Assembly: GCA_902521155.1 (NCBI GenBank)
Contig: CABYQR010000009.1
Location: 1 to 42,838, forward strand
Reading direction: 5' to 3'
DNA: 42,838 nt
Source of the DNA: an uncultured Alphaproteobacteria bacterium
GTDB lineage: Bacteria > Pseudomonadota > Alphaproteobacteria > HIMB59
Made by a program: the position numbers and the translations under genes. Under the pieces are notes generated by a model. It saw only the letters and a list, made by a program, of their open reading frames with translations. It was not told the DNA's origin and did no database searches. Shown one piece after another: positions 1 to 42,838 of the stretch (within the stretch, counting starts at the first letter, position 1; every line of letters starts with the position of its first letter).

Positions 1-1598
1 AATTCATTTCCACATGTATCAACTCTTTTGAATACTATCTGAGAATTATTTTTACTTAATAGCTCATAAATTTCTTTAAGATCAATTTTACATAAATTAG
101 CCAAATGAGTATTTGAGAAACCCATTTTTTTAGCTGAAATAAGAAGATCATCAGTAAGATTACCTTGTGATTTAATTACTAACTTTTCTAAATCTATTAT
201 TTCTTTTATTTCCCTTAAAAAGAAAATATCAATTTGAGTTAAAATATGTATATCAGAAAGTTCAATATTTCTTCTAATAGCTTCAGCTACAAGAATAATT
301 CTATCAGGTCTTTGAGTTTTCAACTCTTCTTTTAAAATGTCATCTTTTAAATTTAAAAGTTCATGAGAAAGATCAAATCCATAATTATCACCCTCAATAG
401 AGTACATGGCTTTTAAAATAGACTCTTTGAAAGTTCTGCCAATTGACATTATTTCACCCACAGATTTCATAGCTGTGTTTAAAAGTCTTGGCGTGCCTTG
501 GAATTTTTCAAAATTAAATTTAGGTACTTTAGTTACTATGTAGTCAATGACGGGTTCAAAACTAGCTGGAGTGACTTTTGTAATATCGTTTTGTAATTCA
601 TCTAAAGAATATCCTACGGCTAAAAGAGCAGCTATTTTTGCTATAGGAAAACCCGTTGCCTTTGAAGCCAAAGCTGATGAACGACTTACTCTAGGATTCA
701 TCTCTATAATTAATATCCTTCCATCTGAAGGATTAACTGCGAATTGAACATTAGAACCCCCTGTTTCAACACCAATTTTCCTTAAGATAGCTATGCTTTG
801 ATTCCTTAATGCTTGATATTCTTTATCAGTAAGTGTTAAAGCGGGAGCAATAGTAATACTATCACCCGTATGTACTCCCATAGGATCTAGATTTTCAATC
901 GAGCAAACAATAATTGAGTTATCTAATTTATCCCTAACTACTTCAAACTCAAATTCTTTCCAGCCTATGAGAGATTCTTCAACAAGTGTTTTAGATACAG
1001 GGCTTAAATCAACCGCATTTTTAACTTTTGAGTAAAATTCTTCTTTAGAGTTGACAATACCACCTCCAGTACCGCCAAGAGTGTAAAAAGGCCTTAAAAT
1101 TAATGGGTAGCTTACTTCTGATGATAATTGTTCTAAATTACTTTTATCGTCAACTATTATGCTAAATGGAGTTTCAAGTCCTATTTCCTTCATAGCTTCA
1201 GCAAATAATTCTCTATCCTCAGCTACATCAATTGACCTAGGGCTAGCACCTAATATTTTAATAGTACTTTTTTGAAAATAATTATCTTTATTTAATTCTC
1301 TAATTATATTTAGAGCAGTCTGACCTCCCATTGTTGGAAGAATTGCATCAGGTTTTTCTTTTTCAATAATTTTTTTAACTATTTCCTTTTCAATAGGTTC
1401 AATATATGTTTTGTCAGCAAATTCAGGGTCTGTCATTATTGTTGCAGGATTAGAGTTAATCAAAATTACCTCATATCCCTCACTTTTCAGTGCCTTACAT
1501 GCTTGACTACCAGAGTAATCAAATTCACAAGCTTGACCTATCACTATTGGTCCAGATCCGATTACAAGAATTTTTGAAATATCCTTTCTAGCTGGCAT
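1..1598 (-). CDS. carB: carbamoyl phosphate synthase large subunit, partial (C-terminal half off the left edge)
   Basis: Large subunit of carbamoyl phosphate synthase, which makes carbamoyl phosphate from bicarbonate, ATP and glutamine-derived ammonia for pyrimidine and arginine synthesis. About 532 residues are present of a usual 1,070 or so: the carboxyphosphate (first ATP-grasp) half and the start of the linker. Visible are the N-terminal nucleotide-fold motif [17 protein letters not shown], NxxTIMTDPE and [11 protein letters not shown]. The frame is still open at base 1, where it reads VDTCGNE, matching the family's VDTC motif after the first ATP-grasp domain. The ATG at 1596-1598 overlaps the carA stop by 11 bp, so carA and carB are co-transcribed and probably translationally coupled. 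The truncation is only the window edge. Confidence 0.97.
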
Positions 1599-2727
1599 TA
1601 GACTTTATTAGCTCTAAAAATTCGTCAAATAAATATCTACTATCATGAGGTCCAGGGCTAGATTCAGGATGATATTGAACAGAAAATAAAGGTTGAGATT
1701 TTGATTTCATTCCATCAACAGTACCATCAAATAAGGATCTATGGGTTATTTCTAAGCTATCTGGAAAGTTTTCTTCCGTAACTACAAAACCATGGTTTTG
1801 AGATGTAATTTCAACTGTATTTTTTTTTATATTTTTTACAGGGTGATTCCCTCCTCTGTGCCCTTTATCCATCCTTTTTGTGTCAGCATCAAAAGCTAAG
1901 CTTAAAATTTGATGTCCTAGGCATATTCCAAAGGTAGGAATTCTTTCATTTAGTAATTTTTGTAATTCAGGTTTAATGTTTTGATATACTTTCTTTGGGT
2001 CACCAGGACCATTACTCAAAAAAAGACCATCTAATTTGAGATTTATAATTTTATCAGCTTCAAAATTCATATCATATTCATATAAATCACAATTTCTTAA
2101 CCTTAAATTATTTTTAATATTATCTTTTGCACCAAAATTCAAAAAACCGATTGAAAGTTGATTTTTATGTTTATGAATTTTTGATAAATTTAACTCTTTA
2201 GTAAATTCTTTGATAACATCATTTTGTTCAAGTGTGAGAGAGCTATTAATAAGACCCATAATTTTCTTTAAACCATTCTTATCATAAAAATCTTCACTAC
2301 AAATCATAACGTTTTTAGGGCCATATTCTCTTATAACTTTTGTTAATGCCCTTGTGTCAATATCAAAGAATGCACAGGAGTTTTGATCCAAAAGCCATTT
2401 TGAAAAATTGTCTTTTGATCTCCAATTTGATGATAAGCTTATAATTTCATTAGATATCATGCCAGTTGCCTGAACTTTCCAAGATTCAAAGTCTTCATCA
2501 TTACAGCCAACAATACCAATTAAAGGAAATGTAAAATTAATAAATTGAGATTTATAGGAGGGATCAGTTAAGATCTCCTGATATCCAGTCATACTAGTGT
2601 TGAAGCAAATTTCAGCAATTTTATAAGGGTCTTTTGATAAGAACTTACCTTTAAAAATAAAATTATTATTATAAATTAAATAACCGTTTTGATAATTTTT
2701 ATTATTTTGATTATCTAATACGGTCAT
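1588..2727 (-). CDS. carA: carbamoyl phosphate synthase small subunit (glutaminase)
   Basis: Glutamine-hydrolysing subunit that feeds ammonia to CarB. The 379-residue length is normal for the family. The N-terminal CPSase small-chain domain (about residues 12-150) has the [15 protein letters not shown] motif. The C-terminal class I amidotransferase domain (from about 190) has SNGPGDP, the nucleophile Cys269 in GICLGHQ, and His353/Glu355 in [10 protein letters not shown], so the catalytic triad is complete. It leads a minus-strand operon with carB. The gap to the divergent yqeY is only 43 bp and must hold promoters for both directions; I see no attenuator or arginine box there. Confidence 0.97.
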
Positions 2728-2770
2728 ATTAAATCTTGTGTATTAGTATATTATTAGAAAGGAATTTCAA

Positions 2771-3229
2771 ATGAGTTTAGCAGAAAAAATACAAGAAGAT
2801 GTAAAAAGCGCTTTAAAAGGTGGGGATAAGAAAAAACTCTCCATTGCTAGATACCTTTCTTCAGAGCTTAAAAATTATTTAATAAAAGAGAATCTAGATA
2901 GAGAACTTTCAAAAATATCTGATGATAATTTTTATAAGATTGTCAAAACACAGGTTAAACAAAAAAGAGAATCATTGGAATTTGCAGAGAAAGTAGGTGA
3001 CTCAATAAAGGTCGATAATTTGAATTATGATATTGATTATTTAAATAGTTTTCTTCCAAAACTAATTGGTGAAAAAGAAACTCAACATATTATTATGGAG
3101 ATTATAGATAAAAATAAATTTTTATCTAAAGACTTCGGAAGAATTATGGGAATGTTAAAAAAGGATTATAACAATAAAATTGATTTAAATTCAGCCTCAA
3201 AGCTAGTCAAAGATATTTTTAATGAATGA
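2771..3229 (+). CDS. yqeY: GatB/YqeY domain protein
   Basis: A 152-residue stand-alone YqeY protein, related to the tRNA-binding tail domain of the amidotransferase GatB; its exact cellular role is not established. The sequence is a helical, lysine-rich protein with the family opening (SLAEKIQEDVKSALK) and the C-terminal DFGRIMGMLKK motif. It has one of the few clear Shine-Dalgarno sites in the window, AAGGA at 2759-2763, seven bases before the ATG. The stop overlaps the dnaG start (ATGA), so the two are coupled. A position between carA and dnaG-rpoD is typical of Alphaproteobacteria. Confidence 0.93.
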   Translation: MSLAEKIQEDVKSALKGGDKKKLSIARYLSSELKNYLIKENLDRELSKISDDNFYKIVKTQVKQKRESLEFAEKVGDSIKVDNLNYDIDYLNSFLPKLIGEKETQHIIMEIIDKNKFLSKDFGRIMGMLKKDYNNKIDLNSASKLVKDIFNE

Positions 3230-4812
3230 GTGACGATAATATCAAAGAAGTAATTAATCGAACTTCAATAGTAGAAATAATTAATTCAACAGTACCTTTA
3301 AAGAAAAAAGGAAGTAATCATTTTGGCTTGAGTCCTTTTAAAAAAGAAAAAACACCATCATTTTCAGTCAATGAAGAAAAAAAGATTTTTCATTGTTTCA
3401 GTACGGGTGAACACGGTAATGTCATTGATTTTTTAATAAAGGTTAAAGGATATAGCTTTAAAGATGCTCTTTACGAGCTTGCAAATAAAGCGGGAGTAGA
3501 GCTGAATCTCAAATCATCAAAATTAAATAATACCATATATGAAATTAATAATTTTGCTTCTGACCTATTTCATAAAAATCTATATGAAACTAAATCCCAC
3601 ATTAAATATTTAAAAGAAAATAGAAGATTTGATGAAAAAACAATTGTTGAATTCAAGCTAGGGTCTACATCAAACTTTTATAATTTACAAAAAAAATTAT
3701 TAGATCAATTTGAACTTAAAGATTTAGTTGCTTCTGGAATTTTCAATAAAAATCAAAATTCAAAATTATTTTTTATGAATAGAATAATGGTTCCTATTAT
3801 AAATTTACAAAATAAAATCTTAGGTTTTGGTGCTAGGGTTGTTGATGAGAGCTTACCTAAGTATATAAATAGCAGTGAAACAAAAGTATTTAAAAAAAAA
3901 CAAATTCTTTTTAATGAGAGAATTCTTAATAAATATTCAAATAAAAAAATAATTTTAGTAGAGGGGTATTTTGATGTTATTAAACTATATCAAAATAATT
4001 TTGAGAATTGTATAGCTCCACTAGGTACTGCTATAAATCAAGATAAATTAATTGAGTTAACAAAAAAAGGTTTTGAAGTTATTGTTTGTCTAGACGGTGA
4101 TTTAGCAGGAAGAAATGCAACTATCAGACTAATGAATAATTTACTTTCTTCAGAAAGTTTTGAATTAGGTATTAAATTTGTTTTACTCCCTAAAAATTTT
4201 GATCCTGATCAGCTTATAGACTCTAATCTTCAGGATAAACTTTCAAATTTAATAGACAATCCACTCAATATTGAACAATTAATTGAAAGATATTTAGATA
4301 GATATTATTCCAGTCAAGATATAAATGATCAGTTTAAAGGTTCCAAAATTCTCAAAAGTTTATTAGAAACAATTGCCAATAAAGACTTAAAGAATATTTT
4401 AAATAAATATTTTAAAAACGATAATCGAAGTATCACAAATAAAAAAAATATCTCTCAAAAAACGCAAGTTAATCATATCGATTTCAAAAATGATTTAAGA
4501 TCAAAATTTTCTGCTGCTTTAATAATCTTTTATATAGAAAATCCAAATAAAAGAGAAAGTACCTTTGATATGATTGCTTCAGCTAAGTTTAAAGGTAGAT
4601 TTAGAGAAATCAGAGATGAAATCATTAAAAAAACCCTTTTTAAATCAACAGCTTTAGATATTTATGATGTTTTGGACTCTAAGGGATTGAATTTTACAAA
4701 AAATTTACTATTTTCTAATGAAGTTCGAAGACTATGCAGATTTGCATCATTTAACTTTAAAGGCGACCCATCTATTGAATTTGAAAAAACAATTAATTTT
4801 ATTAATAATTAA
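3226..4812 (+). CDS. dnaG: DNA primase, with degenerate zinc-binding domain
   Basis: Primase that lays RNA primers at the replication fork with the DnaB helicase. The 528 residues are shorter than the usual 580-640, mainly at the C-terminal helicase-binding end. The N-terminal CHC2-type domain (about 30-95) keeps its fold motifs, KEKTPSFSV and GEHGNVIDFL. However, of the usual C-x2-H...C-x2-C ligands only Cys57 remains; Ser36, Lys39 and Thr60 occupy the other three places. The TOPRIM core is intact, with LVEGYFDV around 244-251 and CLDGDLAGR around 287-295. It overlaps yqeY by 4 bp and is followed six bases later by rpoD, the classic macromolecular-synthesis arrangement. Loss of zinc is read from the sequence; that the enzyme still works is inference from the intact catalytic core. 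Confidence 0.97.
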   Translation: MSDDNIKEVINRTSIVEIINSTVPLKKKGSNHFGLSPFKKEKTPSFSVNEEKKIFHCFSTGEHGNVIDFLIKVKGYSFKDALYELANKAGVELNLKSSKLNNTIYEINNFASDLFHKNLYETKSHIKYLKENRRFDEKTIVEFKLGSTSNFYNLQKKLLDQFELKDLVASGIFNKNQNSKLFFMNRIMVPIINLQNKILGFGARVVDESLPKYINSSETKVFKKKQILFNERILNKYSNKKIILVEGYFDVIKLYQNNFENCIAPLGTAINQDKLIELTKKGFEVIVCLDGDLAGRNATIRLMNNLLSSESFELGIKFVLLPKNFDPDQLIDSNLQDKLSNLIDNPLNIEQLIERYLDRYYSSQDINDQFKGSKILKSLLETIANKDLKNILNKYFKNDNRSITNKKNISQKTQVNHIDFKNDLRSKFSAALIIFYIENPNKRESTFDMIASAKFKGRFREIRDEIIKKTLFKSTALDIYDVLDSKGLNFTKNLLFSNEVRRLCRFASFNFKGDPSIEFEKTINFINN

Positions 4813-4818
4813 CTAAAA

Positions 4819-6888
4819 ATGCCAAAAAAAAAAGAAACTAATATAAAAAAAAAAGTACCTAAGAAGAAATCTGCTGTTAAAAAGATAATTTTGAATCCAA
4901 AGATAACAAAGCCCGCAAAAGTAATTAGCTCTAAGACCAAAATAACTTCTAAAAATCCAACAGATTTCCTTCAAGTTGAAAATGAAAATCAACTTAAGTC
5001 ACTTATTATAAAAGAGTTTGATAAGGAGTTGGCAACTAAAGCAGATAATTACATAAAATCCTATTCAAAAATAGATGAGTCAATAATAACTGTTAATGAT
5101 TTTTTAAATTATATTGAAAATTTAGATGATGATTTATTTAAATTATTTAAAGCTTATTCAAGTTCTTCAGAAAATGATGGCTCACCAGTAGGTGAAGAAA
5201 AGGAAGAAGAAGAAAAATCAACAGGCGTTAAAAGTGATGATCCTGTTAGAATGTATCTTAAGGAAATGGGGAATGTAGAGCTTCTTTCTAGGGAAGGTGA
5301 AATCGCTATAGCAAAAAGAATAGAATCTGGCCTAGATAAAATGATGAATTCTATTTTGGAGTGTCCCGCTTCAATTGATATATTACAAAAATGGATAACT
5401 CAGGTTAAACAAAATGAAATTAATTTAAGAGAAATAGTTGATTTTGATGAATATTTTAATGAAGAAAATGACCCTTACTCTAATTCATCTAAAAGAAAAG
5501 AAATACAAAAAATTATTAATGAAAAGAAAAAAGCTATTTTAAAAGAAAAGCAACAATTAATGAAAGATCAAGGAATTGAAGTCGATAAAGAAAAACTTGA
5601 AGAGGTTTCTAATGATACTGAAATAGAAAACGAAAGCTTTTCAATATCTATAATTGAAGAGTTTTATAAACCTGAAATTTTAAAAAAATTAGATAGAGTA
5701 TTAGTTCTCTCTGATAATATCACGAAAATTAAAAAGAATAAGAATATAGCTAAAATTTCAGATATTAAATCTTTAAAAAATCTAAAGAAGTACCAAGATG
5801 AAATTCTTAATTACTTCAATGAAATTAAAATTAAACCTTACAAATTAGAAGAAATAATCATTCATTTATATTCAATTAATAAAGAAATACAGTCTAAGGA
5901 AGTATCTATTTTGACTTTGGTCACACAAAATAAAGTTTCAAGAGATATTTTTTTAAAATACCATAGCTTAAAAGATACCTATACTCTTTATCAGAAACAT
6001 ATGTGCTCTTCTGATGAGTCATTTAAAACAGTTTTCCAAAAAAATAATGAAAAGTTAAAAATCATATACAAAGAAGTTTTAAGTCTTTCCAAGATTGCGA
6101 ATCAAAATACTATTGAGTTTAAAGAAAAAGTTAGAGAAATTCAGTCAGGACAACGTACCGCTAATCAAGCTAAAAAAGAAATGATTGAAGCAAATCTTAG
6201 ATTAGTTATTTCTATTGCAAAAAAATATACTAACAGAGGTCTTCAATTTTTAGATTTAATTCAAGAAGGAAATATTGGATTGATGAAAGCTGTTGATAAA
6301 TTTGAATATCGTAGAGGTTATAAATTTTCTACTTATGCTACGTGGTGGATTAGACAAGCAATCACAAGATCAATTGCTGATCAAGCGAGAACAATAAGAA
6401 TTCCAGTTCATATGATTGAAACTATAAATAAGATAGTCAGATCGAGTAGACAATTAATTTTAGAACTAGGTAGAGAACCAACCCCAGAAGAACTATCGGC
6501 TAGGTTGAAAATGCCAATTGAAAAAGTTAGAAAAGTTTTAAAAATTGCAAAAGAACCTGTTAGCTTAGAAACTCCAATTGGTGATGATGATGATAGTTTC
6601 CTTGGGGATTTTATTGAAGATAAGAATGCAGTTATCCCTGAAGATGCAGTCATGCAACTTAACCTAAGAGAGACTACTACTAAGATACTATCAACTTTAA
6701 CTCCTCGAGAAGAAAGAGTTTTAAGAATGAGATTTGGAATAGGAATGTCCTCAGATCATACCTTAGAGGAAGTTGGTCAACAGTTTAGTGTTACCAGGGA
6801 AAGAATTAGACAAATTGAAGCTAAAGCTCTCAGAAAACTAAAACATCCAATTAGATCTAAAAAGCTTAAGTCCTTTATGGACTCCTAA
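4819..6888 (+). CDS. rpoD: RNA polymerase primary sigma factor (sigma-70)
   Basis: Housekeeping sigma factor that directs RNA polymerase to -35/-10 promoters. Region 1.2 starts near residue 141 ([11 protein letters not shown]). A long charged non-conserved region follows (about 175-440). Region 2 starts near 455, with [20 protein letters not shown] and the -10-recognising [10 protein letters not shown]. Region 3 follows, then region 4.2 near 647 ([23 protein letters not shown]), which contacts the -35 element. The first 45 or so residues are an unusual lysine-rich stretch encoded in part by two runs of ten A, followed by a region 1.1-like part and an acidic patch (EEKEEEEK) just before region 1.2. 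It ends at a terminator that overlaps its stop codon. Confidence 0.98.
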
Positions 6889-6896
6889 TTTTTTTT
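6866..6896 (+). terminator. Intrinsic terminator of the yqeY-dnaG-rpoD operon
   Basis: An inverted repeat spans the last codons of rpoD: TTAAGTCC, loop TTTAT, then GGACT, a CC bulge and TAA, giving eight pairs. Eight T residues (6889-6896) follow at once. The hairpin therefore includes the rpoD stop codon. It separates rpoD from the tRNA gene downstream. Stem GC content is low, so efficiency is uncertain. Confidence 0.6.
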
Positions 6897-6957
6897 ATAA
6901 ATTTAATTTCTTGTTTTTTTCATTAATGGATATATTAGTATTTATCTCTAAGCAAAA

Positions 6958-7034
6958 GGGCCTGTAGTTCAGTTGGTTAGAACGCGGTGCTCATAACGCC
7001 GTTGTCGCAGGTTCGAGTCCTGCCGGGCCCACCA
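6958..7034 (+). tRNA. tRNA with CAT anticodon, probably tRNA-Ile2 (lysidine-modified) rather than elongator Met
   Basis: A complete 77-base cloverleaf with encoded CCA. The acceptor stem is GGGCCTG/CGGGCCC with one T-G pair, the D stem GTTC/GAAC, the anticodon stem CGGTG/CGCCG around loop CTCATAA, and the T arm GCAGG-TTCGAGT-CCTGC. The anticodon CAT lies at 6992-6994. The 1-72 pair is G-C, which excludes the initiator tRNA. C4-G69 and C5-G68 are the acceptor pairs reported as recognition elements for the lysidine synthase TilS in E. coli tRNA-Ile2, so isoleucine is favoured; methionine remains possible. A TATTAG (6933-6938) may serve as a -10 box, but no good -35 is visible. Confidence 0.95.
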
Positions 7035-7123
7035 GAAAGCTTAATTAAAATATATAAAGATTTTTTCCTACTGAATTTAATAAAATATCTTCAATTTATA
7101 AGGAAAATAAATATATTTTAACA

Positions 7124-8152
7124 ATGTCTTTTAAGAAAAAAGTTGCATTAGTTTTTGGTGTAACCGGTCAAGATGGCTCATACTTATCTAAATTATTACT
7201 TAAAAAAAATTATCAGGTACATGGTATAAAAAGAAGAAGTTCTACAAGAAATACAGAAAGAATCGATGATATATACGAAGATATAAATGAAGCTAAAAAC
7301 TTCTACTTACATTATAGTGATTTAAGTGATGGATTATCTATTTATCATTTAATTAAAAAAATTAATCCTGATGAAATATATAATTTAGCAGCTCAATCAC
7401 ATGTAGCCGTTTCATTTGAGATACCTGAACATACAATGATTATAAACACACTTGGAACTTTAAAAATTTTAGAGTCTATAAAGATTATCAATCCAAAAAT
7501 TAAATTTTATCAAGCGGGAACATCTGAGATGTTTGGTTCTAGCCCACCACCACAAAATGAAAATACTCCTTTTTATCCAATAAGTCCTTATGCAATATCA
7601 AAATTATCAGCATATTGGATAACTATCAATTATAGAGAGTCTTATAAAATATTTGCTTGCAATGGAATACTTTTTAATCACGAGAGTCCTTTGAGAGGTG
7701 AGACTTTTGTAACACAAAAAATCATTAAGGGACTTATAAATATCAAATTAGGAAAACAAAAAAAATTATATCTTGGAAACATATATAGTAAAAGAGATTG
7801 GGGCCATGCTGAAGATTTTGTTGAAGCTATGTGGAAAATGTTACAGCAAAAAAAACCAGATGATTATGTTATATCTACAGGAAAACAATATTCCGTGAAG
7901 GATTTTATTGATATTTCTGCAATAAAACTAAATATGCCAATTACTTGGAGGGGTGTAGGATTAAAAGAAAAAGCATATTTAAATGATAAAGTTGTTATAG
8001 AAATAAAACTAAAATATTTTAGACCAAGTGAAGTCTCATCCTTAAAGGGTAATTATAATAAAGCAAAAAAATTACTAAAATGGAAACCTAAATACGATAT
8101 TCATTCTTTAATTGATGATATGATAAATAATGAAATAGATAATTTTGATTAA
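7124..8152 (+). CDS. gmd: GDP-mannose 4,6-dehydratase
   Basis: Converts GDP-D-mannose to GDP-4-keto-6-deoxymannose, the first step toward GDP-L-fucose and related deoxyhexoses for surface polysaccharide. It is a 342-residue extended short-chain dehydrogenase. The Rossmann motif FGVTGQDGSY is near residues 11-20, followed by RRSSTRNTERI (NADP contact). NLAAQSHVAVSF spans about 87-98, and the catalytic set is Thr133, Glu135, Tyr156 and Lys160 (YAISK). The next gene, fcl, overlaps by 8 bp and performs the following step. The pair sits directly after the tRNA and before mlaC, with no glycosyltransferase or other sugar gene nearby. Base composition looks like that of the neighbours. Confidence 0.95.
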   Translation: MSFKKKVALVFGVTGQDGSYLSKLLLKKNYQVHGIKRRSSTRNTERIDDIYEDINEAKNFYLHYSDLSDGLSIYHLIKKINPDEIYNLAAQSHVAVSFEIPEHTMIINTLGTLKILESIKIINPKIKFYQAGTSEMFGSSPPPQNENTPFYPISPYAISKLSAYWITINYRESYKIFACNGILFNHESPLRGETFVTQKIIKGLINIKLGKQKKLYLGNIYSKRDWGHAEDFVEAMWKMLQQKKPDDYVISTGKQYSVKDFIDISAIKLNMPITWRGVGLKEKAYLNDKVVIEIKLKYFRPSEVSSLKGNYNKAKKLLKWKPKYDIHSLIDDMINNEIDNFD

Positions 8153-9071
8153 TAAAAAATCCAAAATTTATATAGCTGGACATAATGGTATGGTTGGCTC
8201 TTCGTTGTTAAGAGTTTTTAAAAAAAGGCTTTTCACAAACATTATTACAAGAACAAAAAGCCAACTAAATTTATTGGATCAAAAAAAAACATTTAATTTT
8301 TTAAAAAATAACAAAATAGAATATATGATAATAGCGGCTGCTAAAGTAGGCGGCATTCATGCAAATGATTCTCAAAGAGCAAAATTTCTTTATGAAAATT
8401 TACAAATTCAGAATAATTTAATTCATGGAAGTTATTTAGCAGGAATTAAAAAAATTATTTTTCTTGGATCAAGTTGTATTTATCCAAAAAAATCTAAGCT
8501 ACCTATAAAAGAAGAATATCTTCTTACTGGACCTCTAGAATATACCAATGAACCTTATGCTGTAGCTAAAATAGCTGGTCTTAAATTATGTGAAAATTAT
8601 AATAATCAATATAAAGGCAATTACTTATGTTTAATGCCTTGTAATTTGTATGGTCCCAATGATAATTTTGATTTATTAAATTCACATTTTCTTCCAGCTA
8701 TTCTTAAAAAAATATATACTGCAAAAAAGAATTCAAAAAAATATGTTCAAATATGGGGTGATGGTACTGCTAGAAGAGAAATAATGCATGTAGATGATCT
8801 AGCTTATGCATGTTTATACTTTTTAAATATTAAAACTAAAAATACTCATATAAATATTGGTTCTGGTGAAGAGTTTTCTATAAGTGATTATGCTAAAATA
8901 ATTTCGAAGATAGTTGGCTATACTGGCAAAATAAAATACGACAATAAAATGCCAAATGGAACCCATAGAAAAATTTTAAATTCTAAATTAGCAAAAAGTT
9001 ATGGTTGGTCATCATCTATAAAATTCAATAAAGGACTTTTAGATTATTATAAAAATTTTTTAAAAATTTAA
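8145..9071 (+). CDS. fcl: GDP-L-fucose synthase
   Basis: Epimerase-reductase that turns the Gmd product into GDP-L-fucose using NADPH. The 308 residues fit the family. The Rossmann motif AGHNGMVGSS is at 11-20, AAKVGGIHAN at about 65-74, GSSCIYP at 108-114, and the catalytic Tyr138-x3-Lys142 follows in PYAVAK. The start is TTG at 8145, overlapping gmd by 8 bp; no ATG lies close by in frame and the Rossmann motif needs this N terminus. The last 4 bp overlap the convergent mlaC, both stop codons sharing one TTAA inside a 16-bp perfect palindrome (9062-9077). Confidence 0.94.
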   Translation: MINKKSKIYIAGHNGMVGSSLLRVFKKRLFTNIITRTKSQLNLLDQKKTFNFLKNNKIEYMIIAAAKVGGIHANDSQRAKFLYENLQIQNNLIHGSYLAGIKKIIFLGSSCIYPKKSKLPIKEEYLLTGPLEYTNEPYAVAKIAGLKLCENYNNQYKGNYLCLMPCNLYGPNDNFDLLNSHFLPAILKKIYTAKKNSKKYVQIWGDGTARREIMHVDDLAYACLYFLNIKTKNTHINIGSGEEFSISDYAKIISKIVGYTGKIKYDNKMPNGTHRKILNSKLAKSYGWSSSIKFNKGLLDYYKNFLKI

Positions 9072-9637
9072 ATTTTTTCTAACTCCCTTATTAAATGCTC
9101 TAGATTAGATCTATTTTTTCTTAAAATTTTTGTAAATTCAGATTTTTTAGTAACAAAATATGAAGTATTTTCTACAATTACATCTAAAATTTTATAATTG
9201 TTTTTAACTTTTACTACTTTCCAATATAAGCTTATAGAAGAGGTCTTATCTGATATATCAGAATTTATAATAAATACTCCATCCTTAACATCTATATCTT
9301 TAAGTATGATATCTCCAGATGTAGAGGAATTCGCAAGATTATAAATCGTTTTAGTTAAGTAGGATTTAAATGTATTCTGATACTTGATTAGAGTTTTTTC
9401 ATTATTAGATTCTATAATTTTTTCATTCAAGAGCCCATAAGCAATACTTTTAATAGCAAAGTTATTTTCTACAAATTTTTTATACTTTTCATAGTTTTGA
9501 TGTTTTTCGACATCTGAATTATTCATTATTTCTAAAAACTGCTTAGACTCTTTATTAAACCAATTAGTAATTTCTAGATCTTCAGTGTACGCGTAGTTTA
9601 TCAGTAAAAAAAATATAATTAATATTCTATTAAACAC
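9068..9637 (-). CDS. mlaC: MlaC-like phospholipid-binding periplasmic protein
   Basis: Member of the MlaC/Ttg2D family, which carries phospholipid between the outer membrane MlaA complex and the inner membrane MlaFEDB transporter. The 189 residues begin with a signal peptide (about 1-18, a hydrophobic run ending ...INYAYT). They continue with the family's helical-plus-strand body, including LEITNWFNKES and the later YWKVVKVKNNYKILDVIVEN strand region. The start codon is GTG at 9637; the nearby ATG is in another frame. It lies 28 bp downstream of mlaA on the same strand, which supports the assignment. The mlaFED transporter genes are not in this window. The family call rests on weak motifs plus context. 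Confidence 0.85.
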   Translation of the reverse strand: MFNRILIIFFLLINYAYTEDLEITNWFNKESKQFLEIMNNSDVEKHQNYEKYKKFVENNFAIKSIAYGLLNEKIIESNNEKTLIKYQNTFKSYLTKTIYNLANSSTSGDIILKDIDVKDGVFIINSDISDKTSSISLYWKVVKVKNNYKILDVIVENTSYFVTKKSEFTKILRKNRSNLEHLIRELEKI

Positions 9638-9665
9638 ATTTCTATTATAGAGAAATATTTAATGA

Positions 9666-10406
9666 TTATTCAATATAAATTTTTGGAGTTGGTAGGTTTT
9701 GTACAAAATCTTCTTCTATTTGCGAATTTCTATTTTGATAATATATAGATTTAATCATTTCATAACGGTCTGTTGAAATTTCTCTTATCTGATCTATTTG
9801 ATCATCTACTTCTGCTCTTGCATTCAAACCATCGCCAATGGATAAGTATGTTCTATTAGGAATATTATTTGATATTGGATCTACAAAATATTCAACAACA
9901 TCCCCACTTAAATCTCTAAAGTTACTTGGTCCAATAATTGGAACTATGATATAAGGACCACTAGATACTCCACTTTTTGCTAATGTTAAACCAATATCTG
10001 TTTCATTTTTGACCATACCCATCCTAGATGCTAGGTCAAATGTGCCTAACGAGCTCATAGAATTAACTGTAAATCTTCCAGCAGAGTTAATTGATTTCAT
10101 AAACTCTCCTTGAAATATAAATGATATGGCTCTTATCGGTTCTTTAAGATTGCTAAAAAAATTTGAAACTCCTTTTTCTACTGGATCTGGGGCTATAAAT
10201 TTATATGTTTTGATAACTGGTCTAATTGCATAATCGTCAATAAAAAAATTTAGTCCCAATATTACTCTATTAACAGGCTCTAAAGGATCGTAGATCTCAT
10301 CATAAGTAATATTAGGTACAATTGTATCTTCTTCAGAATTAACAATTTCTACTATAGAAAAGAATAGTAAAAATTGCAAAAGTATAACTTTAAATAGCTT
10401 TTTCAT
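9666..10406 (-). CDS. mlaA: MlaA/VacJ family outer membrane lipid-asymmetry protein, no lipobox
   Basis: MlaA removes mislocalised phospholipid from the outer leaflet of the outer membrane and passes it to MlaC. The 246 residues hold the full VacJ domain: YDPLEPVNRVILGLN near 39-53, AIRPVIKTYKFIAPDPVEKG, and the late SGPYIIVPIIGPSNFRDLSG. Residues 1-24 form a signal peptide (KKLFKVILLQFLLFFSIVEI, then VNS). Unlike the E. coli protein there is no Cys at the cleavage site, so it is probably a soluble-exported or otherwise anchored form, not a lipoprotein. It is divergent from uvrD with only 36 bp between start codons, and mlaC follows in the same operon. Confidence 0.94.
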   Translation of the reverse strand: MKKLFKVILLQFLLFFSIVEIVNSEEDTIVPNITYDEIYDPLEPVNRVILGLNFFIDDYAIRPVIKTYKFIAPDPVEKGVSNFFSNLKEPIRAISFIFQGEFMKSINSAGRFTVNSMSSLGTFDLASRMGMVKNETDIGLTLAKSGVSSGPYIIVPIIGPSNFRDLSGDVVEYFVDPISNNIPNRTYLSIGDGLNARAEVDDQIDQIREISTDRYEMIKSIYYQNRNSQIEEDFVQNLPTPKIYIE

Positions 10407-10442
10407 TACGTAAGATTATGATTCTAATTATACAATCAATTT

Positions 10443-12461
10443 ATGGATCTTCATTTATTAAATAAAGAACAAAAATTAGCAGTCGAACATCAAAATGGAC
10501 CATTGTTAGTATTATCGGGCGCAGGAACAGGTAAAACAAGGGTTTTAACCTCAAGATTTGTTTTTATTGTTAAAAATTTAAAGATAGATTTTAATAGAAT
10601 AATAGCCGTAACATTTACAAATAAAGCAGCAAACGAAATAAAAGAAAGAGTCAATAAAGAATTACAACATAACATTGACTCTCCTTGGATTGGAACTTTT
10701 CATTCTATTTTTGCTAAATTCCTTCGAAAACATTCACAGCTTGTAAAACTAAAATATAATTTCAATATACTTGATGTCGATGATCAAAAAAAACTTTTAA
10801 AACAAGTAATAGAATTTTGCAAGATTAATAATGATATTAATGAAAGCATCTATCTCAATGAAATACAAAACCTAAAGGATCAAAAAATTCTTCCTAACGA
10901 AAAATTAAAAATATCAAAATATTCGTCAATTGAATCATTGAGTGAAGTTTATGAATTATATCAAGAAAGATTATTAGAAATAAATGGCGTAGATTTTGGT
11001 GATATTTTACTCCACAGTTATCAGATACTTTCTAATAATGAGGAATTAAGAAATACCTATTTATCATACATAGATCATATTCTTATTGATGAGTTTCAAG
11101 ATACTAATTTAATACAATATGATTTAATCAAATTACTTCTAAATAATAAAAAAAACTTATTTTGTGTTGGTGACGACGACCAATCTATTTATGCATGGAG
11201 AGGTGCTAAGATAGAAAATATTATTAACTTTCCTAATGAGTTTGCTTGTCCAGTTGTTCGTTTAACTAAAAATTACAGATCCAATAGTGCTATTCTTGAA
11301 GCAGCATCGAGCATTATTAGTAATAATAAAAACAGATTAGGTAAAGAATTGATAAGTTTTAATAACAAAATCCCTGATCAAAAAATAAATTTGAAATCTT
11401 TTTATTCTCAAGAAGAAGAATCTTTATGGGTAGCTGATAGCATATCTAGAAAATTTAATGAAAATAATACTTTTGGAGTTTTGGTAAGATTAACAGCTCA
11501 AATGAGAAGTATTGAGGATAAATTTATCAAATTTGCATTACCTTATGAGATAGTTGGTGGTCCTCGTTTTTTTGAAAGAAAAGAAATAAAAGATGTTCTT
11601 TCATACCTAAAATTGGCCAATAGTAACGAAGATGATCTCGCCTTTGAAAGAATAATTAATCTACCAAGAAGAGGAATAGGAGAACAGTCACTTAAGATTA
11701 TAATTGATAATGCTAGATCAAATAGAATATCTTTTATAAAAAGTCTAGAAGTGTTAATTGATGGAAATAAATTATCACCTTCTTTAATTTCTAAGACTAA
11801 ACCTTTTTTAGATATTATAAAAAAAACAAAAGATTTAATAAATAAAACTTCATTAGAGGATTTAGGAATTTTTGTTATTGAAGAATCTGGATATTTAAAA
11901 ATGTTAGAGAATGAAAAGAATAGATTAAAAAAAATAGAAAATGAATCTAAGATTGATAACTTAAAAGAACTAGTTAATGCCCTTGCTGAATTTGAAAACT
12001 TAGATGAATTTTTAGAACATGTTGGATTAGTAAATGAAAATCAAAAAAAAATTCATAACAATTCAATCAAATTAATGACACTTCATGCTGCGAAAGGTTT
12101 AGAATTCGATCATGTTTATTTACCTGGATGGGAAGAGGGAGTATTCCCTAGCTCTAGGGCCTTAGAACAAAATACTTCAAAATCATTAGAAGAAGAAAGA
12201 AGGCTGGCATATGTAGGCATAACAAGAGCCAAATACGATTTAAATTTAAGTTATGCCTCCTCAAGGTTTACATATGGTATTAACAATTATTCATTACCAT
12301 CAAGGTTTTTAAGTGAAATTAATAATATTGAAATAGAGAGTAACAATTTAATTAGTAACAAAAGTTCAGAAAGTAGAAATAAAATATCATTATCAAATAC
12401 CACAGCATTAACACCCGGAAAAAAAAGGATGATGGAATTTTTAAATAAACATAAAAAATGA
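10443..12461 (+). CDS. uvrD: UvrD/PcrA-type 3'-5' DNA helicase
   Basis: Superfamily 1A helicase for nucleotide excision and mismatch repair. The 672 residues include Walker A GAGTGKT at 26-32, the Ia motif VTFTNKAANEIKER, the Walker B motif DEFQDTN, GDDDQSIYAWRGA (motif III), NYRSN (motif IV), TLHAAKGLEFDHVYLPG (motif V) and EERRLAYVGITRA (motif VI). The C-terminal tail ends LNKHKK and is short. PcrA and UvrD cannot be told apart by motif, but UvrD is the usual name in Proteobacteria. The start is close to a TATACA hexamer at 10429-10434, only eight bases upstream of the ATG, which would give a nearly leaderless mRNA if it is the -10 box. pepP overlaps the stop (ATGA). Confidence 0.95.
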   Translation: MDLHLLNKEQKLAVEHQNGPLLVLSGAGTGKTRVLTSRFVFIVKNLKIDFNRIIAVTFTNKAANEIKERVNKELQHNIDSPWIGTFHSIFAKFLRKHSQLVKLKYNFNILDVDDQKKLLKQVIEFCKINNDINESIYLNEIQNLKDQKILPNEKLKISKYSSIESLSEVYELYQERLLEINGVDFGDILLHSYQILSNNEELRNTYLSYIDHILIDEFQDTNLIQYDLIKLLLNNKKNLFCVGDDDQSIYAWRGAKIENIINFPNEFACPVVRLTKNYRSNSAILEAASSIISNNKNRLGKELISFNNKIPDQKINLKSFYSQEEESLWVADSISRKFNENNTFGVLVRLTAQMRSIEDKFIKFALPYEIVGGPRFFERKEIKDVLSYLKLANSNEDDLAFERIINLPRRGIGEQSLKIIIDNARSNRISFIKSLEVLIDGNKLSPSLISKTKPFLDIIKKTKDLINKTSLEDLGIFVIEESGYLKMLENEKNRLKKIENESKIDNLKELVNALAEFENLDEFLEHVGLVNENQKKIHNNSIKLMTLHAAKGLEFDHVYLPGWEEGVFPSSRALEQNTSKSLEEERRLAYVGITRAKYDLNLSYASSRFTYGINNYSLPSRFLSEINNIEIESNNLISNKSSESRNKISLSNTTALTPGKKRMMEFLNKHKK

Positions 12462-14179
12462 ATAAAAAAATTAACTTAATTCAAAAATTTCTAACTAAAA
12501 ATAATTTCAGTTTCTATCTTGTTACAAATAGTGATATTCACCTTAATGAAAGTCCTAATTTAAAACAAAAAGATATTTTTAATTTAACAGGCTTTGATTG
12601 TAGTAATGGATATTTAATAATTTTAAGAAAAAAAATTTTATTTTTTACAGATTCTAGATATACCCTTGCTGCATTTAATTTTTTCAAAAAAAAAGGTGAA
12701 GTCTTTGATTTAAAAAATCAATCAATAGCTGATTATCTTAAGAATTATTTTTCAAATACAAAGGGCTTGATTGATCCAAAATTAATTTCAATACAAGATA
12801 TTATAAATCTTCAAAATAGATTAGATGAATCTAGTATCAAAATTATACCTCATTATAAGTATATTTTTTCTAAAAACTATTTACCAAATTTTGAAATTTC
12901 TTATCCTTTTAGTCTCCCTAAATACTGTATACCAAAAAAATACACAGAAAATATTATATGGGTAAAGGCAAGTTTAAAATCTGAAGGTATTATAATCTGG
13001 AATAATTCCCATGTCGCTTATTTATTAAATATTAGATCATTTGAAATTCAAAATTCTACTAAACCCTTTGCTGGTTTATTTATTCCAAAAAAAGATATTA
13101 AACCAATAATAATATCTGATAACAAATATTTAAAAAAAATAGATAAGTTAATTAATAACTTTGTTCTTATGTCACAAAAACAATTTATAAGTTATATCTC
13201 CAAATCTAAAATCAATTCTATAGAAACAAATTATATGTATTCCAATTATGATATTTATTTGTTACTTACTAAAAATACTTCAATAAAAGAAACTAAGATT
13301 GATATTGATAAAAAGATTTCTCAAAAAACTAAAGTGGAATTTTATAATATCAAATTATGCCATATACAAGATGGTATTGCTCTCACTAAGTTTATTCTCC
13401 AACCAAGAAATAATAAAATATTTAAAGACGAGTACTTGATTGCAGACAACCTATATCAATTAAGAAAACATGGTGTCAATTTTTTTAGAAATTCTTTTGA
13501 CTATATAAGTGCTTTAGACAAAAGTGCTGCGATTGTTCACTACAAACCATCAAAAGCTAACTCTCAAAAACTTTCTAATCAAAGCTTACTTTTAATTGAC
13601 TCAGGTGCTCATTATTTAGAGGGTACTACTGATGTAACTAGAGTTATCAAATTAAATAAGCTTAAGTTTAAAAATATCAAAACTTATTATACATATTTAC
13701 TTAAAAGTCTTATTCTTGTCGAGAACACTGTTTTCTCTAAAGGTATTACTGGACTTGATTTAGATTTATTTATTAGGAGTTACTTATCTGAATATAATAT
13801 TTCTTATGGTCATGGAACCGGCCATGGTGTTGGTTATTTCAATGATGTACATGAAAAATATCCTATTTTGTCTCCTAATTCTAAACAAATTATCCTTAAC
13901 AATAATTTATTTTCTATAGAACCCGGTATCTATATTAATAATAAATTTGGTCTAAGATTAGAAAATTTATACTTTGCTAAAATTCTAAATAATAATGTTA
14001 AATTGATTAATGTTACTCTTGTTCCCTATGACTTATCACTCATAAATTGGAAACTTATAACAAAGAAAGAAAAAAACTTTATAAAAAATTATCATACAAA
14101 AATATTTGAAAAAATTGAAATGTACTTAAGTCTTACTGATAGAAAAAAATATATGAAAACTTTAATTAATAAGATTTAA
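12458..14179 (+). CDS. pepP: Xaa-Pro aminopeptidase (M24B metallopeptidase)
   Basis: Cytosolic dinuclear metal aminopeptidase that cleaves the residue before an N-terminal proline. The 573 residues match the long three-domain form: two creatinase-like N-terminal domains (about 1-290) and a pita-bread catalytic domain. All five metal ligands can be seen: Asp381 (LIDSGAHY), Asp392 (GTTDVTR), His456 (GHGTGHGVGY), Glu488 (SIEPGIY) and Glu502 (GLRLENL). The N-terminal domains are lysine- and asparagine-rich and diverged, as expected from base composition. It is coupled to uvrD by a 4-bp overlap and overlaps the 3' end of convergent ligA by 18 bp. Confidence 0.94.
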   Translation: MNKKINLIQKFLTKNNFSFYLVTNSDIHLNESPNLKQKDIFNLTGFDCSNGYLIILRKKILFFTDSRYTLAAFNFFKKKGEVFDLKNQSIADYLKNYFSNTKGLIDPKLISIQDIINLQNRLDESSIKIIPHYKYIFSKNYLPNFEISYPFSLPKYCIPKKYTENIIWVKASLKSEGIIIWNNSHVAYLLNIRSFEIQNSTKPFAGLFIPKKDIKPIIISDNKYLKKIDKLINNFVLMSQKQFISYISKSKINSIETNYMYSNYDIYLLLTKNTSIKETKIDIDKKISQKTKVEFYNIKLCHIQDGIALTKFILQPRNNKIFKDEYLIADNLYQLRKHGVNFFRNSFDYISALDKSAAIVHYKPSKANSQKLSNQSLLLIDSGAHYLEGTTDVTRVIKLNKLKFKNIKTYYTYLLKSLILVENTVFSKGITGLDLDLFIRSYLSEYNISYGHGTGHGVGYFNDVHEKYPILSPNSKQIILNNNLFSIEPGIYINNKFGLRLENLYFAKILNNNVKLINVTLVPYDLSLINWKLITKKEKNFIKNYHTKIFEKIEMYLSLTDRKKYMKTLINKI

Positions 14180-16168
14180 AAATTCTTTTTCATTAAGAAT
14201 CTTAATGCCCATTTCTTTAGCCTTCTTCAATTTAGAACCTGCTTTTTCTCCAAAAATTAAGTAATTTAAATTTGAAGACACACTTGAAGATATTTTAAAA
14301 CCATTTTTTTTTGCTAATTCTTTAGCCCTATCTCTCGAAAGTGTATTGAGCGTACCAGTGAATAAAATTGTTTTGTTTTTTGAATCTTTTTTAACTTCTA
14401 TTTTTTTTATATTTAAAAAATCAATAATTTCAATTGCCTCTTTTTTATTCTTTTCATCTTTGAAAAAATTTATTAGTGAATTTACAGCTTTAATTCCTAA
14501 ACCATCTATATTAGATAAATCTGTTATTAAATTTTTAGAATTTATTAATTTTTTAAAAGTGTCTTTAGATTGAAAAAATTGAGCCAAAAGTTCTGAATTA
14601 TTTTCTCCTACATATCTCAATCCAAGCGAAAATATATAACGTGTTAAAGTGGTATTTTTAGATTCATTGATAGAGTTAATTAAATTTTTATAAGATTTTT
14701 CTCCATACCCTTCTAAACTAATAATTTTTATTGAGTGTTTTTCAATATGATATATATCGCTTTTACTATCTATAATTCCTAATTCTATAAATTTTTTGAT
14801 CTGCTTTTCACCCAGACCATCTATATTCATAGCTTTTTTGGATACATAATGTTTTAAATTCTCTCTTTTTTGAAATTGGCATTTATTTCCCCCATTACAT
14901 CTTTGAACAGTCTCATTTATACTTTTAATAATTAAAAATTCTTTGCAAGGACATAATTTAGGTACTTTATATTTTTTATTTATTTTTTCTCTTTTAGATA
15001 ATTCTACCTTTGAAACATAAGGAATTACATCCCCAGCTCTTTTTACCCAAACATAATCATTAATTCTTATGTCTTTTCTCTCTATCTCATCAAAGTTATG
15101 AAGTGTTGCATTTGATACAACCACCCCACCTATATTTATTGGATCAAGTCTTGCCACAGGAGTAATTGCACCTGTCCTTCCAACTTGTAAATCTATGTCT
15201 CTAACTTTAGATAAAGCTTTTTCTGAACTAAATTTTGCTGCTACAGCCCATCTTGGATATTTTGATGTATTCCCCAACATATTTTGAGTATTAATATCAT
15301 CAATTTTTATTACCATACCATCTATATCAAATCCAATTTCACTTCTATCTTTTTCAATTTTTTTTACATAATCATAAACATCAGATAGTTTTTTATATTT
15401 TTTGGAGAAGTTCGAAATTTTAAAATTATTTTTTTTGCAAAAAATTAAATATTTATTAAATGTTGAGAATTCATCATAATTAGAAACATATCCATAACTA
15501 TGAGGCATAAACTGTAATGGCCTATCTTTAGATACTTTACTATCAATCTGTCTTAAAGAGCCTGATGCAGCATTACGTGGGTTTGAAAATTTATTTTTAT
15601 CATCTAAAGAATTATTAAGAGATCTAAAATCTTTTTTTGATATAAAAACCTCACCTCGAATTTCAATTTTTTCTGATAAGCAGAATTTTAATGATTTAGG
15701 TATATCATCTATACCTAATATATTGTCCGTAATATCCTCACCAATAGTACCGTCACCTCTAGTAAGTGCTTTAATTAATTTCTTCTTTTCATATGTAAGT
15801 GACAGTGAAACACCATCAATCTTACAGTCAACTATAAAAGTGTGTTTATCTTCTTTATTTTTTAAGAAATTATTGGCTTTATTAAAAAAATCATCTAAAT
15901 CATCTAAATCGAAACTATTTGAAAGAGATAACATTGGTACTTTATGTTGCACTTTTTTAAATTTTGAAGAAGGTAGGGAGCCAATTCCAATATTATCAAA
16001 TTTTTTTAATAAAGAGTTTTTATTTATAATTTCTTCATATTTAATTTTGAGTTTATCAAATTCAGAGTCAGTAATATCTGGTTTTGAATTATAATAACTT
16101 TTATTATATTTTTTTATTTGATCTCTTAACTTTATAAATTGATCTTTAGTAGATATCTTATTTTTCAT
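14162..16168 (-). CDS. ligA: NAD-dependent DNA ligase
   Basis: Seals nicks at Okazaki fragments and in repair, using NAD+. The 668 residues carry the Ia domain (YYNSKPDITDSEFDKL), the adenylated Lys116 in KIDG, TRGDGTIGEDIT, and the nucleotidyl-transfer motifs RGEVFI and NPRNAASGSLRQ. An OB fold, a four-Cys zinc finger, helix-hairpin-helix repeats (MNIDGLGEKQI, IDGLGIKAV) and a C-terminal BRCT domain (about 595-668) follow. The zinc finger is odd: it reads CPC and not the usual CPxC, with the later two Cys at normal spacing. It overlaps recN by 11 bp upstream and pepP by 18 bp at its 3' end. bamD-recN-ligA is a known alphaproteobacterial run. Confidence 0.97.
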   Translation of the reverse strand: MKNKISTKDQFIKLRDQIKKYNKSYYNSKPDITDSEFDKLKIKYEEIINKNSLLKKFDNIGIGSLPSSKFKKVQHKVPMLSLSNSFDLDDLDDFFNKANNFLKNKEDKHTFIVDCKIDGVSLSLTYEKKKLIKALTRGDGTIGEDITDNILGIDDIPKSLKFCLSEKIEIRGEVFISKKDFRSLNNSLDDKNKFSNPRNAASGSLRQIDSKVSKDRPLQFMPHSYGYVSNYDEFSTFNKYLIFCKKNNFKISNFSKKYKKLSDVYDYVKKIEKDRSEIGFDIDGMVIKIDDINTQNMLGNTSKYPRWAVAAKFSSEKALSKVRDIDLQVGRTGAITPVARLDPINIGGVVVSNATLHNFDEIERKDIRINDYVWVKRAGDVIPYVSKVELSKREKINKKYKVPKLCPCKEFLIIKSINETVQRCNGGNKCQFQKRENLKHYVSKKAMNIDGLGEKQIKKFIELGIIDSKSDIYHIEKHSIKIISLEGYGEKSYKNLINSINESKNTTLTRYIFSLGLRYVGENNSELLAQFFQSKDTFKKLINSKNLITDLSNIDGLGIKAVNSLINFFKDEKNKKEAIEIIDFLNIKKIEVKKDSKNKTILFTGTLNTLSRDRAKELAKKNGFKISSSVSSNLNYLIFGEKAGSKLKKAKEMGIKILNEKEFLNLIN

Positions 16169-17807
16169 TCATTAAGTCTCTTGCTACTTTTTTTGACTCT
16201 TCAGTTATTTTAGATCCACTTATTAATGTTGCTATCTCATTGACTCTGCCATTTTCGTCTAAATTAGTAATAAAACTTTCCATATCATTTTTGTCTAATT
16301 TTTTTTCTATTTTCCAATGCTTATTAGCTTTTGAGGCAACTTGAGCTGAATGTGTAATGGCTATAATTTGATTATTTTTTGATAATTGTAATATTTTACC
16401 CGATACATTAGAGGCTATTTTACCACTTAATCCACTATCTACTTCATCAAATACTATTGTTAAATTCTTGTCATAAGTTGCAGATAAAGATTTAATTATT
16501 AATAAAAGTCTTGAAAGTTCTCCACCAGAAGCAACTTTTTTAATTGAATTAAATTCATTCTTTACATTAGTTCTAAACAAAACGTCTAATATGTCGTATC
16601 CCATAGAACTATAATTTTCCTCAATAGCTTCAGAAAATTTGAATAGTATTTCTCCTTGTTCAATATTTACAGATGGTAGTTCACTATTAATTTTATTTAA
16701 AATAATATCCGCATTCTTTTTTCTTGAAATAGATATTTTTTTTGCTTCAATCTTGTATATGGCAAGAAGGTCATTGTGCTTATTTTGTAATTTCTTTTTT
16801 TCATTTTCATAATTTTCTAATAATGATATTTCATCAATAATTTTGTCATTTAATTCATAAAGCTTCTCAGTCTCTACATCAAAAAATTTTGATAATTGTT
16901 GATATTGATAAATTCTTTCATCTATAAAATCAAAATCTGTCTCATCAAATTCATACTTTTCAAATTTAGTATCAATGTCGTTTAATAATTCATTTATTTC
17001 AATATAGTTGTTAGATAATCTATTTGAAATATCTTTGAAATCGTTGTCAATTTCAGATAATTTTATTAAGCTTTTATCAATATTTGACAAATTATCATTA
17101 TTATTAAAATTAGACATTGACTTTTTTAATTGATGAGAAATATCACTTATCTTTTTAAAATTTTTATTTAAGTTTCTTTGATTAACTAACGAAGTATATT
17201 CGTTCTTTTTAGGATTTAATAATTTAAATTTTTCTTGTTTGCTTTTAAGTATTTCTAGTTTTTCATTAATATTTTTTTCCTCTTTTAGAAAGTTATCAAG
17301 TTCATTTTTAATTATTTTTAAATTTTTATAAGAATGACTAATTGATGTTAGTTCAATTTTACTCAATTTATCTATAAAATTTAAAAAATATTTATTATCA
17401 AATAGCTCCTGTTGTTCATAGTTTTCCTGAAATTCAATTGTATTAATTAGAACTTTTTTTATGATCGATTGAGACACAATTTGCCCATTAAGTAAAATTT
17501 TTGATTTTTGAAGGTGATTAATCTGTCTTTCAACTATTAAATAATCATCTTCAATTTTTATGTCTAAATCTTTGAGATTTTGATTAATATTTGTGTCTCT
17601 ATCAAATACAGCTTTTATATTAGATATTTCACCATCATTAAGATTTAAATTTGAATTATTTTTTCCTCCGAGCGCTAATTTTAATCCATTAATAATTATT
17701 GATTTACCAGCTCCTGTTTCTCCTGTAAATGCATTAAAGCCTGAAATAAAATTAATGGAAATATTTTTTATTAATAAAAAATTTCTTATTTCTAATGATA
17801 ACAACAT
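16158..17807 (-). CDS. recN: DNA repair protein RecN (SMC-like ATPase)
   Basis: SMC-family ATPase that acts early in double-strand break repair. The 549 residues show Walker A GETGAGKS at 29-36 and an N-terminal lobe with DGEISNIKAVF. A long charged, helical coiled-coil middle (about 160-370) follows, then the signature VASGGELSRLLLIIKSL and Walker B TIVFDEVDSGLSG, with ITHSAQVASKANKHW near the end. It starts with ATG 5 bp after bamD ends and overlaps ligA by 11 bp, so the three genes form one operon. Confidence 0.96.
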   Translation of the reverse strand: MLLSLEIRNFLLIKNISINFISGFNAFTGETGAGKSIIINGLKLALGGKNNSNLNLNDGEISNIKAVFDRDTNINQNLKDLDIKIEDDYLIVERQINHLQKSKILLNGQIVSQSIIKKVLINTIEFQENYEQQELFDNKYFLNFIDKLSKIELTSISHSYKNLKIIKNELDNFLKEEKNINEKLEILKSKQEKFKLLNPKKNEYTSLVNQRNLNKNFKKISDISHQLKKSMSNFNNNDNLSNIDKSLIKLSEIDNDFKDISNRLSNNYIEINELLNDIDTKFEKYEFDETDFDFIDERIYQYQQLSKFFDVETEKLYELNDKIIDEISLLENYENEKKKLQNKHNDLLAIYKIEAKKISISRKKNADIILNKINSELPSVNIEQGEILFKFSEAIEENYSSMGYDILDVLFRTNVKNEFNSIKKVASGGELSRLLLIIKSLSATYDKNLTIVFDEVDSGLSGKIASNVSGKILQLSKNNQIIAITHSAQVASKANKHWKIEKKLDKNDMESFITNLDENGRVNEIATLISGSKITEESKKVARDLMNEK

Positions 17808-17812
17808 AGAAA

Positions 17813-18679
17813 CTAATCTATTTTTTGAATATCAAAATTTTTTTCTTTTTCAACATTGGTAAATAATCTTATTGGATTGAATTTATTAAACCAGTTTTTT
17901 TTATTTTTTTCTGTCTCTGTATCATTAATTAAATTGTAAGATTTTTCGTACCATTTACTTTTTGGGAAATTATATGCTAATATAGCAGCATATTCTTTAG
18001 CAATATCTATTTCATTTAAATATTTATATATCTTAGTTAAGTAGTATAAGGTTTCTTTAATAGATAAGCTTGAATTATGATTTTGAAATATATCTTTGAG
18101 ATAAATTAATGCCCCATAAAAATTATTCTTATCATAGTAAAATTTCGCAGTAGTTAGCTTATTTGCTGCTATGCTATTATCTAATATTATTAATTTAGTA
18201 ATTATATCTATCTCATACTTACTATTGGGATATGCATTAATTAAGAAGTTAAATTTATCGTAGGCTTCATAAGCATTTTTTTGACTATAATCTGGTTTTT
18301 TTATTAAAACATAATATGTCATAGCATCTAAATAGTTTGCATAGACAATATTTTTATTACCTGGATAATATTTTTTATAATTTTGAGCTATAGCTCTAGT
18401 TTTTTCATAATCTTTCTTAAGAAAATAAATATAAGCTGATAAAAGCATACCCTTGTTAGCATAAGAGCTGCTAGGAAATAACACATCAATTTTATCAAGC
18501 TCTCTTAGTGCTAAATCCAATTCATTGCTTAAAATAAAAGCATTAGACTTAGCAAATAATTCATAATCCTTAAGGTTATTATCTTCATAAAGATTTTGAT
18601 CTAATGCAAAATCAGTCGTATCATTAGAAGAACAAGATATAAAAAAAATGAAAAGAAAAGTTAGAATCAGTTTACGCAC
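17813..18679 (-). CDS. bamD: outer membrane assembly lipoprotein BamD
   Basis: Lipoprotein of the BAM complex that inserts beta-barrel proteins into the outer membrane. The 288 residues begin with a short signal peptide and lipobox FISC, so the lipidated Cys is residue 16. TPR-like helical repeats follow (for example LFPSSSYANKGMLLSAYIY, YYPGNKNIVYANYLDAMTYY, and LAYNFPKSKWYEKSYNLI near 233-250), as in the ComL/YfiO family. The start is GTG at 18677-18679, only two bases from the ATG of the divergent amidase, so the promoter must lie inside that gene. In many Alphaproteobacteria lpxC and ftsZ lie upstream of bamD; here they do not. Confidence 0.93.
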   Translation of the reverse strand: MRKLILTFLFIFFISCSSNDTTDFALDQNLYEDNNLKDYELFAKSNAFILSNELDLALRELDKIDVLFPSSSYANKGMLLSAYIYFLKKDYEKTRAIAQNYKKYYPGNKNIVYANYLDAMTYYVLIKKPDYSQKNAYEAYDKFNFLINAYPNSKYEIDIITKLIILDNSIAANKLTTAKFYYDKNNFYGALIYLKDIFQNHNSSLSIKETLYYLTKIYKYLNEIDIAKEYAAILAYNFPKSKWYEKSYNLINDTETEKNKKNWFNKFNPIRLFTNVEKEKNFDIQKID

Positions 18680-18681
18680 AG

Positions 18682-19326
18682 ATGAATTATAGCTTCAGAA
18701 AAAAAAATAAAAAAGTCAAATATATAGTTATCCATTACACAGGTATGATATGCTTTGATAGGGCTTTCTCTAAGTTAAATAATTTGAGCTCAGATGTTAG
18801 TTGTCACTATCTAATATCAAAATCAGGATTAATTTTTAATTTACTATGTCCAAGTTTTAAAGCTTGGCATGCAGGAAAATCACAATGGAAGAATTTAAAA
18901 AATTTAAATGATTATTCTGTGGGTATAGAATTAGAGAACAAAGGGCATGACCATGGATACAAAAATTTTTCAAGTAATCAATATTCTTCTTTAAAAGAAC
19001 TTATTGCTTTTTTAAACAAAAACTTTCGAATTCAACACCAAAATATTATCTTTCACTCTGATATATCTCCTAATAGAAAAAGAGATCCAGGTGAAAAATT
19101 TATAATTTATAAAGCAGGTATTAGTAGATTTAAAAATAATACCCCCTACAAGATAAAGTATTCAATTTTAGATTTACTTAAAATATATGGTTTTAGTGAT
19201 TTTTATTTAAAAAAATATAAATCTGATTGTATTATGGCTGTAAAAAGAACTTTAAACTACAGAGAAATAAATAATAAAATTGATAATAAGTTTAAATTAG
19301 ACTTTTATAATTTATTATTCAAATAA
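18682..19326 (+). CDS. N-acetylmuramoyl-L-alanine amidase, AmpD type (Amidase_2)
   Basis: Zinc amidase that splits the muramic acid-L-alanine bond of (anhydro)muropeptides. There is no signal peptide, so it is probably cytosolic and serves wall recycling, as AmpD does. The zinc ligands are visible: His18 (VIHYTG), His125 (IIFHSDISP) and Asp135 (KRDPGEKF), plus Glu83 in GIELEN. The first beta strand starts at residue 12, so the ATG at 18682 is the only workable start; an in-frame stop lies 33 bp upstream. The C-terminal 60 residues are a basic helical tail. An amidase before rnpB and mraZ is a common alphaproteobacterial order. AmiD-like activity cannot be excluded. Confidence 0.9.
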   Translation: MNYSFRKKNKKVKYIVIHYTGMICFDRAFSKLNNLSSDVSCHYLISKSGLIFNLLCPSFKAWHAGKSQWKNLKNLNDYSVGIELENKGHDHGYKNFSSNQYSSLKELIAFLNKNFRIQHQNIIFHSDISPNRKRDPGEKFIIYKAGISRFKNNTPYKIKYSILDLLKIYGFSDFYLKKYKSDCIMAVKRTLNYREINNKIDNKFKLDFYNLLFK

Positions 19327-19343
19327 ATTTATATATATTAATT

Positions 19344-19675
19344 ATGGGTAGCGTGCAGTCGCTTTGTTTTTCAAAGAGGAAAGTCTGAGCTCACGTAGAA
19401 AGTAATAACGGATAACTTCCGTCGAGGGTAACCTTAGGGAAAGTGCAGCAGAAAATTACCGCCGAAAGGTAAGGGTGAAAAGGTGAGGTAAGAGCTTACC
19501 GGATATTTAAAATATATCGCAATATGCAAACCCTATTACGAGTAAGATCAAATAGAGGTTAAAACTATTTCTACAGTTGACCTGGGTTGATCGCTAGAGT
19601 TGATTAGTAATAATTGACCTAGATAAATGACTGCAAATTAAACTTAATTACAGAACTCAGCTTATAGCTACCCAT
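19344..19675 (+). ncRNA. rnpB: RNase P RNA (type A)
   Basis: Catalytic RNA of ribonuclease P, which matures tRNA 5' ends. The 5' strand ATGGGTAGC (19344-19352) pairs exactly with GCTACCCAT (19667-19675), forming the closing P1 helix. Inside are GAGGAAAGTCTGAGCTC (start of P2/P3 and CR I), AGGGTGAAAAGGTG and GGTAAGAGCTTACC (P11-P12 region), GAGTAAGATCAAATAGAGG (the CR IV area), and the near-universal ACAGAACTCAGCTTAT next to the 3' end. The length of 332 bases fits a bacterial type A molecule. A TATATA at 19332-19337 is placed for a -10 box. No strong terminator follows. This fills the only gene-free stretch over 300 bases (19327-19723). Confidence 0.96.
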
Positions 19676-19681
19676 AATCTA

Positions 19682-19710
19682 TTTACTATTTCCTTAAATT
19701 CCCATATAAT
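19682..19710 (+). promoter_or_regulatory. Promoter of the mraZ-led dcw operon
   Basis: TTTACT at 19682-19687 matches four of six bases of the sigma-70 -35 element. It is followed after exactly 17 bases by a perfect TATAAT at 19705-19710. Transcription would start near 19717, leaving a leader of about 7-13 bases before mraZ. It lies just 3' of the RNase P RNA gene. This is the best-formed promoter I can see in the window. Confidence 0.65.
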
Positions 19711-19724
19711 CCCATGAGATACCA
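19700..19724 (+). promoter_or_regulatory. MraZ-type operator: three 5-mers at 10-bp spacing
   Basis: On the plus strand TCCCA (19700-19704), TCCCA (19710-19714) and TACCA (19720-19724) are each separated by five bases. The other strand therefore reads TGGTA-N5-TGGGA-N5-TGGGA. In E. coli, MraZ represses its own operon by binding TGGGN repeats with N5 spacers. The repeats cover the TATAAT box and run into the mraZ start codon, so binding would block transcription. Site and spacing are seen; autorepression here is inferred. Confidence 0.6.
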
Positions 19725-20140
19725 TGATAATGTTTCTATCATCATTCGAGGGCATATTAGACTCTAAAAATAGAATATCGATACCTTCAACATTCAGAAA
19801 TACAATTTCATTATCTAAAGAAAGGGTTTATCTTTTTAAAAGCTTAAAGTACTCATGTTTAGAAATTCATCTAGCCTCGAAAATTAATTCTTTAATAAAA
19901 AGCTTTGACGAAAAAGATTTTTTTTCAAAAAAAAATGACCATTTTAAGACAGCAATTCTTTCAGACTTAGAGGAGGTTTTTATTGATAAGGATGGTAGGA
20001 TTATCTTAAGAGAAATGCACCAAACTTTCTCCAAAATCTCTAAAGATATTATTTTTATAGGTAAGGGAAATCATTTTGAAATATGGCAAAAAAATTTAGG
20101 TGAAAATCATAAGATATCATCAAGAAAGAAACTTAAATGA
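19724..20140 (+). CDS. mraZ: transcriptional regulator MraZ
   Basis: DNA-binding regulator of the division and cell wall operon, related to AbrB. The 138 residues hold two SpoVT/AbrB-like MraZ halves: SSFEGILDSKNRISIPSTFR near 6-25, and a second half with VFIDKDGRIILREMHQTF, which repeats the D-x-x-GRI pattern. The ATG at 19724 is given as the start, but its third codon, ATG 19730, gives the family-like MFLSSFEG and is equally or more likely. No Shine-Dalgarno site is visible. It leads the dcw operon, overlaps rsmH by 4 bp, and is preceded by a probable MraZ operator. Confidence 0.94.
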   Translation: MIMFLSSFEGILDSKNRISIPSTFRNTISLSKERVYLFKSLKYSCLEIHLASKINSLIKSFDEKDFFSKKNDHFKTAILSDLEEVFIDKDGRIILREMHQTFSKISKDIIFIGKGNHFEIWQKNLGENHKISSRKKLK

Positions 20141-21045
20141 TAACTAATCTACATAAGCCTATTATGGTTAATGAAATTTTATCATTCATCAACGATGAGA
20201 AAGAACTATCAATATTAGACTGTACTTTTGGAGGAGGAGGGCATGCCAAAAACTTTTTAGATAAAGGTCATTATGTTACTGCTATTGACCAAGATAAAAA
20301 TGCTATTAATGCAGCAGAAGATCTTTCTAAAAGTAATAGTAATCTTTCTTTCTATAAAATAAACTTCAAAGATCTAGATAAGATAGATGAAAAAAAAATT
20401 CATGAAAAATTTAATTTTATACTTCTAGATCTTGGTTTTTCTTCAAATCAGCTCGAAAATGAAAATATAGGTATTTCCTTTAAAATTAATTCAAAGTTAA
20501 ATATGAATTATTTAGATGGAGGTGTCACTGCTCATGAAATTATTAATAACTATAATATTGATGAACTAACAAGAATTTTTCAAGAGTATGGAGAAATTAC
20601 ACATTCTAAGAAATTATCTGAGTTTATAATTAAAGCTAGAACAAAAAAAATAATAAATACTAATTTTGAATTAATAGAAGTTATTCGAAATAGTGGAATA
20701 AATTTTAGATCTAAAAAAATCCATTTTGCTACACAAGTCTTTCAAGCACTTAGGATAGAGACTAATAAAGAAATAAATAATTTAAATAATTTTTTACATA
20801 AAGTTCATTCATTTATTGAAAAAAAAGGGTATCTGGCAATTATTTCCTTTCATAGTCTGGAGGACAGAGTAGTTAAAAATTACTTCAAATCAAATAGTTT
20901 TAATAAAAAATATATTTTTAACAATAATCTAGATTGGGGCTATGAAATCTTAACAAAAAAACCATTAACACCCTCAAAGAGTGAAATTAAGCAAAATAAT
21001 AGAGCTAGGTCTGCAAAATTAAGGGTAGGTAGGTTCGTAAATTGA
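20137..21045 (+). CDS. rsmH: 16S rRNA (cytosine(1402)-N(4))-methyltransferase
   Basis: Methylates N4 of C1402 in 16S rRNA with S-adenosylmethionine. The 302 residues match the family. HKPIMVNEIL at 6-15 opens the protein, the SAM-binding motif DCTFGGGGHA is at 28-37, and LLDLGFSSNQLE near 98-109 follows. The C-terminal ISFHSLEDRVVKNYF and NNRARSAKLRVGR signatures complete it. It is the second gene of the dcw operon, as usual, and overlaps both mraZ (ATGA) and ftsL (TTGA) by 4 bp. Confidence 0.97.
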   Translation: MITNLHKPIMVNEILSFINDEKELSILDCTFGGGGHAKNFLDKGHYVTAIDQDKNAINAAEDLSKSNSNLSFYKINFKDLDKIDEKKIHEKFNFILLDLGFSSNQLENENIGISFKINSKLNMNYLDGGVTAHEIINNYNIDELTRIFQEYGEITHSKKLSEFIIKARTKKIINTNFELIEVIRNSGINFRSKKIHFATQVFQALRIETNKEINNLNNFLHKVHSFIEKKGYLAIISFHSLEDRVVKNYFKSNSFNKKYIFNNNLDWGYEILTKKPLTPSKSEIKQNNRARSAKLRVGRFVN

Positions 21046-21335
21046 TAAGACAAGTATCAAAGTTTTTTATATTATTTATTTTAATAATAATTTTTATTTA
21101 TTTTAAAAATTATACAAAAATATTAAATAATGAAATAAATTTAGTTAAGATTAACTATGAAAAAGAATTACAACTTTATTTAAAAAGAGAGATTCAACTT
21201 ACAAAAATGGTAAATCAAATTCAATTTGAAGATTTAAAAAATCAATATGCTAATAATCAAGACGTGATACATTTCGATAGAAATACATTAAATGACTTCA
21301 CTTTAATTAAAGTTAATTATGATAAATCTCAATAA
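21042..21335 (+). CDS. ftsL: cell division protein FtsL
   Basis: Small bitopic inner membrane protein that joins FtsB and FtsQ at the divisome and helps activate the FtsWI synthase. The 97 residues show the family layout without strong sequence motifs: a very short cytoplasmic start, one membrane helix (about 7-22, FILFILIIIFIYF), and a periplasmic heptad-type coiled coil (about 25-75). The TTG start at 21042 overlaps rsmH. The assignment rests on topology and position between rsmH and ftsI. The 3' end overlaps ftsI by 17 bp. Confidence 0.85.
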   Translation: MIRQVSKFFILFILIIIFIYFKNYTKILNNEINLVKINYEKELQLYLKREIQLTKMVNQIQFEDLKNQYANNQDVIHFDRNTLNDFTLIKVNYDKSQ

Positions 21336-22776
21336 TGAAACTGATTATAAGCTTTTAGATAAAACAAATACTTTTTATAACTTTTTTATATTTGTAACTT
21401 TAATATTATTTTTAGCGATTATTTTTAAATTATTTTATATATATTTTGAAAAAAAAGAAAAATATAATTTCTTAAAATATAATGAAAATTTAAATTTTCT
21501 CCCAACCATATATGATGGTAGTGGTAATATTTTAGCTTATTCTGATTATAGCTATTCAATTTTTACAAATAAAAATAAATTTTCCTATATAGAAAGAGAT
21601 GCTTCTTCCGAAGATATAAAAAAAATTTTGTATCAAAGTGATCCTAATATAAAATTTGAAAAAATTCTTACTAGAAAATATCCATATAAGCAAATCACTA
21701 ATAATTTTTTGGGACAGGTTGACATAGATCACAAAGGTATTTCTTTAATTGAAGCCAAATTAAATTCATTAAATAAAAATATTAAAACTTCCATTAACCT
21801 TCAAATTCAACAAAAAATATTTAGTGCATTGAAAGAAGATTCTTTGAAACTTAGACCAGACTTTTCTTTAAATGTTTTAATAGATTTAAGTAAGGAGGAG
21901 ATAATAAGTAATATTTTTATAGACAATCAAGACAATCCTTTTGATGAATCTTATATGCCATTAAAAGACTCTATCTTTGAGTTTGGATCTGTATTTAAGC
22001 CTTTTACCGTTTACTCTGCCATAAAGAATAATAAAATAAATCTAGAAGACTATTTTAATGTAGATGAACCTGTTTTCATTGGACAAAAATTAATTGAGGA
22101 TTTTCCAAAAAATAGTCAAATACCATTTCAAGTAAAAGACATTCTAAAAAAATCTTCAAATAGGGGGGCGGTATTAATAAGGAGAATGTTAGACTGTCAA
22201 AAAGAATTTAAAAATGATCTTGAAACTATAGGCCTTCTCAATCCCACGAGTATAGGTTTTGATTTAAGTTCAATAAAACCAAATGTTAACAACTTTAGAG
22301 GTTCCTACTGTGATACCATTCCTTACGGGTATGGTTTATCTGTGAGCCCTATTCAGTTATTAAACGCTTATGGGAAAATTATTACAGGAAGAGTTGATTT
22401 TAATGCAACTATTGAGAAAAATGATTTCCAAAAAGAAAACATATTTAATAATAACTCTAATACAATAAATAAGCTTTTATTCTATGCTAATGAAATAAAT
22501 AATGATCTTTATCAAAATTTCCTAGTTGCAGGTAAAACAGGTACCGCTGATAAAACTATAGGAGATAATTCTTTTCAGAATGTAGCTTATATTAGTTATT
22601 TTCCATATAATGATCCTAAATACTTGAGTCTAACTTTCATGCAAAATCCTAAAGAAAAATATGGACCATTCATGACAGCAGGTAATACGGTAAAACCTAT
22701 TTTTTTTAACATACTAAAGAAAATTTATATGGATCTAGATTTAACTATTTTAAGAAATCAAGGTACAGATATTTGA
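21319..22776 (+). CDS. ftsI: septal peptidoglycan transpeptidase FtsI (PBP3), compact form
   Basis: Class B penicillin-binding protein that cross-links septal wall. One membrane helix lies at about 21-42, then a reduced pedestal domain, then the transpeptidase domain with Ser224-V-F-Lys227 (SxxK), Ser279-S-Asn281 (SxN) and Lys406-T-Gly408 (KTG), so the active site is complete. At 485 residues it is about 90 shorter than typical proteobacterial FtsI. The pedestal lacks the usual R-G-x-I-x-D-R-N-G motif, reading TIYDGSGNILA in its place. It overlaps ftsL by 17 bp and murE by 4 bp. Confidence 0.94.
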   Translation: MINLNNETDYKLLDKTNTFYNFFIFVTLILFLAIIFKLFYIYFEKKEKYNFLKYNENLNFLPTIYDGSGNILAYSDYSYSIFTNKNKFSYIERDASSEDIKKILYQSDPNIKFEKILTRKYPYKQITNNFLGQVDIDHKGISLIEAKLNSLNKNIKTSINLQIQQKIFSALKEDSLKLRPDFSLNVLIDLSKEEIISNIFIDNQDNPFDESYMPLKDSIFEFGSVFKPFTVYSAIKNNKINLEDYFNVDEPVFIGQKLIEDFPKNSQIPFQVKDILKKSSNRGAVLIRRMLDCQKEFKNDLETIGLLNPTSIGFDLSSIKPNVNNFRGSYCDTIPYGYGLSVSPIQLLNAYGKIITGRVDFNATIEKNDFQKENIFNNNSNTINKLLFYANEINNDLYQNFLVAGKTGTADKTIGDNSFQNVAYISYFPYNDPKYLSLTFMQNPKEKYGPFMTAGNTVKPIFFNILKKIYMDLDLTILRNQGTDI

Positions 22777-24149
22777 AAGATTTAATAAATTTAAAAAAAA
22801 AAAAATATAAGATTGATATTAATTGGCAAGACCTTACAAAAAAATCTATTTTTTTCCTAAATACCCATAATAAAAAAAATTTTATTAACTTTCAAAAGTA
22901 TGCAATTAAAAAAAATTGCAGTTATATAATTTGTAGTGACAAATATAGAAATGAACAAATTACTGGATTAATATATTTTTATTTTAAAGATGAAAAAGAG
23001 TTATACTTAATAGCTAAATTATTTTTTAAACCCCTAAAATTGAAATTAGTATTTTTAACAGGCACCAATGGTAAGACTTCTGTAGCATATGGCTCACATC
23101 AATTAATGTCACTTAATAACGTCAAATCCTGCTATATAGGCACGTTAGGATTTTATATAAATTCAAAAAAAATAAAAAATTTAAAAAACACAACACCAAG
23201 CTTTTTTGAAATTTTAATATTACTCTCTCATGCTGAAAGATTGAATGCGAATTACGCTTTTATTGAGGCATCTAGTATTGGCTATAACGAAGGTAGATTA
23301 GGTTATTTAAAATATAACTATTGCTTATTAACAAATTTAAAATCTGATCATTTAGATTATCACGGAAATATAAGAAACTATCATAATTCAAAACTTAATA
23401 TCATCAATAATCATTATAAAAAAAATTCAAAAATTTTAATACAAGATCAAATAAAAAATAAAAAGTTAGATAAAATTAAAAATAAAATAACATTACAAGA
23501 TGATTTTATTAAAAAATATAAATTTAATATAATTAAAAAAAATAGATATTTTGAATTAATTACTAATCACAGAACTTATAAAATTATGACATTCAATAAT
23601 TTCGTTATTAAAAATACTATTTCAATTATTTTATTATATTTTTCAATTTTTAAAAAATGGCCAAAAAAATTGACAAATAAAATATATGCTAAAGGAAGGG
23701 CAGAAATTGTATATGAAGAGAAAGAAGCAATAATTATGGTTGATTATGCTCATTCAGCTGATGCATTTGAGAATTTATTAACAAGTATTCCTAATTATTA
23801 TAAAAATAAAATTGTCTTATATGGATGCGGAGGTGACCGAGATATCACTAAGAGACCTAAAATAGCTAAAACCGTTTCTAAGTATAGTAGTCTGCAATTA
23901 ATTACTGATGATAATCCAAGAAATGAAAACCCCAAATCAATAAGAGATACATTATTACGAAATTCTAAAAATGCTATTAGTATTGCAAATAGAGAAAAAG
24001 CAATAAAATATGGTGTCAAATTGATTAAGAAAAAAGGTGGAATACTTATTGTTGCTGGTAAAGGTCATGAGAATACTCAAATAATTAAAAATAAAATTAA
24101 TAAATTTAGTGATCAATTAATTATAAAAAAATATGCAAAAAATATTTGA
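22773..24149 (+). CDS. murE: UDP-N-acetylmuramoyl-L-alanyl-D-glutamate--meso-diaminopimelate ligase
   Basis: Adds the third residue to the peptidoglycan stem peptide. The 458 residues hold the ATP loop GTNGKT at 97-102 and the central Mur ligase domain with IEASSIG and NLKSDHLDYHG. The C-terminal domain carries Asp380-Asn-Pro-Arg383, the DNPR motif that marks meso-diaminopimelate (not lysine) as substrate; GKGHE follows near the end. It starts with TTG overlapping ftsI (TTGA). Codons 7-11 contain a run of 13 A (22793-22805). It overlaps murF by 17 bp. Confidence 0.96.
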   Translation: MKDLINLKKKKYKIDINWQDLTKKSIFFLNTHNKKNFINFQKYAIKKNCSYIICSDKYRNEQITGLIYFYFKDEKELYLIAKLFFKPLKLKLVFLTGTNGKTSVAYGSHQLMSLNNVKSCYIGTLGFYINSKKIKNLKNTTPSFFEILILLSHAERLNANYAFIEASSIGYNEGRLGYLKYNYCLLTNLKSDHLDYHGNIRNYHNSKLNIINNHYKKNSKILIQDQIKNKKLDKIKNKITLQDDFIKKYKFNIIKKNRYFELITNHRTYKIMTFNNFVIKNTISIILLYFSIFKKWPKKLTNKIYAKGRAEIVYEEKEAIIMVDYAHSADAFENLLTSIPNYYKNKIVLYGCGGDRDITKRPKIAKTVSKYSSLQLITDDNPRNENPKSIRDTLLRNSKNAISIANREKAIKYGVKLIKKKGGILIVAGKGHENTQIIKNKINKFSDQLIIKKYAKNI

Positions 24150-25425
24150 TAAAATTCTATCTATTAAAGACAAATATAAATCAAGTATAGTTTTTGACAC
24201 GAGAAATTTAAAAGAAAATGATATCTTCGTAGGAATAAAAACACAAAAAAACGACGGTAGTTTATTTTACAAAGACGCTGTAAGAAAGAAAGCAGGATTA
24301 ATTTTAATTAATAATCCAAAAATTAATCATCAAAATATATTTCAAATTAATAATATTGATAATTTTATTTTAAATTTTTGTAAATTCCTGCTTTCTCAAT
24401 ATAATGGTAAAATTATAGCAATTACCGGGTCTGTAGGTAAAACAACAATAAAAGAAAATATTTTTAATATTTTAAAAAAAAATAACTTTCTTGTCTCAAA
24501 GTCTTATAAAAATTTTAACAATAAATTAGGCCTTCAATTTTCTATAATGAACATGAATCTTAATTCTGATTTCTCTATTTTTGAATTAGGAATTAACGCC
24601 CCTCGTGAAATGAAATCTCTTATAAATATTTTGCATCCTCATTACTGTTTGGTTACAGGTATTGAAAATTCACATATTGGTAATTTTAAAAATTTTAATA
24701 ATCTTATAAATAATAAAATTCAAATTTTTCATTCTAAAAACCTAATAAAGGGTCTCATCAATTTTTCTCATTCAAAACCAGATTTAACAAAAAAAATTAA
24801 ATCAAATATTCAACTAGTTAATTTTGATAAAATTAAGGTATCAGTTTATAAAAAAACTAAATACAGTATAAGTTTTAAACACAATTTTAAGAAACATAAT
24901 ATTGAGTCAGATTTAAATGGCATTTATATAGAGACTGCTATTATTTCATATTTGTTTCTTAAAAGATTTATTAAAAAATTTCACTCAGAAAAATTCTTTT
25001 ATTCTAAGTCAATTATTGACTCTAGGGGTAACGTAATTAATAAAGATTATAAAAGTAAAATAATTAAGATTTATGATCATAGTTACAATTCGAGTCCATA
25101 TTCTCTCAAGAAGCAACTATTTTTTTTTAATCAAAAAAAAATATCAAAAAAACTCTGTATTATTGGTTCTATGAAGGAACTTGGAAATAATTCATCCAAC
25201 TATCATATTGAAATTTTAGATATAATATCTTCCTTTAATTTAGGTAAAACTATTTTTATTGGATATGAATTTTTTAAGCTTAAAAATATGTATAAAAATT
25301 ATAAATTTTATAAATCATATATAGATTATATAAAAGTAATGAATAGAGATTTAAATAATTTTGAAAATATTTTTGTTATGGGCTCTAGATCAAATCAACT
25401 TGAAAAAATTATTGAAAAAATATGA
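24133..25425 (+). CDS. murF: UDP-N-acetylmuramoyl-tripeptide--D-alanyl-D-alanine ligase
   Basis: Adds D-Ala-D-Ala to complete the UDP-MurNAc pentapeptide. The 430 residues show an N-terminal substrate domain with FDTRNLKENDIFVGI, the ATP loop TGSVGKT at 98-104, and NFNNKLGLQFSIMNM. FELGINAPREM, GIENSHIGNF and a C-terminal domain with IYDHSYNSSPYS and GSMKELGNNS follow. All these are MurF hallmarks, although the rest is strongly drifted to Lys, Asn and Ile. It overlaps murE by 17 bp and mraY by 4 bp. Confidence 0.95.
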   Translation: MQKIFDKILSIKDKYKSSIVFDTRNLKENDIFVGIKTQKNDGSLFYKDAVRKKAGLILINNPKINHQNIFQINNIDNFILNFCKFLLSQYNGKIIAITGSVGKTTIKENIFNILKKNNFLVSKSYKNFNNKLGLQFSIMNMNLNSDFSIFELGINAPREMKSLINILHPHYCLVTGIENSHIGNFKNFNNLINNKIQIFHSKNLIKGLINFSHSKPDLTKKIKSNIQLVNFDKIKVSVYKKTKYSISFKHNFKKHNIESDLNGIYIETAIISYLFLKRFIKKFHSEKFFYSKSIIDSRGNVINKDYKSKIIKIYDHSYNSSPYSLKKQLFFFNQKKISKKLCIIGSMKELGNNSSNYHIEILDIISSFNLGKTIFIGYEFFKLKNMYKNYKFYKSYIDYIKVMNRDLNNFENIFVMGSRSNQLEKIIEKI

Positions 25426-26498
25426 TTAGTGACTTTTTGTATTCCTTAAAAGATATTCATCCTTTTTTTAATTTATTTTATTATATTTCTTTTAGAGCTG
25501 GTTTATCTTTAGTTTTATCATTTTCTCTTGTTTTATTGTTAATGCCTATGTGGATTAATGTTCAAACTAAGTTATTTCCTAAAGGACAACCTATTAGAGA
25601 TGATGGTCCACAAACTCATTTATCTAAACAAGGTACTCCTACTTTTGGTGGTGTTTTAATTATTTTTTCAATAATAATAAATACGATATTTTGGACTACT
25701 GAATTTTCAAATTTCAATTATATTTTACTTTTAACCCTGATCTTATTTGGATCAATAGGTTTCTACGACGATTATCAAAAAGTAATTTTTAATAAAGGTA
25801 TTAGCTCAAAAAGAAAGTTTTTTCTTCAATTTTTAATTACTATTTTATTATATTTTATAATTATATCCAACGGATATGATCTTAATAATTTTTATATTCC
25901 TTTTTTTAAAAATATTTCAATTGAGTTAGGTATTTTTTATTTTGTTATAATTTTATTTATTATTATAGGTTCTACTAATGCAACTAATTTAACAGATGGT
26001 TTAGATGGATTAGTAAGTATGCCATTAATTTTTGTTTTTTTAACCTTTGCAATTTTTGCCTATATACTTGGAAATATTAATTTTTCTGACTACCTACTTG
26101 TAAATTATATCCCTGGTTCAGGTGAAATAGTTATTTTCTGCACAACGTCAATTGGTGCCTTACTTGGTTTTTTATGGTTTAATTCAAGTCCAGCTTCAAT
26201 ATTTATGGGAGATACTGGATCCCAATCTTTGGGGGCCTCCTTAGCGGTAGCTGCAATATTGTTGAAACAAGAATTTGTATTAGCAATAGCGGGAGGACTA
26301 TTCGTTATTGAAGCTCTATCTGTAATACTTCAAGTATTTTATTTCAAAACCTCAAGCGGAAAAAGGTTGTTCCTTATGGCACCTTTACATCATCATTATG
26401 AGAAAAAAGGACTCACAGAACAAAAGGTTGTCATAAGATTTTGGATAATAAGTTTCTTATTCTGTCTTCTTGCCCTATCTCTGTTGAAAATTAGATAA
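25422..26498 (+). CDS. mraY: phospho-N-acetylmuramoyl-pentapeptide transferase
   Basis: Inner membrane enzyme that transfers phospho-MurNAc-pentapeptide to undecaprenyl phosphate, forming lipid I. The 358 residues form about ten membrane helices. Conserved motifs are GQPIRDDGPQTHLSKQGTPT (cytoplasmic loop), Asp116-Asp117 in YDDYQK, NATNLTDGLDGL near 187-198, FMGDTGSQSLGA, and the late APLHHHYEKKG. The ATG overlaps the murF stop (ATGA); murD starts on the next base after the stop. Confidence 0.98.
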   Translation: MISDFLYSLKDIHPFFNLFYYISFRAGLSLVLSFSLVLLLMPMWINVQTKLFPKGQPIRDDGPQTHLSKQGTPTFGGVLIIFSIIINTIFWTTEFSNFNYILLLTLILFGSIGFYDDYQKVIFNKGISSKRKFFLQFLITILLYFIIISNGYDLNNFYIPFFKNISIELGIFYFVIILFIIIGSTNATNLTDGLDGLVSMPLIFVFLTFAIFAYILGNINFSDYLLVNYIPGSGEIVIFCTTSIGALLGFLWFNSSPASIFMGDTGSQSLGASLAVAAILLKQEFVLAIAGGLFVIEALSVILQVFYFKTSSGKRLFLMAPLHHHYEKKGLTEQKVVIRFWIISFLFCLLALSLLKIR

Positions 26499-27737
26499 TT
26501 GATAGATTTAAAAAAAAATTTTTTAATTTATGGTTATGGTATTAGTGGAAAATCTATATCTAAATATCTAAAAAATAAAAATTCTAACTATCAAATCTAT
26601 GATGATAATATTATCTCTTCAAAATCTCCTAAAGTCATAAATAAAAATTTAGTCATTAAAAATATTAAAAAATTTGATTATTTTATTGTTTCGCCATCTA
26701 TAAAAATTGACAAAAATCATTTTCTATTCCCCTATAAAAATAAAATAATTATTGATCTAGATTTCTTATCATTAGAATTAAAGCAACAAATTATTATTGG
26801 CATTACAGGAACAGAAGGGAAATCAACAACATGTCAATATCTTAGCCAAGCTTTATCTAGAAAGTATAAAAATATTATTATAGGAAATTTTGGAAATACA
26901 ATTTTAGATAAGATAGACATTAATAAGTATATAAACACTCTAGATATACTTATTATCGAATTGAGTTCCTATCAGTTAGATAAAATAAAGTTTTTAAAAC
27001 TTGATCATGCCTTAATAACTAATATTTATTGTGATCATATAGATTACCATAAAAACTTTAATAATTATGTTAAAACAAAGTTTAAGATCCAATCTATTCT
27101 TAAAAACAAAGGTTCATTTCATATAAATCAAAAAGAATTGTTATCTTATAAAAATCTTATTAATTTTAACAAATTTAAGATTTGCAAATTTAAAAATGAA
27201 ATAACATCTAATGAAAGTCTTGATAATCAAATAATGCTTTTAAATCAACCTGCAGTCAATAGTGTGATCAAAATGATTGATAATTCATTAAAACTTAATG
27301 GTGTTTTATTTAAAAATTTACCATTTAGGAATCAATTAGTTAAAAACAATAATAATCTTAAAATATATAACGATAGTAAGTGCACTAATATAGAAAATGC
27401 AATTATGAAAAATAATTTATTTCTTACTAATAAGAAAATTCTTATTCTTGGTGGAAAACCAAAAATATTTCATAAGAAATTTATAATAGAAAAAACTTTA
27501 ATCCTTTTATTTGGTGGCTATGCATATCAAATTTCTAAAAATTTAGTGTATAAAAATTCTAATGCCTTTATTTTTAACAATTTATTCGATTTATTATCTT
27601 TTACTAAAATTATTACTCAAAAATTTGATTATGATACAATTTTATTTTCTCCTGGCGGTGAATCTTTTGATCAATTTAAAAATTTTAATGAAAGAGGAAC
27701 ATATTTTAATTCATTGATTAAGAAATTGAAATTTTGA
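26499..27737 (+). CDS. murD: UDP-N-acetylmuramoylalanine--D-glutamate ligase
   Basis: Adds D-glutamate to UDP-MurNAc-L-Ala. The 412 residues begin with a Rossmann-like domain (YGYGISGKSIS, about 10-20). The ATP loop GTEGKS at 104-109, IELSSYQLD and NIYCDHIDYHKNF follow, then the C-terminal domain with LPFRNQL, YNDSKCTN and LGGKPK. In most MurD proteins the middle motif reads NDSKATN; here the Ala is Cys. The start is TTG at 26499, directly after the mraY stop. The ftsW start overlaps its stop (TTGA). Confidence 0.95.
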   Translation: MIDLKKNFLIYGYGISGKSISKYLKNKNSNYQIYDDNIISSKSPKVINKNLVIKNIKKFDYFIVSPSIKIDKNHFLFPYKNKIIIDLDFLSLELKQQIIIGITGTEGKSTTCQYLSQALSRKYKNIIIGNFGNTILDKIDINKYINTLDILIIELSSYQLDKIKFLKLDHALITNIYCDHIDYHKNFNNYVKTKFKIQSILKNKGSFHINQKELLSYKNLINFNKFKICKFKNEITSNESLDNQIMLLNQPAVNSVIKMIDNSLKLNGVLFKNLPFRNQLVKNNNNLKIYNDSKCTNIENAIMKNNLFLTNKKILILGGKPKIFHKKFIIEKTLILLFGGYAYQISKNLVYKNSNAFIFNNLFDLLSFTKIITQKFDYDTILFSPGGESFDQFKNFNERGTYFNSLIKKLKF

Positions 27738-28837
27738 AAGATATACTTTTTAGAGATGATAAAAGTTTGCTTGGGGGTAATTGGTATAAATTATCAAAAA
27801 AACTTTTCGTTATACCCTGTATTCTTATTTTTGTTAGTTTGATTGCAATTTATTCTCTAATTGGAACTGAATATTCTCTTATTCTTCTTGTTAAGCATAT
27901 CTTATATTTATTAATTTCTATTCTTACTTTAATTTTTATATCCCTTTTACCAATTAACGATTTAAGAAAGCTATTAAACTTATTGTCTATTTTATTTATC
28001 TTCCTTCTATTTTTAGTTCCTTTATTGGGCTATGAAATTAAAGGCGCAACTAGGTGGATTAATTTTTCCTATTTTTCTATTCAACCATCTGAAATATTAA
28101 AGGGACCTATAATTTGTATATTTTCTTGGTTTTGTTATCTTTATACCAAAACTCATCGGATTTTTTATATCTTCTTAAATCTTTTAATTTTTTTAATAAT
28201 TATTACTTTGCTCTTATTGCAACCTGATATTGGTACTTTATTGATTTATTTATCATGTTTTTCATTAATTTTAATTCTTTATATAAGAAAAATAAAATTA
28301 TTCTTTCTATTAGGTTTTATTGGCATTTCTTTTATTATCATTGCCTATTTGAGTTTTGAGCATGTTAACTTAAGAATAAACAATTTTTTATTTACTGATA
28401 ATTTGCAAGTAACTAAGAGCCTTTCGGCTATTAAAGAGGGTGGCTTATTTGGAGTAGGTCTCGGTGAAGGTCAGTTAAAATACTCTATTCCAGAATCACA
28501 TAATGATTTTATCTTTGCTATCTTAGTTGAAGAATTCGGTTTACTATTTGGATTATTTATAGCCTTGCTTTATCCAATTTTCTTCATTATTTCAAAGAAA
28601 TCATCAATTAATCCCTCAAATTTATTTATTCAAAATACCATTTTTTGTTTATGTTTTGTTTTGTGTTTGCAAGCTTTTGTAAACATAGGTTCATCAATAG
28701 ATCTCATACCTCCAACTGGTATGACCCTACCTTTTATTAGTTATGGGGGTTCATCTATGCTTTCTTATGCTTTAATTTTTGGTACAGTCATTTGCTTTTC
28801 TAAAAATGAAGAAAATTCTACTTATAACCCATCATGA
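27734..28837 (+). CDS. ftsW: septal peptidoglycan glycosyltransferase FtsW (SEDS family)
   Basis: Polytopic SEDS protein that polymerises glycan strands at the septum with FtsI. The 367 residues have about nine to ten hydrophobic segments. Visible motifs are GYEIKGATRWINF near 97-109, QPSEILKG, QPDIGTLL, the long periplasmic loop with GVGLGEGQLKYSIPESHNDF and EEFGL, and the C-terminal PPTGMTLPFISYGGSSM. The start is TTG, coupled to murD. It is the last recognisable dcw gene here; murG, murC, murB, ddl, ftsQ, ftsA and ftsZ do not follow. Its 3' end overlaps the next gene by about 32 bp. Confidence 0.96.
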   Translation: MKDILFRDDKSLLGGNWYKLSKKLFVIPCILIFVSLIAIYSLIGTEYSLILLVKHILYLLISILTLIFISLLPINDLRKLLNLLSILFIFLLFLVPLLGYEIKGATRWINFSYFSIQPSEILKGPIICIFSWFCYLYTKTHRIFYIFLNLLIFLIIITLLLLQPDIGTLLIYLSCFSLILILYIRKIKLFFLLGFIGISFIIIAYLSFEHVNLRINNFLFTDNLQVTKSLSAIKEGGLFGVGLGEGQLKYSIPESHNDFIFAILVEEFGLLFGLFIALLYPIFFIISKKSSINPSNLFIQNTIFCLCFVLCLQAFVNIGSSIDLIPPTGMTLPFISYGGSSMLSYALIFGTVICFSKNEENSTYNPS

Positions 28838-29480
28838 TCTTGGAGATCCCGGAGTAATCACCAATATACTCCAAAAAGACTATTTACTATCAACCATTAA
28901 CTATAAAAATTTAAAAAAACTAAAGTTAAGTGAGATTAACACTTATTCACTATTTATTTTTATTGGAGGAAATATGAGTGCTAATAGCAAATCTAGATAC
29001 ATTTTGTATGAATATCAATTTTTATCATCACTTATTGATTTAAATAAAAATATACTTGGTATTTGTTTAGGAGCACAAATGATAGCTAAAATTTATGGTT
29101 CAAAAATATCTTATTCTAAAAATAAAATTATTGAGGTTGGATATAGAAAAATAAAATCAAATAACCATAAATATTTCAAAGATGATATGAATTTTCTTCA
29201 ATTTCATAATGAGGGTATTACCTACAACTCTTCAATGGATATATTAGCAAGAGGTAGACTATTTGAAATAGATGCATTTAAAATTAAAAATAAAAATATA
29301 TTTGGTTTTCAATTTCATCCTGAAGTAACAAATTCCATGATAAAAAGTTGGTATAATGATCTTGATATGAAAAAAATTGGGATAGACAAATTAGATATTA
29401 TTTTGAAAGATCATAATAAGTTTAATAAAATTAACCTTATTTGGATTAAAAGAATTCTTAATAAGTTATTAAATGATTAA
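28806..29480 (+). CDS. class I glutamine amidotransferase-like protein
   Basis: A 224-residue stand-alone class I glutaminase domain, related to the GMP synthase-like amidotransferases. The catalytic triad is present: Cys87 in LGICLGAQ, His171 and Glu173 in FQFHPEV. The nucleophile strand is preceded by FIGGNMSANSK, in place of the usual GGPGS oxyanion segment. No synthetase domain is attached and the ammonia acceptor is unknown. A TTG at 28779 could extend it by nine residues, but ATG 28806 gives the natural first strand MKKILLITHH. It overlaps ftsW by 32 bp and the next gene by 8 bp, so it is co-translated with both. Its function cannot be named. Confidence 0.85.
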   Translation: MKKILLITHHDLGDPGVITNILQKDYLLSTINYKNLKKLKLSEINTYSLFIFIGGNMSANSKSRYILYEYQFLSSLIDLNKNILGICLGAQMIAKIYGSKISYSKNKIIEVGYRKIKSNNHKYFKDDMNFLQFHNEGITYNSSMDILARGRLFEIDAFKIKNKNIFGFQFHPEVTNSMIKSWYNDLDMKKIGIDKLDIILKDHNKFNKINLIWIKRILNKLLND

Positions 29481-30396
29481 TTTTTATTATTCTGATGAAT
29501 ACTTTAATCATGATACTGGATCACATCCTGAATCTATTGAGAGAATAAAGGTTGTAAAAGAACTCTTATTTAAAGAATACGCAAGTCATAATTTTATAGA
29601 GCCCTCATACGCAACAAAAGAATTAATTTCAAATGTTCACGATATCAATTACATTGATAATATATTTGAAAATATTCCTACTTCTGGATTTAACTATTTT
29701 GACCCTGATACAATCGCTAGCCCAAGTAGTTTAAAAAGCTATCTATCAGCTGTTGGGGGATCTGTAGATGCTGTTGACCACTCAAGAGACTCTCAAAAAG
29801 ATAAAAATGTTTATTTTTGTGCCCATAGACCTCCCGGACACCATGCAGAAAAAAATAAAGCAATGGGCTTTGGCATATTTAATAATATTGCTGTATCTGC
29901 TCAATATGCCAATACAAAAAAAAATTACTCAAAGATATTAATTGTAGATTTTGATGTCCATCATGGAAATGGAACTCAACATATGTTTGAGAGCAATCCC
30001 AATGTTTTTTATGCCTCTAGTCATCAATTTCCCTTCTATCCAGGTACAGGTGATATATCTGAAACAGGAAATGGTAATATTTTTAATTGCCCATTGCCAT
30101 CTGGTTGTGATTCTATTTTATTTAGAAAATTATTTACTGAAAATATATTAGAAAAAATTAATCATAATTTTGACTTATTATATTTTTCAGCGGGTTTTGA
30201 CGCTCATAAATTAGATCCTTTAGCCTCAATTAATCTTGAAGACGATGATTTTAAATGGGTTACAGAAGTTATTATTAAAAAATATGCTGTTAATATACCC
30301 ATCATATCTGTTCTTGAAGGTGGGTATGACATGAATGGCTTATATAATGGTTTAAATAACCATTTAAAAGTATTACAAAAGTATTCAGATGAATAA
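29473..30396 (+). CDS. histone deacetylase-family amidohydrolase (acetylpolyamine amidohydrolase-like)
   Basis: Zinc-dependent deacetylase of the arginase/deacetylase fold, 307 residues. In bacteria such proteins remove acetyl groups from polyamines, acetoin-related or other small amides, or from proteins; the substrate here is unknown. The start HPESIERI motif, RPPGHHAE with the catalytic His123-His124, FNNIAVSA, zinc ligands Asp161 and His163 in VDFDVHHGNGTQ, and Asp243 in AGFDAH are all present, as is EGGYDM. It overlaps the amidotransferase and xseB by 8 bp each. The order deacetylase-xseB-dxs is frequent in Alphaproteobacteria. Confidence 0.92.
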   Translation: MINFYYSDEYFNHDTGSHPESIERIKVVKELLFKEYASHNFIEPSYATKELISNVHDINYIDNIFENIPTSGFNYFDPDTIASPSSLKSYLSAVGGSVDAVDHSRDSQKDKNVYFCAHRPPGHHAEKNKAMGFGIFNNIAVSAQYANTKKNYSKILIVDFDVHHGNGTQHMFESNPNVFYASSHQFPFYPGTGDISETGNGNIFNCPLPSGCDSILFRKLFTENILEKINHNFDLLYFSAGFDAHKLDPLASINLEDDDFKWVTEVIIKKYAVNIPIISVLEGGYDMNGLYNGLNNHLKVLQKYSDE

Positions 30397-30610
30397 GAAA
30401 ATTGATAAAAATTTCGAAGAAGCATTGTCGCGATTAGAAGAAATTTCAGAATTATTAGAAGATCAAAATACTCCTTTAGAAGATAGTATTAAGCTTTTTG
30501 AAGAAGGAATACAGTTAAAAGACTTTTGTGAAGAAAAATTAAAATCTGCTAAATTAAAAATTGATAAAATAATTAAAAAAAATAAAGAACTTTCAAGTGA
30601 AGAGTTTTAA
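30389..30610 (+). CDS. xseB: exodeoxyribonuclease VII small subunit
   Basis: Small subunit that joins XseA to form the single-strand exonuclease VII. The 73 residues match the family: NFEEALSRLEEISELLED near the start, then TPLEDSIKLFEEGIQL and a charged helix (FCEEKLKSAKLKI) that wraps the large subunit. It overlaps the preceding deacetylase gene by 8 bp and lies 20 bp before dxs. In many Alphaproteobacteria ispA sits between xseB and dxs; it is absent here. Confidence 0.94.
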   Translation: MNKKIDKNFEEALSRLEEISELLEDQNTPLEDSIKLFEEGIQLKDFCEEKLKSAKLKIDKIIKKNKELSSEEF

Positions 30611-30630
30611 TAATATCTAATAATAATTAT

Positions 30631-32502
30631 ATGTCGATATTAGATAAAATTAAATTTCCAAAAGACCTCAGGAAACTATCAATCAGTGATCTTAAAACTT
30701 TGAATGACGAATTAAGAACTTACACTATTGAAGCTGTTTCAAAAACAGGAGGACATCTAGGTGCTAGTTTAGGTGTAGTTGAGTTAACAGTAGCTCTTCA
30801 TTATGTTTTCAATACACCCAGTGATAAAATAGTATGGGATGTTGGGCACCAAACTTATCCTCACAAAATATTAACTGGTAGAAAAAATAACATCTTAACC
30901 CTGAGAAAAAAAAATGGTTTATCTGGTTTTACTAAAAGATCTGAAAGTATTTATGATCCTTTTGGTGCAGCGCATAGTTCTACCTCAGTTTCTGCTAATC
31001 TAGGTATAACGGTTGCTAGAGATTTATTAAACAAAAATTTTGATGTAGTTAGTGTTATCGGAGATGGTGCAATAAGTGCCGGAATGGCATTTGAAGGTTT
31101 GAACAACATAGGACACCTCAATAAAAATTCCTTAATTGTTTTAAATGATAACGAAATGTCTATAGCTCAGCCTGTTGGAGCTATGAGTAAATATCTAGTA
31201 AATTTACTCAGTTCCAAGACTTATGAAAACTTTCGAGATATTGTAAAGAATTTTACAAAACAATTACCTAACGAAGTAAGTAATTTTGCCAAAAAAACTG
31301 AAAGAAATTTAAAAGGATATTTGACAGGAAATACTCTATTTGAAGAACTTGGACTTAATTATATAGGGCCAATAGATGGTCATAATTTAGAATTGCTGGT
31401 TCAATTATTTCAAAAATATAAAGAAAAAGAATTGCATGGCCCAGTTTTCTTACATTTAATTACTGAGAAAGGCAAAGGTTATGCACCTGCAGAAAATTCA
31501 AAAGATAAGTTTCATGGAGTTTCAAGTTTTGATGTAAAAACTGGAATTCAAAATAAATCAAAAGATAAAACCTATACAAATGTTGTAAGTGATACTTTAT
31601 TAAAAATTGCTAAAAAAGATAAAAAGGTCGTAGCTATATCAGCAGCTATGCCATCAGGAACAGGTTTAGATAAATTTCAAGAAATATACCCAGATCGGTT
31701 TTATGATGTAGGTATAGCCGAACAGCATGCTGTTACATTTGCTGGCGGTATGACCACAGAATCAATTAAGCCCTTTGTTGCTATATATTCAACTTTTCTT
31801 CAACGAGCATATGACCAAATAATCCATGATATTGCTTTACAATCTTTGCCAGTACGTTTTTTAATTGATCGATCTGGCTTTGTTGGTGCTGATGGAGCTA
31901 CTCATGCAGGATCTTTTGACTTAACTTACCTAAGCTGTTTACCTAATTTTGTTGTAATGGCACCATCCTCTGGTGAAGAATTAAAAAATATGATTAATCT
32001 ATCATTAAGTATAAAGGATAGACCTTCAGCAATTAGATATCCTAGAGATCTAGCTGGAGATTATGATATCAAGAAACCTTTTCAATATATAAAAATAGGA
32101 AAAGGTAAAATAGTTAAAAAAGGAAAAAGAATAGCTTTTCTAAATTTAGGAACAAGGCTTAAACAGGTTTTTGAAACATCCAAGCTAATCAAAGATCAAT
32201 TTAAAATTGAAAGTACTATTGTTGATATGAGATTTGCAAAACCGATAGATAAATTAATAATTAAATCTCTATTAAAAAATCATGATATTTTTATTACCAT
32301 TGAAGAAAATGCTATTGGTGGATTTTCAAGTCAAGTTAATGACTTTCTCTTAAATTCAATTAGTAATACTCCTAAAATATCAAATATTTTTATGAAAGAT
32401 GAATTCATAGATCAATCTGATATAGGGGATCAATATCTTCAATCTGGGATATCTCCTGAGTTAATTCTAAAGCGAGTTTCTAAATTACTAAAACAGCTTT
32501 GA
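30631..32502 (+). CDS. dxs: 1-deoxy-D-xylulose-5-phosphate synthase
   Basis: Thiamine diphosphate enzyme that condenses pyruvate and glyceraldehyde 3-phosphate, the entry to the MEP isoprenoid pathway and to pyridoxal and thiamine in some bacteria. The 623 residues include HLGASLGVVELTVALHYVF, WDVGHQTYPHKILTGR, FGAAHSSTSVSA, the ThDP motif GDGAISAGMAFE with the closing NDNEMSI, the catalytic region DVGIAEQHAVTFAGG, and RFLIDRSGFVGADGATHAG. The ATG has no Shine-Dalgarno site. The 3' end overlaps convergent aroC by 15 bp. Confidence 0.98.
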   Translation: MSILDKIKFPKDLRKLSISDLKTLNDELRTYTIEAVSKTGGHLGASLGVVELTVALHYVFNTPSDKIVWDVGHQTYPHKILTGRKNNILTLRKKNGLSGFTKRSESIYDPFGAAHSSTSVSANLGITVARDLLNKNFDVVSVIGDGAISAGMAFEGLNNIGHLNKNSLIVLNDNEMSIAQPVGAMSKYLVNLLSSKTYENFRDIVKNFTKQLPNEVSNFAKKTERNLKGYLTGNTLFEELGLNYIGPIDGHNLELLVQLFQKYKEKELHGPVFLHLITEKGKGYAPAENSKDKFHGVSSFDVKTGIQNKSKDKTYTNVVSDTLLKIAKKDKKVVAISAAMPSGTGLDKFQEIYPDRFYDVGIAEQHAVTFAGGMTTESIKPFVAIYSTFLQRAYDQIIHDIALQSLPVRFLIDRSGFVGADGATHAGSFDLTYLSCLPNFVVMAPSSGEELKNMINLSLSIKDRPSAIRYPRDLAGDYDIKKPFQYIKIGKGKIVKKGKRIAFLNLGTRLKQVFETSKLIKDQFKIESTIVDMRFAKPIDKLIIKSLLKNHDIFITIEENAIGGFSSQVNDFLLNSISNTPKISNIFMKDEFIDQSDIGDQYLQSGISPELILKRVSKLLKQL

Positions 32503-33570
32503 TCGACTAATCATCAAAAGATCAGCAATTACAAAGTTAGTCATCGCAATACCAACTGGTACAGCTCTTATTCCAACGCAAGGATCATGACGACCGACAG
32601 TTCTAACTTTTGAATTTTTCATATTTTTTGTGACTGTACTTTTTTCTGATAGAACAGAACTAGTAGGTTTAACTACGTATCTAAAAATGATCTCTTGTCC
32701 CGATGAAATACCACCTAGGATCCCACCGGCGTGATTACTATGAAATTTTATTTTATTTTTTTTTATACTCATCTGATCAGATGAGTTAGTGCCATCTAAT
32801 TCTACTAAGTTGAAACCAGTACCAAATTCAATGCCCTTTACTGCATTAATACTCATGATAGCTTTTGAAAGTTCTGAATCTAGCTTTTGATAGATAGGTT
32901 CACCAATACCAATAGGGCAATTTTTAACTCTTACTTCTATAATAGCTCCAAGAGAAGACCCATTTTTTCGATGTGTTAAAATTAAATCTTCCCATTTTTC
33001 AACAATACCTTTGTTTGGTGAAAAAAATGGATTTTTATTAATAAAATTTTCATTCCATTTATCAGTTTTAATTTTTTCATTACCAATTTGAATTACTCCA
33101 CTTGTAATCTTCATTTTTGGTTTTGTAATTTTTGATATAAGCATCTCTGAGAGAGCACCAGCTGCAACACGCATAGCTGTTTCTCTGGCACTTGATCGAC
33201 CTCCTCCTCTGTAGTCAAAGTTCTTATATTTCATATGATAAGTATAATCAGCATGACCTGGTCTAAACTTATTTTGAATATTGGAGTAATCTTTACTTCT
33301 TTGATCCTCATTGTAGATTATGAATGAAATAGGGGATCCAGTACTTTTACCATTAAAGACACCAGATAATATTTTAACAATATCTTTTTCATTTCTTTGA
33401 GTTGTAAATTTTGATTGGCCCGGTCTTCTTGTGTTTAATTTTGACTGAATATATTTTAAATCAACTGGTATATTTGCAGGAAAACCATCTACTACACATC
33501 CAATAGCTTCCCCATGGCTTTCTCCCCAAGTCGTAAATTTCAATAAATTTCCAAAAGAATTGTGTGACAT
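32488..33570 (-). CDS. aroC: chorismate synthase
   Basis: Last step of the shikimate pathway: converts EPSP to chorismate using reduced FMN. The 360 residues start with the family signature SFGNLLKFTTWGESHG (5-20). GCVVDGFPANIPVD, RRPGQSKFTTQRNEKD, YRGGGRSSARETAMRVAAGA and the C-terminal VGRHDPCVGIRAVPV follow. It lies five bases after fabI on the same strand, so the two are co-transcribed; fabI-aroC with divergent pdxH is an alphaproteobacterial arrangement. It overlaps dxs at the 3' end. Confidence 0.98.
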   Translation of the reverse strand: MSHNSFGNLLKFTTWGESHGEAIGCVVDGFPANIPVDLKYIQSKLNTRRPGQSKFTTQRNEKDIVKILSGVFNGKSTGSPISFIIYNEDQRSKDYSNIQNKFRPGHADYTYHMKYKNFDYRGGGRSSARETAMRVAAGALSEMLISKITKPKMKITSGVIQIGNEKIKTDKWNENFINKNPFFSPNKGIVEKWEDLILTHRKNGSSLGAIIEVRVKNCPIGIGEPIYQKLDSELSKAIMSINAVKGIEFGTGFNLVELDGTNSSDQMSIKKNKIKFHSNHAGGILGGISSGQEIIFRYVVKPTSSVLSEKSTVTKNMKNSKVRTVGRHDPCVGIRAVPVGIAMTNFVIADLLMISRSKLF

Positions 33571-33575
33571 TATTT

Positions 33576-34397
33576 TTATTTATTGCTGAACTCAGTTAAC
33601 AAATTAGCTACTCCTTCAGCCTCATCAACAGCTACCATACCTACGGTATGATAACCACAATCAACGTGATGAATCTCTCCAGTTACCCCAGATGAAAGAT
33701 CACTCAACAAATATGCGCCTGTATTTCCAACATCCTCTAAGGTTACATTTCTTTTCAAAGGTGAATTAAGTTCGTTCCATTTGAGAATAAATCTAAAATC
33801 ACCAATTCCAGAGGCGGCTAAGGTCTTAATTGGACCAGCTGAAATAGCATTAACTCTTATATTTTTGTCACCCATATCAACAGCTAAATACTTAACTGAT
33901 GCTTCTAAGGCTGACTTAGCAACACCCATTACATTGTAGTGAGGCATTACCTGTTCTGCACCATAATATGTTAAAGTAATGATGCTTCCACCTTCACTCA
34001 TTAAATCATAACAATATTTACATGACTCAGTAAAAGAATAGCAAGAAATATTTAGACTATTTAAAAAATTTTCTTTGGATGTGTCAACATACTTTCCTCT
34101 TAATTCATTTTTATCTGCAAAGGCCACAGCATGAACAAAAAAATCTAGCTTACCCCATCTCTGTTCAATTTCTTTAAATGTATTTTGAATAGATCCTTCA
34201 TTGCTAACATCACATTGTATTAAAAAATCTGAATTTACTGACTTTGCTAAGGGTTCAATTCTCTTTAATAAAAGATCATTTTGATATGTAAATGCCAAAT
34301 CAGCTCCAAATTTAGAGCACTGTTGAGCTATACCCCAAGCAATTGATTTATCATTAGCTACGCCCATAATCAGGCCTTTTTTATTTTTTAGATCCAT
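33576..34397 (-). CDS. fabI: enoyl-[acyl-carrier-protein] reductase (NADH)
   Basis: Reduces trans-2-enoyl-ACP in the last step of each fatty acid elongation cycle; the target of triclosan-like inhibitors. The 273 residues show the FabI version of the short-chain dehydrogenase fold: GVANDKSIAWGIAQ at 12-25, AVAFADKNELRGKYVDTS, the active-site Tyr144, Tyr154 and Lys161 (YNVMGVAK), and AGPIKTLAASGIGDF, which contains the substrate-binding loop. The ATG at 34397 is 31 bp from the divergent pdxH start. It leads the fabI-aroC operon. Confidence 0.97.
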   Translation of the reverse strand: MDLKNKKGLIMGVANDKSIAWGIAQQCSKFGADLAFTYQNDLLLKRIEPLAKSVNSDFLIQCDVSNEGSIQNTFKEIEQRWGKLDFFVHAVAFADKNELRGKYVDTSKENFLNSLNISCYSFTESCKYCYDLMSEGGSIITLTYYGAEQVMPHYNVMGVAKSALEASVKYLAVDMGDKNIRVNAISAGPIKTLAASGIGDFRFILKWNELNSPLKRNVTLEDVGNTGAYLLSDLSSGVTGEIHHVDCGYHTVGMVAVDEAEGVANLLTEFSNK

Positions 34398-34413
34398 TTT
34401 TAATTAAAGTTTA

Positions 34414-34419
34414 TATAAT
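34414..34419 (+). promoter_or_regulatory. Possible -10 box for pdxH
   Basis: A perfect TATAAT ends nine bases before the pdxH ATG. If used, transcription would begin about two or three bases before the start codon, giving an essentially leaderless mRNA. No clear -35 is visible, and such hexamers are frequent by chance in DNA this AT-rich. Confidence 0.3.
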
Positions 34420-34428
34420 ACTCATACC

Positions 34429-35019
34429 ATGTCAGACGAAAATTTAAATCCTATTATTCAATTCAAAGAATGGTTTAATCTTGCCATATCTAAAGAAATC
34501 AATGATCCAAATGCAATGTGTTTATCAACAATCAGTTCTGACAATAAACCTCACTCTAGAATGGTCCTTCTCAAAGATTATAACGATGAAGGTTTTGTTT
34601 TTTACACTAATTACGAAAGCAACAAAGGCAATGATATAAGTATTAATTCTAATGTTTGTCTTAATTTTCACTGGAAATCTCTTTTAAGACAAGTTCGAAT
34701 AGAGGGTGCTATTGAGAAGTTATCTGAAGAAATTTCAGATAAATATTATAATACTCGTCATTACTTAAGTAGAATCGGCGCTTGGGCTTCAGACCAATCA
34801 AGAACTTTGAATAACAGAAAAGAATTAGAAGAAAAAATTGAATTTTATAAAGAAAAATATCCCGATGAAAAAAAAGTACCAAGACCACCACATTGGGGAG
34901 GTCTCTTAATTAGACACAGAAAAATAGAGTTTTGGCAGGATATGCCACATAGAATACATAGAAGAGAGGTCTACGAATACCAAAGGGGAGTGTGGGGTAG
35001 ATTTACCCTCAATCCTTAG
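34429..35019 (+). CDS. pdxH: pyridoxamine 5'-phosphate oxidase
   Basis: FMN-dependent oxidase that makes pyridoxal 5'-phosphate from pyridoxine or pyridoxamine phosphate. The 196 residues contain the flavin-binding stretch PHSRMVLLKDYNDEGFVFYT, NYESNKGNDI, NFHWKSLLRQVRIEGAIEKL, and RHYLSRIGAWASDQS. The C-terminal PRPPHWGGLLIRHRKIEFWQ and RGVWGRFTLNP close it. All are family signatures. It is a single-gene unit, divergent from fabI and convergent (11-bp overlap) with the nucleotidyltransferase. Confidence 0.97.
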   Translation: MSDENLNPIIQFKEWFNLAISKEINDPNAMCLSTISSDNKPHSRMVLLKDYNDEGFVFYTNYESNKGNDISINSNVCLNFHWKSLLRQVRIEGAIEKLSEEISDKYYNTRHYLSRIGAWASDQSRTLNNRKELEEKIEFYKEKYPDEKKVPRPPHWGGLLIRHRKIEFWQDMPHRIHRREVYEYQRGVWGRFTLNP

Positions 35020-35476
35020 TTTTATTATTTAAATGCTCTTCCCATCTTTTTAATAAATCTGAGCTAGAGGACTCTTTGTGGTTTCCACCTATTCCAAATT
35101 TTAAATCTATGTTATGCTTTTGGCAGGTATCATATTCTAATATCTTTGTTGGATCAGATCTATCCCCTCCATTTGCAAAAATAATCTTACTATTATTAAA
35201 TTTTCTTCTTACCTTTATTAACAAATTACTTGCACTTCCTTTTTCATCGTCATCGAATTCCATAACTTCATTTACAACACCTAAATTCTCTATGACATAA
35301 ACTCTATGTTTTATATCCATAAAAAAGTTACCTTTTTTTTTACAAAGCCAATTATTTGAATTTACTCCGACTATTAAATAATCAGATAATTTACGACAAT
35401 CTTTCATCATCATTATATGCCCAGGATGAATGGGGTCAAATCCACCAGAAACAATACTAATTATCTTATTTTCCAT
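35009..35476 (-). CDS. cytidylyltransferase-like nucleotidyltransferase (HldE C-domain/TagD type)
   Basis: A 155-residue stand-alone domain of the HxGH nucleotidyltransferase superfamily. The ATP/CTP-binding motif GGFDPIHPGH is at 11-20, followed by YLIVGVNSNNW, the conserved Arg of KHRV, and FANGGDRSDPT. The C terminus reads GIGGNHKESSSSDLL, in place of the usual ISST signature. Relatives include the adenylyltransferase half of HldE (heptose synthesis) and glycerol-3-phosphate cytidylyltransferase. No sugar kinase half is attached and no heptose genes are nearby, so the substrate stays open. It is the last gene of a six-gene minus operon, overlaps pyrE by 11 bp upstream and pdxH by 11 bp at the 3' end. 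Confidence 0.87.
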   Translation of the reverse strand: MENKIISIVSGGFDPIHPGHIMMMKDCRKLSDYLIVGVNSNNWLCKKKGNFFMDIKHRVYVIENLGVVNEVMEFDDDEKGSASNLLIKVRRKFNNSKIIFANGGDRSDPTKILEYDTCQKHNIDLKFGIGGNHKESSSSDLLKRWEEHLNNKTKD

Positions 35477-36107
35477 TTGCTATAGATATTAAATATTCCT
35501 TAAGTTTAATTTGATCACTATTAGAAATATAATTTGGTGAGACCTCTAAAATTTCATTCCAGCTAGTCAAATAGTTTAAATTAACATTCATTTTTTTTAT
35601 ATTTTTTTTTGCAGAAGGATAAATGTCATAAAAAAAAATAACAAATATATCTTTCACACTTAATTTGCTTTTTCTCATAGACTTAATAAAATGTATTTTA
35701 CTCCCACCATCCGTAGCCATATCTTCAATCAAAATAGAAGAGGAATTAGATTTAAAGTCACCTTCTATTAACTTACCTTTACCAAATCCTTTAGGTTTTT
35801 TTCTAATATAGATCATTGGTAGTTTTAACTTCTGGCATAAAAAAGAAGAGTATGGAATTCCTGCTGTTTCTCCTCCAGCTATTAATACCGATTTCTTATA
35901 TTTTTTTCTAATCTGCTTAGCCATTTCACTAATTATTAAATTTCTCTCTTTGGGAAAAGAAATTAATTTTCTGCAATCGACATATACCGGGCTTTTCTTT
36001 CCTGAAGTCAGGGTGAATTGGTTTTTGAAATTAATATTTACACTACCAATCTTAAGCAGTATATCTGCTATTTTCTGTCTAGAATTTTGGATTTTGACCT
36101 TCGACAT
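35466..36107 (-). CDS. pyrE: orotate phosphoribosyltransferase
   Basis: Joins orotate and PRPP to make orotidine 5'-phosphate in pyrimidine synthesis. The 213 residues show [18 protein letters not shown] (about 31-48), the flexible-loop [16 protein letters not shown], and the PRPP-binding motif [13 protein letters not shown], where the more common TTGGS is TDGGS. The ATG at 36107 is the only standard start before the conserved part. It makes the gene overlap the small DUF2256 gene by 40 bp, so the true start may be slightly later. Confidence 0.95.
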
Positions 36108-36211
36108 TTCTCAGAACAATACTTAACATCATTCCATACCTTTTCCCATTTTTTTCTCCAATTAAATGGTCTATTACAAACTATACAAATTTTAAAGATA
36201 TTTTTATTCAG
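36068..36211 (-). CDS. DUF2256 family small zinc-binding protein, non-canonical start
   Basis: A 47-residue protein of the DUF2256 family, whose role is unknown. It reads [15 protein letters not shown], then [13 protein letters not shown], so the four zinc-type Cys are 9, 12, 32 and 36 (C-x2-C-x19-C-x3-C). It lies directly after the universal stress protein stop codon and in the same frame: TAA, then CTG AAT AAA. No ATG, GTG or TTG exists between that stop and the first Cys, so the start is probably CTG at 36209-36211, giving [12 protein letters not shown], or an ATN codon just after it. Translational coupling with the preceding gene is likely. The 3' end overlaps pyrE by 40 bp in another frame. 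The family match is strong; the start is not certain. Confidence 0.88.
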
Positions 36212-36691
36212 TTAAATTATTTTTTCAATTTCTTTGTTTTGTAAGTTACCATTTATTATAACAAGGGGGCATAGTAAAGTATTAGACTTCTCGTAAATTA
36301 ACTTATCTATAAGTGGACCAGGTTTTCCGATATCAGAACTTGTTGCTAAGACAATAGTTGAATTTGATGAGTAGGTATTAAGAAATGTAATAAAGTTATC
36401 AATTTCATTCATTTTAAATATTTCTGATTGAGCTTTAATCTTAGAATTTTCAAATATAAATTCATGTACCTCTTTATGTTTAAGTTTTTCATTTTTAATT
36501 TGATCTTTATCTAAAATTTTTTCTGCAGATGTAGTGAGCATCATTCCATCACTTATACTTTCTATAAAACTTATAGTTGTAACATCTGATTTAGTTAATT
36601 TAGCTCTTTTAAGAGCAAATTTAACTGCTGTCCACATTTCTTTGCTTTGATCAATAACTATAAAATAATTTCTATTGGTATTTTTTTTCAT
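36212..36691 (-). CDS. universal stress protein (UspA family)
   Basis: A 159-residue single-domain Usp. It opens with a beta strand and helix, YFIVIDQSKEMWTAVKFALK (9-28), then VTTISFIES, and later a strand-loop STIVLATSSDIGKPGPLID. The ATP-binding form of the family has G-x2-G-x9-G-S/T; here the equivalent GKPGPL...NTLL is only loosely similar, so nucleotide binding is doubtful. Role unknown; such proteins accompany stress or membrane transport genes. It overlaps the preceding Alph_Pro_TM gene by 4 bp and touches DUF2256 with no gap. Confidence 0.86.
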   Translation of the reverse strand: MKKNTNRNYFIVIDQSKEMWTAVKFALKRAKLTKSDVTTISFIESISDGMMLTTSAEKILDKDQIKNEKLKHKEVHEFIFENSKIKAQSEIFKMNEIDNFITFLNTYSSNSTIVLATSSDIGKPGPLIDKLIYEKSNTLLCPLVIINGNLQNKEIEKII

Positions 36692-37365
36692 TTTTTTCTA
36701 AAAATTAAATTTGATAATAAGCTAAAAATTATAGAAAAGATAATTAATATAAAAACATAAAAGAATGACTGTTGAGTCAATAATAACTCAAGTTTGTTTG
36801 TGATACCTCTCTTTTCAATAATAAGATTTTTTTTTGAAACAGATATTACTTCGCCTTCTTCTATTTCATAAAATGTGATTGCAATATTACCTGCTGGTAT
36901 ATTATCTGGAATTTTAAATTTTTTGAGAAATAGACTTCCATCAACGTTCTCTAGTTCTTCTTCATGGTATAAACCTTTATTTTGAAGAGCAGTTCTAATT
37001 TCGTAAAGTTCTTGTCTGTAATTACTTATTAAATAATGTTTTTTTGTTATACCCGGTATTAAAAAAATTTCACTTAAAGATATTTTTGGAGATGAGAAAA
37101 TTGCAAAAAAACTTGGTATTTCACTTAGTTCTTTAGTTTTGTTAATCCAAAAAAAATTCTCTTTTATTTTTCTATAAAGTCTTGCATTTTTCTTTTCACC
37201 CTCAAAAATTATTATAACTTTATCATTTATTTTTTTTTGACCAAATAACATTATTTCTTCACCTAGAAAATTTGAATTAATTTCAATTTTAAATTTGTCA
37301 AGTGTGAAGTTAGAAGAAATTGCTAAACTTGGATAAAGAAATAGTAATATAAGTATTTTATACAT
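36688..37365 (-). CDS. Alph_Pro_TM (TIGR02186 family) membrane-anchored periplasmic protein
   Basis: A 225-residue member of an alphaproteobacterial family of unknown function that is usually found beside TauE/SafE genes. It has an N-terminal signal peptide (about 1-18), a beta-rich periplasmic body, and a single C-terminal membrane helix (about 201-221, VFILIIFSIIFSLLSNLIF) followed by RKK, so the body faces the periplasm. Family-like features are the DKFKIEINSNFLGEEIMLFG opening and IPAGNIAITFYEIEEGEVIS near the end. It overlaps tauE by 8 bp and the stress protein gene by 4 bp. It probably works with the exporter, by context only. Confidence 0.83.
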   Translation of the reverse strand: MYKILILLFLYPSLAISSNFTLDKFKIEINSNFLGEEIMLFGQKKINDKVIIIFEGEKKNARLYRKIKENFFWINKTKELSEIPSFFAIFSSPKISLSEIFLIPGITKKHYLISNYRQELYEIRTALQNKGLYHEEELENVDGSLFLKKFKIPDNIPAGNIAITFYEIEEGEVISVSKKNLIIEKRGITNKLELLLTQQSFFYVFILIIFSIIFSLLSNLIFRKK

Positions 37366-38260
37366 AATTTATTTCATAAAGATTAATCGGTGTTTTGAAT
37401 AAATCATAAAGTAAGAAAGATGCTATTGTTATTAATAACATTCCAAAAAGTACTTTTAAGTTTTCTTGATCAAATCTATCTATTACTCTTGAGGCAATAG
37501 CCGCACCAACTGAACTACTTACAATTAAAAATATAGCTAAAATAAAATCAATATTTTGATTTATATAAATTTGAAGAAATAAAGATGTAAATGAAACTAG
37601 AGTTATGTTAAATAGTGAAGTTCCAATAACACTAATTGTCTTCATTCCAAGTAAATAAATCATACATGGGATTAAAATAAATCCCCCTCCAATTCCAGTT
37701 AGGCCTGTAAGCATTCCAATAAAAAAACCGATTGATAGTGGTGCTAGAACGCTAATATATAGTTTTGATTTTCTATATTTAAATTTTAGTGGTAATCCAT
37801 GTATCCATGAATGTTGATGAAGTTTTAGTTTTTTATTTTTATAAATAAGATTAATTTTTGCTGATTCATAAAGAATAAAAATAGCAGTGATTAATAGTAA
37901 AACTATATATATAGAGTTTAAATAATTATCTATTAAGCCAATATTTTTTAAATTATTTAAAAGTAATACCCCGCACAATGTTCCAATGAGACCCCCAGAT
38001 ACCAAAGTAATCCCCATTTGATAATCAATATTTTTTTTTTGATAGTGACTTATGACACCTGTAGAGGTAGATGCAAAAACTTGAACTGTAGTGGTTCCAA
38101 CAGCAACTGAAGGGGGTATGCCAACTAGTATAAGCAAAGGGGATGATATAAAACCTCCACCAATTCCAAATAAACCTGAAATAAAACCTATTCCTACCCC
38201 AAGCGATATTAATAGATAAATATTGATAGATATTTCAGCTATTGGTAGGTAGAAGTTCAT
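37358..38260 (-). CDS. TauE/SafE family membrane transporter (putative sulfite/organosulfonate exporter)
   Basis: Inner membrane permease of the TauE/SafE family (formerly DUF81), some members of which export sulfite, sulfoacetate or related organosulfur anions. The 300 residues form about eight membrane helices in two homologous halves. Each half holds the signature: GLFGIGGGFISSPLL near 28-42 and GLTGIGGGFILIPCMIY in the second half, each followed by VAVGTT or VIGTS. A cytoplasmic lysine-rich loop (KNKKLKLHQHS) joins them. It leads the six-gene minus operon. The actual substrate cannot be read from sequence. Confidence 0.9.
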   Translation of the reverse strand: MNFYLPIAEISINIYLLISLGVGIGFISGLFGIGGGFISSPLLILVGIPPSVAVGTTTVQVFASTSTGVISHYQKKNIDYQMGITLVSGGLIGTLCGVLLLNNLKNIGLIDNYLNSIYIVLLLITAIFILYESAKINLIYKNKKLKLHQHSWIHGLPLKFKYRKSKLYISVLAPLSIGFFIGMLTGLTGIGGGFILIPCMIYLLGMKTISVIGTSLFNITLVSFTSLFLQIYINQNIDFILAIFLIVSSSVGAAIASRVIDRFDQENLKVLFGMLLITIASFLLYDLFKTPINLYEINYV

Positions 38261-38304
38261 ATATTGAGTAGATTTACTTTTAATATATTTTATATATTAA
38301 ATTT

Positions 38305-38841
38305 ATGATTAATTACACTTTGGCTTTTGCTTGTTCTCAAGATGGTTTTATAGCTAGACACTCAAGGGATAATCCCTTTGAATGGACCTCAAAAGATGAC
38401 CAAATTCACCTACAAAATCTAATAAAAAATAATGAATGGCAAGTTATGGGTAGAACAACACATGAATTAAATCCAAATAAAACAAGAAAAAGAATTATAT
38501 TTTCTCGGGGTACTGATGAAATTAAGTTAATTAACCCCAACATAAAGAATCAATATTATTTTAATCCTGATCTTCACCAATGGGAGGACTTTGAAAGACT
38601 GTGCAAAGACAGCGTCTTAATCTTAGGTGGAACAAAAGTTCATGATTTTTTCTTATATTCTAAACTCATAGACTCCATGTATATTACAGTTGAACCTTTA
38701 AATTTTAAAGAAGGAGTTCCAGCATTTTCCTATATAAATTTCTCAGACATTATCCCATTTTTTAAAGAACAAGGTTTTTCAAGCCAGGAAGAAATAATAA
38801 ATGATAAAGGAACTAAGTTAATTAATTTTAAGAAGATCTAA
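38305..38841 (+). CDS. dihydrofolate reductase-like protein (RibD C-terminal domain family)
   Basis: A 178-residue single-domain NADPH reductase fold. The opening TLAFACSQDGFIAR matches the RibD_C/DHFR first strand, VMGRTTHEL is the cofactor-loop motif, and LILGGTKVHDFFLYSKLIDS corresponds to the second glycine motif and following helix. It could act in folate metabolism in place of FolA, or as a pyrimidine deaminase-reductase-type enzyme of riboflavin synthesis without its deaminase half; neither can be proven here. A TATATT lies six bases before the ATG. It overlaps convergent mobA by 24 bp, the longest such overlap in the window. Confidence 0.83.
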   Translation: MINYTLAFACSQDGFIARHSRDNPFEWTSKDDQIHLQNLIKNNEWQVMGRTTHELNPNKTRKRIIFSRGTDEIKLINPNIKNQYYFNPDLHQWEDFERLCKDSVLILGGTKVHDFFLYSKLIDSMYITVEPLNFKEGVPAFSYINFSDIIPFFKEQGFSSQEEIINDKGTKLINFKKI

Positions 38842-39426
38842 TAGTATTTCATAATCTTCCTGATTGTTTACATTAAAAAATTCTGCTTCTGATTTTTTAT
38901 TTACATTAAGATATTTAAAACCAATTTCTTCAGCAAATTTCATTATTTTATAACCATCATTATTATTTAAAATTTGATCTAGGTAGGAAAAAGATTTGAT
39001 AGACCAAAATGAGAACATTGGTTCTACAGAACCATTTATCTTTGATATAAATGCCATCTCTTTTATTTTGTCTTGAGCTTTAAATAGGTCTATATAATCG
39101 TTATTGATGATGGGTGCATCTGTAGGCAAAATTGTAAACCAAAGATCTTCTTTAGTGTTTTGATAATTATACATCGCACTATGAAGCCCTGCTAACGGAC
39201 CCTTATATCCAGAAATTTTATCTCTAACTATTTCTAAATTAAGATATTGATATTTATCTATATCATTATTTGCATTTATAATAATTTTTGAAACTTTTTG
39301 TTCTAAATTATCTATTATATTTTCAATAAAAAATTTATTATCTAGTTTTAAAAAACTTTTATTTTGAAAATTCATTCTAGAGGATTTCCCTCCCGTCAAA
39401 ATTACTGAAATTAAATTCTTATTCAC
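38818..39426 (-). CDS. mobA: molybdenum cofactor guanylyltransferase
   Basis: Transfers GMP from GTP to molybdopterin, making the guanine dinucleotide cofactor used by DMSO-reductase-family enzymes such as formate dehydrogenase. The 202 residues contain the GTP-binding LTGGKSSRM at 10-18, KSFLKLDNK, GPLAGLHSA (about 75-83), and LPTDAP, which stands in for the usual CDTP/CDMP metal motif. The start is GTG at 39426, overlapping fdhD by 8 bp on the same strand, so the two are one operon. The pairing supports a formate dehydrogenase as client. Confidence 0.92.
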   Translation of the reverse strand: MNKNLISVILTGGKSSRMNFQNKSFLKLDNKFFIENIIDNLEQKVSKIIINANNDIDKYQYLNLEIVRDKISGYKGPLAGLHSAMYNYQNTKEDLWFTILPTDAPIINNDYIDLFKAQDKIKEMAFISKINGSVEPMFSFWSIKSFSYLDQILNNNDGYKIMKFAEEIGFKYLNVNKKSEAEFFNVNNQEDYEILLDLLKIN

Positions 39427-40228
39427 TTAAAATTCTATGACTTCCTGAAAGAATACTAAATCTTTTTCCTCTAAGTCTTCCAATCATAGTAAGATCTTTT
39501 TTTCTAGCAATTTCTACTGCCCATGAAGTAAAACCAGACCTTGAGAGCAATATTGGTATCCTCATTTTGATACACTTAATAACCATCTCACTAGTTAACC
39601 TTCCAGATGTGTAAAAAGACATATTTTCTGTCTTTAATTTCTTTTCTAATATTAATCCTGCTATTTTATCAACTGCATTATGTCTTCCGACATCTTCAAA
39701 ATAATAAAGAGGTCTGTCTTCCTGACAGAGGACACATCCATGAATGGCTCCAACTTTTAAATACAAGCTAGGTTCTAAATTTATTTTTTTTGATAAATTC
39801 AATAGTTGGTTATTTGTAATTTTATTTTTTTTATTAAGTTTTACAGACTCAATTTCTTCAAACAAATCTCCAAATACAGTACCTTGGGCACAGCCGGAAG
39901 TATTAACCTTTTTTTTAAGTTTTTTTTCAAAATTTGTTTTATCATGAGTTCTAACCACTATTGTTTTTAGGTCTCTATGGTATTCAATTTTTTTTATATC
40001 TTCGTAATTCATAACCATACCTTGGTTATATAAATAACCTATAGAGAGGTATTCAGGATAATCGCCAATAGTCATCATCGTTACAATTTCTTGGTTATTC
40101 AAAAATAGAGTTAGAGGTTTCTCCTCTATGATAGGAATATCAATTTTTTCACCTTTTTCATTTATTGTGTTTTTATATTTGAAAAGTGACTTATTGTTGA
40201 TGCTAGGTTTAATTAAAAATTCTGTCAT
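39419..40228 (-). CDS. fdhD: formate dehydrogenase accessory sulfurtransferase FdhD
   Basis: Passes sulfur to the molybdenum bis-MGD cofactor of formate dehydrogenase, making it active. With ATG 40228 the protein has 269 residues, starting MTEFLIKPSI. A reading frame 26 codons longer exists, but its extra residues look non-native and would overlap mobB. Conserved features are EKPLTLFLNNQEI, IGYLYNQGM, Cys113 in SGCAQGTVF, GAIHGCVLC, EDVGRHNAVDKIAG, TSGRLTSEMVIKC and LSRSGFTSWAVE. The E. coli enzyme has C-x2-C; here only the first Cys remains and the other position is Gly116, as in the SGCG-type branch of the family. Confidence 0.94.
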   Translation of the reverse strand: MTEFLIKPSINNKSLFKYKNTINEKGEKIDIPIIEEKPLTLFLNNQEIVTMMTIGDYPEYLSIGYLYNQGMVMNYEDIKKIEYHRDLKTIVVRTHDKTNFEKKLKKKVNTSGCAQGTVFGDLFEEIESVKLNKKNKITNNQLLNLSKKINLEPSLYLKVGAIHGCVLCQEDRPLYYFEDVGRHNAVDKIAGLILEKKLKTENMSFYTSGRLTSEMVIKCIKMRIPILLSRSGFTSWAVEIARKKDLTMIGRLRGKRFSILSGSHRILSE

Positions 40229-40257
40229 ATTTTTTAAGATTGTATTATGGTGATGTC

Positions 40258-40746
40258 GTGAAGACAATAGCAGTAATTGGATGGAAAAACAGTGGTAAGA
40301 CAACACTTGTTTCTAATTTAGTAAAATTTTTTGACTCTCAAGATATAAGTGTGGGGGTAATAAAACATGCTCACCATAGTTTCGATATAGATCATCCTAA
40401 TACCGATAGTTATAAAATTAGAAAATCAGGTGCCTATAAAACAACAATAATCTCTGAAAATAGACTAGCCCATATAGAAGAAAAAAAAAATAATGAAATA
40501 AATTTCAATGAATTAATAAATTTAAATTCTGGATGCGATATTCTTATTTTTGAAGGTTTTAAGAAAATAGATAGTTTAAAAAAAATTGAAGTTAGGCTTA
40601 AACAAAATAATAAACAGGCCTTATACAATACTATTAAGAATGTTAAATTATTAATTACTGATGATAATGAAAGTCATCCCATTAAAACATTAAATCATAA
40701 CCAAATTGATCTAATTGCAGGCGAGATTCTTAATGACAAACTCTAA
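40258..40746 (+). CDS. mobB: molybdopterin-guanine dinucleotide biosynthesis protein B
   Basis: P-loop GTP-binding partner of MobA in molybdenum cofactor assembly. The start given is GTG at 40258, giving MKTIAVIGWKNSGKTTL with the loop at 8-15. A TTG at 40240 would add six residues and is less likely. HAHHSFDIDHPNTDSYKIRKSGA and FEGFKKIDSLKKIEV fit the family (switch region and metal-site residues). It is divergent from fdhD and overlaps moeA by 14 bp. Confidence 0.92.
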   Translation: MKTIAVIGWKNSGKTTLVSNLVKFFDSQDISVGVIKHAHHSFDIDHPNTDSYKIRKSGAYKTTIISENRLAHIEEKKNNEINFNELINLNSGCDILIFEGFKKIDSLKKIEVRLKQNNKQALYNTIKNVKLLITDDNESHPIKTLNHNQIDLIAGEILNDKL

Positions 40747-41917
40747 TTTAATATCATTAAAAAAAGCCATTCAATTAATTGATAAAGAAAAAAAAAATTT
40801 ATTTAAAATTTCTAAAATTAAATTATCTAAAGCATTAAATAAAGTAGTGGCAGAGGACATCCTATCTCCCATAAACCTTCCATCTTTAGATTGTGCAGGA
40901 TTAGATGGTTTTGTTTTTAATAGTTCTCACAAATCAAAATTACCCATATCAAAAAAAATGATTACACCTGGCAAAATCTTTAAAAATCATAGCCATAATT
41001 ACGCTTATAGAATTAATACTGGGGCGATTATTCCAAAAAATCTTTCTAATTTTGTATCTAATGAAAATTCAAAAACTGATAATGTAAGTTTATTTATATC
41101 TCAATCAAAAATATCTAATAAGGATATTAAAAAAAAGGGAGAAGATTTAAAAAAAGGAAAGATCCTTATTAGAAAAAATGAAAAAATTAATTTTCTTAAG
41201 TTATCTTTGCTTGCCTCAGCAGGTATAGTAAATGTCAAAATTTTTAGTTCCTTAAAAATTGGTATTGTATCCAATGGTGATGAATTAGTAAAAATAGGTA
41301 ATATCAAAAAAAAAGAACAGGTGTATGACTCCAATAAGTTGCAAATTATTAATTTTCTAAAAAAGTTTAATGTTTCAATTAAAGATTTAGGTATTTTAAA
41401 AGATAATGAAAAAAAAATAGAAAACTTTTATAAAAAAAGGATCCAAAAATATGATTTGATTATTAGCTCTGGTGGATCTTCTTTTAGCTCAGGAGATTTA
41501 ATATCTAAATTTTTAAATAAAAATACTAAAACAATTTTTAAATATATTCGCATTCAGCCAGGCAGACCTATAATTTTTTCAAAATATAAACAAAAATATA
41601 TTTTTTCTTTACCAGGGAATCCTCTAGCGGTTCTAGTTAATTTAATATTTTTAGTATCTTTTTTTATTAATCCATCAGCAGGTAAAATGTTTTCTCTTTC
41701 TCAAAAAATTAAATCTGGATTTAATGATACTAAAAACCCTAATATAACTAAATTTTACAGAGTTATTATCAAGAACAATATCGCTTTTCCTCATAATTCA
41801 AAAGGATCTGCTAAACTCATATCAGTTTCAGAGTCTGACGGTTTAATGGTTATAAATGAAAATGTTAAAAGTATTAAAAAGGGCAATATTTACGAATTTT
41901 TTAAATTTGAAATTTAA
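40733..41917 (+). CDS. moeA: molybdopterin molybdenumtransferase
   Basis: Inserts molybdate into adenylated molybdopterin. With ATG 40733 it has 394 residues, starting MTNSNLISL; an upstream TTG would add six. The N-terminal part reads ALNKVVAEDILSPINLPSLD and LDGFVFN (the usual AMDGYA is altered to GLDGFV). The middle MoCF_biosynth domain holds IGIVSNGDELVKIG, the SSGGSSFSSGD loop (usually TTGGVSVGD), and PGRPIIFSKYK with FSLPGNPLAVLV. The C-terminal domain (about 320-394) is present. It is coupled to mobB and overlaps convergent tusA by 17 bp. Confidence 0.94.
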   Translation: MTNSNLISLKKAIQLIDKEKKNLFKISKIKLSKALNKVVAEDILSPINLPSLDCAGLDGFVFNSSHKSKLPISKKMITPGKIFKNHSHNYAYRINTGAIIPKNLSNFVSNENSKTDNVSLFISQSKISNKDIKKKGEDLKKGKILIRKNEKINFLKLSLLASAGIVNVKIFSSLKIGIVSNGDELVKIGNIKKKEQVYDSNKLQIINFLKKFNVSIKDLGILKDNEKKIENFYKKRIQKYDLIISSGGSSFSSGDLISKFLNKNTKTIFKYIRIQPGRPIIFSKYKQKYIFSLPGNPLAVLVNLIFLVSFFINPSAGKMFSLSQKIKSGFNDTKNPNITKFYRVIIKNNIAFPHNSKGSAKLISVSESDGLMVINENVKSIKKGNIYEFFKFEI

Positions 41918-42119
41918 TTTTTATTAAATTTTTTAATTTGATTATTGATATTAAATTATAATTGTTGTCAGCACAGTAGTTTTTAAAATCAAATTTTGAT
42001 AAAGGATCATCACTTTCTACTAAAAGAATATCATTTTTTTTTAATTTTCTAATAAATTTTGCTGCTTTAAGGACAGGAATAGGGCATTCGAAACCTTTAG
42101 TGTCTAGATAATATTCCAT
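41901..42119 (-). CDS. tusA: TusA-family sulfurtransferase
   Basis: Small sulfur carrier that takes persulfide sulfur and passes it on, for tRNA thiolation and in some bacteria for molybdenum cofactor sulfuration. The 72 residues show the family motif GFECPIPVLKAAKFI with the catalytic Cys12 of CPxP, and then ILLVESDDPLSKFDF. Position beside moeA, mobA and fdhD suggests molybdenum-related sulfur supply, but this is inferred. A YedF/SirA relative would look the same at this length. It is divergent from the LysR gene by 27 bp and overlaps moeA at the 3' end. Confidence 0.9.
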   Translation of the reverse strand: MEYYLDTKGFECPIPVLKAAKFIRKLKKNDILLVESDDPLSKFDFKNYCADNNYNLISIIKLKNLIKIKFQI

Positions 42120-42146
42120 ATATGTATATATTTATTTTATTATTTA

Positions 42147-42838
42147 ATGGAAATAAAGAACTTAGAAATAATTTTAGCCTTAGATAGTGAAAAACATTTT
42201 AATAGAGCTGCAGAAAAGCTAAGCATATCTCAACCAGCTTTATCTATGAAACTAAAATCTCTTGAGAATGAAATTGGTGTTAAATTAGTAAGGCGAGGAA
42301 AAAATTATATTGGTCTTACTCCTGAAGGAGAAGCCTTAAAAGATAAGTTTCAAAAAATTATAAAGGAGTACTCTAATATTAAACAATTAAGTAGCGAATT
42401 AAAAAATAATCTTACAGGAAATTTAAAGATTGGCGTAATTCCAACAGCTTTAATTGACATTTCTTTCTTGCTAAATAATTTTGTTAAAAAATTCCAGAAT
42501 GTTAAACTTCAAGTTTTTTCAATGCCATCGAATGAAATAGATAAAAATCTTCACGATTTTAAAATAGATTTAGGAATAAGCTATCTAGAAAACGAGCCTA
42601 TTCTTGGTGTTGAAAAAATCCCTTTATATAAAGAAACATATTACTTAATTTCAAAGAGAGAGGATCTTAGAGATTTAAAAAGTATAAATTGGCATCAATG
42701 TGGGGATCTTGACCTTTGTTTAATTTCTAAAGAAAATCAATTTAGAAGAATTTTAGATGCAGTTTTTAAAGAAAATAATATTAACCCGAAGGTTCTTATT
42801 GAGTCTAACTCACTGACGCATATATACTCTCATGTAAA
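42147..42838 (+). CDS. LysR-family transcriptional regulator, partial (C terminus off the right edge)
   Basis: About 230 residues are present of a usual 290-310. An N-terminal winged helix-turn-helix (about 1-60) includes RAAEKLSISQPALSMKLKSL and RRGKNYIGLTPEGEAL. Then comes the co-inducer domain with NLKIGVIPTA and IDLGISYLENEP. The ATG at 42147 fits the family start exactly. Its place beside molybdenum cofactor and formate dehydrogenase accessory genes suggests that it controls a formate dehydrogenase operon to the right, which is a prediction. It is cut only by the window end. Confidence 0.93.
   Translation, partial: MEIKNLEIILALDSEKHFNRAAEKLSISQPALSMKLKSLENEIGVKLVRRGKNYIGLTPEGEALKDKFQKIIKEYSNIKQLSSELKNNLTGNLKIGVIPTALIDISFLLNNFVKKFQNVKLQVFSMPSNEIDKNLHDFKIDLGISYLENEPILGVEKIPLYKETYYLISKREDLRDLKSINWHQCGDLDLCLISKENQFRRILDAVFKENNINPKVLIESNSLTHIYSHV

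Follow-up and report, generated by a model that had tools for sequence, protein, structure and literature searches.

The question raised by this locus is whether MraZ, encoded by the first gene of a cell-wall and division gene run, controls the promoter from which that run is transcribed. The window, i.e., the whole stretch of 42,838 nucleotides analyzed here, belongs to an uncultured alphaproteobacterium, and a preliminary description had read the region in front of mraZ as TTTACT-N17-TATAAT overlapped by TCCCA-N5-TCCCA-N5-TACCA. This reading was confirmed base for base. A -35-like hexamer TTTACT (19682-19687, plus strand) is separated by 17 bases, read directly from the sequence, from the -10 hexamer TATAAT (19705-19710, plus strand), which lies within the spacer between the first two of three predicted MraZ boxes. 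The boxes, assigned to the minus strand, are TCCCA (19700-19704; TGGGA on the minus strand), TCCCA (19710-19714), and the imperfect TACCA (19720-19724), their starts at 19700, 19710, and 19720 following an exact 10-bp period. The repeat can equally be written as the 7-mers TTCCCAT (19699-19705), ATCCCAT (19709-19715), and ATACCAT (19719-19725) with 3-base spacers. Thus, the -35 element stands outside the putative operator and the -10 element between boxes 1 and 2, while the last base of box 3 is the A of ATG 19724; the coordinates bear out both that the array overlaps the -10 box and that it reaches the start codon. Judged from the position of the -10 hexamer, transcription is expected to start at 19716-19718 on the plus strand, leaving a leader of ~6-8 nt to the ATG.

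Promoter and repeat array differ in the weight they carry. TTTACT/TATAAT matches 10 of 12 consensus bases and is the best among 11 promoter-like sites in 19200-20200, compared with 5.0 +/- 2.0 sites in shuffled sequences. Since shuffles yield such sites as well, the promoter match alone is weak evidence, and it is its conservation that counts. The repeat pattern is a strong signal: CCCA-N6-CCCA-N7-CCA occurs a single time in the genome assembly (1.11 Mb, 78.2% complete), namely at the mraZ promoter, and its backwards control does not occur in the same 1.11 Mb. No RNA fold was found in the leader (z 0.96), which points to an element acting at the DNA level.

The gene itself (mraZ, 19724-20140, plus strand) matches the Pfam family MraZ (PF02381) with 57.6 bits against a cut-off of 23, in two stretches. 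Its product contains two MraZ domains with both D-x-x-x-R motifs present (D-S-K-N-R and D-K-D-G-R), and D13/R17 and D88/R92 are identical when this protein, E. coli MraZ, and one other alphaproteobacterial MraZ are aligned. Overall identity to E. coli MraZ is only 17%, and matches to the NCBIfam MraZ equivalogs stay under the respective cut-offs. The solved MraZ chains 9qlr, 9qlg, 9sx6, and 1n0e were found when the E. coli sequence was used as query. A second in-frame ATG follows at 19730; because the first ATG is kept in 28/28 same-genus loci and the second in 26/28, ATG 19724 is probably the start. With this start the expected leader measures ~7 nt, and no obvious ribosome-binding site was seen by eye.

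MraZ was present in 49 of 60 relatives, comprising 28 of 37 genomes of the same genus (the window's own included) and 21 of 23 genomes of the sister family f2, and all 49 loci were used. The repeat spacing was sought upstream of mraZ in these relatives, and the boxes were kept in the 28 same-genus loci; the lack of conservation that would speak against an operator was not observed. The block TCCCATATAATCCC is invariant in all 28 loci, including TATAAT. Box 1 is TCCCA in every locus and box 2 in 27 (one TCCCG), so that the CCC of both is invariant, and box 3 reads TACCA in 26 and GACCA in two, its core ACCA being kept throughout (28/28); its conservation may partly be that of the start codon itself. 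The -35 hexamer occurs in variants (TTTACT in 19 loci, TTTACA in three, TTTGCT in three, and three others once each), and the bases separating it from box 1 have drifted, e.g., column 19692 is conserved in 12/28 loci. In the sister family, 21/21 loci contain four CCCA boxes with 10-bp spacing, oriented as in the window and often reading CCCATTGACGCCCATATAATCCCATGATAACCCAT. Among relatives with mraZ, the array is therefore conserved in 28/28 loci of the genus and 21/21 of the sister family.

Extension of the survey to the class Alphaproteobacteria detected MraZ in 331 of 389 genomes. From the best-scoring matches listed, 89 loci were examined, most but not all representing one per family; as the source list was sorted by score, this sample is biased toward good MraZ matches. 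Upstream of mraZ, 60/89 loci carry at least three exact CCCA boxes at 10 bp, 20 carry two, and nine carry one or none. Three or more CCCA boxes at periods of 7, 8, 9, 11, 12, or 13 occurred in none of the 89 loci, and three TGGG boxes in one. A weight matrix with the consensus TTCCCATTGACnCCCATnnnATCCCATGnTATCCCATA scored >8 bits in 83/88 loci, compared with none on reverse strands (best 5.4) and none in shuffles, the matrix having been trained on the same sequences; the other five loci lay at or below 8 bits. Locus L104, offering 31 nt upstream, was left out of this set, and the upstream region of L097 is short. Thirteen of 14 further class genomes also exceeded 8 bits, three of them, all from family f17, reaching only 9.7 to 14.2; the MraZ start of G410 was poorly located. 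A complementary search with a 24-base composite against a contig set of 84,980 genomes returned 77 stretches, all titled Alphaproteobacteria or taxa within; these overlap the genomes of the 60 relatives, hence are non-independent, and two stem from one Cohaesibacter strain. In 75 of them MraZ follows the site with matching orientation, and the other two stretches end within ~120 bases of the site.

Promoter elements are interleaved with the boxes in many of these sites. A TTGACA-like hexamer (at least four of six bases) lies between boxes 1 and 2 in 50/83 class sites, TGnTAT between boxes 3 and 4 in 49/83, and both together in 41/83. In this half of the sites the pair is, as predicted from sequence, a -35 and an extended -10 element at 17 bp, both placed inside operator gaps. 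The layout of the window, in which the -35 precedes the array and the -10 falls between boxes 1 and 2, could be clearly recognized in one of the 83 class loci (L075), from a 1.3 Mb genome with an AT-rich upstream region. L110 is a second formal match, but has TTGAC inside the array as well.

The orientation of the repeats had been described as inverted compared with E. coli, and this is true: the coding strand reads CCCA here and TGGG in K-12, where TGGG is found at -43, -33, and -23 upstream of mraZ, downstream of the -10 element as judged by eye. Among 28 loci from those listed for 100 non-alphaproteobacterial Pseudomonadota genomes (62 with MraZ), 17 have two or more TGGG boxes at period 10 (three boxes in three loci), seven have two CCCA boxes, and none has three. 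Considering CCCA arrays in 60/89 loci of the class and three CCCA boxes in 0/28 loci outside it, the inversion is the usual alphaproteobacterial form in the loci examined rather than a peculiarity of the window's genome.

The E. coli mraZ operator, with its MraZ boxes, was reportedly described in the 2014 work of Eraso. It resembles the window array in having three 10-bp repeats with the core TGGG beside the mraZ promoter, upstream of mraZ-rsmH-ftsL, box 3 of the window being imperfect. Unlike the window array, the E. coli boxes read TGGG on the coding strand and lie downstream of the -10 without overlap; the window locus does not show this layout, its CCCA array overlapping the -10. In Burkholderia cenocepacia, the accessible sections of PMC7761207 describe 7-nt repeats with 3-nt spacers beside the mraZ promoter (PmraBc), studied by EMSA with MraZ; they were found by their GTG motif and are placed across the start site, downstream of the -10. 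The 7+3 layout is shared with the window, PmraBc having four repeats. The site of the Mollicutes MraZ is given as (AAAGTGKN3)3 in the corresponding part of PMC5282649, i.e., likewise three direct repeats of 10-bp period in a 7+3 layout with a different core. Within the CC-licensed PMC literature, as far as its searchable text extends, no description of an alphaproteobacterial CCCA operator was found. The Rhodobacteraceae UpsM/mraZ region is also an alphaproteobacterial dcw promoter: according to the portion of PMC5089854 available, the R. sphaeroides dcw transcription start was mapped 268 nt upstream of mraZ, and the UpsM/mraZ leader is long and has a terminator, compared with the ~7 nt expected here. 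The words “repeat” and “CCCA” are absent from the main text of that paper. In family f17 (possibly Rhodobacteraceae), the alphaproteobacterial type of site begins 307-353 nt upstream in 5/6 genomes, three with weak scores. If transcription began ~41 bases into the site, leaders would measure ~266-312 nt, a loose match to 268 nt that is compatible with the layout, no more.

Taken together, 10-bp repeats with a TGGG core (here on the minus strand) directly before mraZ and their conservation in genus and class support the proposed identity as an MraZ operator, a reading drawn from sequence comparison. An alternative would be that the repeats are bound by another regulator such as CtrA, NtrX, LexA, DnaA, or a methylation-dependent factor. 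Excerpts of the literature mention CtrA sites upstream of S. meliloti mraZ (PMC4414408) and NtrX binding upstream of R. sphaeroides mraZ (PMC7240162), and a LexA-type box lies upstream in the sister family. Against this, 19601-19760 contains no exact match to TTAA-N7-TTAA, GCA-N9-TGC, GANTC, GAAC-N7-GAAC, or a DnaA box, and the repeat, read on the opposite strand, matches the TGGG boxes of E. coli and shares their 10-bp period, leaving another binder very improbable. Marginally less probable still is that the conservation merely reflects promoter and start codon, the boxes arising incidentally from a short leader combined with a strong -10. The conserved block does contain TATAAT and ATG, with box 3 overlapping the latter; however, a -35/-10 promoter makes no demand for the CCC that boxes 1 and 2 retain without exception, and elsewhere in the class the array starts a median of 125 nt ahead of MraZ, clear of the start codon.

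A third proposal adds to MraZ autorepression rather than replacing it: bound MraZ would also block read-through from rnpB, end the RNase P RNA, and couple its level to the division genes. The gene for this RNA (class A, 19343-19680, plus strand; Rfam RF00010, 245.6 bits) lies directly upstream, one base separating the end of the Rfam match from TTTACT, and in all 28 same-genus loci the last rnpB stem ends 7-11 nt before the -35. A terminator scan of 19200-20200 found no intrinsic terminator between rnpB and mraZ, the only one detected being on the minus strand. An rnpB signature precedes mraZ in 28/28 f1 loci, in 21/21 of the sister family, and in 42/89 of the class, compared with 1/89 in the reverse-strand control. 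Against such a roadblock, processing often generates the 3' end of RNase P RNA, and across the class the signature is either distant (136-607 nt in the 42 loci) or was not found within up to 900 nt (47 loci). The gene order rnpB-mraZ is also listed for Pelagibacter in the part of PMC2704228 available. We regard this additional role as improbable, if less so than the two preceding alternatives.

Several side observations concern LexA. GAAC-N7-GAAC, which we take to be the alphaproteobacterial LexA-type box, is located just upstream of the MraZ operator in 21/21 loci of the sister family. In 12 genomes of this family, RGAACA-N5-RGAACA yielded 48 matches versus seven for the control, and 30 listed matches were assigned by their neighboring ORFs to mraZ (8), lexA (4), umuD-like genes (5), nrdA (7), or remained unclear (6); one example each of the lexA, umuD-like, and nrdA neighbors was checked. 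This pattern suggests SOS control of the division operon in the sister family; for gut bacteria, the section of PMC3998124 available reports an mraZ site bound by LexA. In 12 same-genus genomes the strict LexA-type motif was rarer than its control (15 versus 24). In two loci of the window's genus (L309 and L310), the lexA start codon directly follows a stop codon (TAAATG), and the gene has no LexA-type box close upstream; L309 carries GTTC-N7-GTTC 273 nt from lexA. An apparently broken lexA in this genus was discarded, as the flagged stop is the TAA just before the ATG in the two loci examined. A search for second MraZ targets with the strict operator pattern in 12 genomes gave one extra site in each of two sister-family genomes (G037 and G040); the G037 site lies antisense inside a coding sequence and is taken as chance. 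The strict pattern was not detected in G030, where box 2 reads TCCCG.

In respect to what the promoter would serve, control of the whole wall and division operon had been proposed, which proved too wide. Based on ORFs and NCBIfam matches, mraZ is followed on the plus strand by rsmH, a 97-aa ORF at the ftsL position, an ftsI-like gene, murE, murF, mraY, murD, and ftsW (20137-28837), of which ftsI-like, murF, murD, and ftsW fall short of the curated cut-offs set for their best-matching NCBIfam models. After ftsW comes a glutamine amidotransferase ORF (28779-29480) that starts inside the 3' end of ftsW, so that the division operon may continue into unrelated genes; by eye, no ORF after ftsW resembles murG, murC, murB, ddl, ftsQ, or ftsA. 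The ftsZ-family match sits on another contig, and the division cluster thus looks split.

We are highly confident that the array is the operator through which MraZ represses its own split division and cell-wall operon, presumably by blocking polymerase binding. MraZ would bind the three direct repeats at 10-bp spacing (ATCCCAT-N3 on the coding strand, of ATGGGAT type on the other) and compete with RNA polymerase for the promoter, and its accumulation would lower expression from mraZ to ftsW. Competition is the likeliest mode, as the array extends over the -10 and has boxes on both sides of the expected start, repeat 3 running from just beyond that start into the start codon; binding, repression, start site, and occlusion at this locus are all inferred. 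MraZ is described as a repressor in E. coli and M. genitalium in the text portion of PMC8475190 available, which also states that overexpression of M. gallisepticum MraZ was accompanied by more FtsZ, a sign that the direction of MraZ control can differ. Read-through from rnpB might also supply mraZ transcripts independently of this promoter. Starting from the commonest single layout among the class sites, with TTGAC between boxes 1 and 2 and the extended -10 TGnTAT between boxes 3 and 4, the window's genus would have lost the first box together with TTGAC and come to use an upstream -35, its -10 lying one 10-bp turn further upstream. Only tentatively, and as a rather unlikely whole, we consider a distinct alphaproteobacterial MraZ switch, in which the reversed array interleaved with the core promoter blocks polymerase recruitment and, in the streamlined marine genus of the window, the promoter has moved by one repeat and the array additionally halts transcription entering from rnpB.

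MraZ regulates division in a wide range of bacteria; in the portions of the literature covered, its operators have been described for E. coli, Burkholderia, and mollicutes. An operator of reversed polarity and altered position relative to the promoter, common across the Alphaproteobacteria, would make it directly testable how a single DNA-binding protein can repress in both orientations, and the CCCA array provides a ready search motif for MraZ control in this class.
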